From an uncultured Opitutia bacterium (GTDB lineage: Bacteria > Verrucomicrobiota > Verrucomicrobiia > Opitutales > Coraliomargaritaceae): DNA of 64,000 bases. Shown here piece after piece: positions 1-64,000 of this stretch; the first letter of the stretch is position 1; every line of letters starts with the position of its first letter. The DNA is taken from NCBI GenBank assembly GCA_937136395.1, contig CAKZOI010000022.1, positions 186,001-250,000 on the forward strand, written 5' to 3'. The notes below the pieces were generated by a model, which was not told the DNA's origin, did not search any database, and saw only the letters and a program-made list of their open reading frames with translations. The translations under genes and the position numbers were made by a program.

Positions 1-3000
1 GAAACGTTTATCAGACGATACACGTGGGTCTGTGACTGTAATACGTCCGAATGCATCCGGTGTCGGAGGGAAGTCGATACTTGAGTCAAATAGAATGGTC
101 GCGCTTGACCAATCGCTCAAATTGTCGGTCGATTCGATGATGACTGTAAGATCATGTCGTCCGCTTTCGAAAGGAATATCGATTCCAAAGCTTGAAGGAG
201 GTGAAAGGAGAATCGGCAAATAGCTGATCGCGCTATAACCGTCAGGCACTCCGAAAGCATAGCGAAGGAGGTTATTTACGCCTTCACCAAATGCATCTGC
301 TTGTGGGCCTGAGATCAAAGGGTTGGATAACTCTATTGCATTGAAGGTGGATTGCCGCCAAGCCTCGAAAGAAGTGGGTTCAGATGCTCCATTAGTTACC
401 TCCAAGATTTTAACTTGCTCAAATGGTGATGCTTGCCCGAGCGCTGCAGCAACTGAAGCGACCGTATAGTCTGGAGCAAGGCTCCACAACTGTCCCTCAA
501 ATGTGTGAGTTCCTGAGGGGTTCGGAATGAAGACTCGAATATTCGCAGACTGAATCGCGCTATAGAGATCTTTTGTGAAGGGGATGATGATGCCTCCTTG
601 TGATATGGCGCCTGGGTTTGCGGCGGCTCCAGTTAGGTAGAAATCGAGCCCGAGAATACCTGTTGGCGCATCCTCCAGAATCACGGTCGCATTGGTTGTG
701 GATGCAGTGTTGCCGAGCGTGGGAGCTCCGGCAGCACTAAACACGAAGGAATAGTGACTGGCGTTGGATGACGGTGCTTCTAACAAGGTTTGATTTAGAA
801 CGATCAAACCTTCGCCGCTAATAGCTGCGGTGCGGCCATGTCCCTTCAGTGTGGCAGTCGGCGATAGATGAATGGTCGACCCCAGTATGCCGCTGATCTC
901 AAGGGATCCGGTATCTACGTTGATTGGGTAGCTGTGTCCACTTTGGTCGCCACTTAAGATGAGCGTGCCACCGCCAGACTTAGTGAGTGGGAATGTGCCA
1001 GCAAGAGGCATTGAAAGTTCTAGTCGATTTGTGGCCTCGGAGACATGGATGTCTGCTGGGGCTATTAATTCGACAGGCGATGAGATGATTGCCGAGTTGT
1101 CTGTATTGCCAGGTTCGTAGCGTAGCGCACCTAGCTTTCCGTTATTTTGGTTGTCGGAAATTTCATCACCTCTTCCAAATCCTGAAAGATACAATGTGCC
1201 CCCAAAGGCGTAGTTTCTTGGTGGGTCTCCAATGCCAGTGCCAGAGGTGAGGCGTAGTTGTCCGCCGGGTAATGCAGTCACAGAACTGCTTAGTGAGGGC
1301 GTTGCTGGTTCTGAGATCCGAAGCACTCCGCGCTCAATTGTTGTCGCGCCCGTGTAATTTTTGCCACTGCCTGAGAGCGAGGCGATTCCAGAGCCTGATT
1401 TGATCAGGCCGCCAGGTCCAGTCCAGTCGCTACGTAGGCGTAGGGCTCCAAATTCGGGATCTCCAACGAGGTGTTCGACGTTCAGAGTTAAATCACTTGC
1501 CAGAATGGTTCCGGCTGCGACCTCAAGTTCAGCATAGCCTACACCGCTGCCTTTAACCTGTATCTCTGCATCGGTTCCTGATTCGGAGAAGGTCAACGTG
1601 TTACCACTGTCACGATCACGGACGCGGCTGCGATCTATCGTCGTTTCTAAGTCGAAAACCAAGCGATTGATCGTCACTGGATCGCGAAGGCTGACGCTGC
1701 GATTTCCTCCAGTAATACCTGGAATGACTGCAGTCTGCCCTGCACCGTTCGGGTAAGCTGCCGGTGAGCTGGACCAATTTGCGTCCTCTGTCCAATCCGC
1801 GGAGATCTGTGGCATGAAGGTTGGGTTCGCAAAGGGTAGGTTGAACTCGACATCAATCTCCGGGCTCCAGGTTCCAGATTGGCGCACGCGAGCACGCACT
1901 CGCGTGTCATCGGTTAAGGTAACGGCTCCAGAGTAGGTATTGCCGACGATTGCGCCACCTAGGGCTCGTGGGTCAGTGCCATCGGTGGTGTAGTAAATGG
2001 TGCCGCCACCGTTGGGGTTGCTTAAGGTCATTTGGAATCCTTGTGCAATAGTGCCACCGTGCTGATTGAAGCTTGGAGCAGTGACGGATGGCCAAGCGTT
2101 TTCCCCGCCTAATTGCGATAATAGTTCAGTAAAGCGCTTATTGTTCGCAATCCAAGTTGAGTGCCATGAGCCATTGAATGAATTGCCTGTTGTCTCGAGA
2201 ATGATCGGGGAGACCTCGTCTTTGAGTTCGTTGTAAGCGGCAGTGATATTTGAGGTAACGAGAGCGCCGTCATTATAGAGATGTTTCTGCGCTCGGTCTG
2301 CCATTCGGAGACGAAATTCGGGAGAATTTTTCAACAGGGTGTAGATGGCCTGAACATATTGATTGTTGGTCGTGTAGGCACTTGCGGTGGGGTAGCGACT
2401 GCTCGGCAATGTTAGATGCTCGGTGAACATATTTGTGGAAGAATTACGTTCTGAAAAACCGAAGGCTCCTTCAGCATCCCAGACATGGAATCTCCAACGA
2501 CCTAAGGAAGTGCGTTCACGAGAAGCAATCCAGTTATTATGAGGCCAGTCGCCCATGGCGGAGTAGGCATTGACGAGGATGTAATCGATGTAGTTATCGA
2601 CATCCAAATAGTCATGCACACCAGCATAACCGACTGTGGTGCTCAGGTCAGTCGTGCGGAGATAGTTAATCATCTTGTTCCAGTTGGTTGGGTCGCCACT
2701 GGCAAAGCTGTTTACTTGTTGAACGTCCCACGACTCATTGCTGTTGAAATGAGCCTGCAGGAAATTCTCTCGGACACGCTCGGCAGTGTTGTAGTAGCCT
2801 TTGTAGACACCGTTGATCCATAGTGTATGTATCGTGCCATAGCTGCCGATTTGCCCCGTGTTGATATAAAGTCGACGGATCAGTTCGTCTTTGATGAAGG
2901 GGTTGTGCCAGTCGTTTTTACCTGCACGAACTCGGAAACTGTCAAATGCAGTCACGCTGTAGCCATCAAAGAAGGGGTAGTTGATCGGGCGGTCGCCGAA

Positions 3001-5373
3001 GTCAGAGCGGAAGAATATATTGAGTGATGGCTTCTCAAATTTGGTGGCTGAATTTGAGTTCGATGTGAATTGCTGGTCGATCGGGTCGGTGATCTTGTAG
3101 CGTTGTCTGGTATGTCCACTGCCGGCAGTTCTCATGCCGAGTTCAGTGCGCAGGGGATCTCCGGAAAGTGGTAGATATTCGAGTGCCCCGTATTTTTCAT
3201 GGGCTCGTCCACGCGACATTGGGATGTTGAAATCAGTCGTGGCGCCAGTGGAGCTCCAAGATCCACTGCTGTAGGAGCCACCGTTAATGGCAAATACTCC
3301 TTCACCATTCGCCGGGCCTCCAGATGCATTTGAGCCGTAGAAGGTTTTTTCTGGGTCTCCGGATAAAATCATCGCTGGGATGCTTTGGTAGGCAGCACCT
3401 TGGTTGATCAGGTAGGTATGTGTAATGATATTTGATGGAATCGAGCCACTGAGGAAAGCTCTTGCACGAATCACGGTATTCGTTGTCACATTGATCGGAC
3501 TGCTGTAGACTGTGCCGTCTATTGGATCGGTGCCGTCTGTAGTGTAGCGAATGGTCGCGCCGGTAGTTGGACTCGTTAGAGTGATATTTTGCGAGGAGGC
3601 ATGGAATCCGCCTTCAGTGCTAAATACTGGTGGTTCTGGTGCAGTTCCTAGGGCGGGGCCGATATTTGCTGCGCCAGGTGTGCCGACTGAGAGATAGCCG
3701 AACGTGCCGTCAGATTGCCTGCCGTAAGTATAACGCCAGTTTTGTGTTGGATAGTCCGCGGCAAGTGTGTCTTCAACTGTTCCATCCGGGCGGGACAAGA
3801 CGACCTGTCCACCAGAAGCTGATAGCTTGAAACTGGTGTGGGCATAGCTAGTTCCATGGATCGCTGGTGTTAAATCTAAGTCACTGGCAATGACGACGTA
3901 GTAGCCATTGGCGGGGATCGATGTTCCTGCCGGAAAATTCCATTTCAGAGGTTCATCCGATTTATCACTGAGAAACCAACCATCGAGCGAAACTGGGCTG
4001 GCACTGGTATTGCGAATTTCGATCCAGTCATTTTCTGAGTCAGGCGGTTCTTCAATGGTGCCGATGTCGTCTTCTGAGTTTTCATCAATAGCACCTGCAG
4101 GTTCTGTGAGGCCGACGAAGTATTTAACCGGATCGGTCGGCGACACGATCGCCCGTGGGTTCGATCCTGTGGTGCTGAGTGTGACTTTGCCGATCAAGTC
4201 AGAACTGCTTACAGGCGAATTATGTAGCTGAATGCCGACAATGTTGTCTCCTGCAACAAGTACGTCTTTTGCTGCAGACAGGGTGATGGTTTGCGACCTA
4301 TTTTGATTGTTGCCACCATCTCCAGTCGCAGGATGACTCATATCTGCTTCTGTTGAGTGGCTGGTTGGAACGCCTGGGGTGCCGACATTGTCGCGAAACA
4401 CCTCGTTGCCATTGATGTAGACAATCATTCCGTCGTCGAAGTCGACTTCAAGTGACAGCGGAAATGAGGAATCGGCTTCTGCTTGCGTGACTGTAAATTG
4501 ATTTCGGACGTAGACAGATGGTGTGATGTATCTCATCTCGGCAGTCAGATCCACTCCAAGTATATAGTGTGGAGGGTTGGCAGTCTCATAACCGACAGGC
4601 CCGACACCAGAGATCCAGGTAGAGTCGTTGAAGGCCAGCGTGGCCCATTCGACATCCGGAGAATCCTGAACACCGTTTAAAACTTGCTGATAATCGACCA
4701 ATCCTCCCGAAGGCTCCGCCAGTCCAGCGAAGTATTGCCACGAGCCTTCTCCGTTTACGATAGTGGTTCCTGATGCGAGTTTGAGATCCGCATCCATGAG
4801 TAGGGTGCGATCGGTTGAGGAACGGTTATGCACTTGAATGGCGAGAATATTGTCGCCGGACTGAAGAAGTGAACTCGCGACACCTAAATCAATCGTTTCC
4901 AGACTGGTGCTGGTATGTGTGAGGAAGGAAGCTTGGTCGCGGTATGCAAACATGCCGTTCAACCCCATTGAGCGCCGTGCAACTTCGACTCCATTGATAA
5001 ATGCAATAAAACCGTCATTGTAGCGAACTGCCAACTGGAGCGTGCTTCCGCTTGCGGCATTTCCCGTGGATACAGAGAACGTCTTCCGCAGGTAGAGGCT
5101 GGGTGTCTGTCCTTGAACGTCGTCCGTAACATTCGTCCCTAGAGTCACTCCTGATAGGCTACCAAATCCAAAAGGTCCGACGCCAGATTTCCATTTTGAA
5201 TCATCGTAATCAGCTGATTGCCAAGGGATTGTGTTGCCAGCACGGGGATATTTTCCAGGCTCTCGAACTAATAGCCGATCGGAATTCGTGGCGGAAAACT
5301 CGTTGATTAGCAGTTGTGCTTCGCAACTTAGGAGGGCAGAGAGAAATAATAGGGGCAGGAGTAGGGCTTTCAT
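1..5373 (-). CDS. Giant secreted CotH-kinase protein with lamin-tail and autotransporter-type repeats (3' end off window)
   Basis: The frame is open from an ATG at 5373 to the left edge (at least 1791 codons); the stop is outside the window. Residues 1-20 are a signal peptide (MKALLLPLLFLSALLSCEAQ). Two similar beta-sandwich repeats of about 200 residues follow, each with a DDG(F/M)I.(F/Y)ING.EV core. A lamin-tail domain (NDWIEIRNTSASPVSLDGWF) is near residue 430, chitobiase-C-terminal-like modules (IRYTTDGTDP, IYYTTDGTDP) near 600 and 1105, and a CotH domain at about 690-1090, including WHNPFIKDEL and the acidic WDAEGAFGF motif that resembles the metal-binding motif of CotH kinases. Residues from about 1230 on are Gly/Ser/Thr-rich beta repeats of the autotransporter-associated type. 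CotH of Bacillus phosphorylates coat proteins; here the role is unknown. It is divergent from the VTC operon, a partnership seen in other bacteria. Probably extracellular or surface-bound. Confidence 0.9.
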   Translation of the reverse strand, partial: MKALLLPLLFLSALLSCEAQLLINEFSATNSDRLLVREPGKYPRAGNTIPWQSADYDDSKWKSGVGPFGFGSLSGVTLGTNVTDDVQGQTPSLYLRKTFSVSTGNAASGSTLQLAVRYNDGFIAFINGVEVARRSMGLNGMFAYRDQASFLTHTSTSLETIDLGVASSLLQSGDNILAIQVHNRSSTDRTLLMDADLKLASGTTIVNGEGSWQYFAGLAEPSGGLVDYQQVLNGVQDSPDVEWATLAFNDSTWISGVGPVGYETANPPHYILGVDLTAEMRYITPSVYVRNQFTVTQAEADSSFPLSLEVDFDDGMIVYINGNEVFRDNVGTPGVPTSHSTEADMSHPATGDGGNNQNRSQTITLSAAKDVLVAGDNIVGIQLHNSPVSSSDLIGKVTLSTTGSNPRAIVSPTDPVKYFVGLTEPAGAIDENSEDDIGTIEEPPDSENDWIEIRNTSASPVSLDGWFLSDKSDEPLKWNFPAGTSIPANGYYVVIASDLDLTPAIHGTSYAHTSFKLSASGGQVVLSRPDGTVEDTLAADYPTQNWRYTYGRQSDGTFGYLSVGTPGAANIGPALGTAPEPPVFSTEGGFHASSQNITLTSPTTGATIRYTTDGTDPIDGTVYSSPINVTTNTVIRARAFLSGSIPSNIITHTYLINQGAAYQSIPAMILSGDPEKTFYGSNASGGPANGEGVFAINGGSYSSGSWSSTGATTDFNIPMSRGRAHEKYGALEYLPLSGDPLRTELGMRTAGSGHTRQRYKITDPIDQQFTSNSNSATKFEKPSLNIFFRSDFGDRPINYPFFDGYSVTAFDSFRVRAGKNDWHNPFIKDELIRRLYINTGQIGSYGTIHTLWINGVYKGYYNTAERVRENFLQAHFNSNESWDVQQVNSFASGDPTNWNKMINYLRTTDLSTTVGYAGVHDYLDVDNYIDYILVNAYSAMGDWPHNNWIASRERTSLGRWRFHVWDAEGAFGFSERNSSTNMFTEHLTLPSSRYPTASAYTTNNQYVQAIYTLLKNSPEFRLRMADRAQKHLYNDGALVTSNITAAYNELKDEVSPIILETTGNSFNGSWHSTWIANNKRFTELLSQLGGENAWPSVTAPSFNQHGGTIAQGFQMTLSNPNGGGTIYYTTDGTDPRALGGAIVGNTYSGAVTLTDDTRVRARVRQSGTWSPEIDVEFNLPFANPTFMPQISADWTEDANWSSSPAAYPNGAGQTAVIPGITGGNRSVSLRDPVTINRLVFDLETTIDRSRVRDRDSGNTLTFSESGTDAEIQVKGSGVGYAELEVAAGTILASDLTLNVEHLVGDPEFGALRLRSDWTGPGGLIKSGSGIASLSGSGKNYTGATTIERGVLRISEPATPSLSSSVTALPGGQLRLTSGTGIGDPPRNYAFGGTLYLSGFGRGDEISDNQNNGKLGALRYEPGNTDNSAIISSPVELIAPADIHVSEATNRLELSMPLAGTFPLTKSGGGTLILSGDQSGHSYPINVDTGSLEISGILGSTIHLSPTATLKGHGRTAAISGEGLIVLNQTLLEAPSSNASHYSFVFSAAGAPTLGNTASTTNATVILEDAPTGILGLDFYLTGAAANPGAISQGGIIIPFTKDLYSAIQSANIRVFIPNPSGTHTFEGQLWSLAPDYTVASVAAALGQASPFEQVKILEVTNGASEPTSFEAWRQSTFNAIELSNPLISGPQADAFGEGVNNLLRYAFGVPDGYSAISYLPILLSPPSSFGIDIPFESGRHDLTVIIESTDNLSDWSSATILFDSSIDFPPTPDAFGRITVTDPRVSSDKRF

Positions 5374-5384
5374 ATAAAGTGTTG

Positions 5385-5411
5385 TTGTATACGGGAGATC
5401 CTTTGTATACG
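5385..5411. promoter_or_regulatory. Twin TTGTATACG direct repeats upstream of the cotH-like gene
   Basis: TTGTATACG occurs at 5385-5393 and again at 5403-5411, 18 bp apart start to start and ending 12 bp before the ATG of the CotH gene. Each copy contains the self-complementary GTATAC. The spacing is compatible with an operator for a dimeric regulator, or with the leader of the transcript. No promoter was assigned with confidence. Confidence 0.3.
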
Positions 5412-5904
5412 AATGAGTAGAGGTTAACTTGGTTAAATTTTTGTTCTCAGATAATTAGTGAGAATGTTCAGGATCTATATGTAACACCTTGGTTATTAGG
5501 ATAGTAGGTGGTCGATGGTGTATTAGGTATGTTCAGTCAATAGCACTAGCCGGCTAATCGCAACTCAATGAGGCTTTTTGTGCGATGACAGTGAGTTGCC
5601 TTTGGGCTTTTCTGAATACGAGAGTTTTACGCTTCTGAAGAATGCCTTCCTTAGGGTTTCGACTTAATTTAAATAACTGTGGGATAAAAAACTGCAGATA
5701 GCATGATTTGCAGTGTGCAAAACTCTTTGTTTAAATTCAATATCAATAAACTGAAAAGATGTTGACCAATGCACTAAGGTGGGGTGGATTCTTCAGTTTG
5801 CTTGGTCCCTAGCCAATGAACACTACCCTACACCTCGTTCCCTAGCGAGTTTTACTTTGTCAAATATCCCTACAATAAACCCGAGTGGCGAATCGCTTGC
5901 GAGT
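5412..5904. other. Divergent intergenic region, no gene seen
   Basis: AT-rich spacer between the leftward CotH gene and the rightward VTC operon. It must hold promoters for both, but none stands out by eye. An in-frame GTG at 5779 would lengthen the VTC protein by 42 residues; that stretch is not protein-like and was left out. Confidence 0.5.
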
Positions 5905-6738
5905 ATGCAACCGAAGCGTGTGCCTGCGTTTAATTTTGGGGATGATCGTCGCATTGAGCGGCACGAGGCCAAATATGTAGTGCCGTATGTATTATTACCT
6001 GAGATACGTCGCGCATTGTCACCCTATGTCATTCCAGATAAGCATGGAGTCGGGGAGTTTCCGCGATATTTAGTGCGAACAATACAGCTCGATAGTCGAG
6101 ACCTTTCCTTACATTATGCGAAGGAGGTCGAGAAGTTGAATCGTTTTAAACTGCGTATCCGAACGTATGGCACTGATGGTAAGGCACCTTATTTTGTTGA
6201 GATTAAGCGCAAAATTGGTGAAGTGATCGTCAAGTCTCGCACGATTCTGAGTGCTAAAGATTACGACACTGAATTGTTTACCAATCCACGTAAATATGTG
6301 TCCTTTAATAATGAAAAAGAGCACATGAACTATCTGGATTTTGTGCGCTTAACGCAACAGATCGGAGCCCAGCCTGTTTTAATGATTCAGTATAATCGCG
6401 AGTCATACATGGGCAAGGTAGAGGATTATGCCCGAGTGACTTTTGATACGGACATTCGTTATCAAATGACATCAAGCTACGATTTCAGCAAGGTGAATGG
6501 CCGTAAGTGGAGGCATGTGGATACCTGCACGGGATTACGTTCTGACTATCCTGCTTTTGTTTTAGAATTGAAAAGCAAGATGGGGATACCGCGCTGGCTT
6601 ATGGATATTGTTCGTAATTTCAATTTGGTGCGCACCGGATTTTGCAAATATTCAGCAGCCTTGCGTCTGGAATCGTTAAGTGCTGGTTTCCAGTATTCGG
6701 ATACTGGTGAGAACTGCACGCCGGATTCTAAGTGGTAA
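5905..6738 (+). CDS. VTC-domain (polyphosphate polymerase-like) protein
   Basis: A 277-residue protein from ATG 5905, which starts just before the domain. It shows VTC-domain landmarks: basic RHEAKYVV at about 19-26, KLRIRTYG near 82, YFVEIKRK (acidic plus basic residues lining the tunnel) near 95, and a C-terminal ELKSKMGIPRWL...KYSAAL segment. In yeast Vtc4 this fold makes polyphosphate from ATP; in bacteria the domain is annotated as polyphosphate polymerase-like, usually without biochemical proof. No membrane segment, so probably cytoplasmic. It is first in a run with DUF4956, an adaptor and a TolC protein, spaced 18, 4 and 15 bp. The first-ORF start at GTG 5779 is possible but less likely. 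Family assignment is firm; the polymerase activity is inferred. Confidence 0.88.
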   Translation: MQPKRVPAFNFGDDRRIERHEAKYVVPYVLLPEIRRALSPYVIPDKHGVGEFPRYLVRTIQLDSRDLSLHYAKEVEKLNRFKLRIRTYGTDGKAPYFVEIKRKIGEVIVKSRTILSAKDYDTELFTNPRKYVSFNNEKEHMNYLDFVRLTQQIGAQPVLMIQYNRESYMGKVEDYARVTFDTDIRYQMTSSYDFSKVNGRKWRHVDTCTGLRSDYPAFVLELKSKMGIPRWLMDIVRNFNLVRTGFCKYSAALRLESLSAGFQYSDTGENCTPDSKW

Positions 6739-6756
6739 CATTTTTTATTAATATTT

Positions 6757-7440
6757 ATGGAAGACCTACAAACTCTACTCGGCCCCAACCGATTACTTAA
6801 CCTCAGTGAAGTGCTTGTGGCATTTTCGGTAGCCTTTGTGCTGAGCTCGATTGTTACAGCCGTCTATCGAATGACGCACCACGGACTCTCGTATTCCCGA
6901 TTGTTTGTGCAGGCGATGCAACTTGGTTCGATCACATCATGTATGATGATCATGGTGATTGGTAACAACCTTGCCAGGGGCTTAGGCATTCTTGGCGCCT
7001 TGGCGATTATTCGTTTCCGCACACCGGTGCGTGATCCGCGAGATATGGTGTTTTTGTTTTCCTGCTTAGCAATTGGGATTGGGTGCGGCGCGCGTGTTTT
7101 TGCTGTCGCGACCGTAGGTGCATTGTTTTTCAGCGCAGTGGCACTTTATTTATACAAAGCGCCGTTTTCGGCACAGAGTGAATTCGAAGGATTGCTCCGC
7201 TTTTTATTACCACCTAATTCAAAATCGCATCAACACGTTCAAGAGGTCTTTTCGGAGCACTTAAGTTCGGCGACTTTGATTGCAATCCGTGAAGCCGCGC
7301 AGGGGGATCTACTTGAATATTCCTATCAGACGCGCTTGCTGAATGTTGATTCGCAGCAAAAACTCATGGAAGCCATTCAAGCACTTCCCGATGTCGAAGA
7401 GCCTAGCCTTTTGATGCAACGTTCAACTGTAGAGATTTAA
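6757..7440 (+). CDS. DUF4956 integral membrane protein
   Basis: A 227-residue protein with about four hydrophobic segments between residues 18 and 135 and a soluble C-terminal tail of about 90 residues. The conserved block GILGALAIIRFRTPVRDPRD joins two membrane segments and is the DUF4956 hallmark. This family regularly sits next to VTC-domain genes and, in some genomes, CotH genes. Its biochemical role is unknown; as the only multi-pass inner-membrane protein of this operon it is the natural candidate for a channel or membrane anchor for whatever VTC makes. That role is inference. Starts ATG 6757, 18 bp after the VTC stop. Confidence 0.85.
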   Translation: MEDLQTLLGPNRLLNLSEVLVAFSVAFVLSSIVTAVYRMTHHGLSYSRLFVQAMQLGSITSCMMIMVIGNNLARGLGILGALAIIRFRTPVRDPRDMVFLFSCLAIGIGCGARVFAVATVGALFFSAVALYLYKAPFSAQSEFEGLLRFLLPPNSKSHQHVQEVFSEHLSSATLIAIREAAQGDLLEYSYQTRLLNVDSQQKLMEAIQALPDVEEPSLLMQRSTVEI

Positions 7441-7444
7441 GTTC

Positions 7445-8572
7445 ATGACGACTCAAAATAAAATTTCTCATGTGACTCAGTATCGTCGTCCATGGTGGAA
7501 GGGGATCAGCCAATGGTGGCCATTATTGGTATTTGTCGCATTCATCTTGATTGCCGTAGCACTCTATTCAAATGGTGGTAAATACCGAGTGATCACTGGC
7601 ACGGCCGAGCGTGTTGTTGAAACGATTTCACCTTTGGAAACTGCACGAATCGTAAAGGTTCACGTGAAAGTGGGAGATCGTGTGGAGGCAGGCGATATCA
7701 TTGCGCAGTTAGATACAGCGATCATTGATGCAGAGAGCGCTGTCTTAAAAGAGCGCATCATACAATCGCGCCTCGAATCACAATTGGAGCAACTCACGTT
7801 GGAACGTCAGTTTGCATCTGCACATCAAGAAGCGCAGCAAGCTCTACGGGATGCGCAGATGCAGTTTAAAATTGATACAGTGGAGCATGACGCGCTTGTA
7901 GAGGAGATCGCTCGCTTAGAGCCGCTTCTTCAGCAGCAGTTAATTGATGCGGGTGTATTGGTGGCTAAGAAAGCGCGTGAGCGGGTGCTGCGGGAAATCC
8001 TCACTTTATCTCCAGACAATATCGCCGCTTTACAGGCTCAAGTGCAGCGCTCGGAATTACAGAAACAATCGGCTCTTGCACGTTTGAAGGAAATGGAAGC
8101 CTTAGTCGATTCGAATGCTGAGGATCAACAAGAAGCGGTCAACTTGGTCAATATCCGTAAAGATGGGTATACCTTGAGGGCGCTTCAAAGCGGAGTCATT
8201 TCAGAGGTGGAGGGTCGCGCTGGAGACGTCGTCGAAGCGGGTGCAAGAATTGCAACTATTTTGATTGATGGGCCTTCTCGAATTGTCGGTTTTTTGACGG
8301 AAAATAATTTAAGCTCTGTGGCGATTGGCACACCTGCAAATATCTATCCGACTGCCTCGGTAAGAGATGTCGGTGTCGTTCAAGCGCACGTCGTTCAGGT
8401 CAGTCCTGCAGTATATTCATTGCCTGAGCGAGTCAGTCCGATTCGTGGGCAAGTCGTGCGCGGGCGCCGCGTGATATTGGCGCTTGAGGACGAGGTTCAA
8501 CTCGTGCCTGGCGAGACGGTTTCGATTGAAATCGAATCGAGCTTATTTGAGCCCGTCTCAGTTACCGATTAA
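7445..8572 (+). CDS. HlyD-type periplasmic adaptor (membrane fusion protein)
   Basis: A 375-residue protein with a short cytoplasmic N-terminus, one membrane anchor at about 25-42, a lipoyl-like half-motif (KVHVKVGDRVEAGDIIAQLD) near 75-95, a long coiled-coil hairpin from about 95 to 235, the second lipoyl half (ALQSGVISEVEGRAGDVVEAG) near 245, and a beta-barrel C-terminus. This is the usual layout of adaptors that link an inner-membrane transporter to a TolC protein. The gene begins 4 bp after the DUF4956 stop and is followed by a TolC gene. No ABC, RND or MFS transporter lies in the operon, so its inner-membrane partner may be DUF4956 or a protein encoded elsewhere. Confidence 0.88.
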   Translation: MTTQNKISHVTQYRRPWWKGISQWWPLLVFVAFILIAVALYSNGGKYRVITGTAERVVETISPLETARIVKVHVKVGDRVEAGDIIAQLDTAIIDAESAVLKERIIQSRLESQLEQLTLERQFASAHQEAQQALRDAQMQFKIDTVEHDALVEEIARLEPLLQQQLIDAGVLVAKKARERVLREILTLSPDNIAALQAQVQRSELQKQSALARLKEMEALVDSNAEDQQEAVNLVNIRKDGYTLRALQSGVISEVEGRAGDVVEAGARIATILIDGPSRIVGFLTENNLSSVAIGTPANIYPTASVRDVGVVQAHVVQVSPAVYSLPERVSPIRGQVVRGRRVILALEDEVQLVPGETVSIEIESSLFEPVSVTD

Positions 8573-8587
8573 GCTATTTTCTGCTTT

Positions 8588-9880
8588 ATGAAGGACCTAT
8601 TTAACAAAGCTCTTAATGTCACCTGTTTAACCATTTGTGGCGCCGTGTCGCATGCAGAAGACGTCAGCACGCATTCAGCAATCGTGGGCGGTGAAACATT
8701 GCCGCGTTTGATCCACGCAGCATTGGCGAAAAGCCCGGAGCTTGAGGCGCTTCGTGGTGAGCTCGAAGCCGTCAAAGCAAAGCAATCGGATCTGTCATGG
8801 TGGGATGTTCCAGAAGTGCGCATGGGCTATGGGCGCGATGCAAGGGTGTCTTCAGATTTTCAATCTGATCAAGACCCGAACCATGAATATGATGCTGCAT
8901 TGAGAATTTTTCCCCGCAATCCATGGGAGCGTAAAGCGGCAGGGTTGAAGTTGCAGTCCGAATACGGCTTAGGTCAGAAATCCCTAGGGCTGAATGAACA
9001 GCTGATCGTGCTCAACGTTAAAGATTTGTATTCAGACTACAACTACCATGTTGCCGAGCTTGCTGTGCAAAAACAAGTCGCTGCTATCTACGAATCACAA
9101 TCTAAAGCGATGGAAGCTCTACTGGAGAGTGGGCAAGCCTCAATTAGTCAAAGTCTACCAGTGCAAATGAAAGTCTTGGACGCGACTTTCGACTTAAACG
9201 ATAGTGAGCGCTCTGTAGCAATGGCGCTTAATGAACTGGTGCGGATGACTGGCTTAGATAAGCGCTTTATCCGTGCGAATACACTCAAGCCCTTAGATGA
9301 ATCGGCATTTAATTTTCCTTATTCAGAATGGGAGTCGATCGCTTTGAATGCTCGCATAGAACTCGCTGAGATTGATCATGCAATGGACTATACTCAAGCA
9401 GAGTTGAAGCACCTGCGTGCAGAGAATATGCCCTGGATTAAGCACCTTCAGGCAAACTATGAGGTTCGAAATGATTATGGAGATCGCGACTCGGCGGGTG
9501 TGCAGATCGCAATCAGCTTGCCTTTCTTCGCCTCTGATAATGGCGCTAAGCAGGCTGCCATGTTGACCTTGAAGAGCCAGCAGCAACAGCGCACACAGAA
9601 AACGAATATCGTAAGAGCTGAAGTGCGTGCGTTAATCGACCAATTTGAGTCACTCAAAGCGGAGTGGAGCCAATTAAATACCACAGTCCTTCCCTTGATG
9701 AAGAGCCTGGGTGAATCCATCAAAGCGATGGAAGCGCAAAATGCACAATCCAACCGTAATTATTGGGATGCGCAAATAGCCATGCTGGAACTTTCTAAGA
9801 AAACACTCAAGCTATTGCATGAATATCAGAAACTACTCAATCAAGCAGAGCGAGTGCTTGGTCGGGACTTGTCGGTATAA
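8588..9880 (+). CDS. TolC-family outer-membrane channel protein
   Basis: A 430-residue protein with an N-terminal signal peptide ending near AVSHAED and two long alpha-helical halves typical of the outer-membrane efflux family (LIHAALAKSPELEALRGELEAV at the start of the first repeat is the common signature). It lies 15 bp behind the adaptor gene and is the last gene of the VTC operon. It would provide the outer-membrane exit duct, with the adaptor bridging the periplasm. Assignment to the family is clear; the cargo is unknown. No terminator hairpin was seen before the convergent deoC. Confidence 0.85.
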   Translation: MKDLFNKALNVTCLTICGAVSHAEDVSTHSAIVGGETLPRLIHAALAKSPELEALRGELEAVKAKQSDLSWWDVPEVRMGYGRDARVSSDFQSDQDPNHEYDAALRIFPRNPWERKAAGLKLQSEYGLGQKSLGLNEQLIVLNVKDLYSDYNYHVAELAVQKQVAAIYESQSKAMEALLESGQASISQSLPVQMKVLDATFDLNDSERSVAMALNELVRMTGLDKRFIRANTLKPLDESAFNFPYSEWESIALNARIELAEIDHAMDYTQAELKHLRAENMPWIKHLQANYEVRNDYGDRDSAGVQIAISLPFFASDNGAKQAAMLTLKSQQQQRTQKTNIVRAEVRALIDQFESLKAEWSQLNTTVLPLMKSLGESIKAMEAQNAQSNRNYWDAQIAMLELSKKTLKLLHEYQKLLNQAERVLGRDLSV

Positions 9881-9924
9881 ATAGGTCTGAAGCGTGATTA
9901 GTGTGAGCTTCGATGCCCTTGCCA

Positions 9925-10608
9925 TTAATACCCGCTAGTGGATGTCGGAGCCGATCCTTTGCAAACGGGTTCACAGGAATTCCAGCCGAGGCCTAGTCGG
10001 TGAGCCCCCATGTCGACAAACATTTGTGCCCGCTCGGCATCGCGGATGCCGCCGGATGGCTTCACTTTGATTCGACCCGCTGCGGTATCGAGCATGAGTT
10101 GCACGTCGGCTTCTTGAGCGCCGTCACCGTTGAAGCCAGTAGAGGTTTTTACAAAGTCAGCCCCCGCTTCGATACAGATCTCGACCAGTTTTTTGATAGC
10201 ATCGGCATCGAGGTGAGCCGTTTCAAAAATGACTTTCATAATGATGCCTGCGGCTTTGGTTTGTTGTGCCACCGCTGTGATGTCTTCTTTCACTAGATCC
10301 CATTGCCCAGACTTTACCCAACCATAATTTGCGACCATGTCGATCTCGTCGACACCGAGCGCTATGTAGCGGCGTGCTTCATCGGCCTTGGAGGCCGTCA
10401 GTTGGACGCCATGTGGGAAGCCAAGCACGACACAAACCGCCGTCTCAGTATCTTTGCAGTATTCTTGTGCCAGTGGTATATCGCAGGGGCGCACACAGAC
10501 ACTGAAGGTCTTGAGTGCGATACACGCCTTGAGCGCTTCAATGGTTTCCTCCTGAGTAAACTCAGGCTTTAATATTGCGGCATCCAAGTATTGATTGAGG
10601 TTGTTCAT
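9925..10608 (-). CDS. deoC: Deoxyribose-phosphate aldolase
   Basis: A 227-residue class I aldolase that splits 2-deoxy-D-ribose 5-phosphate into glyceraldehyde 3-phosphate and acetaldehyde in nucleoside breakdown. The active-site residues are visible: Asp90 in DEIDMV, Schiff-base Lys154 in FVKTSTGF, and Lys183 in KVKPSGGIRD. The length is normal. The gene stands alone, convergent with the TolC gene, without other nucleoside-catabolism genes nearby. Cytoplasmic. The C-terminal tail (CKGSAPTSTSGY) fits the short flexible tail with terminal Tyr known in E. coli DeoC. Confidence 0.95.
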   Translation of the reverse strand: MNNLNQYLDAAILKPEFTQEETIEALKACIALKTFSVCVRPCDIPLAQEYCKDTETAVCVVLGFPHGVQLTASKADEARRYIALGVDEIDMVANYGWVKSGQWDLVKEDITAVAQQTKAAGIIMKVIFETAHLDADAIKKLVEICIEAGADFVKTSTGFNGDGAQEADVQLMLDTAAGRIKVKPSGGIRDAERAQMFVDMGAHRLGLGWNSCEPVCKGSAPTSTSGY

Positions 10609-10765
10609 GCTTCACAATGTAGGTGTTGAATGGTCGGTGACAAGGGTGCAATGAAAGGCGAGTGGTGAGATGGATAGGATATGGAATTTGAAACGACGAC
10701 CTTTGATCATTCGAAAATAGCACTAACTAATGCCGTTTCGAAAGAGGCTTGATCGGCCCAATTAC

Positions 10766-10797
<32 letters not shown>

Positions 10798-10872
10798 GAT
10801 GCTTGCGAGGCGCCACAAAATTTCGTGCAGCGTGAGACACGCCGACGGAACAGAGTGGAGATGGCGGAGCAA

Positions 10873-10965
10873 TGGCACTACTTTAAGAGAATTTTTTGGT
10901 GGGGTCGCCTCGGCGAGGCGACCTCACCTCTTGTAATGGCTGAAAACATCCTAAAGGTAGTGCCA
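10873..10965. repeat. Nested inverted repeat with strong central hairpin
   Basis: Outer arms 10873-10887 and 10951-10965 match at 13 of 15 positions (TGGCACTAC core). Inner arms 10898-10911 and 10915-10928 pair at 13 of 14 positions around a GGC triloop (GGTCGCCTC / GAGGCGACC). The whole could fold as one 93-nt stem with bulges. There is no coding potential of note. It could be a miniature mobile element or a structured transcript end. Confidence 0.6.
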
Positions 10966-11088
10966 TTCGAGACACGTCTGCACTACCGGATCAAACAATA
11001 CTAGAACTGGTATTATCCTAGATGCGGGAGTCAGAATACTGAAGTCAGGAGTCAGTAGTTTATGCTGAGGAACTTACAAACACAGAGA

Positions 11089-11109
11089 GCTTCGCCAAAT
11101 TGGCGAAGC
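11089..11109. repeat. Perfect 21-bp palindrome
   Basis: Arms GCTTCGCCAA and TTGGCGAAGC are perfectly complementary around a single A. It lies alone in the deoC upstream spacer with no T-run on either side, so it is not a standard terminator. Confidence 0.55.
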
Positions 11110-11221
11110 GTATAATTCTGCCATCGGTTGATTCTGAATCCTGACTGCTTTTTTAGGATTATGAAGCTTTGTCGAGATGACACTGATAACTTCATTTGTA
11201 GGGCGTTTCACATTTTCGGCA

Positions 11222-11246
11222 GTTGCGACGGAGCGCAACCCTCCAG
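11222..11246. repeat. REP-like hairpin, single copy
   Basis: A GTTGCG / CGCAAC stem surrounds an ACGGAG loop, followed by the foot CCTCCAG. The same 25 bases occur at 31210-31234, where they form one arm of an inverted pair. Downstream bases are also similar (TCGAATAC then a T-rich run), so the repeat unit is longer than the hairpin. Confidence 0.55.
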
Positions 11247-11364
11247 CTTTTATATCGAATACATTTTAATGTTAGTTGTATTCCGTTCATTCGCCAAAAT
11301 ACACACTAATAGTTATCTACATGATAGAATATGGCTAAGACCAGTGCGCCGAATGTGAGAGTGA

Positions 11365-11589
11365 TCACCACTGAGTTCTTCTTGTTCTTTCATCTGTAGC
11401 AATGAGGTATGCGAAAATATATATTGCGGTAACCATCAACCCAACGGGAATGGCAAACATAGGCATCGCTCCCTTGCCAATACTCTTGATATTTGCAAGG
11501 TATACACAGTAAAAAAGCATGCATCCGATTACCGAGTTTGCGACGATTAAGCTAGATGACGATGCTGTCTTATTGGATCGATATTTCAT
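11365..11589 (-). CDS. Small two-helix membrane protein, unknown
   Basis: A 74-residue product with two hydrophobic segments, at about 14-32 (LIVANSVIGCMLFYCVYLA) and 42-64, between a basic N-terminus and a charged C-terminus. No family is recognised and no clear ribosome-binding site is seen. It ends 225 bp after the upstream palindrome region and starts 45 bp from the transglutaminase-like gene, reading in the same direction, so it could be co-transcribed with it. It may be a real small membrane protein or a chance frame. Confidence 0.45.
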   Translation of the reverse strand: MKYRSNKTASSSSLIVANSVIGCMLFYCVYLANIKSIGKGAMPMFAIPVGLMVTAIYIFAYLIATDERTRRTQW

Positions 11590-11634
11590 TCTACGCTGAT
11601 CTGTGGACGCTTGTGAATGGTTCGGTATCCTCCT

Positions 11635-13770
11635 TTAGCGACTGGCTATTGGGCTGAGTGTAAATTCTTTAATGCTGAGACCTTTGACGTCACCTTGGCG
11701 GGAAAAGCGTAGTGAGTTCTTGCCTTTAACCAGTTCGATGACGACGGGAGCGCTTTGCTCCCATAGCCCGACGGTGTGTGGCAGTGCCATCGTGGTGACT
11801 GCTTGCTTGGCGTTGTTTGTGGTGACGAGTAAATTCTGCTTCCAGCTCGGTGTGGCGACACGCGCTGTCAGGGCGTATGTTCCAGCCATGGGAGCATCAA
11901 ATTTGTATTCAAAGTCCTGATGCTTACCTGTGCGGCTATAGTGTAGTTGTTTGCCGCCGAGGTGACTTTTCATAAATATGATTTTGCCGGTGCTTTGGGT
12001 CGGTTGACTGGTGGCTACGGCGGGTATAGTGATCACGCCTTTTTCGTCGATTGTGATCTTTCGTTCAGCTTCGCTTAAGCTCACTTTTGTGATCTCGACC
12101 TTCTCTTTAGTTTCGTTGGCTTCGCCGATGTCTTCACCGACTGCGGCGAGGGTCTTTGCCTTGGCATCTAAAATGATTTGCTTTTGTGTGTAAAGCGATA
12201 CGCCATACCAGAACTTCGGGCTGCCCGACAGAAAACCAAAAGCTCGTGGCTCGCCCAGTAGGTCGCCGATCCATTGCGCTCGCTTGACTTGCATAAACGT
12301 TTCGCCTGCCATGCGGGCTTGGGTGTTGGCAAGGAAATCGAGGTCTCTGTTGTAGCGGGTTTTTGTCCAACCCGCACCCCATCCGCCGCCTAGGCAGACC
12401 ACCCAGCCGTCGGGGGTCCAGTGGGTGAGGGCGGCATGGCCGGTTTGAGGGCGCGCGGTGGTGGGTATGCCAAAAGCGCGTAGGATGAAGCGTCCGAAAA
12501 ATGCGCGACGACCGCAAATGCCGCCATTCATGAGAATGTTTTGAAAGAACTGAAGCTCGTCCTTATCGTATTTATTGTCCTCTGAACCGTAGCGAATATC
12601 ACTTCGAACGGCTGCTACGTAGCGCCAGCGATAATCGGAGGTGGAGATGTGGTCGGGGCGATATGTGCGGAGCATCTCGCGGCCCCATGCGAGAATTTCG
12701 TCGGGTTCCTCGCCATTGACGACCATTCGGTAGTCCCAAGTGCTGAGATCCTTGAATGCTGGATCGAGTTCGCCTGCGATGAAGGCCTTTTCAAAATGGA
12801 GATAGCGGTTGACTGGATTGACTGTGGCGGGTGCATCGGTATCAGCCACTGCGTTTCGTTGCTTGATGGGAACCGCGTGTTCCAAGCTAATCGCGAGGGC
12901 GAGTCGCTGGAGTGGACCTTCGGCGATGTGCTCGCTGGCTTGCCAGATGTCACTATAGATTTGTATCGCTGGGCCGTATTGTCCGTCTGTGGCACCGTCG
13001 GCGGTGGCCATTTGCACGAGTAGATGATCGGCTGAAAGCATTTTGTCGATGAGCTCACTTTGTGCGGTGCCTTGTTGGGCAAATTCTGCAAGACCGCGCG
13101 GACTGGCCTCGAGAAGGACTACATACTTAGCCAGTTTCGCATCGAACCGATCACTAGAGAGGAAGGGGCCGAGCTGAAGGGCTTTGACTGACTCCAAGCT
13201 TGTGGCTTTCGCTTGCGTGAGCGTCTGCTTTGCAGCTTTCAATGTGCTTTCAATACTTGGCTGATCCCCTTGCACCTTGTCGTAGGCTGCTTGTCGCTCT
13301 TTGAGCGCGTCCTCGCCATCTTTGAGGTTTTGTTGCCATTTGGTCAGTTCTTGTTGTGCTGCCTCATGCTCGGCATCTGAGGTCGCTTTTTTCAGTTTCG
13401 CGCGTGCGGCAGCGATCCCTTTATTCGCGCCACCGATCCATTTTCCTTTAGCATGATCGACCAGTGCCTTCGCCTTCTTGATCGCATTCATCTGCTCTTG
13501 TGCTGCCTTGATTGTCGCCTCCGCTTTCAGTTCAAACTCGCGAGCGTTTAGGAAGGCGGCCTTTTTTGAGTCGTTCACCGTTGGCAAGGCTTTGATGAGA
13601 TCTGCCTTCAAGCTATCCAGTAGTTGGGCATAGCGAGCTTCTAACTCACGTCCAGTATCAGTGAGTGGCGTTTGCGAGCGGGCGCTTTGTTTCGCCACTA
13701 AGGTATTCGAAGTGCCGATGATCATGCTTGCCAATATGATGGTTAAATAGGTCAGGCTCTTTGTGTTCAT
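11635..13770 (-). CDS. Secreted transglutaminase-like protein with coiled coil and C-terminal beta-sandwich
   Basis: A 711-residue protein. Residues 1-26 are a signal peptide. Residues about 40-205 are Ala/Lys/Glu-rich and predicted coiled coil. The middle carries a transglutaminase-like core: GGICGRRA with Cys419, TGHAALTHW with His445, then WTPDGW with an Asp near 452, a plausible Cys-His-Asp triad. The last 130 residues (GTYALTARVATPSWKQNLLV onward) look like a carbohydrate-binding-type beta-sandwich. No family name is recognised with certainty. It may be a protease or amide-modifying enzyme acting on the cell surface; the substrate is unknown. Confidence 0.8.
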   Translation of the reverse strand: MNTKSLTYLTIILASMIIGTSNTLVAKQSARSQTPLTDTGRELEARYAQLLDSLKADLIKALPTVNDSKKAAFLNAREFELKAEATIKAAQEQMNAIKKAKALVDHAKGKWIGGANKGIAAARAKLKKATSDAEHEAAQQELTKWQQNLKDGEDALKERQAAYDKVQGDQPSIESTLKAAKQTLTQAKATSLESVKALQLGPFLSSDRFDAKLAKYVVLLEASPRGLAEFAQQGTAQSELIDKMLSADHLLVQMATADGATDGQYGPAIQIYSDIWQASEHIAEGPLQRLALAISLEHAVPIKQRNAVADTDAPATVNPVNRYLHFEKAFIAGELDPAFKDLSTWDYRMVVNGEEPDEILAWGREMLRTYRPDHISTSDYRWRYVAAVRSDIRYGSEDNKYDKDELQFFQNILMNGGICGRRAFFGRFILRAFGIPTTARPQTGHAALTHWTPDGWVVCLGGGWGAGWTKTRYNRDLDFLANTQARMAGETFMQVKRAQWIGDLLGEPRAFGFLSGSPKFWYGVSLYTQKQIILDAKAKTLAAVGEDIGEANETKEKVEITKVSLSEAERKITIDEKGVITIPAVATSQPTQSTGKIIFMKSHLGGKQLHYSRTGKHQDFEYKFDAPMAGTYALTARVATPSWKQNLLVTTNNAKQAVTTMALPHTVGLWEQSAPVVIELVKGKNSLRFSRQGDVKGLSIKEFTLSPIASR

Positions 13771-14044
13771 GGGCTAGCTAAGGTTATTGGGGGCGGCTAC
13801 TTTTAAAAGATTCCGCGAGTCATGTATTTCATTTAAGAGACTCAAGTTCAATCGAATGTCGATCTCTGGACGAGTTTTAAAGCATGCAAGTTCGGTAACC
13901 TATGAGGGCTTCGTCAATTGAAGGAAATATCGCTAAATGCCCTATACTCAGAAAGAATCGCCAAGCGAAGGCGATGTTCCGCGGCGGCAGCAAGGTGAAT
14001 CCGAGATGGACGGAGTTCAGCGATTGGGAGCACCCGTCCACGCT

Positions 14045-15031
14045 TTATGGGCTAGTGTAACGGTTGACCTGTTCTTTGGTTTCGTTGATCACGCTGCGGC
14101 AGTTGCCTGCCGACTTGCCCCAGAATTGTTTGACGGTGATAGCTGCGTTCTTAGCCGTAAGGTCTAGGTTCATCCCTGCTTCATACAGACTGACCAGTGC
14201 AGCATTTGTGTTTACCAGATTTAAACCATCAATGTGAATGGTCTTTTGGTAGGCTCCTTTACGCCCGACGATGACGGCAGGTGGTTTACCGCGACCTTTG
14301 TCGCCGATGATGGTTAGATTTCGAAATGTTCCGTGTGCGTTGTTGCCGTAGCTGCCCCATCCGAGCTGGATCGGCACACAGTTTTGAATCATTTTAATCG
14401 TCGTATTTTCAACGGTGATGTCTGCGTAGAGTTTAATCGCGTCATCGCCAGTTTCTAGATAGCAATTACGCACTGTGGAACCTGCGGCTGCTGAGATGCC
14501 GTCACTATGATTGTGCCATCCCCCTCGATCATCGATACCTCGGACACCATTGAGGTGAATTCGTGCGCCTTGTTTACCTGTCCACATATAGCCAATGGGA
14601 TTGAGCGTCGTCAGGTTGTTTACATACAGATCGATCTTCCCTTCGCCATAGACGGCAGAATAGGGGATGCAATTGCCACCTTTATCTAATTGGTTTTGAT
14701 GAAGTAGCTCAGGTATATCTGTGCCGTGTAGTATCGACGTCTTCTGGTCGGCACCCTCGATCGTGCAGTCATGACGTATGGTAAACTGTCCCGTGACTTT
14801 GACGTTTGTTCTGATCGTGATCTTGGTGACACCTTCAGGCACCGTCCAGATCCCCGACTTGAAATCCTCTCTTTCGAAATTAATGACACCCGAAGAAGTG
14901 AAGGCAAAGTGCCCAGTCTGCGGATTCCACGAAGAGGTTCCGCTGTAGCTCCTTTGTAAATCCTCAATCGATTGAGCAAATGCGGCTAAGGCAATAAAAA
15001 TTGGAGCTATTATTTTTATGAAGTGGATCAT
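14045..15031 (-). CDS. Secreted right-handed beta-helix protein (pectate lyase / GH28-like)
   Basis: A 328-residue protein with a signal peptide (MIHFIKIIAPIFIALAAFAQ). The body shows repeated short beta strands of the pectin-lyase fold. The block HNHSDGISAAAGSTVRNCYL, then ETGDDAIKLYADITVENTTI, resembles glycoside hydrolase family 28 and related polysaccharide enzymes, where aspartates of the DD pair act in catalysis. It is therefore a likely polysaccharide hydrolase or lyase; the substrate cannot be named. It is a single gene, in the same direction as the transglutaminase-like gene 274 bp downstream. The spacer 13771-14044 holds no convincing gene. Confidence 0.75.
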   Translation of the reverse strand: MIHFIKIIAPIFIALAAFAQSIEDLQRSYSGTSSWNPQTGHFAFTSSGVINFEREDFKSGIWTVPEGVTKITIRTNVKVTGQFTIRHDCTIEGADQKTSILHGTDIPELLHQNQLDKGGNCIPYSAVYGEGKIDLYVNNLTTLNPIGYMWTGKQGARIHLNGVRGIDDRGGWHNHSDGISAAAGSTVRNCYLETGDDAIKLYADITVENTTIKMIQNCVPIQLGWGSYGNNAHGTFRNLTIIGDKGRGKPPAVIVGRKGAYQKTIHIDGLNLVNTNAALVSLYEAGMNLDLTAKNAAITVKQFWGKSAGNCRSVINETKEQVNRYTSP

Positions 15032-15252
15032 CCTTATGTGTGAGGATTGTCCCTGTTCAGGATATTATTTCAAGGCCAGGTTGGGGAAACTTTAGAAAAG
15101 CCCATCGGGTCAGCTTCCGTATAGGAATACTTGCATGGGATCGGCTCCGATGCCTTGTTGTGGACGCGCGACTTTCTTATCAACGGATATATAGGTTCTT
15201 TGGTGGTCTATTGTATTTGACCTTGCTTATAGGGGCAACAGGGTCAGCAGGC

Positions 15253-15789
15253 ATGAAAAATCTTTTGATTCTGCTAGCACTGGGAGTTGGTATTGTGATC
15301 GGTTTGTTGGTCGATCTTTCGAGTGAGGAGCATCCATCTAACTCTGTTCCAGCGAGTCAAAATACTGATAGCAGTGCGGGTAGCCATTCTGCCATTGAGT
15401 CGGATGCGAGCAATCCTGCGGAACTTGCAGGCACAGAAGCCCGTGAGGCCGTCAAAGAGCTGAGTTTGGAACAGAAACTGGCACGTATGGAGGCGCTTAA
15501 GAAGTCAAAGTCGCTGAGCAATACCATCGCTACGCTTGATTTAATTGCTTCAATGTCGGAAGCCGAATTAAAGGGAATGCTGACCGATGCTTCGAAGCAA
15601 GGTTTTGGGAGCATCGATGATTTTACCATGCCATACTACACCTTCCTCGCATGGGTGGAGAAGGACCCAGACAGTGCTTATGATTTTTATCTGAACGACG
15701 CTCAGCCGATGCAGACTTGCGACTTTTTAAGCTCAGCAGTAGTCCGCTTTTGGCGCCACTCACGATTGCTACGGCGAGTCCAACAGTAG
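15253..15789 (+). pseudogene. Truncated gene for an anchored/secreted protein, fused to foreign DNA at its 3' end
   Basis: From ATG 15253 it encodes a hydrophobic anchor (KNLLILLALGVGIVIGLLV), a Ser/Asn/Glu-rich linker, a helix rich in Lys/Glu/Leu, and FLAWVEKDPDSAYDFYLNDA, which looks like a helical repeat protein. The frame runs 26 more residues into sequence that in another frame codes for a trypsin-like PEP-CTERM protein (junction about 15735-15745), then stops at 15787-15789. The normal C-terminus is therefore missing. A frame open upstream to 15040 is not protein-like. Reading as a remnant is well supported by the switch; the original function is unknown. Confidence 0.65.
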
Positions 15790-16349
15790 GTGCTGATGTT
15801 GTAATGATCGGAGCCGGTCGATCACCTACCAGTGCGACGCCTACGACATGGCATGTCGATACCGACCCAGACCCTTGGGTGTGGAGCACCTCTACATTCC
15901 CCGATGCTGACACCACTATCGACGGATTGGTTACGAACAGCACTAAAACGAAACGCTGGGGCACCAATGTCGTAGAGAGTCTCGAATCAGATATGATTTA
16001 TGGCAGCTACGCGGAGATGAGTGCGATTGTTACCGACTTTGATGAAACAGGTGGCACTGCTTTTGAGGCCTAAGCAGTGACGAATGATTCAGGTAGCGGG
16101 CTATTTATCGATAGCGGATCCGGCTGGGAGCTCGCTGGCACTATTGTGAATGTAGCCCTCTATTCAGGGCAGCCAGGGGGTAATGGTGGTGCGCACAATG
16201 CGCTCTTCGGTAACTCAACGTATGCAGTCGATCTCTCGGAGTATGCGAGTGAAATCAATGGCATAGTGCCTGAACCTCGCACGTCCGTGTTACTCATGGG
16301 GCTGCTTGCTATGTGTTGTGCCCTTTCAGCGAGGTGTCGTGAGGAATAA
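15717..16349 (+). pseudogene. Fragment of a trypsin-like PEP-CTERM protein with in-frame stop
   Basis: One reading frame carries two pieces separated by TAA at 16071-16073. Piece one includes PTVGADVVMIGAGRS and DGLVTNSTKTKRWGTNVVES. Piece two opens with NDSGSGLF, matching the catalytic-serine region (GDSGGP-like) of S1 peptidases, and ends in PEPRTSVLLMGLLAMC...RCREE, a PEP-CTERM sorting signal (PEP motif, membrane helix, basic end). Signal peptide and the catalytic His and Asp regions are absent, so this is a 5'-deleted gene that also has a nonsense codon. It was probably once an exported, exosortase-processed protein. Confidence 0.75.
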
Positions 16350-16451
16350 CTGCCGTCTGTTCGTTGGCTCTATGCTTCTAAACGCCGAAACGTTATGTCT
16401 ATGCCGAGCTAGGTGCTTGCACATAGCTGAAGTTTGTAGTGCTTTTGTTGC

Positions 16452-17297
16452 ATGAACCCGAAGCAAATTAAAATCCTCTTTCAGGATGTTGATGGATGTT
16501 TGAATCCTACAAATGGCGAACACCTAACCGCAGACCCAGAAGGAACCCTATCGGCGCAACAAATTGAAATGTTACGTGCGATTAATGAGGCAATCAATGC
16601 GTCATCACTGAAGCATTGGGTAATCAATACTGGACGCTACTGGCCGATCTTTAAAACGATCGCAAGTTACCTCCCGACACCTAAGCTTCGCTACTTTTTA
16701 TTTGAACATGCCTGTGTGTTATATGATCGAGAGTTGGATCAGAATCTGGATTTACCTTCGATTGCGCATCGCTGTCAATTGCCAGAGTTGGTAGAGCGGT
16801 ATTCAAATTTAGATACGATGCATCGTGTTTTAAAATGGTATGATGCGCAGGGAGAGGGATTGATGAAAGCGACTTATGGTTGTTCGATGCCGCGCTTGGA
16901 TAAATTTGCAAACCTTAGTTTTGAGATCCCGACGCATGCCGATGCAGATCAAGTATTGGCGACAATTGAAAATGGAATTCGCCAGAGTTTTTCGCCTGCT
17001 GAATGTGCCCATTTAGAATTTTGCCGTTCGGATCTATTTGTGGATATACTGCCAGGTATTCATAAATTGGATGGTATTGATTTAGTCTGTGCGCATTTGA
17101 ATACGCCACAAGAGCATGTCTTGGCGATGGGCGACTATCTCAACGACTTGGCGGTCTTTGAAACTTTTCCGCAGGTGATGTGTCCATCCAACGCGCATCC
17201 TCGCATCGTTCAATTAACTCAACAGAAAGGTGAGGGTGGCCATGTCTCCGAATACGCATATGGCGCGGCCTTACTTGATTTTCTTAAACAGGTTTAA
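16452..17297 (+). CDS. HAD-superfamily phosphatase
   Basis: A 281-residue cytoplasmic hydrolase. Motif I is FQDVDGCLNP (nucleophile Asp and acid/base Asp, near residues 11-13), motif II is VINTGRYWP near 57, and motif IV is MGDYLNDLAVF near 232, giving the two metal-binding acidic residues. A cap domain of the Cof type lies between motifs II and III. The layout fits sugar-phosphate phosphatases, but the substrate is not determinable. It is a single gene, convergent with the zinc-ribbon membrane protein. Confidence 0.8.
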   Translation: MNPKQIKILFQDVDGCLNPTNGEHLTADPEGTLSAQQIEMLRAINEAINASSLKHWVINTGRYWPIFKTIASYLPTPKLRYFLFEHACVLYDRELDQNLDLPSIAHRCQLPELVERYSNLDTMHRVLKWYDAQGEGLMKATYGCSMPRLDKFANLSFEIPTHADADQVLATIENGIRQSFSPAECAHLEFCRSDLFVDILPGIHKLDGIDLVCAHLNTPQEHVLAMGDYLNDLAVFETFPQVMCPSNAHPRIVQLTQQKGEGGHVSEYAYGAALLDFLKQV

Positions 17298-17322
17298 GCA
17301 CTGATCAAGGGGCGAGTCATAC

Positions 17323-18408
17323 TTAAAAACTGTCGCCGGAGATGGTCTTTGCGTTGCCACAATGTTGGCAACTGGGTAGTAAGCTGTGGCAGACCTGACC
17401 ACAGGACTCGCAGTTTTCAAATAAGTCGGTTCCGCAGGATGGACAGCAGTAGGGCTCGTCTGTGGCGGGTGCTCCAGTATTGGGTGCCAATGCCGTTTTG
17501 TGCACCGTCCGGCGGGTCCAATAGAGATATTTCCGTGGACCAGTGCGGATCGGATATTCGCAGACGGGGCATAGAAATCGCTCATAAGCTTGTTTGTATT
17601 GGAGTAGCAAGGCTTCGATCTGTGGCTTCACCTGGCGGCGTATTAAGCGCACAAACCCCCAAGCGACCAACCCCAGCATCACGGTGACCACAATATATTT
17701 AAAGTATCGTTCGGGGAAATTCTGTTGAAGCACTTGAAAGGTCTTGAAGTAGATCGCCAGAATTGCGGCGCGATAAATCATCCGGTAGATGCTTTCGCCC
17801 TTTTTTACCCATAGAACGCTACACGCAAGCGTGAGTGGAATAAGAATGGCTAACTGTATCGTCGCTACTTTGATGCGGTAATCGTGCACTGCGTCATTGT
17901 ATTGTGCACGAATGACTTTCGACTCCTCATCGATGCGTTCTTCTAAAGCTCTGATCTGCTTGTTAAGCTCAAATCGTTCGTTTGTGGTTTGCAGATACAG
18001 TGTGGCAGTTTCTTTAAACTCGTCCTGTATTTGGATGATTTTATCGAGCGTCTCTAGCACCTGACTAAATTGTCCAGCTGAGATCAAGCTTTGCTCCTTA
18101 TCTTTTAGCTTAAACAGATTATCTACAGTAATTTTTAGGCTCTGTGAGGCGTCCTTTATGAAACCTCGTTGTTGATTGATGAGATCATGTTGGTGATCCA
18201 GGTCTTTTAGCTTGAGCCTTAAATCTTTCAGCTCTTGTTGCATCGATGGATCTATGCGCTCGTCTGAAAAATCGTTATAACTTGGCCAGTTTTTACTACG
18301 GATATCGTCTAAGAGAAAGCTGGCTGCCCAAAAAATGAGTATGCCGAAAAAAGCAGCGAGTAGCAATAGCATGAAACGTGTCCAAAAAGTTCCTTTAGCT
18401 TTTTTCAT
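17323..18408 (-). CDS. Membrane protein with coiled coil and C-terminal zinc ribbons, unknown
   Basis: A 361-residue protein. A membrane helix (FMLLLLAAFFGILIFWAASF) is at about 11-31, a long charged coiled coil at about 55-175, and two or three further membrane helices at 185-270. The C-terminal 80 residues carry cysteine pairs: CPVC, CCPSCG, CESC, and a CQHC pair, i.e. two zinc ribbons split by a basic linker. The coiled coil would be periplasmic and the zinc ribbons cytoplasmic if the N-terminus is inside. No known family is recognised. It ends 25 bp from the HAD gene's stop (convergent). Confidence 0.7.
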   Translation of the reverse strand: MKKAKGTFWTRFMLLLLAAFFGILIFWAASFLLDDIRSKNWPSYNDFSDERIDPSMQQELKDLRLKLKDLDHQHDLINQQRGFIKDASQSLKITVDNLFKLKDKEQSLISAGQFSQVLETLDKIIQIQDEFKETATLYLQTTNERFELNKQIRALEERIDEESKVIRAQYNDAVHDYRIKVATIQLAILIPLTLACSVLWVKKGESIYRMIYRAAILAIYFKTFQVLQQNFPERYFKYIVVTVMLGLVAWGFVRLIRRQVKPQIEALLLQYKQAYERFLCPVCEYPIRTGPRKYLYWTRRTVHKTALAPNTGAPATDEPYCCPSCGTDLFENCESCGQVCHSLLPSCQHCGNAKTISGDSF

Positions 18409-18835
18409 GGGAGTCTCTATTTGCTCGGGTTTGGATTTGTTGATCCGTAGTCAAGTGATGGTGGAAGTCTGCTTCGGTGCATGCCATGAGGCAATTTAAA
18501 TATCGAGTGCTAGCGGGTTCGAGGGGAGTGAGCGGAGCAATCGTAAGGTTTTGGATGGATTTAACTGTAAGCGGTGACGCTTTGGTTCATCAACCCGTAG
18601 CCGACAAGTCCATGAAAGATGAGTCGATTGACTACGAAAGGTGCTAAATTCCCTAAACTACTAGGATGCGGAATTGTGGTGCCTCGCCAAATTGGGGAAA
18701 GGGCACTGTTTGAAACTCAATGCTTTCGTGCATTTTGCGCCTTTTATAGTAGTGGACTGCGTTATTCCGGTTAATTACTCAACGGGTTCGGTGGAGCATT
18801 CGCTACCGTAAATGAGCGCACGAGCAACGCGGTGT
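18409..18835. other. Intergenic region, no gene seen
   Basis: No open frame of note and no strong palindrome. There are fragments similar to other spacers of this window (GCCTCGCCAAATTGG at about 18681), suggesting degraded repeats. Confidence 0.4.
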
Positions 18836-19681
18836 CTATAAGAAGCTTCCGATACCCATCATCAAGGCCCCAAAAAGGAGCCACATGAGGACGATAGAGA
18901 CAATACGTGCTGTGATGGCGATGCTGATTGCTGTTGGCCATTCACGCACATCAGTGAGCTTCGGAATCAATAGCAGCAAAATGATAAAGGAGAGGCCGTT
19001 TCGCACAGGATTGAAGAGGCCGCCTGATAATACAATGCTGACTAACAAAGAACTGAGCGCGATCGAGAGACTGAGGATAAAAAGCTGACGCCAGAGGCAG
19101 GGGAACCTCACGATTTCGAATGCGATCTTTAAAACAATGAGGCTGATGATGATTTCTGCGATAAAGCCAATGATGAGTTCGACTGCGCGTTCTTCAGCGG
19201 ATGGAGGTGCCTCTCCGTAGGCGGCTTCGTAACGCGCCTCTTCGTATTCATCCAGCGACTCTTGGAAATGATCCATATACTCGCTATAATTGTATTCGCC
19301 TTCGATGCTCTGGTTGTTGGGGGCATCTTCCTGGATTGTTTCGGCAATATTGAGGTTTTGATTTATTGCAGATTCCCTTTGAACGGGTGCACCGAGTAGG
19401 TGTTCGGTTTCAGCGGGCGCCGAATTTAAGCCTTGGAAGGCATTTGTTTTTGCCTTCGATCTGGGAAGTGGTGTGCCATTTACACTGTCTAGGCCACCAT
19501 CAAGAAAGATCAATTTATCGCCATTTGGATAGATGAGTATCTGTTTGTTACCCATCTCTAAAGTGGACTCGGCTTTGCCGAGTTCCTTGCGCACCTCTTT
19601 CGTCGTCATGCCGCGGCTCAAGGCTGACAGGCAGGATACGCTACAGCTAAGAGCGATCAGAAATACGCAAATAATTTTCAT
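18836..19681 (-). CDS. Membrane protein with signal peptide and four C-terminal helices, unknown
   Basis: A 281-residue protein with a signal peptide (MKIICVFLIALSCSVSCLSA). The next stretch, SRGMTTKEVRKELGKAEST, resembles the start of small beta-barrel outer-envelope domains (SmpA/BamE-like), with a GNKQILIYPNGDKLIFLDGGL strand pair. An acidic Tyr/Glu-rich linker at about 125-165 is followed by four hydrophobic helices (170-280). No function can be assigned. It lies 43 bp downstream of the topoisomerase gene start region, same strand, and could be read through from it only if that terminator-less gap is transcribed in the opposite order; most likely its own unit. Confidence 0.6.
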   Translation of the reverse strand: MKIICVFLIALSCSVSCLSALSRGMTTKEVRKELGKAESTLEMGNKQILIYPNGDKLIFLDGGLDSVNGTPLPRSKAKTNAFQGLNSAPAETEHLLGAPVQRESAINQNLNIAETIQEDAPNNQSIEGEYNYSEYMDHFQESLDEYEEARYEAAYGEAPPSAEERAVELIIGFIAEIIISLIVLKIAFEIVRFPCLWRQLFILSLSIALSSLLVSIVLSGGLFNPVRNGLSFIILLLLIPKLTDVREWPTAISIAITARIVSIVLMWLLFGALMMGIGSFL

Positions 19682-19724
19682 GAAGACGTGAGCATGGCTA
19701 TTCTTGAATGGGCTGCCAGATTTT

Positions 19725-21809
19725 TTATTCAGCCTCTTCGCGAGCCGCTTTCGTCATGCGCACGACGTTACGCACGGAGTTTTTAGTAACGATATTTCCG
19801 CCCGTGCTGCGCCCTCGGACAGCGAAGTCTTTGAAGAAGACCTCCTCCTCGGTTTTACGTAGGCGAGGTGCAGGCTTTAGGTTAATCTTCACCGCGTCGG
19901 GGCGACCACCCGTCGGGTAGCAGGAAATGTAGAACACACGTGAGCCTGGCTTGCCCTTGGTTAGATCATACTCTTTATCGCGAGTCACACCACCTGTGGT
20001 GAAGTGCTTGACGAGTGTAGGCCCTGTGCGCCCATCACGATAGACCATGCAGTAGGTAAGTGCATTCGGCTCGGCACGGTTGAAGATATCGATATGAAGA
20101 ATGTTTTTGCCGAAGAATGCCTTATCCGAAACTTTGCTTACGGTGAGTTTACCCTCTTGGTTGATCGCAATGATATCGTCGAGTGTAGAGCACTTGCAGA
20201 TGGCTTCGTCCTTTTTCATACTCGTGCCCGCGAAGCCTTCTTTCTTGTCGACGTAAAGTGTTTCGTTGGCGATGACCACGTCTTGAGCGACGACTTTGTT
20301 GAACGAGGCGAGTTCTGTCTTACGCTCACGCCCTTTGCCGTATTTTTTCTTTAATTCGGTAAACCATTTGATCGAATATCGTGTCAGATACTTAAGGTTT
20401 TTGAGTGTTTCCTTGATGGAATCTTCTAGGTTCTTGATCAACTCGTCGGCCTTGAACGTGTCGAACTTCGAAATGCGCTTAATCTTGATTTCAAGTAGGC
20501 GCAAAATGTCGTCTTCAGTTATCTTGCGTTTAAATAGTTTCTTATAGGGAGCCAGACCCTTATTGACTGCAGCGATGACACCTTCCCAAGTCTCCTCCTC
20601 TTCGATTTTTCGGTAAATACGTTTTTCGATGAAGATTTTCTCGAGGGAACTGAAATGCCATTTTTCTTCCAATTCACCGAGTTGGATTTCTAACTCGAGT
20701 TTGAGGAGCTCGCGGGTCTTTTCTGTGGCGAGGTAGAGTAGGTCGGCGGCAGAGAAGAAATGTGGTTTCTCATTTTCGATCACGCAGATATTCGTCGATA
20801 CGGACAGTTCGCAATCAGTGAATGCATAGAGGGCTTGCTCGGCGGTTTGCGCATCCACGCCAGAGGGCAAGTAGACGAGAATCTCGACGATGTCGGCAGT
20901 GTTGTCTTCCACTCTCGAAATCTTGATCTTGCCCTTATCATTTGCAGAGAGGATCGAGTCGATGAGCGAGGTGGTGGTCTTGCCGAAGGGGAGTTCGGTA
21001 ATGGCGAGCAGGTTCTTTTTGCGCGCTTCGATACGGGCGCGCACTTTGACTCGGCCACCACGTTTGCCGTTATTGTATTCGGAGACGTCGGCGATTCCAC
21101 CAGTTGGGAAGTCGGGCACTATTTCGGGCTTTTCTTTACGGAGCAGAGCGATACAGCCGTCGAGGAGCTCGATAAAGTTATGCGGCAGGATTTTGCAGGA
21201 TAGTCCGACTGCGATACCTTCAGCTCCTTGTGCGAGCAGCAGTGGAAACTTTACTGGCAGGGTCTCTGGCTCTTTATTGCGGCCGTCGTAAGAAGAGAGC
21301 CAGCGCGTGGTCTTTGGGTTGAAGACCACATCAAGTGCAAATTTGGAGAGGCGAGCTTCAATGTAACGAGCGGCCGCTGCAGAGTCACCAGTCAGGGTGT
21401 TGCCCCAGTTGCCCTGCATATCAATGAGGAGCTCTTTTTGTCCGAGTTGCACCATGGCATCGCAAATCGATGCATCACCGTGCGGGTGATACTTCATGGT
21501 ATTGCCGATAATGTTGGCGACTTTGTTGTAGCGCCCATCTTCCAGCTCTTTCATTGAGTGGAGGATGCGTCGTTGCACGGGCTTTAGACCGTCGTTTGCG
21601 TGAGGCACCGCGCGCTCAAGAATCACATAGCTGGCGTAGTCGAGAAACCATTCGCTGAACATCTCGTTGACGTGGCCAGAATGGTTTGTGAGGTCGAATA
21701 TATCGACTTCTGGATGTGCATCTTCGATTACTTCAGCGGATTCTGCACCAGCAGGATCGAGTTTGAATTCAAGATTATCGTCGTCGGGTGGGGTGTTCTT
21801 GCTGGGCAT
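19725..21809 (-). CDS. parC: Type IIA topoisomerase subunit A (ParC/GyrA-like)
   Basis: A 694-residue protein that cuts and rejoins DNA. Residues 60-125 hold the DNA-gate region KPVQRRILHSM and YHPHGDASICDAMV; the catalytic tyrosine is Tyr149 in AAARYIEARLS. The C-terminal region is short (about 200 residues after the coiled coil), like the short ParC of Bacteroidetes, rather than a full six-bladed GyrA domain. Position 113, equivalent to the quinolone-determining Ser, is Ala. The N-terminal 38 residues are acidic and extra. The partner ParE is not in the window. GyrA-like naming is possible; length argues for topoisomerase IV. Confidence 0.88.
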   Translation of the reverse strand: MPSKNTPPDDDNLEFKLDPAGAESAEVIEDAHPEVDIFDLTNHSGHVNEMFSEWFLDYASYVILERAVPHANDGLKPVQRRILHSMKELEDGRYNKVANIIGNTMKYHPHGDASICDAMVQLGQKELLIDMQGNWGNTLTGDSAAAARYIEARLSKFALDVVFNPKTTRWLSSYDGRNKEPETLPVKFPLLLAQGAEGIAVGLSCKILPHNFIELLDGCIALLRKEKPEIVPDFPTGGIADVSEYNNGKRGGRVKVRARIEARKKNLLAITELPFGKTTTSLIDSILSANDKGKIKISRVEDNTADIVEILVYLPSGVDAQTAEQALYAFTDCELSVSTNICVIENEKPHFFSAADLLYLATEKTRELLKLELEIQLGELEEKWHFSSLEKIFIEKRIYRKIEEEETWEGVIAAVNKGLAPYKKLFKRKITEDDILRLLEIKIKRISKFDTFKADELIKNLEDSIKETLKNLKYLTRYSIKWFTELKKKYGKGRERKTELASFNKVVAQDVVIANETLYVDKKEGFAGTSMKKDEAICKCSTLDDIIAINQEGKLTVSKVSDKAFFGKNILHIDIFNRAEPNALTYCMVYRDGRTGPTLVKHFTTGGVTRDKEYDLTKGKPGSRVFYISCYPTGGRPDAVKINLKPAPRLRKTEEEVFFKDFAVRGRSTGGNIVTKNSVRNVVRMTKAAREEAE

Positions 21810-21998
21810 GAATGGATCGTTCGAAAGTCTGTAAAAGGTATCTTCTGGAGGAAGGCCAAATCGACAGGCGATTCAAGGAGAAAGCTCGCAGATTCTTTAT
21901 TTCCTTCATTTTAATAGCCCTTAGGATTTTTTGAAATAAAATCGAATAAATGTTGGTTTTTACTTACTCTGCGCCTGTTTCTTGCTAGATTAAATGTA

Positions 21999-23804
21999 AT
22001 GACAAAAACAAATACCCCGAAAACCTCTCACAAAGCATTATTGAAGTGGGTGGAAAAGATGGTGGCTCTCTGTGAGCCGGAGTCCATTCACTGGTGTGAT
22101 GGCTCTCAAAGTGAGGCCGATGTGCTTTTTGACGAAATGGTAGGAAAGGGCATGTGCGTCAAACTCAACGAGCAAAAACGACCGAATAGTTATCTTTTTC
22201 GGTCGGACCCAAACGACGTTGCTCGCGTAGAGTCGAAGACTTATATTTGCTCACAAAATAAGGATGGTGCAGGGCCGACTAATAACTGGGAAGAGCCTCG
22301 AGTGATGCGTCGCAAGATGAAGCGACTGTTTAAGGGCTGCATGCATGGGCGCACGATGTATGTGATTCCGTTTAGTATGGGGCCGGTCGGCGGCCCGATT
22401 TCTAAGGTCGGGGTGGAAATAACGGATTCACCGTATGTGGTGGTGAATATGCGTATTATGGCACGCATCGGCGACCCCGTGCTGAAGGTGCTTGGTAGCG
22501 ATGGCTTTTTTGTGCCTTGTTTGCACTCAGTGGGTTGCCCACTAGATGAGGGGGTGGAAGATGTGCCTTGGCCTTGTAATCCAGAGGATACGCACATTGT
22601 GCATTTCCCTGAGGAGCGCACGATTGTCTCCTATGGTTCTGGTTATGGTGGCAACGCCTTGCTCGGCAAGAAGTGCCTAGCGCTTCGTATCGCTTCGACG
22701 CTTGCACGCGACGAAGGTTGGATGGCGGAGCACATGCTGATTCTTGGAGTGGAGGAACCCGATGGCACCAAGACCTATGTGACTGCTGCTTTCCCGAGTG
22801 CTTGCGGTAAGACAAATTTCGCGATGGTCATTCCGCCAAAGGAGATGGAGGGCTACAAAGTCACTTGTGTGGGGGATGACATCGCCTGGATTAAGCCAGG
22901 CGAAGACGGTTGCTTATACGCGATCAATCCGGAGGCAGGCTTTTTCGGTGTGGCTCCGGGCACTTCGTATGCGACCAATCCGAGCGCGATGGATTCGTGT
23001 GCAAAAGATAGTATCTTTACCAATGTTGCGCTAACTGACGACGGCGACATCTGGTGGGAAGGGATGACCGAAGAGGTGCCTGATCATTTGATCGACTGGA
23101 AGGGGAATGACTGGGCTCCCGACTCGGACACACCTTCCTCACACCCTAATAGTCGATTCACGGCACCCGCAGCGAATTGCCCTGTGATCGATGAGAACTG
23201 GGAAAAGCCAGAAGGTGTGCGTATTCACGCAATGGTCTTTGGTGGTCGCCGGATGAGCGATGTGCCACTGGTGACTCAGGCATTTAATTGGGGGCATGGT
23301 GTTTACCTTGGTGCCACCATTGGTTCCGAAATGACCGCAGCCGCTGAAGGCACGATGGGGGCGCTTCGCAGGGATCCGATGGCGATGTTGCCTTTCTGCG
23401 GTTACCATATGGGCGATTACTTCCGCCATTGGTTCAAGATGCAGCGTGACCTTAAGGAAACACCACTGGTATTTAACGTGAACTGGTTCCGCAAAGATAG
23501 TGAGGGCAACTGGCTTTGGCCAGGCTTTAGCCAGAACATGCGTCCACTGCGTTGGATTGTTGAACGGGCGACAGGCCGTGTTGGGGCGAAGGAAACACCA
23601 ATTGGCTGGATGCCACGCTATGAGGACTTAGACTGGCGCGGTATGGAAGATTTCACCGAAGATGATTATCAGAAGCTGATGCACTTTGATCGTGATCGAT
23701 TGCGCATGCAGACCTTGCAGCACGAAGAGTTGTTCTTGAAGCTGTTTCAGCATTTGCCGAAGGAAATGATCTTCGAGCGGGAGTTGTTGATCTCGAGGTT
23801 GTAG
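21999..23804 (+). CDS. pckG: Phosphoenolpyruvate carboxykinase (GTP)
   Basis: A 601-residue cytoplasmic enzyme that converts oxaloacetate plus GTP to phosphoenolpyruvate, CO2 and GDP in gluconeogenesis. The nucleotide loop with its reactive cysteine is [12 protein letters not shown] (Cys269). Other family hallmarks are [13 protein letters not shown] near 125-137 and the FNVNWFRKD block near 495. The length is normal for the GTP-dependent class, distinct from the ATP-dependent PckA. It starts at ATG 21999, divergent from parC, and is followed by a terminator at 23826-23858. Confidence 0.96.
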
Positions 23805-23825
23805 GGAACGTCTTTTGTGAAATGA

Positions 23826-23858
23826 AAAGACCACGCCCCCGTGGCGTGGTCTTTATTT
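23826..23858 (+). terminator. Rho-independent terminator after pckG
   Basis: A 12-bp perfect stem (AAAGACCACGCC / GGCGTGGTCTTT) with a CCCGT loop, followed by TATTTTA. It begins 22 bases after the pckG stop. Confidence 0.85.
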
Positions 23859-23903
23859 TAGGGTTATAGCTAGTCTCTGGGCTATTATTCACTTCCGAAA
23901 CTT

Positions 23904-24011
23904 ACTTCGCGAATTCAAGAATGGTGCTTCCGGTTGCTCAATAGTGTAAGGCTTAATGAGCAACTAGAAGCACCCCTCATAACACAAAAATTGATACTTG
24001 AATCGCGAAGT
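23904..24011. repeat. Double inverted repeat, 108 bp
   Basis: Outer arms 23904-23919 (ACTTCGCGAATTCAAG) and 23997-24011 are complementary with one indel. Inner arms 23923-23940 (GGTGCTTCCGGTTGCTCA) and 23957-23974 are complementary with two mismatches. The rest of the 23859-24276 spacer is AT-rich without genes. It resembles a miniature inverted-repeat element or a stable structured transcript. Confidence 0.6.
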
Positions 24012-24279
24012 AATTGGTGGTGAATAAGTGCATAAAGTTTGGATAAATATGTGTTAGTTGCCCTTAATTCCTTTTGAATCCAATTTTTAGGCATTATTTT
24101 TATTTTTTATGCCGAAATTTCGTTTTATCGTGCAAGAGATATGTGCCGCTATGCGCCGGAGTTTTAGGAATTGGTCCGCTTTATATTTCTGTAAGTCTTT
24201 TATAAACAGTGTATAGCGTTCTTGTTATCGAGTGTTCATTCTGGATTGTTGTGTAATCGGCACTCTCTGACTTAATTTC

Positions 24280-24314
24280 AAAAAAAAATGACCAAGCAGC
24301 TCGCTTGGTCATTT
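24280..24314 (-). terminator. Rho-independent terminator of the first RND operon
   Basis: A 12-bp stem (AAATGACCAAGC / GCTTGGTCATTT) with an AGCTC loop. On the minus strand it is followed by nine T, 28 bases after the RND permease stop. Confidence 0.85.
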
Positions 24315-24342
24315 CGAAATTAGATATTGCTGCTGCCGTGCC

Positions 24343-27300
24343 TTAGGCTTCTTCAGGCTCCTGTGTGGAGCGATTTTTCGCAATCAACATGTAGATGGAT
24401 GGCAGAAACAAAATCGTGAAGATTGTGCCGATTGCCATACCTCCAACGAGCACGAGGCCAATCGAGTTACGTGCTTGTGCGCCAGCGCCAGTTACGAGTG
24501 TGAGGGGGAAGTGGCCTGCGACGGTGGCGACAGTAGTCATCAAAACAGGTCGTAGACGCACTTCGGCAGCCTCTTGCACCGCGTCGAGCTTGGAGCGGCC
24601 TTCGCGCTGCAGCTCATTGGCAAACTCCACGATCAAGATGCCGTTTTTTGCGACGAGCCCCACCAGTGTGACCAGTCCGACTTGAGAATAGATATTCAAG
24701 GTCGTTGTCCACCCATCTGTCCAGAAGGGCAGGTTGGGATTCATCATCTTCAAAAAGGTAAAAATCAATGCGCCAAACATCGCTAGTGGAACAGAGCCCA
24801 AGAGAATGATAAATGGGTCACGGAAGCTGTTAAACTGTGCAGACAGCACCATGAAAATTAAGATCACCGCTAGGCAAAATGCTGGAAGGAACTTGTTACC
24901 CTCGGTGCGCAGTTGGCGCGATTCGCCTACGTAGTCGACTCGATAGCCATCGGGAAGCACTTCGGCTGCGGCATCTTCGAGTAGTTGTAGGCCTTCATCG
25001 AGTGGGCCCTTAAACACACCGCTCATTTTAACTGAGTTGAATTGTTGAAAACGATTTAATGATCGAGGTTGCACTCTCTCTTCTAGAGAGGCAACGGTGC
25101 TGAGCTGTATCAATTTACCTTCTGGCCCCTTGATATAGATATCATTGAGTTGCTCTGGATTGAGGCGCTCGACGCGTTTGACCTGTGGAATGACCTTGTA
25201 ACTGCGCCCGTCGATATTGAAACGATTCACAAAGCCGCCACCCACTAGGGAACCGAGGTCGGCTCCGATATCGCGTTGATCCAGCCCCATGGAGCTCACG
25301 AGGTCGCGATTGATTTGGAACTCGCTTTGTGGTTGATCGATCTTGGTGTCGATGATCGGTGGAAACGCGAAGCGGCCGCTTGCCATTGCCTTCGCTTGAA
25401 TTTGGGCCACGTATTTGAGGATTTCCGCCGGCTCAGCGGTCGAAGCAATCACAAATTCGACCGGGAAATCGCTGCCACCAGGGAGTGCTGCTGGAGTCGC
25501 TGGAAAGACGTTTAAGCCACTGATTTGACCGAATGCCATTTGCACCTCAGGCTTAATCTCTTGGGCGGTGCGTTCGCGCTGGCTCCATGGGCTGAGGATC
25601 ATGCCGCTAAATCCGCTGCTCGGGAAAGTGAGCTGGAAGGTGTAAGCCGTTTCAGGGAAACTCATGAAGGCATTATTTGCACTTTCAGCGAAACGAGAGG
25701 CTTCCTCTAGCGAAATGTTTGAGGGGCCGTCGACGATTCCGAAAATCACGCCTTGGTCCTCTTCAGGAGCGAGCTCTTTAGGTGAGAGTATGAACATCGG
25801 CACACATAGCAAGGTGAGCAAAATCCAGACCCCATAAATCGCCCAACGAGTCTGCAAAGTGATGCGGAGTAATTGTCCGTAGCTTCGGCGTAGGCGATCG
25901 AAGCCATCGTTAATGAGTTTTGCCAAGCCCTTGTGCTCTCCAGATTTCAAGACCACAGATGAGAGCATCGGGCTGAGCGTGAGCGCCACAACCGTCGATA
26001 CGATCACCGCGCCAGAGAGCGTGAGTGCGAATTCACGGAAGAGCGAGCCGGTGAGCCCGCCTTGAAACGCAATCGGCAAATAGACGGCGACGAGGGTCAG
26101 TGTGGTCGCGATGACAGGGCCGATCAGCTCACGCACGCCTTGCAGGGCTGCGGGTATCGGTCGCATGCCCGCTTCGAGGTGTCGCTCGATGTTTTCCACC
26201 ACGATAATCGCGTCGTCCACCACGATGCCTACCGAAAGCACGATGGCGAGTAGCGTGAGCAAGTTAATGGTGAACCCGAAAAGCTGCATCAAGAAAATCG
26301 CGCCGATTAAGGAAATCGGAATCGTGATGACGGGCACTAGCACAGTGCGCACGCGTCCCATGAACATGAAGATCACCAACATCACAATCATGAGGGTTTC
26401 GATGAGTGTCTTCGTCACCTCATTGATCGATTCTTCAATGTAGATGGTCGAATCGTAACCGATGTTCGCTTCGATACCGGTTGGCAGCTCCGCCTTGATC
26501 AATTCGAGCTCTGCGCGCACTGCCTTGATCACGTCGACGGTGTTGGAATTTGGGAGCACATACATCCCCATAAAGACAGCTTTGCTGCCAGAAAAACGCA
26601 CTTCGGATGTGTAGGCATCACCGCCGAGTTCGACCGTGGCGATGTCCTTGATACGGATGATCGTATTGCCCTGATTGAGGATGGCGAGTTCCTCAAAGTC
26701 CTCGACGGAATTGAGGTCAGTGTTGGCGGTTAAATTGACGGTCACGAGGTTGCCCTTTGTCTGACCAATCGCAGATAGGTAGTTGTTTGATGCGAGGGCT
26801 TCGCGCACTTGTGCGGGATAGATGCCCAGCGATGCCATACGCGCTGAATCGAGCCATATACGCATGGCAAAGGTGCGACCGCCGAGAATCTCAGCTTCTT
26901 GCACGCCTTGGATCGCCGTGAGCCGCGGTTGAATCACGCGGACCAAGTAGTCGGTGATTTCATTGGCCTCGAGGATGTCAGAAGAGAAGGAAAGGTAGGC
27001 GGAGGCACGTTCGGAGTCCGCCGATTCGACGGTAATGATTGGCACCTCGGCTTCGGGGGGCAGATCGCCACGCACTTGGTCGACCTTCGAACTGATCTCA
27101 GCCAGCGCCTTGGTCGAGTCGTAGTTGAGCTCTAGGCGTATGGTAATCTGTGAGACGCCCAAGCTGCTACTGGACGAGATATAATCGATTCCATCAGCGC
27201 TCGCGACTGCCTGTTCGATGGGTGTGGTGATAAAGCCGCGCACTAACTCGGCGTCCGCTCCCGTATAGACCGTGTTAATGATCACCTTGGCGTTTTCGTT

Positions 27301-27423
27301 ACGCGGGTATTGGCGCACAGTTAGCGAAGAGATCGCCTGTAGCCCAGCGATCACGATCACCATGCTGACGACAATCGCCAACACTGGGCGCTTGATAAAG
27401 ATATCTGTAAATGCGGTTGGCAT
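24343..27423 (-). CDS. RND efflux permease (HAE1/AcrB type)
   Basis: A 1026-residue inner-membrane proton antiporter with 12 membrane segments and two large periplasmic loops. The start TDIFIKRPVLAIVVSMVIV and the TM4 motif GIVVDDAIIVVENIERHLE, with its proton-relay aspartate pair, are typical of hydrophobe/amphiphile exporters. It follows the adaptor gene by 21 bp. No outer-membrane channel is in this operon; the TolC protein at 8588-9880 or the one at 38103-39494 could serve. Substrate unknown: drugs, bile-like amphiphiles or lipids are typical. Confidence 0.93.
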   Translation of the reverse strand: MPTAFTDIFIKRPVLAIVVSMVIVIAGLQAISSLTVRQYPRNENAKVIINTVYTGADAELVRGFITTPIEQAVASADGIDYISSSSSLGVSQITIRLELNYDSTKALAEISSKVDQVRGDLPPEAEVPIITVESADSERASAYLSFSSDILEANEITDYLVRVIQPRLTAIQGVQEAEILGGRTFAMRIWLDSARMASLGIYPAQVREALASNNYLSAIGQTKGNLVTVNLTANTDLNSVEDFEELAILNQGNTIIRIKDIATVELGGDAYTSEVRFSGSKAVFMGMYVLPNSNTVDVIKAVRAELELIKAELPTGIEANIGYDSTIYIEESINEVTKTLIETLMIVMLVIFMFMGRVRTVLVPVITIPISLIGAIFLMQLFGFTINLLTLLAIVLSVGIVVDDAIIVVENIERHLEAGMRPIPAALQGVRELIGPVIATTLTLVAVYLPIAFQGGLTGSLFREFALTLSGAVIVSTVVALTLSPMLSSVVLKSGEHKGLAKLINDGFDRLRRSYGQLLRITLQTRWAIYGVWILLTLLCVPMFILSPKELAPEEDQGVIFGIVDGPSNISLEEASRFAESANNAFMSFPETAYTFQLTFPSSGFSGMILSPWSQRERTAQEIKPEVQMAFGQISGLNVFPATPAALPGGSDFPVEFVIASTAEPAEILKYVAQIQAKAMASGRFAFPPIIDTKIDQPQSEFQINRDLVSSMGLDQRDIGADLGSLVGGGFVNRFNIDGRSYKVIPQVKRVERLNPEQLNDIYIKGPEGKLIQLSTVASLEERVQPRSLNRFQQFNSVKMSGVFKGPLDEGLQLLEDAAAEVLPDGYRVDYVGESRQLRTEGNKFLPAFCLAVILIFMVLSAQFNSFRDPFIILLGSVPLAMFGALIFTFLKMMNPNLPFWTDGWTTTLNIYSQVGLVTLVGLVAKNGILIVEFANELQREGRSKLDAVQEAAEVRLRPVLMTTVATVAGHFPLTLVTGAGAQARNSIGLVLVGGMAIGTIFTILFLPSIYMLIAKNRSTQEPEEA

Positions 27424-27444
27424 AGCTCGTGTCCAGTCGGCTGA

Positions 27445-28584
27445 TTAAGAGTTGTCTGGAGTTGGAGTGAGCTCAGCTTGAGGCGCTAGGTCGTTGTTAA
27501 TGACGACGGCGGCTCCATTGCGAAGCTTAAAGGCGCCCGCTGAAACCACTTTGTCGCCGACTTTGAGCCCTTTTGTGATGCTTACAAAATCGCCCTTATG
27601 CGCATCTACGCGAATGAAGCTTTGTGTGACTTTGAGGCCTGCTGGTTCGCCTGCTTCATTGGTGGCTTCCTCGACAATAAAGATCGAATTGCCGTATGGA
27701 GCATACAAAATAGCGGTTGCTGGCACGACAGTCACCACGTTCTTCTCAGGAAGCCTTACACTTACGCGAACAAAGAGGCCTGCGCGTAGTAATCCATCTG
27801 GATTGTCAAGCGTGCCTTGTAGTTCGACCGTGCGAGTGATTGGGTCGATCTGAGGGCTGATCGCAGTGATTGTGCCAGCAAATGACTGCTCCGGGTAGAC
27901 GTCGCTGAATAGATCAACATCCATCCCCGTGCTTACTTTAGCGAGTGCTTGCTGAGGGAGTGTAAAATTAACAAATACCTGATCATTTGCCTGAATCGAC
28001 ACGATAGGAGCACCTTGAGCTACATATTGGCCTAAGTTAATTTGGCGTATGCCGACTTCACCTGCAAAGGGTGCGCGGATGGTTTTACGGGCAATCACTG
28101 CCTTTAGGTTCTCGACGTTTGCCTTGGAGTTTTCGTAGTCGGCGATTGCTTTGTCCAGTTGTGATTGTGTGACCGATCCTGTTTCGATAAGGCGTTTAGA
28201 GCGATCGAGTTCGACCTGTGCAAGGCGCGCAGTCGATTCCGCTGCGTTCAGTTGGGCTTGCTCGACCTGAACATCGAGTTGCACCAGCAGGTCACCCGCT
28301 TGAACGCTCTGTCCGTTTTTGAAGTTAATCGCTTTGACGATGCCGGGGATTTCCGCTTCAAGCTCAACGCCTTGCACGGGTTCGATGGTGCCGACCGCTG
28401 TCAGGCTGTTGCCCCATGTCTGTTCTTCGACAATGAATGTCGATACGGTGCTAGGAGGTGGCACTGCCAATTCCTCTGTCTCAGACATGGCTTTAAATTG
28501 AGCACTTTTTGTGCTGATTAGAAAAAAGAGCACCAAGCCAAGCGTGATGATGAGTCCTAAAACGAAGAGAGTTTTTTTGAGCAT
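27445..28584 (-). CDS. RND periplasmic adaptor (AcrA type)
   Basis: A 379-residue adaptor from ATG 28584 (a GTG at 28620 would add 12 residues). An N-terminal membrane helix (LKKTLFVLGLIITLGLVLFF) is followed by lipoyl halves (GIVKAINFKNGQSVQAGDLL and TIRAPFAGEVG), a short coiled coil, a beta barrel and a membrane-proximal domain. It lacks a lipobox and is anchored by the helix. It is upstream of and co-directional with the RND permease, with which it would form the pump. Confidence 0.9.
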   Translation of the reverse strand: MLKKTLFVLGLIITLGLVLFFLISTKSAQFKAMSETEELAVPPPSTVSTFIVEEQTWGNSLTAVGTIEPVQGVELEAEIPGIVKAINFKNGQSVQAGDLLVQLDVQVEQAQLNAAESTARLAQVELDRSKRLIETGSVTQSQLDKAIADYENSKANVENLKAVIARKTIRAPFAGEVGIRQINLGQYVAQGAPIVSIQANDQVFVNFTLPQQALAKVSTGMDVDLFSDVYPEQSFAGTITAISPQIDPITRTVELQGTLDNPDGLLRAGLFVRVSVRLPEKNVVTVVPATAILYAPYGNSIFIVEEATNEAGEPAGLKVTQSFIRVDAHKGDFVSITKGLKVGDKVVSAGAFKLRNGAAVVINNDLAPQAELTPTPDNS

Positions 28585-28704
28585 AGCTAAATAGTGTGCG
28601 TTGCCATTGATTCGGTGCACGATATTAAGGAGGCCAATCTTTAGAAAGACAAACGCTTGTTTGAATTTTTAGGTGAAAAGTTAGAGTGGGCAGTTTCCTT
28701 CAAT

Positions 28705-28799
28705 CGTAGCGTGCCGCTTTAGCAAACGAACCACCGTGCTTCCCATGCGGTCGTTTGCTAAAGTGGCACGCTACGTAAATCTCGCCGCAAACCACGCAC
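28705..28799 (-). repeat. Palindromic element behind tRNA-Leu, copy A
   Basis: Arms 28705-28732 and 28749-28775 are complementary over about 27 bases with one mismatch and one indel (core CTTTAGCAAACGA). On the minus strand a 31-nt stretch from 28799 to 28769, between the tRNA-Leu terminator and the palindrome, matches the corresponding stretch behind tRNA-Tyr at 26 of 31 positions. The element therefore has a fixed orientation relative to the tRNA gene. Confidence 0.75.
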
Positions 28800-28831
28800 A
28801 AAAAAAACCGAACGTTTCCGTCCGGTTTTTA
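28800..28831 (-). terminator. Terminator of tRNA-Leu
   Basis: On the minus strand a stem AACCGGACG / CGTTCGGTT (one wobble-type mismatch) with a GAAA loop is followed by eight T. It starts five bases after the encoded CCA. Confidence 0.8.
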
Positions 28832-28835
28832 AAAG

Positions 28836-28920
28836 TGGTGGTCGAAGGGGGACTTGAACCCCCACGCCTTTCGGCACCAGTCCCTTAAACTGGCGTGTCT
28901 GCCAATTCCACCATTCGACC
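28836..28920 (-). tRNA. tRNA-Leu (anticodon AAG), CCA encoded
   Basis: A complete cloverleaf of 85 nt: acceptor GGTCGAA / TTCGACC, D-arm GTG/CAC, anticodon stem CCAGT / ACTGG with loop TTAAGGG giving AAG at 34-36, a long class II variable arm (GCC-GAAA-GGC), T-arm GGGGG-TTCAAGT-CCCCC, and CCA in the gene. Alternative placement for anticodon TAA breaks the stem. An A at position 34 would need conversion to inosine to read more than CUU. GAG is the common bacterial form, so this is unusual. Confidence 0.9.
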
Positions 28921-29123
28921 AAATGTTACGCTTTCGCGTGGTGAAGTTGGAAGGTGATACGGCAGTTTTTTTTGAGATCAACACAAATATTCAAAAAAAA
29001 TTCATTTGTGCCCTGTAATGCAGTAGTCATACTTGTAAGTTCCATTGTAATTCCTTAGCACTTTACTCTCAAACTAACTTATAACCCACGTGGCCATTTC
29101 CGGCTGCGTTTATTTAAACGGAC

Positions 29124-31022
29124 ATGGCTGAAAAACCTGAAGAAAAATCCTCTAAGCAAGCGCTCGACTTAAACGCTCTATCTGGGCTCGATTTTGGGCC
29201 CAATTGGGCGGACGAAAAGAGTCAGAAGAATCGTCAGAAATCTTACGACAATTATAAGGGTGATTCCCGTGGTCGTGGTGGTAAACGTCAAGGTGGCGGA
29301 GGGGGCGGCAATCGAGATCGCCGTGCCGGAGGTCGCCCTCAGCGTCGTGAGGGTGGAGAAGGTCGCCCGCCGCGTCGCGATGATCGTCGTGGAGGTAATG
29401 AGCGTGGCAGTGATCGTCGTCATGCGCCAGCAGTCTTTCATCCTACGGTAAAGGTAGACCTATATCCACAGGATGAGGCGTTTGAGGCATTGGTGAAGCG
29501 TCTGCGTGCGACAGCTCGCACCTACCAGTTATTTGAAATTGCTCATTTGTTATTGGAAAAACCGGAACGCTATGTCGTTGTGGTCGCGAATAAGGCCAAA
29601 GCTGGCGAACAGCCTGAGCCACTTTATTTCTCCGTCCCAGGACATTTGCCCTTTGAGACTGAGGAGGCTGCGATCAGCCATGTGATAGCGAATCATTTGG
29701 ATCAGTTCTTTGATATTGAAGAAATCGAAGTCGAAGCGCCGAAAGGTAATTTTCAGATGGTGAATCGTTGCACGATTACCGGCGAATTGCTAGGGCCGCC
29801 TAATTATCACCGTTACCAAGAGTTTTTGCAGAACCACTATGCATCGCGCATTACCGGTATGTCCTTTGATCGTTTTCAGTCTAAGATCGAAACGGTAAAG
29901 GAGCAGGAGCAAATTGATGCATGGTCTGAGTCCATGAAGAAGGGGGCTCGTTATACGGTGAAAGATCGCCAAGACGGAGAGCCTGAGTCGTTTGAAAACA
30001 CTGAGGCTGTGCGCTACTTCTTGCTACAGCATCGTAAGGATAAAGTGGTCAGCTCTGGTGAGCATGTTCGCTTTGCCGGGCGTGATATTGCGAATCTTCC
30101 TAAGGGAGACATTCGTCGTTCGGTTGAAGCATATGTCGAGCAACAGTTGCACTTCCCGCTGGAAGCTGCGAATAACATTCGCGGTCGTTTGCGCCGCCAT
30201 AAGTTTACCGTCTATAAGAAGGGCTCGAAGGGGGTTTCATATGTCTGTGCAGTGAAACGTAAGTTCCGCGACTCAAAAACCGTATTCACTGATTCAATAC
30301 GTGACTTGATTGATTTTATCGAAAAGCACCCAAACACTTTGGCATCTAAACTTCCAAAGCTTTATATCGACATCGATACGGAAAAACAGAATCCCGTCGA
30401 ATTGAAGGTCTCTGAAGAGGAAGTTGCGGCTGCGGCTGAAGCGAAGAAGGCCGCAGAGGCGGCAGGCGAAGAACCTGCCACACCTGCAGAGGCGAGCGTT
30501 GCGCCCGATGCGGAGGCTTCTACCGAGGCAACGCCAAAGGTTGAATTGACTGCCGATGAGCAGGCGAAATTGAATCAATTGATGCTAGATCTGCGTTGGT
30601 TGATTACCGAAGGCTACGTTACCGAGTATGGCGATGGTAAGCTATTTGCCGCTCCACCGATGCCGGAGCCTAAGAAGAAAGAGCCTAAGCCTGCTGCAGA
30701 AACTCAGAAGGTTGAAGCTGTGAAAGCGGAGGCACCAAAAGAGGAGGTTGAAAAATCAGAACCCGAAGTGGAAGCTGAAGCGGCTCCTGTGGAGGAAGCA
30801 CCCAAAGCGGAAGTCGCTGAGGAGGCAAAGCCATCAGTCGAAGTTGAACAGCCTGCAGGAACGCCGGCTGAAGAAGCTCCCAAGCCTGTAAAGAAAGCGG
30901 CAAAGAAAGCTGCTAAAAAGAAGTCGGCGAAGAAAAAAGCGGCCAAGAAGAAAGCTAAGAAGATCGAAGATGTGGATCCATTTGATTTTGAATCATTGGC
31001 AGATCTTCCACCCGAAAATTAA
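29124..31022 (+). CDS. RGG-rich protein with conserved core and lysine/alanine histone-H1-like tail
   Basis: A 632-residue cytoplasmic protein. Residues about 40-100 are an RGG/RRD-type basic disordered region (RGRGGKRQGGGGGG, GGRPQRREGG), typical of RNA binding. Residues about 105-420 are a folded core (VKVDLYPQDEAFEALVKRLR, then LFEIAHLLLEKPERYVVVVA) that is not a family known to me. A Glu/Ala/Pro-rich linker follows, and the end is KKAAKKAAKKKSAKKKAAKK, like bacterial H1/HctB tails. Nucleic-acid binding is inferred from both ends; the core could be a ribosome- or RNA-associated domain. It has its own terminator at 31048-31078. Confidence 0.85.
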   Translation: MAEKPEEKSSKQALDLNALSGLDFGPNWADEKSQKNRQKSYDNYKGDSRGRGGKRQGGGGGGNRDRRAGGRPQRREGGEGRPPRRDDRRGGNERGSDRRHAPAVFHPTVKVDLYPQDEAFEALVKRLRATARTYQLFEIAHLLLEKPERYVVVVANKAKAGEQPEPLYFSVPGHLPFETEEAAISHVIANHLDQFFDIEEIEVEAPKGNFQMVNRCTITGELLGPPNYHRYQEFLQNHYASRITGMSFDRFQSKIETVKEQEQIDAWSESMKKGARYTVKDRQDGEPESFENTEAVRYFLLQHRKDKVVSSGEHVRFAGRDIANLPKGDIRRSVEAYVEQQLHFPLEAANNIRGRLRRHKFTVYKKGSKGVSYVCAVKRKFRDSKTVFTDSIRDLIDFIEKHPNTLASKLPKLYIDIDTEKQNPVELKVSEEEVAAAAEAKKAAEAAGEEPATPAEASVAPDAEASTEATPKVELTADEQAKLNQLMLDLRWLITEGYVTEYGDGKLFAAPPMPEPKKKEPKPAAETQKVEAVKAEAPKEEVEKSEPEVEAEAAPVEEAPKAEVAEEAKPSVEVEQPAGTPAEEAPKPVKKAAKKAAKKKSAKKKAAKKKAKKIEDVDPFDFESLADLPPEN

Positions 31023-31047
31023 AAACTAATTCATATTGAATTCTACG

Positions 31048-31078
31048 AACGGATACCTGTGAGGGTATCCGTTTTTTT
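31048..31078 (+). terminator. Terminator after the RGG-rich protein gene
   Basis: A 10-bp stem AACGGATACC / GGTATCCGTT with a TGTGAG loop and a seven-T run, 26 bases after the stop. Confidence 0.88.
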
Positions 31079-31151
31079 GTGGTAGGAGGGCTAGCTAATG
31101 GAGGAGTATGTAATGGCACATCCTTAAGTAAATATAGAGGGATGTTCTATT

Positions 31152-31233
31152 TGGAGGGTAATGCTCCGTCATTGTCGCAGCAAGGCCTAGATGGATCGAA
31201 CCATCTGCGGTTGCGACGGAGCGCAACCCTCCA
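31152..31233. repeat. Inverted pair of REP-like hairpins (BIME-like)
   Basis: Two 29-base arms, 31152-31180 and 31205-31233, are inverted copies with 21 of 29 positions matching. The conserved parts are the foot TGGAGGGT and the loop CTCCGT. The differing positions are the small stems: AATG/CATT in the left arm and GTTGCG/CGCAAC in the right. Each arm still folds, so the changes are compensatory. The right arm is shared with 11222-11246. No transposase of the REP type is nearby. Confidence 0.65.
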
Positions 31234-31285
31234 GTAAAGTCGAATACCTTTTTTGAAGTATCGCCATGTGGGGAGCTCGCTGTCA

Positions 31286-33073
31286 CTACTCGCGCTCCAT
31301 CGATTCCTCGATCGCATTCTGCTGGCGGGCGATGTCGTGCAGAGTGACGATGCCGAGTAACTTTGTGTGATCCTTTCGGCTGACTACTGGCGCCTGTAAC
31401 ACATCTTTGATGACCAGTGTGTTGGCGACGTCGCGAATTGAGCTATCGGGAAAAATGCTGATGATGGGGTGCCCTTCGATCCAAGTGCGAATGGATTGAG
31501 CGTCACCTGCGGCAGTCATTTCTTCAAGTTCGTGATGAGTGATCACTCCCAGAAGCTTAGGCTCAGTTGGGCTGAGCGTCACCGGGTAGCCGTGGTGCTT
31601 GTGCCCATCTTTCTTGATACGCTCTAAGTTCTCTTCTGCAGTTAAGCTGCCGCAGACAGTGCGCGAATCGTGCGTCATAATCGTGCTAATTGGTAGATTG
31701 CGCCAATCTTGTTCGCCGCGATACGCAGGTAGTTTTTTTAGGCTGATACCGTCTTGAAGCAATAGAGCGTCATAGATGGGGATATGGCGGAGCTTCACTG
31801 AAATCATATACGCGAGAAGATTGCCCACCATCAATGGCAAGATCAGCGAGTAGTTCTGCGTCATTTCAAAAATGATCAGCACTGAAGTCAATGGACAGCG
31901 AATCACCGCTGCAAAGAACGCCCCGGTTCCAAGCAAGGCCGCTGCCGCCGCAATGGATGGGTCGAGATTGAAGGTATTTACAATCACTACACCAAAGAGT
32001 CCACCCAGCATACTGCCGATAAACAGCACGGGCGCAAAGATACCACCACTCGCACCCGACGCGTAGCAGACCGCGGTTGCTAGGAACTTGCCGACGAGGA
32101 GCAGCAGTAAGACTTTCCAGCCTAAGTTGCCGTTCAGTGTTTCGTTGAGATCACTATAGCCGATACTAAAGACACCATTGTGCCCACCGCTGAAATGCCA
32201 AACGGTGATCCCCATAAGGCCCACGCTGAGACCGCCGAGTGCAGGTTTGAGCCATGTCGGGAAATTTTGCCACTGTTTGAATCGACCTCGTAGCTCTAAA
32301 AGCATCGAGGTGAAAAGATGCCCCAAGATGCCTGCAGTCGGACCGAGCGCTAGGCACAGAAGCATCCACCATGAGGTTTCAAAGACCTCTCGGGTGGCGT
32401 GCAGCGCACTATGCTCACCGAGGAGACTACGTTCCACCACCGCGGCGACCACGACCGCAATTAGAATTCCACCCAAGGCCTTGCTACTAAAGTTGTTATC
32501 AAAAAGTTCTTCAAACACGAAGGTGATCGCTGAGATCGGCGCATTGAAGGCCGCCGAAATACCCGCGCCCATACCTACGGGGACCATGGCTTGCACACGC
32601 AATTTACCCAGATCAAAGAGGCGACCGAGCTTCGAAGAGACCGCACTACAAATATGCACAGTGGGTCCCTCACGGCCGAGGCTATTACCCATACCGACCG
32701 AAATAGTGCCAATAATGAAGCGCCAAAAAGCTTCTGAGGTCTTAATAATACCAAAATTTTGATAGTAAGCCGCTTTTGTTTGTGGAATCCCTGAACCACT
32801 CGCGCTCGGAGAAACGTAGCGAATCATTAGTCCGACAACGAGGCCTGCAAGCGCAGGCGAAAGAATCATAGCAGGGTAGGCCCAGATCCCAAGTCCCTCA
32901 TAAAAGCCGAAAAGCCCATCAAAGACCGTCGTAATCGCTAGGTGAAAGCTCACGCCGACCAAGCCGCAAAGCACGCCTGCGCAGATACATAGCATCAAGA
33001 AACGTTGCGAGTCATCGAAACGACCCCGCATCCAATTCGGTAGATTATTGAGACTAAATCGCTCGTGTGCCAT
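31286..33073 (-). CDS. ClC-family chloride channel/transporter with CBS domains
   Basis: A 595-residue membrane protein from ATG 33073 (an upstream ATG at 33136 adds 21 residues that do not look like this family). Selectivity motifs are present in order: GSGIP near 92, GREGPTVH near 137 (with the gating glutamate), and GASGGIFAP near 338. The last 135 residues are two CBS domains, which bind adenine nucleotides and can gate transport. It has about 10-12 membrane segments. It could be a Cl-/H+ antiporter or a channel; the internal proton glutamate was not located with certainty. Confidence 0.92.
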   Translation of the reverse strand: MAHERFSLNNLPNWMRGRFDDSQRFLMLCICAGVLCGLVGVSFHLAITTVFDGLFGFYEGLGIWAYPAMILSPALAGLVVGLMIRYVSPSASGSGIPQTKAAYYQNFGIIKTSEAFWRFIIGTISVGMGNSLGREGPTVHICSAVSSKLGRLFDLGKLRVQAMVPVGMGAGISAAFNAPISAITFVFEELFDNNFSSKALGGILIAVVVAAVVERSLLGEHSALHATREVFETSWWMLLCLALGPTAGILGHLFTSMLLELRGRFKQWQNFPTWLKPALGGLSVGLMGITVWHFSGGHNGVFSIGYSDLNETLNGNLGWKVLLLLLVGKFLATAVCYASGASGGIFAPVLFIGSMLGGLFGVVIVNTFNLDPSIAAAAALLGTGAFFAAVIRCPLTSVLIIFEMTQNYSLILPLMVGNLLAYMISVKLRHIPIYDALLLQDGISLKKLPAYRGEQDWRNLPISTIMTHDSRTVCGSLTAEENLERIKKDGHKHHGYPVTLSPTEPKLLGVITHHELEEMTAAGDAQSIRTWIEGHPIISIFPDSSIRDVANTLVIKDVLQAPVVSRKDHTKLLGIVTLHDIARQQNAIEESMERE

Positions 33074-33222
33074 GTGCTTGTGTAAAAAAAGACAAAGCCG
33101 CAAAGGTTCTTTTAAGCGACAAACAGCACATTGCAAAAGTCCGAGTTGAATGCACGAATGAAATTATTAAAAAAATACTTGGCATCGACCAAACTAGTCC
33201 TACAGTCCGCGTCTTCACTTTT

Positions 33223-33288
<66 letters not shown>

Positions 33289-33307
<19 letters not shown>

Positions 33308-33496
33308 CTTTAAGGCCGTCCGCAAGGACGGCCTTTTTTTGTGGTGAGAGTCGGATGAAGAACCAGCGCTGGTTTGACGGAGCGAACGTAGTGAGCGGAG
33401 AAGGGACACTCGTAGAGTGGTCGCGAAGCGATGCCGAAGGCACCAATCCGGCTCTCACCACCACTTTAAGGCCGTCCGCAAGGACGGCCTTTTTTT
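33289..33496 (+). repeat. Direct repeat of tRNA-Tyr 3' end plus terminator around a hairpin segment
   Basis: Bases 33289-33341 (last 19 bases of the tRNA including CCA, plus terminator) recur at 33445-33497 almost exactly, 156 bp apart. The segment between (33343-33444) contains ACCAGCGCTGGT (33362-33373), a 39-base stretch at 33371-33409 shared with the tRNA-Arg region, CACTC-GTA-GAGTG (33407-33419), TCGC-GAA-GCGA (33421-33431) and TGCC-GAA-GGCA (33432-33442). The arrangement recalls the tyrT repeats of E. coli, each of which also carries the tRNA-Tyr 3' end. Confidence 0.85.
33312..33341 (+). terminator. Terminator of tRNA-Tyr, copy 1
   Basis: A perfect 10-bp stem AAGGCCGTCC / GGACGGCCTT with a stable GCAA loop and a seven-T tract. 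Confidence 0.92.
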
Positions 33497-33497
33497 G
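33468..33497 (+). terminator. Terminator, duplicated copy 2
   Basis: Identical to the terminator at 33312-33341 and carried on the duplicated tRNA-Tyr end. With both present, transcripts escaping the first would stop here. Confidence 0.85.
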
Positions 33498-33591
33498 TGC
33501 GCGGTTTACGTCAAGTTTTACGTAGCGTTCAGCTTTAGCAAACAACCTCCTGGGTAGCGCGGTGGTTCGTTTGCTAAAGCGGCATGCTACG
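33497..33591 (+). repeat. Palindromic element behind tRNA-Tyr, copy B
   Basis: Arms 33521-33547 and 33561-33591 are complementary with a few mismatches (core CTTTAGCAAAC). The right arm, read on the minus strand, matches the left arm of copy A at 28705 at 30 of 31 positions. The 31-base linker at 33497-33527 joins the terminator directly to the palindrome exactly as behind tRNA-Leu. Confidence 0.75.
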
Positions 33592-33664
33592 ACTAATGAA
33601 AACTTTTTTGTGTGCGGATGAAGTTCCGAGGTCGAAGACCGACAAGACGGAGCGAACTGGTGAC

Positions 33665-36600
33665 TTAACCGAAGATCAGTCGCCAGACTTTGAGCGTTAG
33701 CTCTCGGATATCCTCAAGTATATTATAAAAGGCGGGCACAAGGACTAGGGTGATGAAGGTGGCAAATAGCACGCCGAAGCTGAGGGAGATTGCCATCGGG
33801 ATCAGAAACTGTGCTTGGAGGCTCGTTTCGAAGAGCACGGGGAGTAGGCCTGCAAAGGTGGTCAGCGAGGTTAGAATAATCGGACGGAAGCGTAGAGAGC
33901 CTGATTTTTTGATCGCTTCGCGGAGGCTCATGCCTTCGGCCCGTTCTTGGTTGATGAAGTCGACGAGCACGAGACTGTCGTTGACGACGACTCCTGCGAG
34001 GGCGACGAAGCCGAGGACAGAGAGAATGCTCATGGGTTGTCCCATAATAATGTGTCCACCGATGGCACCGATTAAGCCAAATGGGATAACGATCATCACG
34101 ATGATCGGTTGTATGTAGGATTTTAGTGGCACTGCGAGTAGTGCATAGATGATGAATAGGGCGATGAGTGTCATTTGCCCGAGGCTGGCAAAAATGTCTG
34201 CTTGTTCGCGGGCTTCGCCCTCGAAGGACCAGGAGACGCTCGGGTAGTCGGCGAGTAGCTCGTCGAGATAGCTTTGGGAGTCTTTGCTCCCTTTGAGACT
34301 GGCTTTGATCAGGCCGAGATCGGCGACACCTTTGTCGGCGTCGGCAGTGATGTTGAGCACTCGGCGTCGGTCGATGCGGGTGATTTTGGAGAAACCTTCG
34401 GTGATTTCAAAATCGGCCACGGCATCGAAGGGCACTTCTGTGCCGTCGGCGGTGCGGATACGGAGGTCTTCTAGATTGTCGACTGAGCTGCGTTCATCCA
34501 TGGGGTAGCGCACCATGACTTTGATATCGTCGCGGCCCCGTTGGATGCGTTGTGCTTCGACGCCGTAGAAGGCCGCGCGCACTTGTCGACCGAGGTCGGC
34601 TTGGCGTAGCCCGAGCGGTTCGGCGGAGGGGTGTATGTTGAGCTGAATTTCACGTTTGCCGCTACTGTAGTTGTCCTTGATGTCGAAGAGTCCCTCATAA
34701 GTGGCGAGCTTTGCTTTGATTGTTTCGGAGGCGGCTTGAAGGGCTTTGAAATCGCGCCCTGTGAGTTGTATTTCAATTGGCATACCTGCGGCGCCTGCGG
34801 CGTTGGCATTAAACGATACTTCCTTTGCGCCCGCGATTGGGCCGATCAGCTCTCGCCAGCGTTTAGCGAGATTTGGCGCAGAGAGTTCTTCGATATTGCC
34901 ACCCCCTGCGAGGTCTTCGCGTTTGACCAGTTCGACAGCGATTTCGGCGAGGTTTGTATCGCCTGAACTAAACGATTCGCCCATCGGTCCGCCACTACCT
35001 TCGAAGGGTTGTCCGCCGATGGTGATGACTGCATTGTCGAAAGGTTCGCCGAATCCTTTTGCGTTGGTTTCGGCAATGAGCTCATCGAGACCGCGCTTCA
35101 TTTGATCGATCGCGCGTGTGGTGAGCTCTGTGGGTGTGCCTTCTGGCATGACGAGTTTGGCAACGATGTAATCGGAGGGAACTGGTGGGAAAAACACAAA
35201 AGGCAGGTGCTTGCCGGCAAGCATGCCCATCATGACAATTAGCAGTGCCACAAAGGTGGTTGCTGTGGCGTAACGAAAACGAATAGCAAGGGAGAGGAAG
35301 GGGCGGTAGCGAACTTCAATGAAACGTTCCAGCCCGTCAGCAATCTTACGTTGCTGACGGCGCAGCCAACCGATCTTTTCGCGATCGCCTGCTCCGACAT
35401 TACACAGGGTTAGGTGGTAGGGTAGGACGAGTTTCGATTCGATAAGCGACCATATCAGTGTGGCGATCACGACCACTGGTATGGGATAGAAGAATTTACC
35501 AAGGAAACCTGGAATCGTGAGGATCGGCAAGAAGGCGACGATCGTCGTGAGCACTGCGAAGGTGACTGGAATGGATACTTTTTGGGTGCCTGCTACTGAT
35601 GCGGCAACTCCTGGGCCTCCGTGTTTTTGAAATTGGGTGAAGATACTTTCGCCAACGATGATGGCATCGTCCACGACGATACCGAGCACGAGGATGAAGC
35701 CGAACAGCGAAGCGAGATTAATGCTGATCCCTAATGGCCCGAGAAAGAGCATGGCGCCCAAGAATGAAATCGGGATGCCAAGCATCACAAAGAAAGCAAG
35801 GGATGGGCGCAGAAATAATGTAAGCACCAAGAAAACTAGAATGAGGCCAAAGATCCCGTTTTCGATCAGCATTTGTAGGCGACCTTTGAGATAGTAGGTG
35901 AAGTCACGAAACGCTTCGATTTCGATGCCGTTGGGGAGTTGGCTGTCGATACTCTCGGCAAAGGCTTGCACGCGAGCGGACACTTCGAGTGCGCTCTGGT
36001 CTCCAACTGCGAAAATACGCAGTAGCACAGCGCGCTTGCCATTAAACTCGGTCACGAGTGGGTCATCGACAAAACCGTCGACGACCTCGGCGATGTCACG
36101 CACACGCACTACCGAGCCATCGGCGAGGGTGATGACGGGGATTTCACCAAAGGCTTCGCCCTCGTAAGCTTTACCGGTGGTGCGTAGGAGGATTTCACCG
36201 CCACGGGATTTGATACTGCCACCTGGTATATCGACAGATGAGCTGCGTATTGCTTGGACGACGTGGTCGAAGGTGATTCCGTAGCGACGTAGTGAGGTTT
36301 CGGATACGTTAATCGAGATTTCAAATTCGGCGATACCTTTGATGTCGACCTGTGTGATATTCTCTTTGGTGTTCAGCTCGTCGCGTATAAACTCCGCGAC
36401 TTCCTTCAGTGTCTTGGGTTCAGTGTCGCCAAAAATTGCCAGAGAGATGACTTCGTTGCGAATGAGCAGTTCTTCAACAGTGGGCTCTTCCGCTTCTTCA
36501 GGGAAATTGTCAATTGCGTCGACGCGCACTTTAATTTTGTCAGCGACTTCAGTGGCATCGTAACCACGTTCGACTTCGATCGCGAGCGAGCCGTAGCCTT

Positions 36601-36850
36601 CTGCTGCCGTTGCGGTGATTTTTTTGATGCCTTCTACATCCTGCACGCGGTCTTCGATCAGCTCGATGATACCCGTCTCGACTTCTTCGGGGGCGGCGCC
36701 TGGGTAAGGCACAGCGACGCTGACAATATCAAGGTCTAGTTCGGGGAAGAGTTCTAGCTTGATGGTGAATGCTGAGACAATCCCAGCAACGATCACGATA
36801 CCGGCGAGTAGGTTGGCAGCGACGCCGTTTTCGGTAAACCAACGAATCAT
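33665..36850 (-). CDS. RND efflux permease of the tetR-linked system
   Basis: A 1061-residue permease with 12 membrane segments. The N-terminus MIRWFTENGVAANLLAGIVI and the TM4 block VLGIVVDDAIIVGESIFTQF show the RND fold and the proton-relay aspartates. The first periplasmic loop has VPYPGAAPEEVETGI, typical of a group of uncharacterised RND pumps next to two-lipoyl adaptors. It is the last gene of tetR-OMF-adaptor-permease. A four-unit heptamer repeat lies in the 77-bp gap before it. The cargo is unknown. Confidence 0.92.
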   Translation of the reverse strand: MIRWFTENGVAANLLAGIVIVAGIVSAFTIKLELFPELDLDIVSVAVPYPGAAPEEVETGIIELIEDRVQDVEGIKKITATAAEGYGSLAIEVERGYDATEVADKIKVRVDAIDNFPEEAEEPTVEELLIRNEVISLAIFGDTEPKTLKEVAEFIRDELNTKENITQVDIKGIAEFEISINVSETSLRRYGITFDHVVQAIRSSSVDIPGGSIKSRGGEILLRTTGKAYEGEAFGEIPVITLADGSVVRVRDIAEVVDGFVDDPLVTEFNGKRAVLLRIFAVGDQSALEVSARVQAFAESIDSQLPNGIEIEAFRDFTYYLKGRLQMLIENGIFGLILVFLVLTLFLRPSLAFFVMLGIPISFLGAMLFLGPLGISINLASLFGFILVLGIVVDDAIIVGESIFTQFQKHGGPGVAASVAGTQKVSIPVTFAVLTTIVAFLPILTIPGFLGKFFYPIPVVVIATLIWSLIESKLVLPYHLTLCNVGAGDREKIGWLRRQQRKIADGLERFIEVRYRPFLSLAIRFRYATATTFVALLIVMMGMLAGKHLPFVFFPPVPSDYIVAKLVMPEGTPTELTTRAIDQMKRGLDELIAETNAKGFGEPFDNAVITIGGQPFEGSGGPMGESFSSGDTNLAEIAVELVKREDLAGGGNIEELSAPNLAKRWRELIGPIAGAKEVSFNANAAGAAGMPIEIQLTGRDFKALQAASETIKAKLATYEGLFDIKDNYSSGKREIQLNIHPSAEPLGLRQADLGRQVRAAFYGVEAQRIQRGRDDIKVMVRYPMDERSSVDNLEDLRIRTADGTEVPFDAVADFEITEGFSKITRIDRRRVLNITADADKGVADLGLIKASLKGSKDSQSYLDELLADYPSVSWSFEGEAREQADIFASLGQMTLIALFIIYALLAVPLKSYIQPIIVMIVIPFGLIGAIGGHIIMGQPMSILSVLGFVALAGVVVNDSLVLVDFINQERAEGMSLREAIKKSGSLRFRPIILTSLTTFAGLLPVLFETSLQAQFLIPMAISLSFGVLFATFITLVLVPAFYNILEDIRELTLKVWRLIFG

Positions 36851-36852
36851 TG

Positions 36853-36880
36853 TTAAGAATTAAGAATTAAGAATTAAGAG
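36853..36880. repeat. Tandem heptamer repeat TTAAGAA x4
   Basis: Three perfect TTAAGAA units and one TTAAGAG unit run head to tail from 36853 to 36880, between the adaptor and permease genes. Similar seven-base-period spacers occur at 43588-43617, 63581-63600 and 63640-63672. Confidence 0.75.
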
Positions 36881-36927
36881 TTGGGAGCGTCGGGCTCTGT
36901 CCCGACATCTGGGACGGCTTTGATGTT

Positions 36928-38106
36928 TCATTGCATAAGCTGTGCGGACACGGAGGTCCGCGCTCCCGTTTCAGCAATGGTTTCATTGACGATGCTCACA
37001 TCCATGCCTTCGATATAGTAAGCGATGGGGCTGATGACGACACGTTCACCGGTGTTGAGTCCTGCGGTGATGACGACTTGTTTGGCGTCGCTTTTCAGGA
37101 TGTCTACGGTGCGTGTCTCGAGCGTGTTTTCGTCGGTATAGATATAGACAGTATTTGAGCCTCGTAGGGCGTATCGGGGTATGGAATAAGCGTTTTGAAC
37201 GGCACGACCTTCGATCTCGGCAGCCATGAATGTGCCACGACGGAGTGCGCTTGGCTGTGCAGTTTCCGTAAAGGGCTCTGGTAGTTCAGCAACGACGTAG
37301 AGTAGTCGGCTGTTGGGGTTGATGGTGTCTTCGATGCGGGCTAGGCGAGCCTGCCATGTCTCATCGGATTTGGTGTTAGGCAGTGTGAGTGTGACAAAGC
37401 GTTGGCGCTTGGTCCGGGAGTCTAGAAAGTTTGCTTCAGCTGCTGTGATCGGCAGGCGAATTTCGCCACGGCTCGTTGCATAAATGCGCGCGATTGGATT
37501 GGCTGGGTTGGCGATAATGTATTGCCCGATGTCGACGTTCTTGGTGAGCACGATGCCGTCGTAAGGGGCTTTGATTTCGGTGCGATCGAGATCGCGTTGA
37601 GCTTTGGCTAAAGCGGCTTGGGCGCTTTCAACGAGTGCCTGGGCTTGCTTGAGTTGTGGGAGGCGCAGTGTCAACGGGCTGGCGTCGCCATCGCCAAGGG
37701 CTTCCCAGTCGGCGGCGGCTTGTTCGGCGAGTGCTTGTTCTTGCGCGAGGGTGAGTTCTGCATTGGCTAGCTCGGCTGCGCGTGCAGTGACGGCCGCTTT
37801 GTAATCTGCAGGGTCAATGCGGATCAGAATATCGCCCTGACGAAAGGAATTGCCAGCGCGAAAGTGATCGGCGACTTGAACGATGCGTCCACTAACTTCT
37901 GCAGTTAGGTCGGTCTCTACCGCAGGCAAAAGGGTGCCTTGGCTGCTTACAGTCAGTTGAATCGTCTTTGGCTGCACGGTGATCACCTCGACGCCGGTGA
38001 TGGGGCGCTCGGGTGCGACGACGTTCGGTTCCGGTTTGAGAATGAACTGGAAATAGCCGATGATTAATCCGACAAGGATAATAATGATGGGAAGCAGTGC
38101 TTTCAT
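36928..38106 (-). CDS. RND periplasmic adaptor of the tetR-linked system
   Basis: A 392-residue adaptor with an N-terminal helix (KALLPIIIILVGLIIGYFQF), lipoyl halves (GRIVQVADHFRAGNSFRQGD and IKAPYDGIVLTKNVDIGQYI), a short coiled coil at about 105-170 and a beta barrel. Its ATG overlaps the TGA of the outer-membrane gene by four bases (38103-38106), a sign of translational coupling. It bridges the permease to the lipoprotein channel. Confidence 0.9.
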   Translation of the reverse strand: MKALLPIIIILVGLIIGYFQFILKPEPNVVAPERPITGVEVITVQPKTIQLTVSSQGTLLPAVETDLTAEVSGRIVQVADHFRAGNSFRQGDILIRIDPADYKAAVTARAAELANAELTLAQEQALAEQAAADWEALGDGDASPLTLRLPQLKQAQALVESAQAALAKAQRDLDRTEIKAPYDGIVLTKNVDIGQYIIANPANPIARIYATSRGEIRLPITAAEANFLDSRTKRQRFVTLTLPNTKSDETWQARLARIEDTINPNSRLLYVVAELPEPFTETAQPSALRRGTFMAAEIEGRAVQNAYSIPRYALRGSNTVYIYTDENTLETRTVDILKSDAKQVVITAGLNTGERVVISPIAYYIEGMDVSIVNETIAETGARTSVSAQLMQ

Positions 38107-39494
38107 GATTCGTTTGCAAAGGAGCCGCCGAGTGCGAGGTAGAGATCGATGCGGTTTTGAATGAGGAGATTGCGTAGGCTGATGAGTCGGCTACGAGCGT
38201 TGTTTGCAGAGCGTTGACTCGATAGGAAGCTGAGGAAGTCGGCGGTGCCCTCGCGGTATCGACTCCAAGCGAGGGCTTCGGTAGCCTTCGCTTCGTCGGC
38301 GGCGAGTTTGAGGAGTGTGTGCTCTTGTTGTAAGTAGCGTTCTGCAGCGAGCGTTGATTCGACTTCGAGGAAAGCTTGTAGTGCCGTTGCGTGATAGTTG
38401 GCGGCCGCTTGCTCGCGAAGTGCTTGGCTACGATCGATGTTGGCGAGGATGCGCCCCCCTTGAAAGAAAGGTTGCGTCAGGTTTGCTCCCAGAGACCAGA
38501 CTGAGAAATCGCTATCGAGTAGGTTGCGAAATGCTTGCGAAGAGCTACCCGCGGAGGAGGTGAGGCTGATCTTTGGAAGTAGGTCTTTGCGAGTTGCAAG
38601 TAGCTCCGTATCTGCTGCGGCGAGTTGGCGTTCAGCGGCGATCAGGTCGGGGCGCCGATTGAGTAGCTGTGCGGGGAGCCCTGCGGGAATGGCTTTGGGC
38701 AGGAGAGGGGATGAATGCCCCGCTTTTGTGTCTGCGTGGGGATAGCGCCCAAGAAGTGCTTCCAGTGAACGGGCGGCTTGGTCGACGGCGCGTTTGCGAA
38801 TTGCGACATCGGCATCGGAGAGTGCTTTCTGCGTTCGGATTTGGCGTAGGTCGAGCCCGCTAGCGAGGCCGCGCTGAAATCGAGTTTCTATCGTATTTAG
38901 GTTGTTGGCATCTGCTTTCGCGGTGCGTTTAGAGAGAGTGTGCTGTTCGGTCGCCTCCGTATAGTTGAACCAGCTCTTAGCTACTTGAGCGGCCAGTGAA
39001 AGACGCGCTGCCTTGAGTTCGGCTTCGCTCGCTTCGACTTGTGCCAAGGCTGCGGAACTTCGGTTCCGGAGCTGTCCCCAGAGATCGAGTTCCCAGCTAA
39101 GATTGAGTGCTAGGTCGTAGTTTTCGAAGCGCACGCCACCCGTGCTGCTTGGCCCGAAAGTGTTGATTTTCTGACGGTTGCCGTTCAATCCGAGGCTTGC
39201 TGTAGGTAATTGATCGGCTCCAGCAATTCGTGCTTCAGCGATTGCTTGGTCAAAGCGTGCGGCAGTCATGCTCAAATTGGGATTATTGGTGAGCGCCTCT
39301 TCGATGAGTGTGGGTAGCTCTGGACTATTGAGGTCGTCGAGCCAAGCAGCGGGCTCGGTGCTACTGGCTGGTGTGCTCCAAGCGTTGGGGAGCTTAATGT
39401 CCGGCGCGGGGCTTCGTTCAGGCGAAGTGGCACAGCCGACGACAGCTAGAGTCGCTAGGGCGATCAGGGAGCGAATATGTGAAAGTGGATACAC
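38103..39494 (-). CDS. Outer-membrane efflux lipoprotein (NodT/OprM type)
   Basis: A 463-residue TolC-fold channel. A lipoprotein signal ends in LAVVGC (lipobox cysteine near 21), so it is lipidated at the outer membrane. Two repeats of long helices follow (IEEALTNNPNLSMTAARFDQ, then LLNRRPDLIAAERQLAAADT), the NodT hallmarks. It starts at GTG 39494, 19 bp after tetR. Together with the adaptor and permease it forms a complete tripartite pump. Confidence 0.9.
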   Translation of the reverse strand: MYPLSHIRSLIALATLAVVGCATSPERSPAPDIKLPNAWSTPASSTEPAAWLDDLNSPELPTLIEEALTNNPNLSMTAARFDQAIAEARIAGADQLPTASLGLNGNRQKINTFGPSSTGGVRFENYDLALNLSWELDLWGQLRNRSSAALAQVEASEAELKAARLSLAAQVAKSWFNYTEATEQHTLSKRTAKADANNLNTIETRFQRGLASGLDLRQIRTQKALSDADVAIRKRAVDQAARSLEALLGRYPHADTKAGHSSPLLPKAIPAGLPAQLLNRRPDLIAAERQLAAADTELLATRKDLLPKISLTSSAGSSSQAFRNLLDSDFSVWSLGANLTQPFFQGGRILANIDRSQALREQAAANYHATALQAFLEVESTLAAERYLQQEHTLLKLAADEAKATEALAWSRYREGTADFLSFLSSQRSANNARSRLISLRNLLIQNRIDLYLALGGSFANES

Positions 39495-39512
39495 GTGTGT
39501 GGAACGATAAAA

Positions 39513-40163
39513 CTATGAGTGCGCAAAGCCAGCTGCGGCATAGGCGATGAGTTCGGATACCAATCTATCGTAGTTTCGTTGCTTCGACTTACCGTTTGAT
39601 AGATTTTCGAGGATTACTTGGTCGATCGTGGCACCTAACATGGTGCTAATGGAGAGGAAGAAACGGTATCGAAGTGTTTCTTCGCTCAGCTCTGGGCAGC
39701 TGCGCTTCAGTTCAAATAAGTAGCGTGCGCTGAGTTCTTTGAAAAAATCACGGTGCATTCCACGCATGAAGTCGGCTGGTTCAGTGAAGGCTCGACCGAT
39801 CATTTGTATCAGTGCGGGGTTGGGGCCTGTGCCTTTTCCGTCTGATTCGAAGAGAGGACGAAAGAGCGAATCGAAGATGGAGGCGACTGGCACAGGTTCG
39901 GCCCCATGCAATTCTATTAAATCGTCTAACCTACTTAAGCGCTCGATGTTGATCGGTTCGATCCGATCACGAATGACTTCGCGTATGAGCTTACTTTTCG
40001 AGCCAAAGTGGTAGTTTACGGCAGCTAGGTTTACTTTTGCGTCACGAGTGACATCGCGTAGGGTCATCGCGCGAAATCCTTTTTCAGCGAACAGCCTTTC
40101 TGTAACATGGATGATTTGCTGCCGGGTTTTATCACTAGCTGTCGATCGGGGGGATGTAGGCAT
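39513..40163 (-). CDS. TetR-family repressor of the RND operon
   Basis: A 216-residue regulator. The helix-turn-helix is at about 17-60 (LFAEKGFRAMTLRDVTRDAK, VNLAAVNYHFGSKSKL), and the ligand-binding half is the remaining helical domain with a conserved RAFTEPADFMRGM block. It is the first gene of the pump operon and is likely autoregulated through the palindrome six bases upstream of its ATG. Ligand unknown; it is a plausible sensor of the pump's substrate. Confidence 0.9.
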   Translation of the reverse strand: MPTSPRSTASDKTRQQIIHVTERLFAEKGFRAMTLRDVTRDAKVNLAAVNYHFGSKSKLIREVIRDRIEPINIERLSRLDDLIELHGAEPVPVASIFDSLFRPLFESDGKGTGPNPALIQMIGRAFTEPADFMRGMHRDFFKELSARYLFELKRSCPELSEETLRYRFFLSISTMLGATIDQVILENLSNGKSKQRNYDRLVSELIAYAAAGFAHS

Positions 40164-40168
40164 GTTTT

Positions 40169-40180
40169 AAACAATTGTTT
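40169..40180. promoter_or_regulatory. Palindromic operator candidate for the TetR regulator
   Basis: AAACAATTGTTT is a perfect 12-bp palindrome (40169-40180), extended by TTTAAAC overlap on the gene side and GA on the other. It lies directly upstream of tetR, at the usual place for a TetR-family binding site. Confidence 0.5.
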
Positions 40181-40354
40181 GAAGTAGTGGGGGAGTCAAG
40201 TGATAGGGAGTGGATAGTGGGGAGTGGATAGTGGGTAGCTGGAACGTCTCGACCGCCATAGGTAATGTGTGAGCAAGTTGCTCGCTAGGACTAGAAAGGC
40301 TCACGCGTATGGCGTTCGGGGCGTCCGCCGCTACCAAATCTCTAGTTGCGCCCA

Positions 40355-40387
40355 CAAAAAAGCCGATCCAGTTTGGATCGGCTTTTT
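40355..40387 (-). terminator. Terminator between tetR promoter region and HPr gene
   Basis: A 13-bp perfect stem (AAAAGCCGATCCA / TGGATCGGCTTTT) with a GTT loop. T-runs exist on both strands, so it could work in both directions; the gene it serves is the HPr gene, which ends 23 bases before it. Confidence 0.88.
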
Positions 40388-40409
40388 GTAGGAAATTATT
40401 TTGAGTGAT

Positions 40410-40715
40410 TTAAGCTTCTTCGAAGCGTCGTTCGAAGAGTGCTTCAAGCTCGCCGAGCATCGATTCTGCCGAACTGGCATCGCCTTCAGCGCGCACGATC
40501 AGTTTCGAGCCTTTACCTGCAGCCAGCATCATGAGCCCCATGATGCTCTTACCGTTCACCTGTTCATCATCTTTTTCAACCCACACTTCACCTGAGTAGG
40601 TATTGGCGATGCGCACGATCATCGCTGCAGGACGGGCGTGGATGCCCATCTTGTTTTGCACGATCAATTCTTTGTGCATGGTTGTGTTTGAGTCGCTGGT
40701 TTCTGGTCTGCTCAT
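40410..40715 (-). CDS. HPr-family phosphocarrier protein
   Basis: A 101-residue protein. GIHARPAA carries the phospho-accepting His26 (His15 of standard HPr), and NGKSIMGLMML carries the regulatory Ser57 (Ser46). The first 12 residues are extra; ATG 40679 would give the usual length. HPr passes phosphate from PEP through enzyme I to sugar permeases, or acts in nitrogen/carbon signalling. No enzyme I, EII or HPr kinase is in the window, so a purely regulatory role is possible. Confidence 0.92.
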   Translation of the reverse strand: MSRPETSDSNTTMHKELIVQNKMGIHARPAAMIVRIANTYSGEVWVEKDDEQVNGKSIMGLMMLAAGKGSKLIVRAEGDASSAESMLGELEALFERRFEEA

Positions 40716-40960
40716 AAGGGAGGCGGAAAAAACTAATTAATTAGATTTAAGCAAGAAATAATCCAATAGCGCTTAAACCCCAGTTAATTTATAAGAAATG
40801 AATTAAGTCTTTGAAGATTTTGACCGTCAAGGGGTAAAAATGGTCAAAAAGTGCCTGCTAAGGGTAATTAGTAACATCGGCCCTCTAGCGGCGGGAGTGC
40901 GGACCTCCGCGCAATTACATACGTGATATGGCACTCGATTTCCGTCCAGCGCATTGGTTA
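40716..40960. other. Intergenic region, no gene seen
   Basis: About 245 bp between the HPr gene and the small basic protein terminator, AT-rich at its left end, which should hold the HPr promoter. No palindrome or open frame of note. Confidence 0.4.
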
Positions 40961-40990
40961 CAAAAAAGCCCTTCGATTGTAGAAGGGCTT
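40961..40990 (-). terminator. Terminator of the small basic protein gene
   Basis: A 9-bp stem (AAGCCCTTC / GAAGGGCTT) with a seven-base loop; on the minus strand it runs into TTTTTTG. It begins 26 bases after the gene's stop. Confidence 0.82.
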
Positions 40991-41015
40991 GTGAAAAAAA
41001 TAAAGTAATGTTGGC

Positions 41016-41174
41016 TTACTCTTCTGGCTTAGTCTTTTTTAGACCGACAACGCGGTTGCCATCTTCCCAGTCACCGCGCTTGCGGAGTAGGTCCACGCGC
41101 TCGAAACGCTTGAGGACTGTTCGGTTCTTTTTGCCGCCACCGCCGGTGGCCTTAAAGCTGTTGTGTTGTGACAT
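41016..41174 (-). CDS. Small basic protein of the Chlamydiae/Verrucomicrobia type
   Basis: A 52-residue protein: MSQHNSFKATGGGGKKNRTV, then LKRFERVDLLRKRGDWEDGN, then RVVGLKKTKPEE. It has about 14 basic residues. This matches a short basic family that I recall from Chlamydiae, Verrucomicrobia and relatives (TIGR04137), possibly ribosome-associated; the function is not established. AAGGAG stands eight bases before the ATG, a good ribosome-binding site, and a terminator follows, so it is a monocistronic, probably well expressed gene. Confidence 0.85.
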   Translation of the reverse strand: MSQHNSFKATGGGGKKNRTVLKRFERVDLLRKRGDWEDGNRVVGLKKTKPEE

Positions 41175-41387
41175 AGTGGGCTCCTTGTTAAAAGTTAAAG
41201 CGGTGGAATAAATGGGGGTGCTGGTTAAAGATCAAGGACTAATCCGCTTATTTTTCAGGTTTTTTGAGCGATTGTGGGTGATTTTGCAGTCTAGGTTGGA
41301 CTCTTAATGAGTTTCGTCACCAAATTCGGCATATAAAGCGCTTTCTCAGATTGCTGTATTTTGGACGCAGAATATGCGTCAGATAAT

Positions 41388-42764
41388 TTATACCAGATAA
41401 GGGAGTGCGAGTGAGGCGAGTCCTAGAACCAGTAAAAAGCCACACATGTCTGTGACAGTTGTAAGAATTGGGCCTGAGGCGAGTGCTGGGTCTTGTTTGC
41501 AGGCTTTTAGAAGCAGTGGCACTAAACCGCCAACGCAGACTGCGATCGTTGTGTTGAGCGCTAAGGCGGAGCCGACTACGAGTCCAAGAACCGGGTTGCC
41601 TTTCCAAGCCCAGGCAATGGCACCGATGAGTAAACCCAAACAGGCGCCATTGATTATGCCAACTGAGGATTCTTTTATAAATACGCGGCCAAATTCCTTC
41701 GGGCTGATCATCTCTAATGAGAGCTCACGCATGGAAACGGCGACGGCTTGGTTTCCGGAGCAACCGCTCATATCAGAGATGATTGGTAGGAAGACTGCCA
41801 ACGCGATGACTGCTTCTAAAGTGTCTTGGTGGAAAGCGATCACACTGGCTGAAATGAGATTCAACACGATGTTGATACTCAACCAGGAGAGTCGACGACG
41901 GCTGCGCACGCCTAGGGGCATGGAGCGGAGCTCCTCTTTTCCCATCAAACCTTGGAATTTCAATAGGTCTTCGGTGGCAGATTCCTGCAGTGCCTCGGTG
42001 GATGCCTCGCGGTCGACGATACCCAGGAGTCGTTGCTTGCTGTCTACTACTGGCAGCCCAAGGAAATGGTGCTGCTCAAATAGATTTTCCAGGTCCAATA
42101 CTTTGGTGTCTGCAGCGACTGTAATCGGATCGGGGATCATTATATCTGCTGCGGTTTGGTCGCGCTTTGCAAAGAGCAGGTTGCGCACCGGTAGCACTCC
42201 TTTCAGGGTGCCGTGTGCGCCGAGCACGTAGGCATATTGCACACCGTATTCGATATATTTCTTACGTTTGGATTGGATGTCGTCCAAAATCGCTTCGACC
42301 GTCATATTGGCATTGAAGGAAACAAACTCACTATACATTAACGCGCCGGCCGTGCCTTCGTCATACGCCATGAAGCGACGGGTCTCTTCGGCGAGGTCTT
42401 TATCGAGTTCTTCAAGGATGGCTTCTGAGTCACTGTCAGAGAGTTCATTGAGTAGGTCGGCACGGTCATCACTATCTAATTTTGTGACAATTTGAGCCGC
42501 CGCATCCGGCTCGAGTTCTTCAATGATGTCGGCGCCTTGGAAGTAATAGACATGTTCAAGCACCTCAGCGCCTTGCTCGGGTGTGAGCATTTCGAAGAGC
42601 GCGGTGCGTTGTTCGGCGCTCAATCGGTCGACGAGCTTTGCGGTCTCTTCAACATCTGCTTCACGGAGCACCTCCATGGCATTGCCGACATCGGATTGAT
42701 CAACCGCTTGAGTGAGACGCTTCAAGAGTTGATCGAAGACGATGCTTGATGTGTTAGGTTCCAT
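41388..42764 (-). CDS. mgtE: Magnesium transporter MgtE
   Basis: A 458-residue channel from ATG 42764 (42806 is an earlier possible start). The order is a MgtE N-terminal helical domain (LFEMLTPEQGAEVLEHVYYF), two CBS domains (about 135-260), the plug helix, then five membrane helices with PIISDMSGCSGNQAVAVSMR, the Mg-selective pore segment. It imports Mg2+ with gating by cytosolic Mg2+ bound to the N and CBS domains. Single gene, divergent from the crcB pair. Confidence 0.94.
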   Translation of the reverse strand: MEPNTSSIVFDQLLKRLTQAVDQSDVGNAMEVLREADVEETAKLVDRLSAEQRTALFEMLTPEQGAEVLEHVYYFQGADIIEELEPDAAAQIVTKLDSDDRADLLNELSDSDSEAILEELDKDLAEETRRFMAYDEGTAGALMYSEFVSFNANMTVEAILDDIQSKRKKYIEYGVQYAYVLGAHGTLKGVLPVRNLLFAKRDQTAADIMIPDPITVAADTKVLDLENLFEQHHFLGLPVVDSKQRLLGIVDREASTEALQESATEDLLKFQGLMGKEELRSMPLGVRSRRRLSWLSINIVLNLISASVIAFHQDTLEAVIALAVFLPIISDMSGCSGNQAVAVSMRELSLEMISPKEFGRVFIKESSVGIINGACLGLLIGAIAWAWKGNPVLGLVVGSALALNTTIAVCVGGLVPLLLKACKQDPALASGPILTTVTDMCGFLLVLGLASLALPYLV

Positions 42765-42815
42765 AAGTTGTGAACTAGGCTTTACAGCCCGAACGATAAG
42801 AGCCAAGCAAGTTAT

Positions 42816-43202
42816 GTGCTAATTCTCTTTGCAGCGATAGGGTGCGCGCTCGGTGGCGTGGTCCGCTATTTAATTTCCAATTGGGTGAATCTCAAGTTTG
42901 GTGAGGCTTTTCCGTGGGGCACTTTATGCGTCAACATGCTGGGGAGCTTTTTGCTTGGCTGTGTCCTGGGCGCAGGAATCACCCCTGCTGAGTCTTGGCT
43001 TTCGCTTCAGGGCGCGCATGCGTTTTCGGCGATTGGTTTTTGCGGTGGTTTGACGACATTTTCGACCTTCAGCTTGCAGACCTTGAACCTGGTTTCGAAG
43101 CAGCAATGGGCTCGCGTGGCCGCAAATACCTTTGGGAGTCTCGCTCTATGTGCGCTTTGTGCGATCGCAGGCTATGCGATCATGGAAAGGCTGACGGCAT
43201 GA
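42816..43202 (+). CDS. crcB: Fluoride channel CrcB/Fluc, first copy
   Basis: A 128-residue four-helix membrane protein starting at GTG 42816. It has GGVVRYLISNW and WGTLCVNMLGSFLLG (central pore Asn) and GFCGGLTTFSTFS, the Fluc signature with the sodium-site glycine turn and the phenylalanine box. Fluc channels are antiparallel dimers that export toxic fluoride. Its TGA overlaps the ATG of the second copy, so the two are translationally coupled and probably form a heterodimer. No fluoride riboswitch was recognised upstream. Confidence 0.92.
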   Translation: MLILFAAIGCALGGVVRYLISNWVNLKFGEAFPWGTLCVNMLGSFLLGCVLGAGITPAESWLSLQGAHAFSAIGFCGGLTTFSTFSLQTLNLVSKQQWARVAANTFGSLALCALCAIAGYAIMERLTA

Positions 43203-43591
43203 AGCAGTTGCTTTGGATCGGCCTTGGGAGTGCCCTTGGGGGTGCGCTGCGCTATGTGCTGGATGTCTTGGCCTTGCAGATCGGATTTGGCAGTTTTTCA
43301 CCATCAACCTTGGTGATCAATCTTACCGGTTCATTTTTGATCGGTTGGCTCGCGGGTCGCTGGGCGACGGGGGGAGCAATCGCGCCGCATCCGTATCGTT
43401 TTCATTTTTGGATGACTGGCTTTTGCGGCGGTTATACTACGTTTTCGACCTTCACATGGCAGATCATTGAATTGGTGAACGGTGGTGAAGGGCAGCTCGC
43501 TGGTTTTTATGCGGCGGGTAGTTTTGGCTTTGGATTGGTTGCGGTTTGGCTGGGGCTTTCGATGGCGGTTACAAGGCGAAAGGAGCCTTAA
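43199..43591 (+). CDS. crcB: Fluoride channel CrcB/Fluc, second copy
   Basis: A 130-residue homologue: ALGGALRYVLDVL, STLVINLTGSFLIGWLAG, GFCGGYTTFSTFT. It starts at ATG 43199, overlapping the first gene's stop by four bases. Pairs of unequal crcB genes are known to form heterodimers with opposite subunit orientation. The frame is open further upstream, but that part is the shadow of the first gene. Confidence 0.92.
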   Translation: MKQLLWIGLGSALGGALRYVLDVLALQIGFGSFSPSTLVINLTGSFLIGWLAGRWATGGAIAPHPYRFHFWMTGFCGGYTTFSTFTWQIIELVNGGEGQLAGFYAAGSFGFGLVAVWLGLSMAVTRRKEP

Positions 43592-43617
43592 TCTTACTCG
43601 TAATCTTAATCCTAATC
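43588..43617. repeat. Heptamer-period simple repeat
   Basis: TTAATCT-TACTCGT-AATCTTA-ATCCTAA-type units with a seven-base period, partly inside the crcB stop region and upstream of psd. It matches the style of 63581-63672. Confidence 0.5.
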
Positions 43618-43648
43618 TATTTGAGTAAGTCATTGATTAAGACTTTTT

Positions 43649-44563
43649 ATGAAACAGACCGAACTATACGACGCACCCATTCAATTCTACAATCGCCATA
43701 CGAGTGAAGTAGAAACCGAGTCGGTCTATGGTGAAGGCTTTCTACGCTGGGCGTATGGCAATCCATTGGGTCGCCTTACAGTTGAAGTCGCGGTGAAGCG
43801 TCTGTTGTTCTCGCGTTGGTATGGTTGGCGGATGAATCGGCCTGCGAGCCAGTCGAAAGTGCAGCCGTTCATTCAAAATTATGGTGTCGATGTGGATGAG
43901 TTTGCCGATCCCGTGGATAGCTACCGCAGCTTTAATGAATTCTTTTATCGAAAGCTGAAGCCTGCAGCGCGTCCGATAGCTGAGGCGGGTAACGTGGCCG
44001 TGTTTCCTGCGGATGGACGTCATTTGGCGATACAAGATCTCAATGCGACTGATCAGTTTTACATCAAAGGACAGCGTTTTGATTTGGAGAAGTTCTTGGG
44101 CGATGCCGAACTTGCCCAGGAGTTTGAAGGCGGCTCGGTGTTAATTTCACGTCTCTGCCCGGTGGATTATCATCGCTATCATTTCCCTATCAGTGGTGAA
44201 GCAGGTGAGGTTGAAATTCTCGATGGCAGTTTGCGCTCGGTGAGTCCGTTGGCACTGCGTCGTCAGTTAGCGATTTTATGGGAAAACCGTCGTGCACGCA
44301 CGCTGGTGGATTCTCCGGAATTTGGCAAAGTGGTGGTGATGGAAGTCGGCGCGACTTGTGTTGGTGGCATGCATTCCACTTTCAGCTCTGGCTCGGTTCA
44401 GAAGGGCGATGATAAGGGTTACTTTTCGTTTGGCGGTTCTTGTGTGACCACTGTCTTTAAGAAGGGCGCGATTCAGTTCGACGACGACTTAAATGAGCAC
44501 GCTGCAAACGGGCACGAGGTGTATGCGAAGATGGGCGAACGTTGTGGCGTGGTTGGAACTTGA
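43649..44563 (+). CDS. psd: Phosphatidylserine decarboxylase
   Basis: A 304-residue pro-enzyme that makes phosphatidylethanolamine. The autocleavage site is FGGSC with Ser264 at the beginning of the alpha chain, becoming the pyruvoyl group; this is the GGS form rather than LGST. Other landmarks are [11 protein letters not shown] near 118, [11 protein letters not shown] near 170, and [12 protein letters not shown] near 233. It resembles the longer soluble (type II) enzymes. It follows the crcB pair by 57 bp, but has an AT-rich spacer and may have its own promoter. Inner-membrane associated. Confidence 0.93.
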
Positions 44564-44752
44564 GTTGAGCTAGTTTGACCTGGCATTCAAGTCGTAGGGC
44601 TCGAGCTTGCTCGATGCCGCGTTTAGCTAGAACATCCAGTTCGATGAGATGAGGCGTTCTGTAAGCAGAAGCCCTACAATAGTAAGCTCTCCTTGTCAGT
44701 CAGAACCGAGGGTAGCCACACTCAGAACGGTTTAAGCGCGGGCAACCCCTCC

Positions 44753-44792
44753 GTCTGTGTAAAGCACAGACACCTTCCCTGTCTAGGGAAGG
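44753..44792. repeat. Two tandem hairpins in the psd-pntB spacer
   Basis: GTCTGTG-TAAAG-CACAGAC (44753-44771) and CCTTCCCT-GTCT-AGGGAAGG (44773-44792) are both perfect stems placed two bases apart. Neither is followed by a T-run. They lie 19 bases from the pntB stop between convergent genes and may act together as transcript 3' ends. Confidence 0.6.
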
Positions 44793-44810
44793 AGCTTTCA
44801 GGGAGTTTGT

Positions 44811-46244
44811 TTAGGAATCCTTAAATTGTGCAACCAAACCGGTAACCGTGGCTTTTGCATCGCCGTAAATCATACGAGTATTCGGCGCGGTGAAGAGGGC
44901 ATTTTCTAGGCCAGAGAAGCCTGCGCCTTTACCACGTTTGAGGCAGAAGGTGGTTTTTGCTTTGTGAGCGTTAATGATCGGCATGCCATAAATTGGACTG
45001 CTTGGATCGTCTGCGGCAGCGGGGTTCACCACATCGTTGGCGCCGATCACGATGGCGACATCGACCATTTCAATCGTTGGGTTGACGTCGTCCATTTCGC
45101 AGAGTTGCTCGTAGGGCACATCAGCTTCGGCGAGGAGCACGTTCATGTGACCTGGCATACGACCGGCGACTGGGTGGATGGCATAGCGAATTTCGCAGCC
45201 ATTCTCTTCGAGGATTTCGCCGAGCTCTTTCACTGCGTGTTGTGCTTGAGCGACCGCCATGCCGTAGCCTGGAATCACGATCACATTTTTTGCGGCTTCG
45301 AGAATGTAATAAGCGTCTTCGACTGAAACAGGCTTCATCTCACCAGTGCTGGTGCCACCTGTGGATTGCGCGCTTGCACCAAATCCAGAGAAGAGCACGT
45401 TGACCAAGGTCCGATTCATCGCCTTACACATAATGACCGTGAGGATCAGACCCGAAGCGCCGACTAAACAGCCGGCGACAATAAGCACGTTATTTTGGAT
45501 GACGAACCCAGCGGCACAGGCGGCTAAGCCAGAGCAGGAATTTAGCAGTGAAATAACCACTGGCATATCACCACCACCGATGGGCATAACTGCAAAGATG
45601 CCGAGTAGAAGTGACAGCACGATGACTGTGATCAGCATCGGATAGCCGAGTGAGCCAGTGGGGTCGAAGGCGAACACGATGCCTGTGACAATGATGCCAA
45701 GGGCGAGCAGTGCGTTGAATGCTTTTTGTGCGGGAAAGGTGAGGGCGCGTCCGCCGAGTTTACCAGAGAGCTTGCCCCAAGCATACATCGATCCGGTAAA
45801 GGTGATGCCGCCGATTAAAATCGCGAGCACGGTGACGGTTGCGGTGAAGGCGTCCATGTCAACGAAAGCTGTGTCGACAGCATTGGCGATTTTACCCAGG
45901 ACTGTTTCCGTAGTGGCATGGCTGATACGTTGATACTCAGCCCATCCCACCAGAAGTGAGGCCAAGCCGCCAAAGCCGTTGAAGAGCGCAACGAGTTCAG
46001 GCATGCCAGTCATTTGCACACGTTTTGCGGCGACAAAACCGATCACGCTGCCGACCAAGAGCGCCGCGATGACCAGCTTGAGATCAAGTCCGCTTTCGAG
46101 CAGCGTGACTAAGATCGCAAGCCCCATACCGACTGAGGACAGGAGGTTGCCTTTACGCGCAGTTGCCGCGTTGCCGAGCATCTTAATGCCGAAGACAAAC
46201 AATATCGAAGCGACGATATAAGAGAGATTTACTAAATTTTCCAT
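44811..46244 (-). CDS. pntB: NAD(P) transhydrogenase subunit beta
   Basis: A 477-residue protein with about nine membrane helices (1-290) and a C-terminal NADP(H)-binding domain (VIVIPGYGMAVAQAQH, then AGRMPGHMNVLLAEADVPYE). With PntA it drives hydride transfer from NADH to NADP+ using the proton gradient. Ends with KRGKGAGFSGLENALF, matching the family. It follows pntA2 by 38 bp in the same operon. Confidence 0.95.
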   Translation of the reverse strand: MENLVNLSYIVASILFVFGIKMLGNAATARKGNLLSSVGMGLAILVTLLESGLDLKLVIAALLVGSVIGFVAAKRVQMTGMPELVALFNGFGGLASLLVGWAEYQRISHATTETVLGKIANAVDTAFVDMDAFTATVTVLAILIGGITFTGSMYAWGKLSGKLGGRALTFPAQKAFNALLALGIIVTGIVFAFDPTGSLGYPMLITVIVLSLLLGIFAVMPIGGGDMPVVISLLNSCSGLAACAAGFVIQNNVLIVAGCLVGASGLILTVIMCKAMNRTLVNVLFSGFGASAQSTGGTSTGEMKPVSVEDAYYILEAAKNVIVIPGYGMAVAQAQHAVKELGEILEENGCEIRYAIHPVAGRMPGHMNVLLAEADVPYEQLCEMDDVNPTIEMVDVAIVIGANDVVNPAAADDPSSPIYGMPIINAHKAKTTFCLKRGKGAGFSGLENALFTAPNTRMIYGDAKATVTGLVAQFKDS

Positions 46245-46282
46245 GCGATGTTCAAAGTTGGACGTTCAATGTCTGTGACCCG

Positions 46283-46561
46283 CTATTTCTTCTTTTTAAA
46301 CATGCCGAGCATGCGGTCGGTGACCATGTAGCCACCCACGACGTTGATCGTGGCGAGAACTATTGCGGCGAAGCCGAGCCAAACGGAGAGTGAGTCGCTG
46401 CCGGTTTTGATGGCGAGAATCGCGCCGACGACGGTGATGCCAGATATTGCATTCGAGCCAGACATGAGTGGCGTGTGCAATTGCGAGGGGACTTTTGCGA
46501 TAAGTTCGAAGCCTAGGAAGGCGGCGAGCACGAAGATGAAAAGTAAAAGTGTGAGTTCCAT
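46283..46561 (-). CDS. pntA2: NAD(P) transhydrogenase alpha subunit, membrane part
   Basis: A 92-residue protein with three membrane helices (LLLFIFVLAAFLGFELIAKV, then ISGITVVGAILAI and IVLATINVVGGYMV). It is the separate membrane portion of the split alpha subunit; in E. coli it is fused to the NAD-binding part. The order alpha-1, alpha-2, beta is the usual three-gene form. Confidence 0.94.
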   Translation of the reverse strand: MELTLLLFIFVLAAFLGFELIAKVPSQLHTPLMSGSNAISGITVVGAILAIKTGSDSLSVWLGFAAIVLATINVVGGYMVTDRMLGMFKKKK

Positions 46562-46602
46562 GGGAATTAATGGCTAATGATTAATAGGTAATGGCTGATT
46601 GG

Positions 46603-47736
46603 CTATTTGCCTGCAAAGCGCTCGTGGACAACTGTTCCGTCTTTGGTGATGAGGCAGCCTTTGAGGATTTCGTCGTCGGTGTCGTATTTAAAATCCTTGG
46701 CCTCGGTATCCCAGAAGTGCTCGATTAAGTTATAGAAGTTAGATGCGAGCATGAGTGTGGCATCTTTCGGGTAGTAGCCTTCGAGGTTTTCGAGTCCTAG
46801 GATACGCACGCCGTTTTCGGTGACGACTTCTTCGCCGACTTTTGAGCCTTCGACGTTACCCCCCGATTCAACTGCGAGATCGACCAAGACACTACCTGCT
46901 TGCATTTGATCGAGTACCTCTTTGTTGAGAATGAGCGGTGCTTTACGTCCGAATAGCTTTGCAGTGGTAATGACGACATCGGCACGTGCACAGGCTTTTG
47001 CCATTTCTTGGCGCTGTTTTTCCAGTTGCTCGGGGGTGAGTTCCTTGGCGTAGCCTTGATCGGTTTGCCCAGTGTCGCCGAGGTCGACTTTGACGAATTT
47101 TGCGCCGAGCGACTTTACTTGCTCTTCAACTACGGGACGAGTGTCGAAAGCTTCAACACGTGCGCCGAGGCGTTTCGCAGTCGCAATCGCTTGGAGGCCC
47201 GCGACACCGACACCGATAATGAAATAGCGAGCGGGTGAGATCGTGCCAGACGGAGTCATCATCATCGGCAGAATCTTCGTCATACGGTCGGCAGATAAAG
47301 TGACTGCGGCATACCCAGCGAGATTTGCTTGTGACGACAGTGCATCCATTTTCTGGGCCAGCGTCGACCGAGGGATCATTTCCAAACTGATCGCAGCAAT
47401 GTCACGTGAGGCGAGATTGTTGATGAGTTCAGTTTCATTGAAAGGGTCTAAGAAGCTGATATGTAATGTGCCAGCCTTGAGCATCGCGAGGTCTTCGGCT
47501 TCGGGCTTGCGCACGCGAGTGACGATGTCTGCCTGATTGTAACCGGTTTTGGCGTCATCGACGATATTTGCGCCTGAGGAAATATATTCTGCGTCGCTGT
47601 AGTCTGATTTTTGACCCGCTCCTTTTTCGACGATTACTTCGATGCCAAGGTCGATTAATTTTTTAGCAGTGGAAGGTGCGATAGCTGCACGTGTTTCAGC
47701 TGGATGCGTTTCTTTGGGAGCGAATAAGCGCTTCAT
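46603..47736 (-). CDS. pntA1: NAD(P) transhydrogenase alpha subunit, NAD-binding part
   Basis: A 377-residue soluble protein of alanine dehydrogenase/transhydrogenase fold. KETHPAETRAAIAPSTAKKL starts the N-terminal domain; FIIGVGVAGLQAIATAKRLG is the NAD-binding Rossmann motif near 173-192, followed by VEAFDTRP, and the RQEMAKACARADVVITTAKL block. It begins the operon; the 180-bp spacer upstream faces the DoxX gene. Confidence 0.95.
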   Translation of the reverse strand: MKRLFAPKETHPAETRAAIAPSTAKKLIDLGIEVIVEKGAGQKSDYSDAEYISSGANIVDDAKTGYNQADIVTRVRKPEAEDLAMLKAGTLHISFLDPFNETELINNLASRDIAAISLEMIPRSTLAQKMDALSSQANLAGYAAVTLSADRMTKILPMMMTPSGTISPARYFIIGVGVAGLQAIATAKRLGARVEAFDTRPVVEEQVKSLGAKFVKVDLGDTGQTDQGYAKELTPEQLEKQRQEMAKACARADVVITTAKLFGRKAPLILNKEVLDQMQAGSVLVDLAVESGGNVEGSKVGEEVVTENGVRILGLENLEGYYPKDATLMLASNFYNLIEHFWDTEAKDFKYDTDDEILKGCLITKDGTVVHERFAGK

Positions 47737-47916
47737 TGTATGTAGTCGTTAGAGGATACTGAATAATTGTAAGGGTCGACAAAGAGGCTTAACTGAGGGT
47801 AAGTCAATTTATGAATCTTTGGCGGAGAGTGATAGAGGGTATTCTGCGAGTGGGTAGTCCGCTTATTGGAATAAACTCGGTAGAAGTGTTTCTTAAACTT
47901 TAATTAACAAAAACTT

Positions 47917-48330
47917 ATGACAGATGCAAAAAGCTTCACTCCTCTGGTAATCCTATCTTGGACCTGCCAAATCGCCGCTGCCGCTATACTTTTTCAGACA
48001 TTGTTCTTTAAATTCACGGGAGCTGCCGAATCGATCTACATTTTCGAGACTGTGGGTATGGAGCCGTTTGGGCGTTATTTGTCGGGAGTCGCCGAGTTGA
48101 TTGCCGGAGTCTTATTGCTGATTCCGCGACTTTCATGGGCTGGGGCAGCGCTTGCGATTTCGGTGATGCTTGGTGCGATTGCTTCGCACCTGACCGTGCT
48201 CGGCATTGTGGTGCTCGATGATGGGGGCTTACTCTTTGTGCTCGCGGTTACGGTCACCGTTTGTTCGTCAATTGTGTTGTGGTTACGCAGAGCGAGTGTC
48301 GCCCAATTATTGTCTAGATTTCGTAATTAG
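47917..48330 (+). CDS. DoxX-family membrane protein
   Basis: A 137-residue protein with four membrane helices. FFKFTGAAESIYIFETVGME after the first helix and AELIAGVLLLIPRLSWAGAA match the DoxX/DoxD family, variously linked to quinone or thiol redox functions. It is the first gene of a same-direction run with a SCO1-like and a metal-ligand-rich protein, which fits a respiratory or redox-stress role, but the gap to the next gene is 113 bp. Confidence 0.75.
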   Translation: MTDAKSFTPLVILSWTCQIAAAAILFQTLFFKFTGAAESIYIFETVGMEPFGRYLSGVAELIAGVLLLIPRLSWAGAALAISVMLGAIASHLTVLGIVVLDDGGLLFVLAVTVTVCSSIVLWLRRASVAQLLSRFRN

Positions 48331-48443
48331 CCCATCTATTAGCGCTGCTTCCTCGCATAAATATGTCGCTTTAATAATAGGACCATGGGGAGACTTAGTC
48401 ACTTGTAGGTTGAGTTTTTGATGTTTCCACACAGCGTAACCGC

Positions 48444-49289
48444 ATGTTTCGCTTTTTCTATTGTAGTTTAATCGCCTCTTTTTCGCTTCTCACTGCGGAA
48501 CCTGTCGCGGTGCAAGGTCGGGTGGTGGAAACACTGCCAGACTCTCGGGAATATCGCCTGATACTTGATACGCCTTCAGCGAAACGGTTGGCGGTGGAGC
48601 CGTCACAGGCGTTTCGCGTTGGTCTAGGTGATGCGGAGCTCGATTACACGAACCGAACGATACGAGCGGATGCGGTTTTTTATAATAAAATGTGGCATCT
48701 TGAGCGAATTTTTCCAGTCGATGGTATAGGCGCCAAAGTGATGCAGGATGTGAATACTCGTTTGCATAAGGAAACGGCGACGATGAGCCGCCGTAAGTAT
48801 GTAAAAGAAGGAGATTACATCCCGAATTTTTCGATGATCAATCAGGACGGACAGTTTCTGCAGATTCGTGAATTGCAGGGGCATGCGTTTGTGCTCAACT
48901 TTATTTTCACACGCTGCACGGTCCCGTCAATGTGCCCCGCATCGACAACGCGCATGTCAGAGTTGCAATCGAATGCGCGTGAGGCGGGCTTGGATGAGTT
49001 ACACTTTGTCACGATTACGTTTGATCCAGAGTTCGATTCGCCGGGTATCCTACGGCAATACGCGAAAGGCTATGGCATCGAGCTCGATAATTTCCATTTG
49101 CTGACAGGGTCGACGCAAGTCGTTCAAGACCTATTACGTCAGTTTGGTATTTTAACGATGGAAGAGGATGGCACGATTAACCATACTATGGCGACCTTGC
49201 TGGTGGATGATAAAGGGCGTGTTGCTTTCCGAAAAGAAGGTGCTAGCTGGACGGTTAAAGATTTCTTGGAAGCGGCGAAGGAACTGTAA
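48444..49289 (+). CDS. SCO1/SenC-like copper chaperone
   Basis: A 281-residue exported protein. After a signal peptide there is an extra N-terminal domain (20-95) with an OB-like strand pattern similar to copper-binding additions, then a thioredoxin-fold SCO domain. The metal ligands are Cys158 and Cys164 in FTRCTVPSMCP, spaced CX5C instead of the usual CX3C, and His247 in TINHTMATLL. SCO proteins deliver copper to the CuA site of cytochrome oxidase or reduce its thiols. The next gene starts 16 bp later. Confidence 0.85.
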   Translation: MFRFFYCSLIASFSLLTAEPVAVQGRVVETLPDSREYRLILDTPSAKRLAVEPSQAFRVGLGDAELDYTNRTIRADAVFYNKMWHLERIFPVDGIGAKVMQDVNTRLHKETATMSRRKYVKEGDYIPNFSMINQDGQFLQIRELQGHAFVLNFIFTRCTVPSMCPASTTRMSELQSNAREAGLDELHFVTITFDPEFDSPGILRQYAKGYGIELDNFHLLTGSTQVVQDLLRQFGILTMEEDGTINHTMATLLVDDKGRVAFRKEGASWTVKDFLEAAKEL

Positions 49290-49305
49290 TTAATTACACG
49301 TGAAG

Positions 49306-50229
49306 ATGAAAGACGAGCGATCAACAGACTATACAAAGGTAAAATGGGTGTCCCTCTTGTCGATTAGTGCGGTATTTGTTGCTGCTTTCTTCGTATTGCG
49401 GTCATTGCCGGATGCGGAGTGTGGGTTTCTACATTACATCGAAATCGTGAATGAAAATGGTGAGATCGAACTTTGTGCGACGAATCACGCAGGCTTCTTG
49501 GATTTAACGGTCTTGAAATATCCGGTAGAGATCGAATTAGAATCCGAGCCATTATCCGTCGGACAGACCGAGCCGGTTCGTTTATTTTTAGAAACGTCAG
49601 GTGGTATGACGATGGCTCCTCACGAATTAGCGGTGACTCACACTGAGAAGATGCACCTTATGGTGATTGATCCGTCCTTGGAGGACTACCATCACTTGCA
49701 TCCGAATCCAGTGGGATTTGATGGCCGCTATGACTTTGAATTTACACCTAAAAAATCTGGGGAGTATCGCATCTTTGCTGAAGTGGTGCCAGTTATGAGC
49801 CGTCGTCAAGCGATAGCAACAAACTCGCTGAATGTTCCTGGGGCTGCGGAGCAGCCGGAGTTTTCTCAGTCAACAGAGTCGATTGTTGACGGTATTCATT
49901 TTCAATTAGCGCAATTGCCCGAGACTTTGAAGACTGGGCGTGACTATCAATTCTCACTCGAAGTGACTGGAGCCAATGGAGATCCGATTACACTTGAAAC
50001 CGTGATGGATGCGAAAGGGCACATGGTTGCTTTTGATGCCGAAGGACGAGGCTTCGCGCATATGCACCCCATCGACAGTGTTGCTACGGCGCAAGGTGAT
50101 GGCGCAAGCGATGGCGATGAACTCTCCTTTTTATTTAATGTCCCCAATCCTGGCTGGTATCGACTCTTCGCTCAGATTCAGGTCGATGGTCGGGCCGTCT
50201 TTGGCCGTTTTGACCTTAAGGTTCAGTAG
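49306..50229 (+). CDS. Membrane-anchored protein with His/Met-rich repeats, likely metal-binding, unknown
   Basis: A 307-residue protein from ATG 49306 (GTG 49300 also possible). One membrane helix near 15-34 is followed by two similar beta-sandwich domains. Each has a histidine/methionine cluster: MHLMVIDPSLEDYHHLHPNP in the first, AKGHMVAFDAEGRGFAHMHP in the second. This pattern resembles periplasmic copper- or other metal-handling proteins. It directly follows the SCO1-like gene, which supports a copper role. That is inference; no family name is certain. Confidence 0.7.
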   Translation: MKDERSTDYTKVKWVSLLSISAVFVAAFFVLRSLPDAECGFLHYIEIVNENGEIELCATNHAGFLDLTVLKYPVEIELESEPLSVGQTEPVRLFLETSGGMTMAPHELAVTHTEKMHLMVIDPSLEDYHHLHPNPVGFDGRYDFEFTPKKSGEYRIFAEVVPVMSRRQAIATNSLNVPGAAEQPEFSQSTESIVDGIHFQLAQLPETLKTGRDYQFSLEVTGANGDPITLETVMDAKGHMVAFDAEGRGFAHMHPIDSVATAQGDGASDGDELSFLFNVPNPGWYRLFAQIQVDGRAVFGRFDLKVQ

Positions 50230-50274
50230 TTACTTTTCATTGCAGACGAGACCTAATCACAACAAAATGCGCTC

Positions 50275-50808
50275 ATGAAAACCTTTGAAGAATTTGTAGC
50301 CAGCCGCGAGCAAATGGACCCATCTGCACGCAAGATGACGGAGCACCAGTGGGAGCAAGCATATGCCGCCTACCGCAGTTCCCGTGAGCGTGTCAGGAAG
50401 TCTTCATCGTCTACCGAATCGAAACGAGAGAGCGGTCAATCTAAGCGAAAGAAAAGCTCATCAACACATTCCCGAGGCACGCGCCCCACGCCGCCAGTAA
50501 CTGGAGCTATCGCGCTTCGGCAGCAAGTTCGAGCGCAGTCTGCGTATAGTGATTTTCGCGTGATGGTCGATCTTCTCGCATGGGTGGTTATCGGCGTGAT
50601 TATAGTGAATGCATTATTGAAGATGTCGATGATGGTGAGCGTTTACGTGACGATGTCTGCATTGCTCGAAGGCGCCTTGGGCGTGCTAGTCGCATTTGTC
50701 TCCAAACATTTGATTCAAGTGGTGATCGATATTGCAGACATCGCGTTGTTAGAGCGTCAAAAAGACCACAAAAGTCCTTCAGTGAAAAGTGATGAACCTG
50801 AGAGTTGA
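50275..50808 (+). CDS. Small membrane protein with basic Ser-rich N-terminus, unknown
   Basis: A 177-residue protein. Residues 1-80 are hydrophilic and rich in Ser, Lys and Arg (RVRKSSSSTESKRE); two membrane helices follow at about 95-118 and 120-145 (VMVDLLAWVVIGVIIVNALL). A short basic tail ends it. The gene is 45 bp after the metal-binding protein gene. No recognised family. Confidence 0.6.
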   Translation: MKTFEEFVASREQMDPSARKMTEHQWEQAYAAYRSSRERVRKSSSSTESKRESGQSKRKKSSSTHSRGTRPTPPVTGAIALRQQVRAQSAYSDFRVMVDLLAWVVIGVIIVNALLKMSMMVSVYVTMSALLEGALGVLVAFVSKHLIQVVIDIADIALLERQKDHKSPSVKSDEPES

Positions 50809-50873
50809 CTGTCATTTGGCGATTGAATCGTTGTCCAGCTTACGCATGCTAAGCGTTGCAAGGCTTACCTCCA

Positions 50874-51730
50874 ATGTCCTACAAAGTTCGACTTAGCCAG
50901 ATCAATCCTGATTTCTCGTTTCAGCCTCCTCCTGAGGGCGACTGGACTAATACTATCGAGGATGACGATGGATTGATATTTTTGATGAATCGAGTCGCGG
51001 TGGCGGCTTCTCAGGATGCGCTGGTCGATTTCCCCGAAATTGAGATCACCAAAGGCAGTCGGCGAGTAAATGTGACAGCGGTGAGTGGGCAGTTGATTTA
51101 TAACGATGCGCATACATCCAGTCGCCAGAATTTAAAGGTGATTCCGGACGAGGTTATACGGCTGTTGGAAGGTAAGCCCTTAGATGAAGTGTTTTTAGAT
51201 GCTGACGAAAAGGAAATCGAGGCGCCCGAGGTTCGTTATAGAAAGTCGATAGGCACCCCTAAGTTTAAGGCCATGGCACTTGCGGTCATGTTGGGCTCTT
51301 TGTGCTGGGCTGCTTTTGTGATTAAACAAGAATATGGAACATCCGAAACATTGATTGGCACGCCACGTTTTATCCATAACACTGAAGGAGCCGAGGAAGT
51401 GCTTAAGAACTATCAAGGTGTCTATTTGAGTGCGGTGAAAGAGGGTGGATCCGTCTTGGATTCGTCTTGTAGCTGTCGGCTAGAGGGCAATTGGATCTCT
51501 ATGAAATATGGTATTCAAAACAGCAACAAAGTTATGTGCTCGTGCTGACACAGTCATATTCACTCTTGGTGGGCTCGCACGATGGCAAGTTAGCATTCCT
51601 TGGGGGCGAATATCACTTGTTGGAAGTGATCAGTGATGGAGTGCTGCAACTACACAATATTATGTATCGCCAACAGAATGCTCCTCTGACGGTGTTGGGT
51701 AAGGTCGTCAGTGCACACGATGTGAACTAA
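50874..51730 (+). pseudogene. Single-helix membrane protein gene with frameshift near 51515
   Basis: From ATG 50874 the first frame encodes about 220 residues with one helix (FKAMALAVMLGSLCWAAFVI) and stops at 51548. The continuation, QSYVLVLTQSYSLLVGSHDG and on to 51730, lies in the next frame. Both frames overlap around CAAAACAGCAACAAAG (about 51514-51529), where a single-base change would restore one protein of about 285 residues. The protein family is unknown. Real decay, programmed shifting and sequence error are all open. Confidence 0.6.
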
Positions 51731-51734
51731 GGTG

Positions 51735-52232
51735 CTAGCGCACAAAATAAGTCACGTTCAATCCTGAGAGGCGGATGCGGCCTGTGTTGATGTCACCATC
51801 GTCGAGATCTTTATCGATCTCAAGTAGGCGGTTGAGACTTACATTGATTGGGTTGTTCGCTGAGTTGACGACCTCGATATATGCAAAATCGATTTTTGCA
51901 TTTGGATCGTAGCCCCATCGATAATCGCCACCGACGGGGCTAGGGTATTTCCACTGAGGGCTCAATCGATCTTCCATTCCGATTGGAAACATGCCCGCGA
52001 CTGGTTGTGAGGGGGGAATGTGCCCAACTCTAGTTCGTAAGTGTCGAAGAGTTGTTCATACATACGAAGGTCATGCTCCAGTTTGCTAACTTGTGCGCTT
52101 TGCGTCGCCCGCTTAAAATACGGAAGTGACAGTGCCGCTAAAAATGCCGATAATAGTCACCACGACTGCCAATTCGATCAATGAAAACCCAGATCGTTTT
52201 AGTTGAGTGGAGATGTTTCGATGGTGAAACAT
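51735..52232 (-). pseudogene. Type IV pilin / pseudopilin-like gene with two homopolymer frameshifts
   Basis: From ATG 52232 the frame begins MFHHRNISTQLKRSGFSLIE, a prepilin leader with G-F-S-L-I-E cleavage site and hydrophobic LAVVVTIIGI. A run of five T on the minus strand near 52140-52144 (four expected) shifts into a short stop. The next frame continues LAALSLPYFKRATQSAQVSK... to FPP, where a run of six C near 52011-52016 (seven expected) shifts again into MFPIGMEDRLSP...NVTYFVR (stop at 51735). The sum is a normal pilin of about 165 residues in three pieces. It could be an old pseudogene or sequencing error. Confidence 0.75.
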
Positions 52233-52305
52233 AGTGGTAGGTGTTATATGAAGTTCTACGGTCTGAGAATCTTTTTATTGCGTGGACCCAGACTCCGAAT
52301 GGCTT

Positions 52306-53157
52306 CTAAAGCTTGGAATATCCTAAAATTTCAATCTTCAGTTTTTTAGCTTTGAGAAGCAGAGAGGCTTTATCTAGCAGCAAAACATGCTCACATTCTA
52401 GCGCAGCGGTTCGTATACCAGCCGCATCCATCATCTCAAGTGTGCGCTCGCCAAATACTGGAACATCGAAGCGGTAATCTTGTTGGCGCTTTACAGTCTT
52501 AACAAAGATGAGCCCATCGGTTTTAAAGCTGCCTGCGCGTTGTAGCATCGGGTCGGTTCCTTCGTAAGCTTCAACTGCGAGAACGGTGCCTTTGCGAACG
52601 ACGACACCTTGTCCAATGTCTAGATCGGCGGCGCCTTTGGCGATTTGTATGCCATGCTCTACATACTCCATGTCGGCCTTCAAGTTACCCGAAGTCATCA
52701 AGCCTTCCGTCGCCAGTTGATCGTCTAGAAAAGAGCGAGCATCTAGCATCGTGATGTTGACCGCTTCGATTTCCGCGGCAATCGCTCCGAATATGGTCTC
52801 CGCGTTTTTCTTTTTTAAGCTGTTTAAAATCTTTAGTGCCTTTAGGTCGGGGTGCAGTCCATGGAAGAGTCGACGTGGAGTGATTTGTCCTGCCATGATC
52901 GCATACTGGCAGCCCAGTTTTTGCAGTGATTTGAGCATCTTTCCGAGCTGCCCGACTTTAATTTGGATGTGCGAATCTTGAGGTAGTTGGGCGACCCAAT
53001 CTGTATCGGTTTCACCATGAAAAGAAATCACCCGTAGGGGTAAGCCAGCGGCAAGGATACGCTCGGCCATCAAGATCGGGTAGCGCCCTTTACCAGCGAT
53101 CAAGCCGATTGGTTCGGCTTTGAAATCCTTGGGTAGAAACTGTGAAGGGGGATTCAT
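52306..53157 (-). CDS. lpxI: UDP-2,3-diacylglucosamine pyrophosphatase LpxI
   Basis: A 283-residue enzyme that splits UDP-2,3-diacylglucosamine to lipid X in lipid A synthesis, in organisms without LpxH. GLIAGKGRYPILMAERILAA opens the N-terminal domain; MAGQITPRRLF and LLDARSFLDDQLATEG follow, and VVVRKGTVLAVEAYEGTDPM is the C-terminal signature. ATG 53157 is chosen because it sits eight bases behind the upstream stop; the frame opens earlier inside that gene. It supports a lipopolysaccharide-bearing outer membrane. Confidence 0.93.
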   Translation of the reverse strand: MNPPSQFLPKDFKAEPIGLIAGKGRYPILMAERILAAGLPLRVISFHGETDTDWVAQLPQDSHIQIKVGQLGKMLKSLQKLGCQYAIMAGQITPRRLFHGLHPDLKALKILNSLKKKNAETIFGAIAAEIEAVNITMLDARSFLDDQLATEGLMTSGNLKADMEYVEHGIQIAKGAADLDIGQGVVVRKGTVLAVEAYEGTDPMLQRAGSFKTDGLIFVKTVKRQQDYRFDVPVFGERTLEMMDAAGIRTAALECEHVLLLDKASLLLKAKKLKIEILGYSKL

Positions 53158-53164
53158 TGAAAGC

Positions 53165-53985
53165 TTACTCAGAATACTCGTATGGGCGTGCGGAGGGAAC
53201 CTCAAAGTATGCGCTGGGGATAATCAGCATCGGAGCCGCAGGCTTGCCAGGCTCAGGAGCCTTGAAGTGGACTCTGTTGGATGCATGGAGAGTAGCCTCC
53301 GCAAATGCTTGCTTTTGGGGGTCCATTTCAGCGCTGTCGATTATTTCGGCAATTTCAGTCGAAGCGGCGCTTTGTGAGCTGATTCGTATGCCACCAAATT
53401 TCGAAATGAATTCGCGCTTATCACCATTAGCGTAATAGAAGGTCGCATTGCCGCCAAAGGTTAGGATACTGGTGCCTAGCTCTGAGAGTTCGACACGGCA
53501 ATTTGCGGAGTGCACTCGGACCGTTCCATGTGGGGTTTTCACTCGTATATTTGAGCGTGGAGATAAGCCTTTGGTGGAGAGATTGATCGCGCCAGATTTT
53601 AACTCGATATCGATGACCGAAGTCGAAGGCTCGAAATCAAGTGCAGCACGCTCTTCATTGAATGGCGTCTGCGTATAATCGATGAAGCGAACCTCTGTCT
53701 CGGAGTCGATGCCAATGCCTAAACCATTTGAACATGCCAGCAATAGATAGGCATCCTGCTTTGTTGTGATCAATTGGCCGCTTAAATGGAGCGTTTCGTG
53801 TAGGCTGAATGGAGTAAGTGTGACAGTTTCGTCGCTCAACAGTGTCGTTCCTTCGACACTGGTAACAATTGCGATACCTGGATTTTCACGAGTCGTCTCC
53901 TGGGCCTGCAAGGCAGATCCACTGCTCACCATCATCAAGAGGGTGGCGGTTAGGCGGCGAATCATACGTTGGTGAATCGAGAACA

Positions 53986-53986
<1 letters not shown>
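53165..53986 (-). CDS. FecR-domain exported protein
   Basis: A 273-residue protein with an N-terminal membrane/signal helix (LTATLLMMVSSGSALQAQ) and a FecR-like double-stranded beta-helix core (LLACSNGLGIGIDSETEVRF, then IRVKTPHGTVRVHSANCRVE). The C-terminal 60 residues are low in structure. FecR proteins are anti-sigma regulators, but many envelope proteins share the fold without that role. Start codon overlaps the leuS stop (53986), and lpxI follows by eight bases, so the three form one operon. Confidence 0.78.
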
Positions 53987-56565
<2,579 letters not shown>

Positions 56566-56714
56566 TTTTAGAAAACGGCGGATTTAGAAGGCTCTCGGCG
56601 TTGTCGTCAAGGTGCTATGGAAGGTAGGAGTGAGAAGTTCGGAGTGTTTCTACACGGGTGTATTTGCACATGAATGGCTTGATCTCTTGGGAATTCGCCT
56701 GCATGTTGTCGCTA

Positions 56715-57260
56715 ATGTCGAAACGTTTTAAGCAGTTTACTTTAGTTCCTCTATTCCTTCTGTGCACGAGCGTTGCATCTGCGGGCCTAGGTGGAGGACT
56801 TGAAGGGCTGACGAAGGAAAATACAAAATTACACAATCAACGCGTGGATCGTAAGATATGGACGTCCGACCAGCGCACCGACTTACTGAAAAAGAGTTTT
56901 CAAATTAAGGAGTGGGATAAGCATTTTTCGAGTTTTGGTTCGAAGCGCGCCCCCATTCGATTGACTGAAAGCCGTGACAAGAAAATCTTTGAGACGAACA
57001 CTAAAGAGTTTGCGACTACAGAATTCGGAATGGCTGATTGGAATCAGAAATTTGCGGATTTACATACAAATGCTCAAATCAGCACCGACGATAAGGCACG
57101 AAAGATTGCTGATCGTAAATTATATCATTTAATGATGCAGGACGCTAAGAACTATTCTGAATTGGGTGAAAAGTTGTCGCTGCGTGATATTAATAAGTAT
57201 CAGTTTCGACGTAACCGTTCTGATGGGGAAGTTCCGACTTCGACAGTAGGAGGAGAATAG
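56715..57260 (+). CDS. Exported protein of unknown function
   Basis: A 181-residue protein from ATG 56715, chosen because it gives a clean signal peptide (KRFKQFTLVPLFLLCTSVASA). The mature part is hydrophilic and helical, rich in Lys and Asp/Glu, with repeated short elements such as KEWDKHFSSFGSK and ADWNQKFADLHTNA about 50 residues apart. No family is recognised. It is divergent from leuS and is followed by the antiporter gene 143 bp downstream. Confidence 0.65.
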   Translation: MSKRFKQFTLVPLFLLCTSVASAGLGGGLEGLTKENTKLHNQRVDRKIWTSDQRTDLLKKSFQIKEWDKHFSSFGSKRAPIRLTESRDKKIFETNTKEFATTEFGMADWNQKFADLHTNAQISTDDKARKIADRKLYHLMMQDAKNYSELGEKLSLRDINKYQFRRNRSDGEVPTSTVGGE

Positions 57261-57403
57261 GTTAAGTTTCCTTCTAGCATTAGGCTCATGTCGCGTTTTG
57301 GGTGAGCGTAATCATGTATGTTTCCGAGTTTACCTGGTGAAATCGGAGCAAATTCGGTCGAAATGGCTTGCTACCGCGCATTTGCTGAATTCAAAACCTT
57401 GTC

Positions 57404-59020
57404 ATGCATATGAACCGATTAGGATCTACTCTCGTGATGCGCTTAGTATTTTTGTTTTTGGCGTTGTTTTTGGCCAGCTTGACTCCGCTTGCAGCCGGTG
57501 CCGGAGGGCATGGAGCCCATGATACGCATAGCTTGCCTATGGCCTTGGATGCTTATCATGAGCAAGAAGTCGCTCGTGCCGCTGAGCTGGGAGTCGCTCA
57601 CGAAGATTTGGGAGTCATTGAGATCCTGAAAGTTCGCGCAGCAGAAGACCCTATCAATGTGATTGCGACGGTTCTCTTCTTTTTAGCGATTCTCCATACA
57701 TTTGCGGCTGGCCCGATCATGAAGATGGCGCACAAGGCAGAGCATGCGCATGATGAGGCAGTTCAGCGGGATCTACGCATTTATCACCAAGGCAAGCACC
57801 CAGTAAGTTTCAAGGCGACGGCCTTGCATTTCTTAGGGGAAATTGAAGCCATTTTTGGTATCTGGCTTATTCCACTTTTACTCTCAATTACTGTTATTCA
57901 TGGGTGGCACGCGACGACACTCTACATCGATACTCGCAATTATACAGAGCCGCTCTTCGTGGTCGTCATAATGGCGATTGCCGCATCGCGACCAGTTGTG
58001 GCGATTGCAGAATCTGCTCTCAGTGCTATTGCTAGTGTTGGCAAAAAGACGCCCGCAGCATGGTGGCTGTCGATCCTGATCATTGCTCCTTTACTAGGAT
58101 CGTTCATTACAGAGCCTGCGGCGATGACAATTGCCGCACTACTTCTAGGGCATCAGTTTTATCACTACAACCCAACGCCTACCTTTAAGTATGCTACCCT
58201 CGGTTTACTCTTTGTGAATGTCTCAGTAGGGGGCACGCTTACACACTTCGCTGCACCACCAGTCTTGATGGTTGCGAGCAAGTGGGAGTGGAATATGCCG
58301 TTCATGTTTACCAACTTTGGTTGGCGTGCTGTGCTTGGTATCCTTATCGCGACAGCAGTGTATTTCGTAATCTTTCGAAAGAACTTTGCTGATTTGAAGG
58401 CGAAGGCCGACGAAGAAAATTCTGGACGATCTGCAGAAAAAGAAGAGCCTGCACCTAAGTGGATCATCGCAGTTCACTTGAGCTTTTTGGCTTGGACCGT
58501 ATTCACGCTTCATCATCCGGCCTTATTTATGGGCGGATTCCTCGTCTTCATTGCCTTCACGATTGCGACCGATCATCACCAATATGCGATTTCATTGAAA
58601 GGGCCTATTCTTGTCGGTTTCTTCCTCGCTGGCCTCGTCACGCACGGTGGATTGCAAGGCTGGTGGATCGCTCCGGTGCTGTCCTCGTTGGGAGAGACTA
58701 TGCTCTTCCTAGGAGCGACTACCTTAACTGCATTCAACGATAATGCAGCGATCACCTTTTTGGCATCACAAGTGCCCGCCTTTGATCACCATACCGCACC
58801 TGATGTCGCGCGCGCAGTCGCATTGCAGTATGCAGTTGTCGCAGGTGCAGTTACTGGTGGCGGCTTGACGGTTATCGCCAATGCTCCAAATCCAGCTGGT
58901 CAAAGCATCCTTAGTAAATACTTCGATGGTGGTGTCTCACCTTTGAAGCTCTTGCTCGCAGCTTTGTTCCCGACTTTGGTTATGGTCGTGGTCTACATGT
59001 GGCTGCCTCAACTATTCTAA
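57404..59020 (+). CDS. Putative Na+/H+ antiporter (PF07399 type)
   Basis: A 538-residue membrane protein with an N-terminal signal-like segment and about 12 helices. HEDLGVIEILKVRAAEDPIN, GTLTHFAAPPVLMVASKWEW and the end ITGGGLTVIANAPNPAG (approximate) match the putative Na+/H+ antiporter family that recurs in marine Bacteroidetes and Verrucomicrobia. A His-rich stretch (GGHGAHDTHS) follows the signal. It fits a marine salt-dependent life style. Followed directly by a terminator. Confidence 0.82.
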   Translation: MHMNRLGSTLVMRLVFLFLALFLASLTPLAAGAGGHGAHDTHSLPMALDAYHEQEVARAAELGVAHEDLGVIEILKVRAAEDPINVIATVLFFLAILHTFAAGPIMKMAHKAEHAHDEAVQRDLRIYHQGKHPVSFKATALHFLGEIEAIFGIWLIPLLLSITVIHGWHATTLYIDTRNYTEPLFVVVIMAIAASRPVVAIAESALSAIASVGKKTPAAWWLSILIIAPLLGSFITEPAAMTIAALLLGHQFYHYNPTPTFKYATLGLLFVNVSVGGTLTHFAAPPVLMVASKWEWNMPFMFTNFGWRAVLGILIATAVYFVIFRKNFADLKAKADEENSGRSAEKEEPAPKWIIAVHLSFLAWTVFTLHHPALFMGGFLVFIAFTIATDHHQYAISLKGPILVGFFLAGLVTHGGLQGWWIAPVLSSLGETMLFLGATTLTAFNDNAAITFLASQVPAFDHHTAPDVARAVALQYAVVAGAVTGGGLTVIANAPNPAGQSILSKYFDGGVSPLKLLLAALFPTLVMVVVYMWLPQLF

Positions 59021-59030
59021 AAAAATGAAA

Positions 59031-59066
59031 AAAAGCCGCCATTCTGTAAAGAATGGCGGCTTTTTC
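59031..59066 (+). terminator. Terminator of the antiporter gene
   Basis: A perfect 14-bp stem (AAAAGCCGCCATTC / GAATGGCGGCTTTT) with a six-base loop and a T-run, 11 bases after the stop. Confidence 0.92.
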
Positions 59067-59113
59067 GTGGAGAGAAGTGTCAATGGATAGGTCCGCTGTT
59101 GCTCCCGTAGGAA

Positions 59114-59253
59114 TGGTATGAGAGCTGGGACTGGTTATGCTTCGCATAATCGCTTTGCGATCACCTTCGGTGCCCCATCTCCAGTCACTACGTTCCTTCC
59201 GTCAAACCCGTTCTCGTCCCAATCCGCTTCGCGGTGATGTGCTTGCTTCGCAA
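59114..59253 (-). repeat. Array of triloop mini-hairpins ending in a partial tRNA-Arg 3' end
   Basis: Downstream of tRNA-Arg on the minus strand, five self-complementary units stand in a row: TTGC-GAA-GCAA (59243-59253), CCGC-GAA-GCGG (59224-59234), CACC-GAA-GGTG (59162-59172), ATCGC-AAA-GCGAT (59149-59161), ATGC-GAA-GCAT (59137-59147). The stems all differ; the triloop is GAA or AAA. Between the second and third lies a 39-41 base stretch (59169-59209) matching 33371-33409 at 33 of 39 positions. The array ends at 59114-59132 in a copy of the tRNA T-arm/acceptor (GAGCTGGGACT shared with the gene). Confidence 0.8.
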
Positions 59254-59257
59254 CGAG

Positions 59258-59331
59258 CAAGGGAGCTGGGACTCGAACCCAGGACAACCGGTTTAGAAAA
59301 CCGATGCTCTATCCAGCTGAGCTACACCCTC
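59258..59331 (-). tRNA. tRNA-Arg (anticodon TCT), no CCA encoded
   Basis: A 74-nt cloverleaf: D-arm GCTC/GAGC, anticodon stem TCGGT / ACCGG with loop TTTCTAA, T-arm CTGGG-TTCGAGT-CCCAG, discriminator G. The acceptor stem is GAGGGTG / CTCCCTT, with a G-T pair at the end and a T-T mismatch at 6:67. It lacks CCA, unlike tRNA-Leu and tRNA-Tyr here. It is flanked by partial copies of itself on both sides, which suggests recombination at this gene has replaced part of its acceptor stem. Function is likely but not certain. Confidence 0.8.
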
Positions 59332-59395
59332 ATTCATGAAAGCTGGTAAGTTGATTAAAGTTTCAAATCTGGCAAGACATTCTGCCGAGCATCTG

Positions 59396-59476
59396 CGATG
59401 TTTCCGACTCCGCTACGCGGATCGGGGTTGTCGGCCTTCGGCCTCGAAACTATCCAGCTGAGCTACACCCTCATGT
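59396..59476 (-). repeat. tRNA-Arg 5'-fragment plus hairpin unit, copy 2
   Basis: Bases 59452-59476 are the first 25 bases of tRNA-Arg (GGGTGTAGCTCAGCTGGATA on the minus strand), followed by GGCC-GAA-GGCC (59433-59443) and CCGC-GTA-GCGG (59410-59420). The unit recurs at 62985-63067 in the same orientation. It cannot make a tRNA, because only the D-arm half is present. Confidence 0.82.
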
Positions 59477-59681
59477 CGTCATCGAGGAGGAAGAAGTCGT
59501 CAAATTTCCAGAACTGAATAAGTCCGAGCCTATTTCGGTTAAAGCGACTCGGATTCGGGATAATAACGGGCAGATTTCATCTTTCCCATGGGGAATCGTT
59601 GATTAGATATAAGCAGGTAAAAAGAGGCCCCTCGGCGCACAGTTAATAATTGTCCAGAAATTGAAAGCTCTCCGTGATTAG

Positions 59682-59795
59682 AATAATATGTAAATATTAC
59701 ACATCATCCTAAATGGGGTAATATGTAATTAGAAATCTCATGTAATTAATAATCTCATTGCCTAGCCCAAGGTAATCTAGGAATAATATGTAAAA
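59682..59795. promoter_or_regulatory. Iterated TAATATGTAA sites upstream of the cytochrome-sulfatase operon
   Basis: AATAATATGTAAA (59682-59694), GTAATATGTAATT (59718-59730) and AATAATATGTAAAA (59782-59795) are three near-identical sites in a very AT-rich region. An inverted partner ATTACACAT follows the first, and CATGTAATTA stands at 59739. They lie 110-220 bp before the operon start and look like regulator-binding iterons or AT-rich promoter elements. Confidence 0.45.
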
Positions 59796-59904
59796 ATGAC
59801 ATAATAACTTGTTCGTCGAAAAAAGATCGGTTACGTCGCCCTGCATCAGAACGAAGCTCGTAGATTTTTTGCAACTTTTCTAGCTCGTTGGCGTTCCATT
59901 GAGA

Positions 59905-61365
59905 ATGAAGTGTATGAAAGCAGCCTTTGCCGGCATCTTGCTAACTCTCTTGTGCTTCGGACACGCAGAAGCCCAAAAAGAGCCACGGAATAAACCGAGG
60001 GGCGATACATGGTCCGCGGACGAGTACAGCGGAAGCCGAACACCGGAGAATCTAAGAATCGCCTTGGCGTCGAAAGGCTTCTCTTGGCTGAGCGGCTCTC
60101 CCGCAGACAATGAAAAGCTCTCCGTTGGCAAGAATGCCCAGTTTTTCGGGTTTGTGTCACTGCGCTATGAAAGCGGTCGCGCTGCCAATCGTGGGGCTAT
60201 TGGTCGAGCCTTCTTTGCAATCGCTAACGAGAAGCAGCGAGAGATTATGCGTCAGGCCGTTGTAGCTGAAGCTGAAGACCTGAAGATGTGGTGGAATACA
60301 CGGGAAAAGATTTTGCGAATTTTGGAACATCATCTCTACACGGGCGACGCATTTGATGAAAATACAGCCGCATCGCTGGGTGCTGAGTTCTCCAAACTCA
60401 ACGCGATCGTTGCGATTCACGAAGCAAGAGCATTTGCTGCATTGGAGGATTCGTTGACGGAGGAGCAGAGTGCCCGCATTCGATCATGGCGTGAGGATCC
60501 GGAGAAAGCGTTATCTGGGATACAGGAAGTTCGCGTGACAGCAGATGGGCTTGAACGCAGTCAGCAAAAACAGTTGGAAGATCTGTATGCCAAGGCATTT
60601 TCATGGCTTACGGGCACGGCAAAGGACAACGAGATTATCCCACTCGGTCAGCCTGCTCAGTTTTTCGGCTTTGTTTCGATTCGGCATAAGAGCGGCCATG
60701 CCGCTAGTCGCGGCAAGATCGCCAAATCTTTCCTTGCGCTGTTGGAACCCACTCAACGTGCCATGATCGATGACGCGGTGCACATTCAGGAACCTGTGGT
60801 GCGGCGATTTCTTGAGTTACGCCACCAATTCCTGAACCAGTTGGCAACATTACGAGCAAGACCAGATGATTTTGACGAAAAACGAACGCTGGAATTGTCG
60901 AAAGAAATGGGGCAGCTTGAGATCAAAGCTGCATTGGTTGAAGCTCAAGCCTACCGTAAGATACGAGAGTCGATGACCAAAGAGCAGACCGCAGGGATGA
61001 TGAAAGAACGTGGCAACTATATTATCGACAAGGCACAGATCGAATTACTGACACACGAGCAACGCGGAGCGCAACTAGCTGTCTTATGCGCCGGGTGTCA
61101 TGGAGCTCCTAAGCAGCACCAGCCGAATATGCTGGGGCCTTCACTCGATGGGATTTTTGATCGACCAATCGCATCGGCAGTCGGCTTTGAGTATTCCGAT
61201 GCCCTGAAGAAAGCTGGGCAAGGCAAAGAATGGACACCTGCTCTCGTGGATCAGTTTCTGGCCGACCCGAAGGGATTTGCACCTGGGACAAAGATGGAAT
61301 TCCAAGGTCTGCTAAACGAGACAGATCGAAAGGCTCTCATTGATTACCTCAAACACACCAGTTGA
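59905..61365 (+). CDS. Exported c-type cytochrome with internally duplicated domain
   Basis: A 486-residue protein with signal peptide (AAFAGILLTLLCFGHAEA). Two homologous domains occupy about 53-190 and 232-375: each begins FSWL(S/T)G(S/T)..DNE and continues (N/P)AQFFGFVS(L/I)R, then a GRAANRG/GHAASRG turn. The C-terminal 110 residues are a class I cytochrome c: heme site CAGCH at about 395-399 and axial Met in GTKMEF near 464. The duplicated domain is helical and unfamiliar to me. It overlaps no gene, and the sulfatase starts two bases after its stop, so they are translationally coupled. ATG 59914 is an alternative start. Confidence 0.78.
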   Translation: MKCMKAAFAGILLTLLCFGHAEAQKEPRNKPRGDTWSADEYSGSRTPENLRIALASKGFSWLSGSPADNEKLSVGKNAQFFGFVSLRYESGRAANRGAIGRAFFAIANEKQREIMRQAVVAEAEDLKMWWNTREKILRILEHHLYTGDAFDENTAASLGAEFSKLNAIVAIHEARAFAALEDSLTEEQSARIRSWREDPEKALSGIQEVRVTADGLERSQQKQLEDLYAKAFSWLTGTAKDNEIIPLGQPAQFFGFVSIRHKSGHAASRGKIAKSFLALLEPTQRAMIDDAVHIQEPVVRRFLELRHQFLNQLATLRARPDDFDEKRTLELSKEMGQLEIKAALVEAQAYRKIRESMTKEQTAGMMKERGNYIIDKAQIELLTHEQRGAQLAVLCAGCHGAPKQHQPNMLGPSLDGIFDRPIASAVGFEYSDALKKAGQGKEWTPALVDQFLADPKGFAPGTKMEFQGLLNETDRKALIDYLKHTS

Positions 61366-61366
61366 T

Positions 61367-62752
61367 ATGAAATTTAAGACTCTTTTGTTTTCGCTTCTTT
61401 TGATTTCAATGTCCGCATGGGCAAAGCCGAATTTTATTTTGTTGCTTGCGGACGATCAAAGCTGGGACGGACTATCAGTGCCGATGCATCTAGATGAAGA
61501 ACGGTCGCGGCATCCAGTCTATGAAACTCCAAACCTGAAAAAGTTGGCGGCAGCGGGCATGAGGTTTTCCAATGCCTACGCCCCTGCGCCTGCCTGTTCG
61601 CCCACCCGAATCAGCTTGCAAACTGGCCGTAGTCCAGCCGCTCTTCATTGGTGCAAGGCGGCACCTGCCTTCACCGCTACGGACGGCCTGAAGCTGGTTC
61701 CGCCACCTTCGCGCAAAAACATTAGGGTAGATGAAATCACTATCGCGGAGCGACTCAAGGATGTCGGGTATGCAACGGCGCATTTTGGCAAATGGCACTT
61801 GGGAGGAGGAGGCCCCGAAGCACATGGTTACGATGTCAGCGATGGGGACACCGGGAATAACGATGCCGCACCGTTCAAGGACCCTAATCCTGTCGACATT
61901 TTTGGCATGTGTAATCGGGCTTTGGAATTTGCCGCTAAACAGAAATCTGAGGATCGCCCCTTCTTTATTCAGCTATCCTTTCATGCGCTTCATTACCCGG
62001 AAAACGCAAGCGTGAAGAATACCAAAAAATACCAAGAGGCCATCCCACGGGGCAACTCAAAGCAAATTGGACAAGGTGCTCTCACCACAGACCTAGATGA
62101 GGGTATAGGAAAGTTGCTACAGAATCTGAGCAAACTGGAATTAGATAAAAATACCTATATTGTTTACCTCTCTGACAATGGAGGTGGTGGTAGCAAGCGG
62201 GGGATCCTGCGTGGCGGCAAGGGCTCACTCTATGAAGGAGGAATTCGAGTCCCTATGATTGTGCGAGGGCCTGGAATTGAACCTGGAAGCTGGTGCCACG
62301 AACGCGTAGTCGGCTACGATCTAGTCCCTACTTTTTGCGCTTTGGCAGGGATAGAACTTGGAGGGAAAGGCACAGAAATCGAGGGGGTGGATATTTCGTC
62401 GCTTTGGACGGAGACGGGTTCTCGCCTGAAGCCGAGAAAGCATCAAGGTATAGGCTTTCACTTTCCCCATTATCAAGGATCTCCTCCACACTCAGCATGG
62501 TTCACGGGCGACTATAAACTAATACGAGACTACGAAACCGGCAGTGAGTCGCTTTACCGCATAACGGAAGATTTAGGAGAAGCGAAAAATCTAGCCTCCC
62601 AAGAACCAGAGTTACGTGCTCAGCTCTCCGCTTCTCTCAACGCTTGGTTGTATAATGTTGAAGCCAAGTTACCCACAGAGAACCCGAACGCAGACCCTTC
62701 AAAGGAAAACTTTTGGAAAAAGGGAGGAGGCAGCGAAAAACGTAAGAAGTAG
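61367..62752 (+). CDS. Exported sulfatase (formylglycine type)
   Basis: A 461-residue arylsulfatase-like enzyme with signal peptide (KFKTLLFSLLLISMSAWA). Metal ligands begin with DDQ at 29-31; the CSPTR site at 77-81 (ACSPTRISLQTGR) carries the Cys to be converted to formylglycine; GKWHLG near 138-143 and the SDNGGGG motif near 270 complete the active site. It probably removes sulfate from marine polysaccharides or proteoglycan-like substrates. The formylglycine-generating enzyme is not in the window. It is co-transcribed with the upstream cytochrome. The end is Lys-rich (GGGSEKRKK). Confidence 0.92.
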   Translation: MKFKTLLFSLLLISMSAWAKPNFILLLADDQSWDGLSVPMHLDEERSRHPVYETPNLKKLAAAGMRFSNAYAPAPACSPTRISLQTGRSPAALHWCKAAPAFTATDGLKLVPPPSRKNIRVDEITIAERLKDVGYATAHFGKWHLGGGGPEAHGYDVSDGDTGNNDAAPFKDPNPVDIFGMCNRALEFAAKQKSEDRPFFIQLSFHALHYPENASVKNTKKYQEAIPRGNSKQIGQGALTTDLDEGIGKLLQNLSKLELDKNTYIVYLSDNGGGGSKRGILRGGKGSLYEGGIRVPMIVRGPGIEPGSWCHERVVGYDLVPTFCALAGIELGGKGTEIEGVDISSLWTETGSRLKPRKHQGIGFHFPHYQGSPPHSAWFTGDYKLIRDYETGSESLYRITEDLGEAKNLASQEPELRAQLSASLNAWLYNVEAKLPTENPNADPSKENFWKKGGGSEKRKK

Positions 62753-62984
62753 CTGACTCGTCAACTTAGCACTTCAGCCCTACATAATATCCTCAAATCA
62801 ACAAGACGAACAAGGCGGTGGACTCAACGCGCTACCGCGTGTGAGCCACCTTTGACGTTACTGGAAACGTATGAAAAACGTTAAAATGCTAGTAACCCGT
62901 TTTTGTAACCCAATGCAAAAAAGTGGGATTTTTCAGGATAACTCCAGATTAGAAGAAAAGCTTCTAAGTCGTTGAGTGTTTGGT
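62753..62984. other. Intergenic region with imperfect hairpin, no gene seen
   Basis: An imperfect stem GTGGACTCAACGCG / CGCGTGTGAGCCAC spans 62818-62849 with a CTAC loop, 66 bases after the sulfatase stop. No T-run follows, so it is a weak terminator candidate. Confidence 0.4.
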
Positions 62985-63067
62985 CGACGTTTCCGACTCT
63001 CTGCTGCGCAGAGCTCGGGGTTGTCGGCCTTCGGCCTCGAAACTATCCGGCTGAGCTAAACCCTCAT
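62985..63067 (-). repeat. tRNA-Arg 5'-fragment plus hairpin unit, copy 3
   Basis: The same unit as 59396-59476: tRNA-Arg 5' bases at 63043-63067 (with one change in the D-arm and one in the acceptor), GGCC-TTC-GGCC at 63026-63036 and CTCTGC-TGC-GCAGAG at 62999-63013. The second hairpin has a different stem from copy 2 yet still pairs perfectly. With copy 2 it brackets the cytochrome-sulfatase operon. Confidence 0.82.
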
Positions 63068-63217
63068 TCGTGTCGTATTGCGAAGCAGTTCGGTAGCAAG
63101 GCGATCGTTTTACATCAATCAATATGTGATTCAATGCGGTGATGGATTTGGTAAGAAAGGTAGGGGAGCCGGTAGTTCAGCGGTCTTGTTGAAAGGAGTC
63201 AGGCAGGAGTGCCTGAC

Positions 63218-63544
63218 TTACTTGCTGTTGAGCCAGTCTTCGTTGAGGACTGAGTCGATGAAACCGCTTGAAAGGGCACCCCAAAGCTTGAGGGCTTTCT
63301 TGCGGGTGACGCCTTTCATGTGGCGGGGGGCTTCGTCTTTGTCGTCGAGATTCTCGAGGCTGGCGATGCCGCGTTGGTAGAGTGTGATCATCCAGCCGCT
63401 TGCGTTGTGGATGAGTGCGACGTCGGGGTGGGCGACTTCGCTTGGGTCGAGGTCGTCGAGCTCGTCAATGAGTTCGCACATTCTAGCCTCGCTTGGGCAG
63501 ATCTCGGTGACACCGTGCGGGTCGGTGGTGTGATACAATTGCAT
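63218..63544 (-). CDS. Small soluble protein of unknown function
   Basis: A 108-residue protein (MQLYHTTDPHGVTEICPSEA start) that is acidic in the first half (ELIDELDDLDPSE) and basic in the second, with no signal or membrane helix. No recognised family. It stands alone, 128 bp from the acetyltransferase gene on the same strand; the spacer between holds seven-base-period repeats. Confidence 0.6.
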   Translation of the reverse strand: MQLYHTTDPHGVTEICPSEARMCELIDELDDLDPSEVAHPDVALIHNASGWMITLYQRGIASLENLDDKDEAPRHMKGVTRKKALKLWGALSSGFIDSVLNEDWLNSK

Positions 63545-63580
63545 CGCCGGGGAAGAGTCAGTTCGTATTTCTGATAATCG

Positions 63581-63672
63581 TCTTAATCATAATCCTAATC
63601 TGATATTCTGAGGACGGGTAGGGTATAAGCAGGGGGGAAGATTAAGAGTAAGATTAGGAGTAGGATTAAGAC
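63581..63672. repeat. Inverted pair of heptamer-period repeats
   Basis: TCTTAATCATAATCCTAATC at 63581-63600 and a GATTAAG-AGTAAGA-TTAGGAG-TAGGATT-AAGA run at 63640-63672 face each other across 40 bases. The two can pair partially. Their style matches 43588-43617 and 36853-36880. Confidence 0.5.
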
Positions 63673-64000
63673 TTAAATGTCCTTGTAGAGGATCTTCGAG
63701 TTGCGTCCGTTGGCGGTGTATTCGTCGCGCCGTTGATTGGGTAAGTCGTCGATACTGCCTTCAGCGAAGTCGCAGACTTTGACGAAGAAGTTGGTCGACT
63801 GGGTCGTGAGCGCGATGACGCGTTTGGCCTTGCGGCGTTTGGCTTCGGCGCAGGCGTATTCGACCATCTTTCTACCAACACCTTTGTTTTGATAGAAGGG
63901 TTGCACATACACACTGCCGACTTCGAGCACTTTGCCGTCGTCATAACCGTGCAAGTTCACACAGGCGACGATGCTGCCGTCGATTTCGTAAACGAGGAAG
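63673..64000 (-). CDS. GNAT-family N-acetyltransferase, possibly ArgA-like (5' end off window)
   Basis: The last 108 residues of a GNAT enzyme whose start is beyond the right edge. VGSVYVQPFYQNKGVGRKMV contains the acetyl-CoA loop (Q-N-K-G-V-G). AKRVIALTTQSTNFFVKVCDF and the end PNQRRDEYTANGRNSKILYK resemble the C-terminal acetyltransferase domain of N-acetylglutamate synthase, but the family is too diverse to be certain from this piece. Confidence 0.72.
   Translation of the reverse strand, partial: FLVYEIDGSIVACVNLHGYDDGKVLEVGSVYVQPFYQNKGVGRKMVEYACAEAKRRKAKRVIALTTQSTNFFVKVCDFAEGSIDDLPNQRRDEYTANGRNSKILYKDI

Follow-up and report, generated by a model that had tools for sequence, protein, structure and literature searches.

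What are the small hairpins that are strung together behind a tRNA-Arg gene in this Opitutales contig, and do they form a class of repeat? We analysed a window of 64,000 nt (contig CAKZOI010000022.1 of assembly GCA_937136395.1, positions 186,001-250,000 of the forward strand), and all positions given here are those of the window. An earlier sequence-only reading had described mini-hairpins beside tRNA genes with variable stems and a constant GAA-type triloop. The hairpins that it named are all present in the sequence: five behind tRNA-Arg (59137, 59150, 59162, 59224 and 59243), three behind tRNA-Tyr (33407, with a GTA loop, 33421 and 33432), and others at 33630, 59433 and 63026. The loop class is constant as claimed, but GAA is too narrow a description of it. 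The loops have the form C(GNA)G, with GAA, GCA, GTA or GGA, plus a few AAA.

To measure the excess, hairpins of this class were counted in real and dinucleotide-shuffled sequence. Counted over both strands, the whole window contains 23 C(GNA)G hairpins with 4-bp stems, versus 8.6 ± 2.2 in shuffles. The spacers contain 16 with a stem of at least 4 bp, versus 1.95 ± 1.33 expected (200 shuffles; maximum 6), and the named ORFs contain 7 in 47.4 kb. In the regions around tRNA genes of the window's genome, hairpin density reached 1.55 per kb within 300 nt behind the tRNA, compared with 0.13-0.33 per kb elsewhere. The comparison with shuffled spacers and the peak of density behind tRNA genes thus bear out the suggestion that the hairpins exceed chance and are linked to tRNA genes.

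The hairpins belong to a larger unit, missed in the earlier reading, in which inverted and direct copies of the 3′ part of the adjacent tRNA surround a conserved core. The tRNA-derived arms, the two modules and the mobility described below were likewise unseen. The Tyr and Arg loci of the window share this larger architecture around their mini-hairpins (Table 1). Read in the sense of the tRNA, a unit of the type containing module A starts with the intact tRNA, a terminator or hairpins, an inverted acceptor and T-arm copy in which the centre of the T-loop is altered, and a palindromic joint. Next come the T-arm 5′ half in direct orientation (GGTTYGA), core A (CGNA, the hairpin P3 and GNAGANGGG) and several C(GNA)G mini-hairpins, and the unit ends with CACC and the T-arm 3′ half, again direct, together with the acceptor. 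Direct T-arm halves flank core A, which therefore sits in the T-loop of a partial tRNA copy. The tRNA directly in front of the unit is the one that the arms match. Module A, including its hairpins, measures about 75-110 bp. In the tRNA-Tyr unit the two 55-bp direct-repeat copies are identical, and the second brings a second terminator.

Table 1. Features of the two element-bearing tRNA loci in the window (R2, model of module B).
Feature	Position	Strand	Basis
tRNA-Tyr (GTA), host tRNA of first element	33223..33307	+	ARAGORN and Rfam
55-bp direct repeat, copy 1: tRNA-Tyr 3′ part (from T-loop), CCA, terminator	33289..33343	+	sequence reading; direct 3′-end match 20/22
Inverted tRNA-Tyr acceptor/T-arm copy, T-loop centre altered; 5′ arm of outer stem	33341..33367	+	sequence; DNA fold pairs it with distal copy
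Core module A (GGTTTGACGGA-P3-GGAGAAGGG); P3 = GCGAAC-GTA-GTGAGC, tandem G.A	33371..33405	+	sequence; covariation
Three C(GNA)G mini-hairpins: CACTC-GTA-GAGTG, TCGC-GAA-GCGA, TGCC-GAA-GGCA	33407..33442	+	sequence
55-bp direct repeat, copy 2 (tRNA-Tyr 3′ part + terminator)	33445..33499	+	sequence
Module B remnant within second, degenerate inverted T-arm	33623..33657	+	R2 match 16.5 bits, E 0.0012; fuller counterpart in congener L045
Displaced tRNA-Arg 3′ end (AGTCCCAGCTCTCATACCA)	59114..59132	-	close to empty site in congener G001, L210
Three mini-hairpins CACC-GAA-GGTG, ATCGC-AAA-GCGAT, TTATGC-GAA-GCATAA	59135..59172	-	sequence
Core module A (GGTTTGACGGA-AGGAACGTAGTGACT-GGAGATGGG)	59174..59208	-	
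Inverted tRNA-Arg T-arm copy, 5′ arm of element	59210..59222	-	sequence
Two mini-hairpins TTGC-GAA-GCAA, CCGC-GAA-GCGG	59224..59253	-	sequence
tRNA-Arg (TCT), host tRNA of second element; 3′ end without encoded CCA	59257..59331	-	
B-like insert in D-loop of first tRNA-Arg 5′ fragment (GTTTC...GAAAC ends, two GNA hairpins)	59400..59450	-	weak R2 match 59409-59450, 10.7 bits, E 0.078
tRNA-Arg 5′ fragment (acceptor 5′ strand to D-loop), upstream of intact tRNA	59450..59472	-	sequence
Second B-like insert copy	62989..63043	-	read in sequence
Second tRNA-Arg 5′ fragment	63043..63065	-	read in sequence

At the Arg locus of the window's genome, CCA has been lost from the tRNA gene and is kept on the displaced 3′ end. 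This exchange could be due to the insertion or to contraction of an array. The 3′ end of the tRNA-Arg gene reads CTCCCTTGC, and acceptor position 2 carries a matching change that its congeners lack. Two other kinds of repeat were noted in these regions. A palindromic repeat of about 80 bp, with arms like CGTAGCGTGCCRCTTTAGCAAACGACC and their reverse, lies behind tRNA-Leu (28690-28795) and behind the tRNA-Tyr unit (33505-33595); it looks like a separate MITE. AT-rich repeats, ATTAGAATAATATGTAA / GGAATAATATGTAA, occupy 59660-59800, between tRNA-Arg and a cytochrome-c-domain gene.

To determine the distribution of module A, a covariance model of core A (R1) was run on 273 Opitutales genomes from 88 genera. 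Matches were found in 69 genomes and 33 genera. An exact-pattern scan of 84,980 species yielded 50 stretches with 65 matches, all in Verrucomicrobiota and essentially in Opitutales, including Coraliomargarita and Pelagicoccus. Among 122 copies aligned with R1, 100 lay less than 500 nt behind a tRNA on the same strand and none behind one on the opposite strand, and eleven isotypes were represented. A further 21 copies had no detected tRNA nearby; several of the tRNA-less cases from the pattern scan lie at contig ends, in long arrays or behind tRNA 3′ fragments. Tandem arrays, with units repeating every 140-170 bp or so, are common. The full core-A motif is found behind tRNAs only in the window's genome, namely Tyr, Arg and two Glu, and shorter forms lie behind Pro and Ser. 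The T-loop at the A site reads GGTTCG^A. TTCGA, with G at the purine position, was found in 73 of 76 A-bearing tRNAs, versus 23/38 and 32/55 among all tRNAs (three congeneric genomes), a comparison that is confounded with isotype. Copies from related genomes are included; such sequences are not independent, and the counts are therefore not counts of independent events.

The hairpin P3 consists of two base pairs, a tandem G.A, two further pairs and a GNA loop. In 98 distinct A sequences its positions were paired in 97.2%, with 69 double-change cells versus 16.7 in shuffles, and the covariation score was 0.491 versus 0.177 and was lost when the partners were slid, all on an alignment that was fitted to the model and so leans towards structure. 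The proposal that structure is conserved here and sequence is not holds throughout the order: the core hairpin has compensatory changes, and 38 distinct 4-nt stems occur under the one C(GNA)G loop.

Comparison among three congeners showed that the elements are variably present at the same tRNA. Leu-AAG and Phe units occur in two species and are missing from the window's genome, and its Glu units are missing from congener G002. The Arg-TCT site is empty in G001, where the same antiporter gene lies downstream (gene identity by sequence similarity). Contig edges cut off some of the congener loci, often directly behind a tRNA, and absence is therefore not always certain. Since A is rarely found away from tRNAs, the evidence for its mobility is variable presence at tRNAs, and not a clean empty-site pair. 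Many assembly breaks in G001 lie right behind tRNA genes (L196-L199, L208, L213, L221, L223 and L225), as expected for repeated units there. Other inserts were also seen in congeners. Two loci behind tRNA-Phe (L199 and L232) carry a third type, with the GNA strand antisense, another core (CACGAATCGTTGATTGTTCGTC) and a distal tRNA 3′-end copy, which is missing from the window's genome. At tRNA-Thr CGT (L008 and L197), tRNA 3′-end copies with an inverted arm surround a different insert; the L008 unit is in tandem, and its contig ends within the array.

The second module, B, is about 50 bp long and has the core GTTCCGAG-hairpin-CGACAWGACCGGGC-hairpin-GAACCGGAMC; the ends of the aligned copies are GTTCC... 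and ...GGAMC. It shares the loop grammar of A. Behind Asp, Leu, Met and Val tRNAs it has the same architecture as A, but with the GNA strand antisense to the tRNA (12/12 copies behind tRNAs). B is joined to A at a tRNA-Ser locus (L035) and again near tRNA-Arg in L255. It also occupies the D-loop of tRNA-Ser 5′ fragments that precede the intact gene (L289, L291 and L292), and these insertions are better preserved than the diverged B-like insert in the tRNA-Arg 5′ fragment of the window. A model of module B (R2), run on the same 273 genomes, matched in 45, and 40 of the 55 copies fetched were not near a tRNA. In one genome (G067) nearly all of 21 copies lie away from tRNAs. The position beside tRNA genes noted in the first reading holds for module A, and most of the fetched copies of B depart from it.

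Filled and empty sites of B were compared in protein genes. B is inserted in frame in the phage gene phrog_32036 on two IMG/VR contigs, and five related genes are uninterrupted. The empty site reads GCGG-A-GATC and the filled site GCGG-[TTCCGAG...CCGGACC]-GATC, a net gain of 48 bp with no target duplication. Three related species carry B in frame in polX, where relatives lack it at the same place; the empty site is CTG-AAAT and the filled site CTG-[B]-AAAT, again without target duplication. An rmlB-like gene also contains B in frame. At tRNA genes B lies after G and before A, in GGCCG^A of the Ser D-loop and in CTTG^A of the Asp T-loop on the minus strand. As judged from the sequences, the clean in-frame insertions after G without target duplication in the phage gene and polX indicate that B is mobile. 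Searches of plasmid collections (Tyr element and B) and phage collections (B) gave short chance matches only, or none. Eleven further IMG/VR matches to a looser B pattern were rejected as chance matches in coding genes, without the B hairpins.

In 149 distinct elements, the 110 nt that follow the core contain 525 hairpins. The C(GNA)G loop was present in 167 and almost missing from shuffles; its complement, C(TNC)G, was found in none, and GNRA tetraloops in 14. Stem pair 4 was Watson-Crick in 89%, and G.T made up 1-2.5% at stem pairs 2-4. If the conserved form were RNA, one would expect G.U to be tolerated and the loops to be GNRA or UUCG tetraloops. The very stable DNA mini-hairpin d(GCGAAGC), known from melting and NMR work, has the loop C(GNA)G. 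In the aptamer literature d(GCGAAGC) serves as an extraordinarily stable DNA mini-hairpin (PMC4686876). Both loop and closing pair are the same here; there the motif is synthetic or isolated, whereas here a genomic family seems to have been built from it. Folded single-stranded DNA would fit as the selected form better than RNA. The acting form would be a folded single DNA strand, because C(GNA)G loops are on one strand only, G.T is avoided, and the elements occur in both senses relative to the tRNA. Template-switch repair, by perfecting hairpins, could also make G.T scarce. Folding predictions (ViennaRNA, DNA parameters) did not set the GNA strand apart from its complement, and gave no special DNA stability for the B strand. 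To our knowledge, the energy models hold no bonus for GNA loops.

The comparisons above establish repeat families throughout the order, structural conservation, the link of A to tRNA genes, and empty sites for B in two genes without target duplication. We consider it probable that the window copies belong to an Opitutales family of mobile palindromic elements, short and non-coding, whose structured modules A and B insert after G at a G^A step in the loops of tRNA-gene hairpins, B also elsewhere. Both modules would enter the T-loop or D-loop at this site, and B would additionally enter other spacers and, in frame, protein genes. During insertion or repair, the tRNA 3′ end may snap back and so give rise to the inverted tRNA arms. 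Partial tRNA copies would tolerate insertions while the adjacent intact tRNA stays functional; as insertion into such a spare copy would be tolerated, elements may therefore collect there. The element is most likely selfish. Against this explanation, inverted tRNA arms are not a normal product of transposition. A bolder form of it is possible but doubtful: a new mobile class in which single-stranded DNA folded with GNA triloops inserts hairpin-into-loop at G^A of tRNA-gene hairpins and leaves snap-back copies of the arms, using an enzyme yet to be named or no dedicated enzyme.

Three other explanations were weighed. Module A might be a structured RNA, comparable to rtT RNA, that is transcribed together with the tRNA and then excised from the precursor; the tRNA arms would form its outer stem around P2, P3 and the hairpins, and it would have its own tRNA-like 3′ end and terminator. 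A behind a tRNA is always in the tRNA sense, a duplicate terminator follows the distal copy in Tyr, Pro and Leu, P3 covaries, and tandem arrays occur, as this explanation would have it. We nevertheless think it unlikely, since B follows the same loop grammar in antisense to every tRNA that it lies behind, the loops are GNA triloops and not GNRA or UUCG tetraloops, G.U pairs are avoided, and the element is missing at the same tRNA in congeners.

The segments could also be attachment-site scars (attL/attR) of integrative elements that use tRNA T-loops, with the hairpins as recombinase arm sites. Displaced tRNA 3′ ends are a classic mark of integration, and bare tRNA 3′ fragments precede some copies, as at the ends of islands or prophages (L161, L187 and L337). 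But the units are just 100-170 bp or so, tandem and gene-free; B occurs far from tRNAs and within genes; inverted T-arm copies are foreign to att sites; and no integrase gene was seen next to the window elements. Together these points make scars improbable. Least credible of all, to a degree that we find very improbable, are ordinary degenerate tandem duplications of tRNAs, together with transcription terminators, whose hairpins were perfected by template-switch mutation. Template switching does yield perfect Watson-Crick stems, and partial tRNA copies and copied terminators are present, but the conserved cores A and B recur in many families of the order, C(GNA)G is confined to one strand, and the insertions are precise.

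We found no transposase linked to the elements, and no integrase family in the ORFs tested around those of the window. RAYT/Y1 was rejected as mobiliser: it is present in 122 of 273 genomes but missing from many element-bearing genomes, G002, G005, G012 and G015 among them, and its flanks lack the element. Thirty fetched Y1_Tnp loci from four genomes contained no clear A or B, save one that contains tRNA-Arg. Y1_Tnp proteins are common in the order (G000, G032, G187 and G237; L255-L284); they measure about 310-340 aa and sometimes occur in tandem. Within the window, Rfam gave only tRNAs above the gathering score and no known RNA family at the elements. A hammerhead-like core, GAUGA-stem-GA, was rejected because the equivalents of C3, U4 and A14 are lacking, as judged by eye.

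Several known systems resemble the elements in part. The rtT repeats behind E. coli tRNA-Tyr (tyrT) are tandem units, each with a copy of the tRNA 3′ end. Module A is like them in this layout only; many isotypes, inverted arms, a shared core and the off-tRNA module B set the elements apart. Mitochondrial double-hairpin elements and palindromic repeats are likewise compact, dispersed hairpin elements, but they belong to eukaryotic organelles and have other sequences, and we know of no tRNA-loop site rule for them. The closest known kinds are Rickettsia palindromic elements (RPEs) and REPs. RPEs are short palindromes in spacers and in frame within unrelated genes, with no known transposase (PMC10969869, PMC3733652), and RPE-4 and RPE-6 have a CGTC tag at one end (PMC3733652). 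The in-frame palindromic insertions of B in polX, the phage gene and the rmlB-like gene are alike. RPEs measure about 150 bp, whereas B, of Opitutales, measures about 50 bp and has a preference for tRNA loops among gene sites, a fixed C(GNA)G loop and no GTAG/CGTC end tag. REPs are small palindromes with a GTAG or CGTC tetranucleotide at one end, and some lie in genes for replication and repair. RAYT recognises those of the GTAG type in the form of folded single strands, and Opitutus terrae has an abundance of GTAG REPs (PMC3733652). B differs from REPs in lacking either end tag, and RAYT genes are not flanked by A or B. A has GACG (CGTC in reverse) beside the P2 stem, a weak resemblance only. 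B is an in-frame palindrome without end tags or a link to RAYT, and we have therefore filed it as neither RPE nor REP. The tRNA-loop preference, the host-derived arms and the fixed loop are new here. Searches on tRNA-tail repeats and on Opitutales repeats, in literature from which most subscription journals are absent, turned up no description of these elements.

How short palindromes without a transposase spread, such as RPEs and CGTC REPs, is a long-standing question. The A/B family offers a clear site rule, clean filled and empty pairs, a strong preference for tRNA loops, and a loop signature confined to one strand, which suggests single-stranded DNA as the acting form. It occurs in cultured Opitutales (Coraliomargarita and Pelagicoccus), where it is amenable to testing, and it offers an explanation for partial tRNA copies and for a tRNA gene without encoded CCA. 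Through its insertion in polX, B gives a repair polymerase additional in-frame peptides. The polX product has one linker that is a hot spot of in-frame insertion, and other low-complexity inserts are found there in several species (L363-L381).
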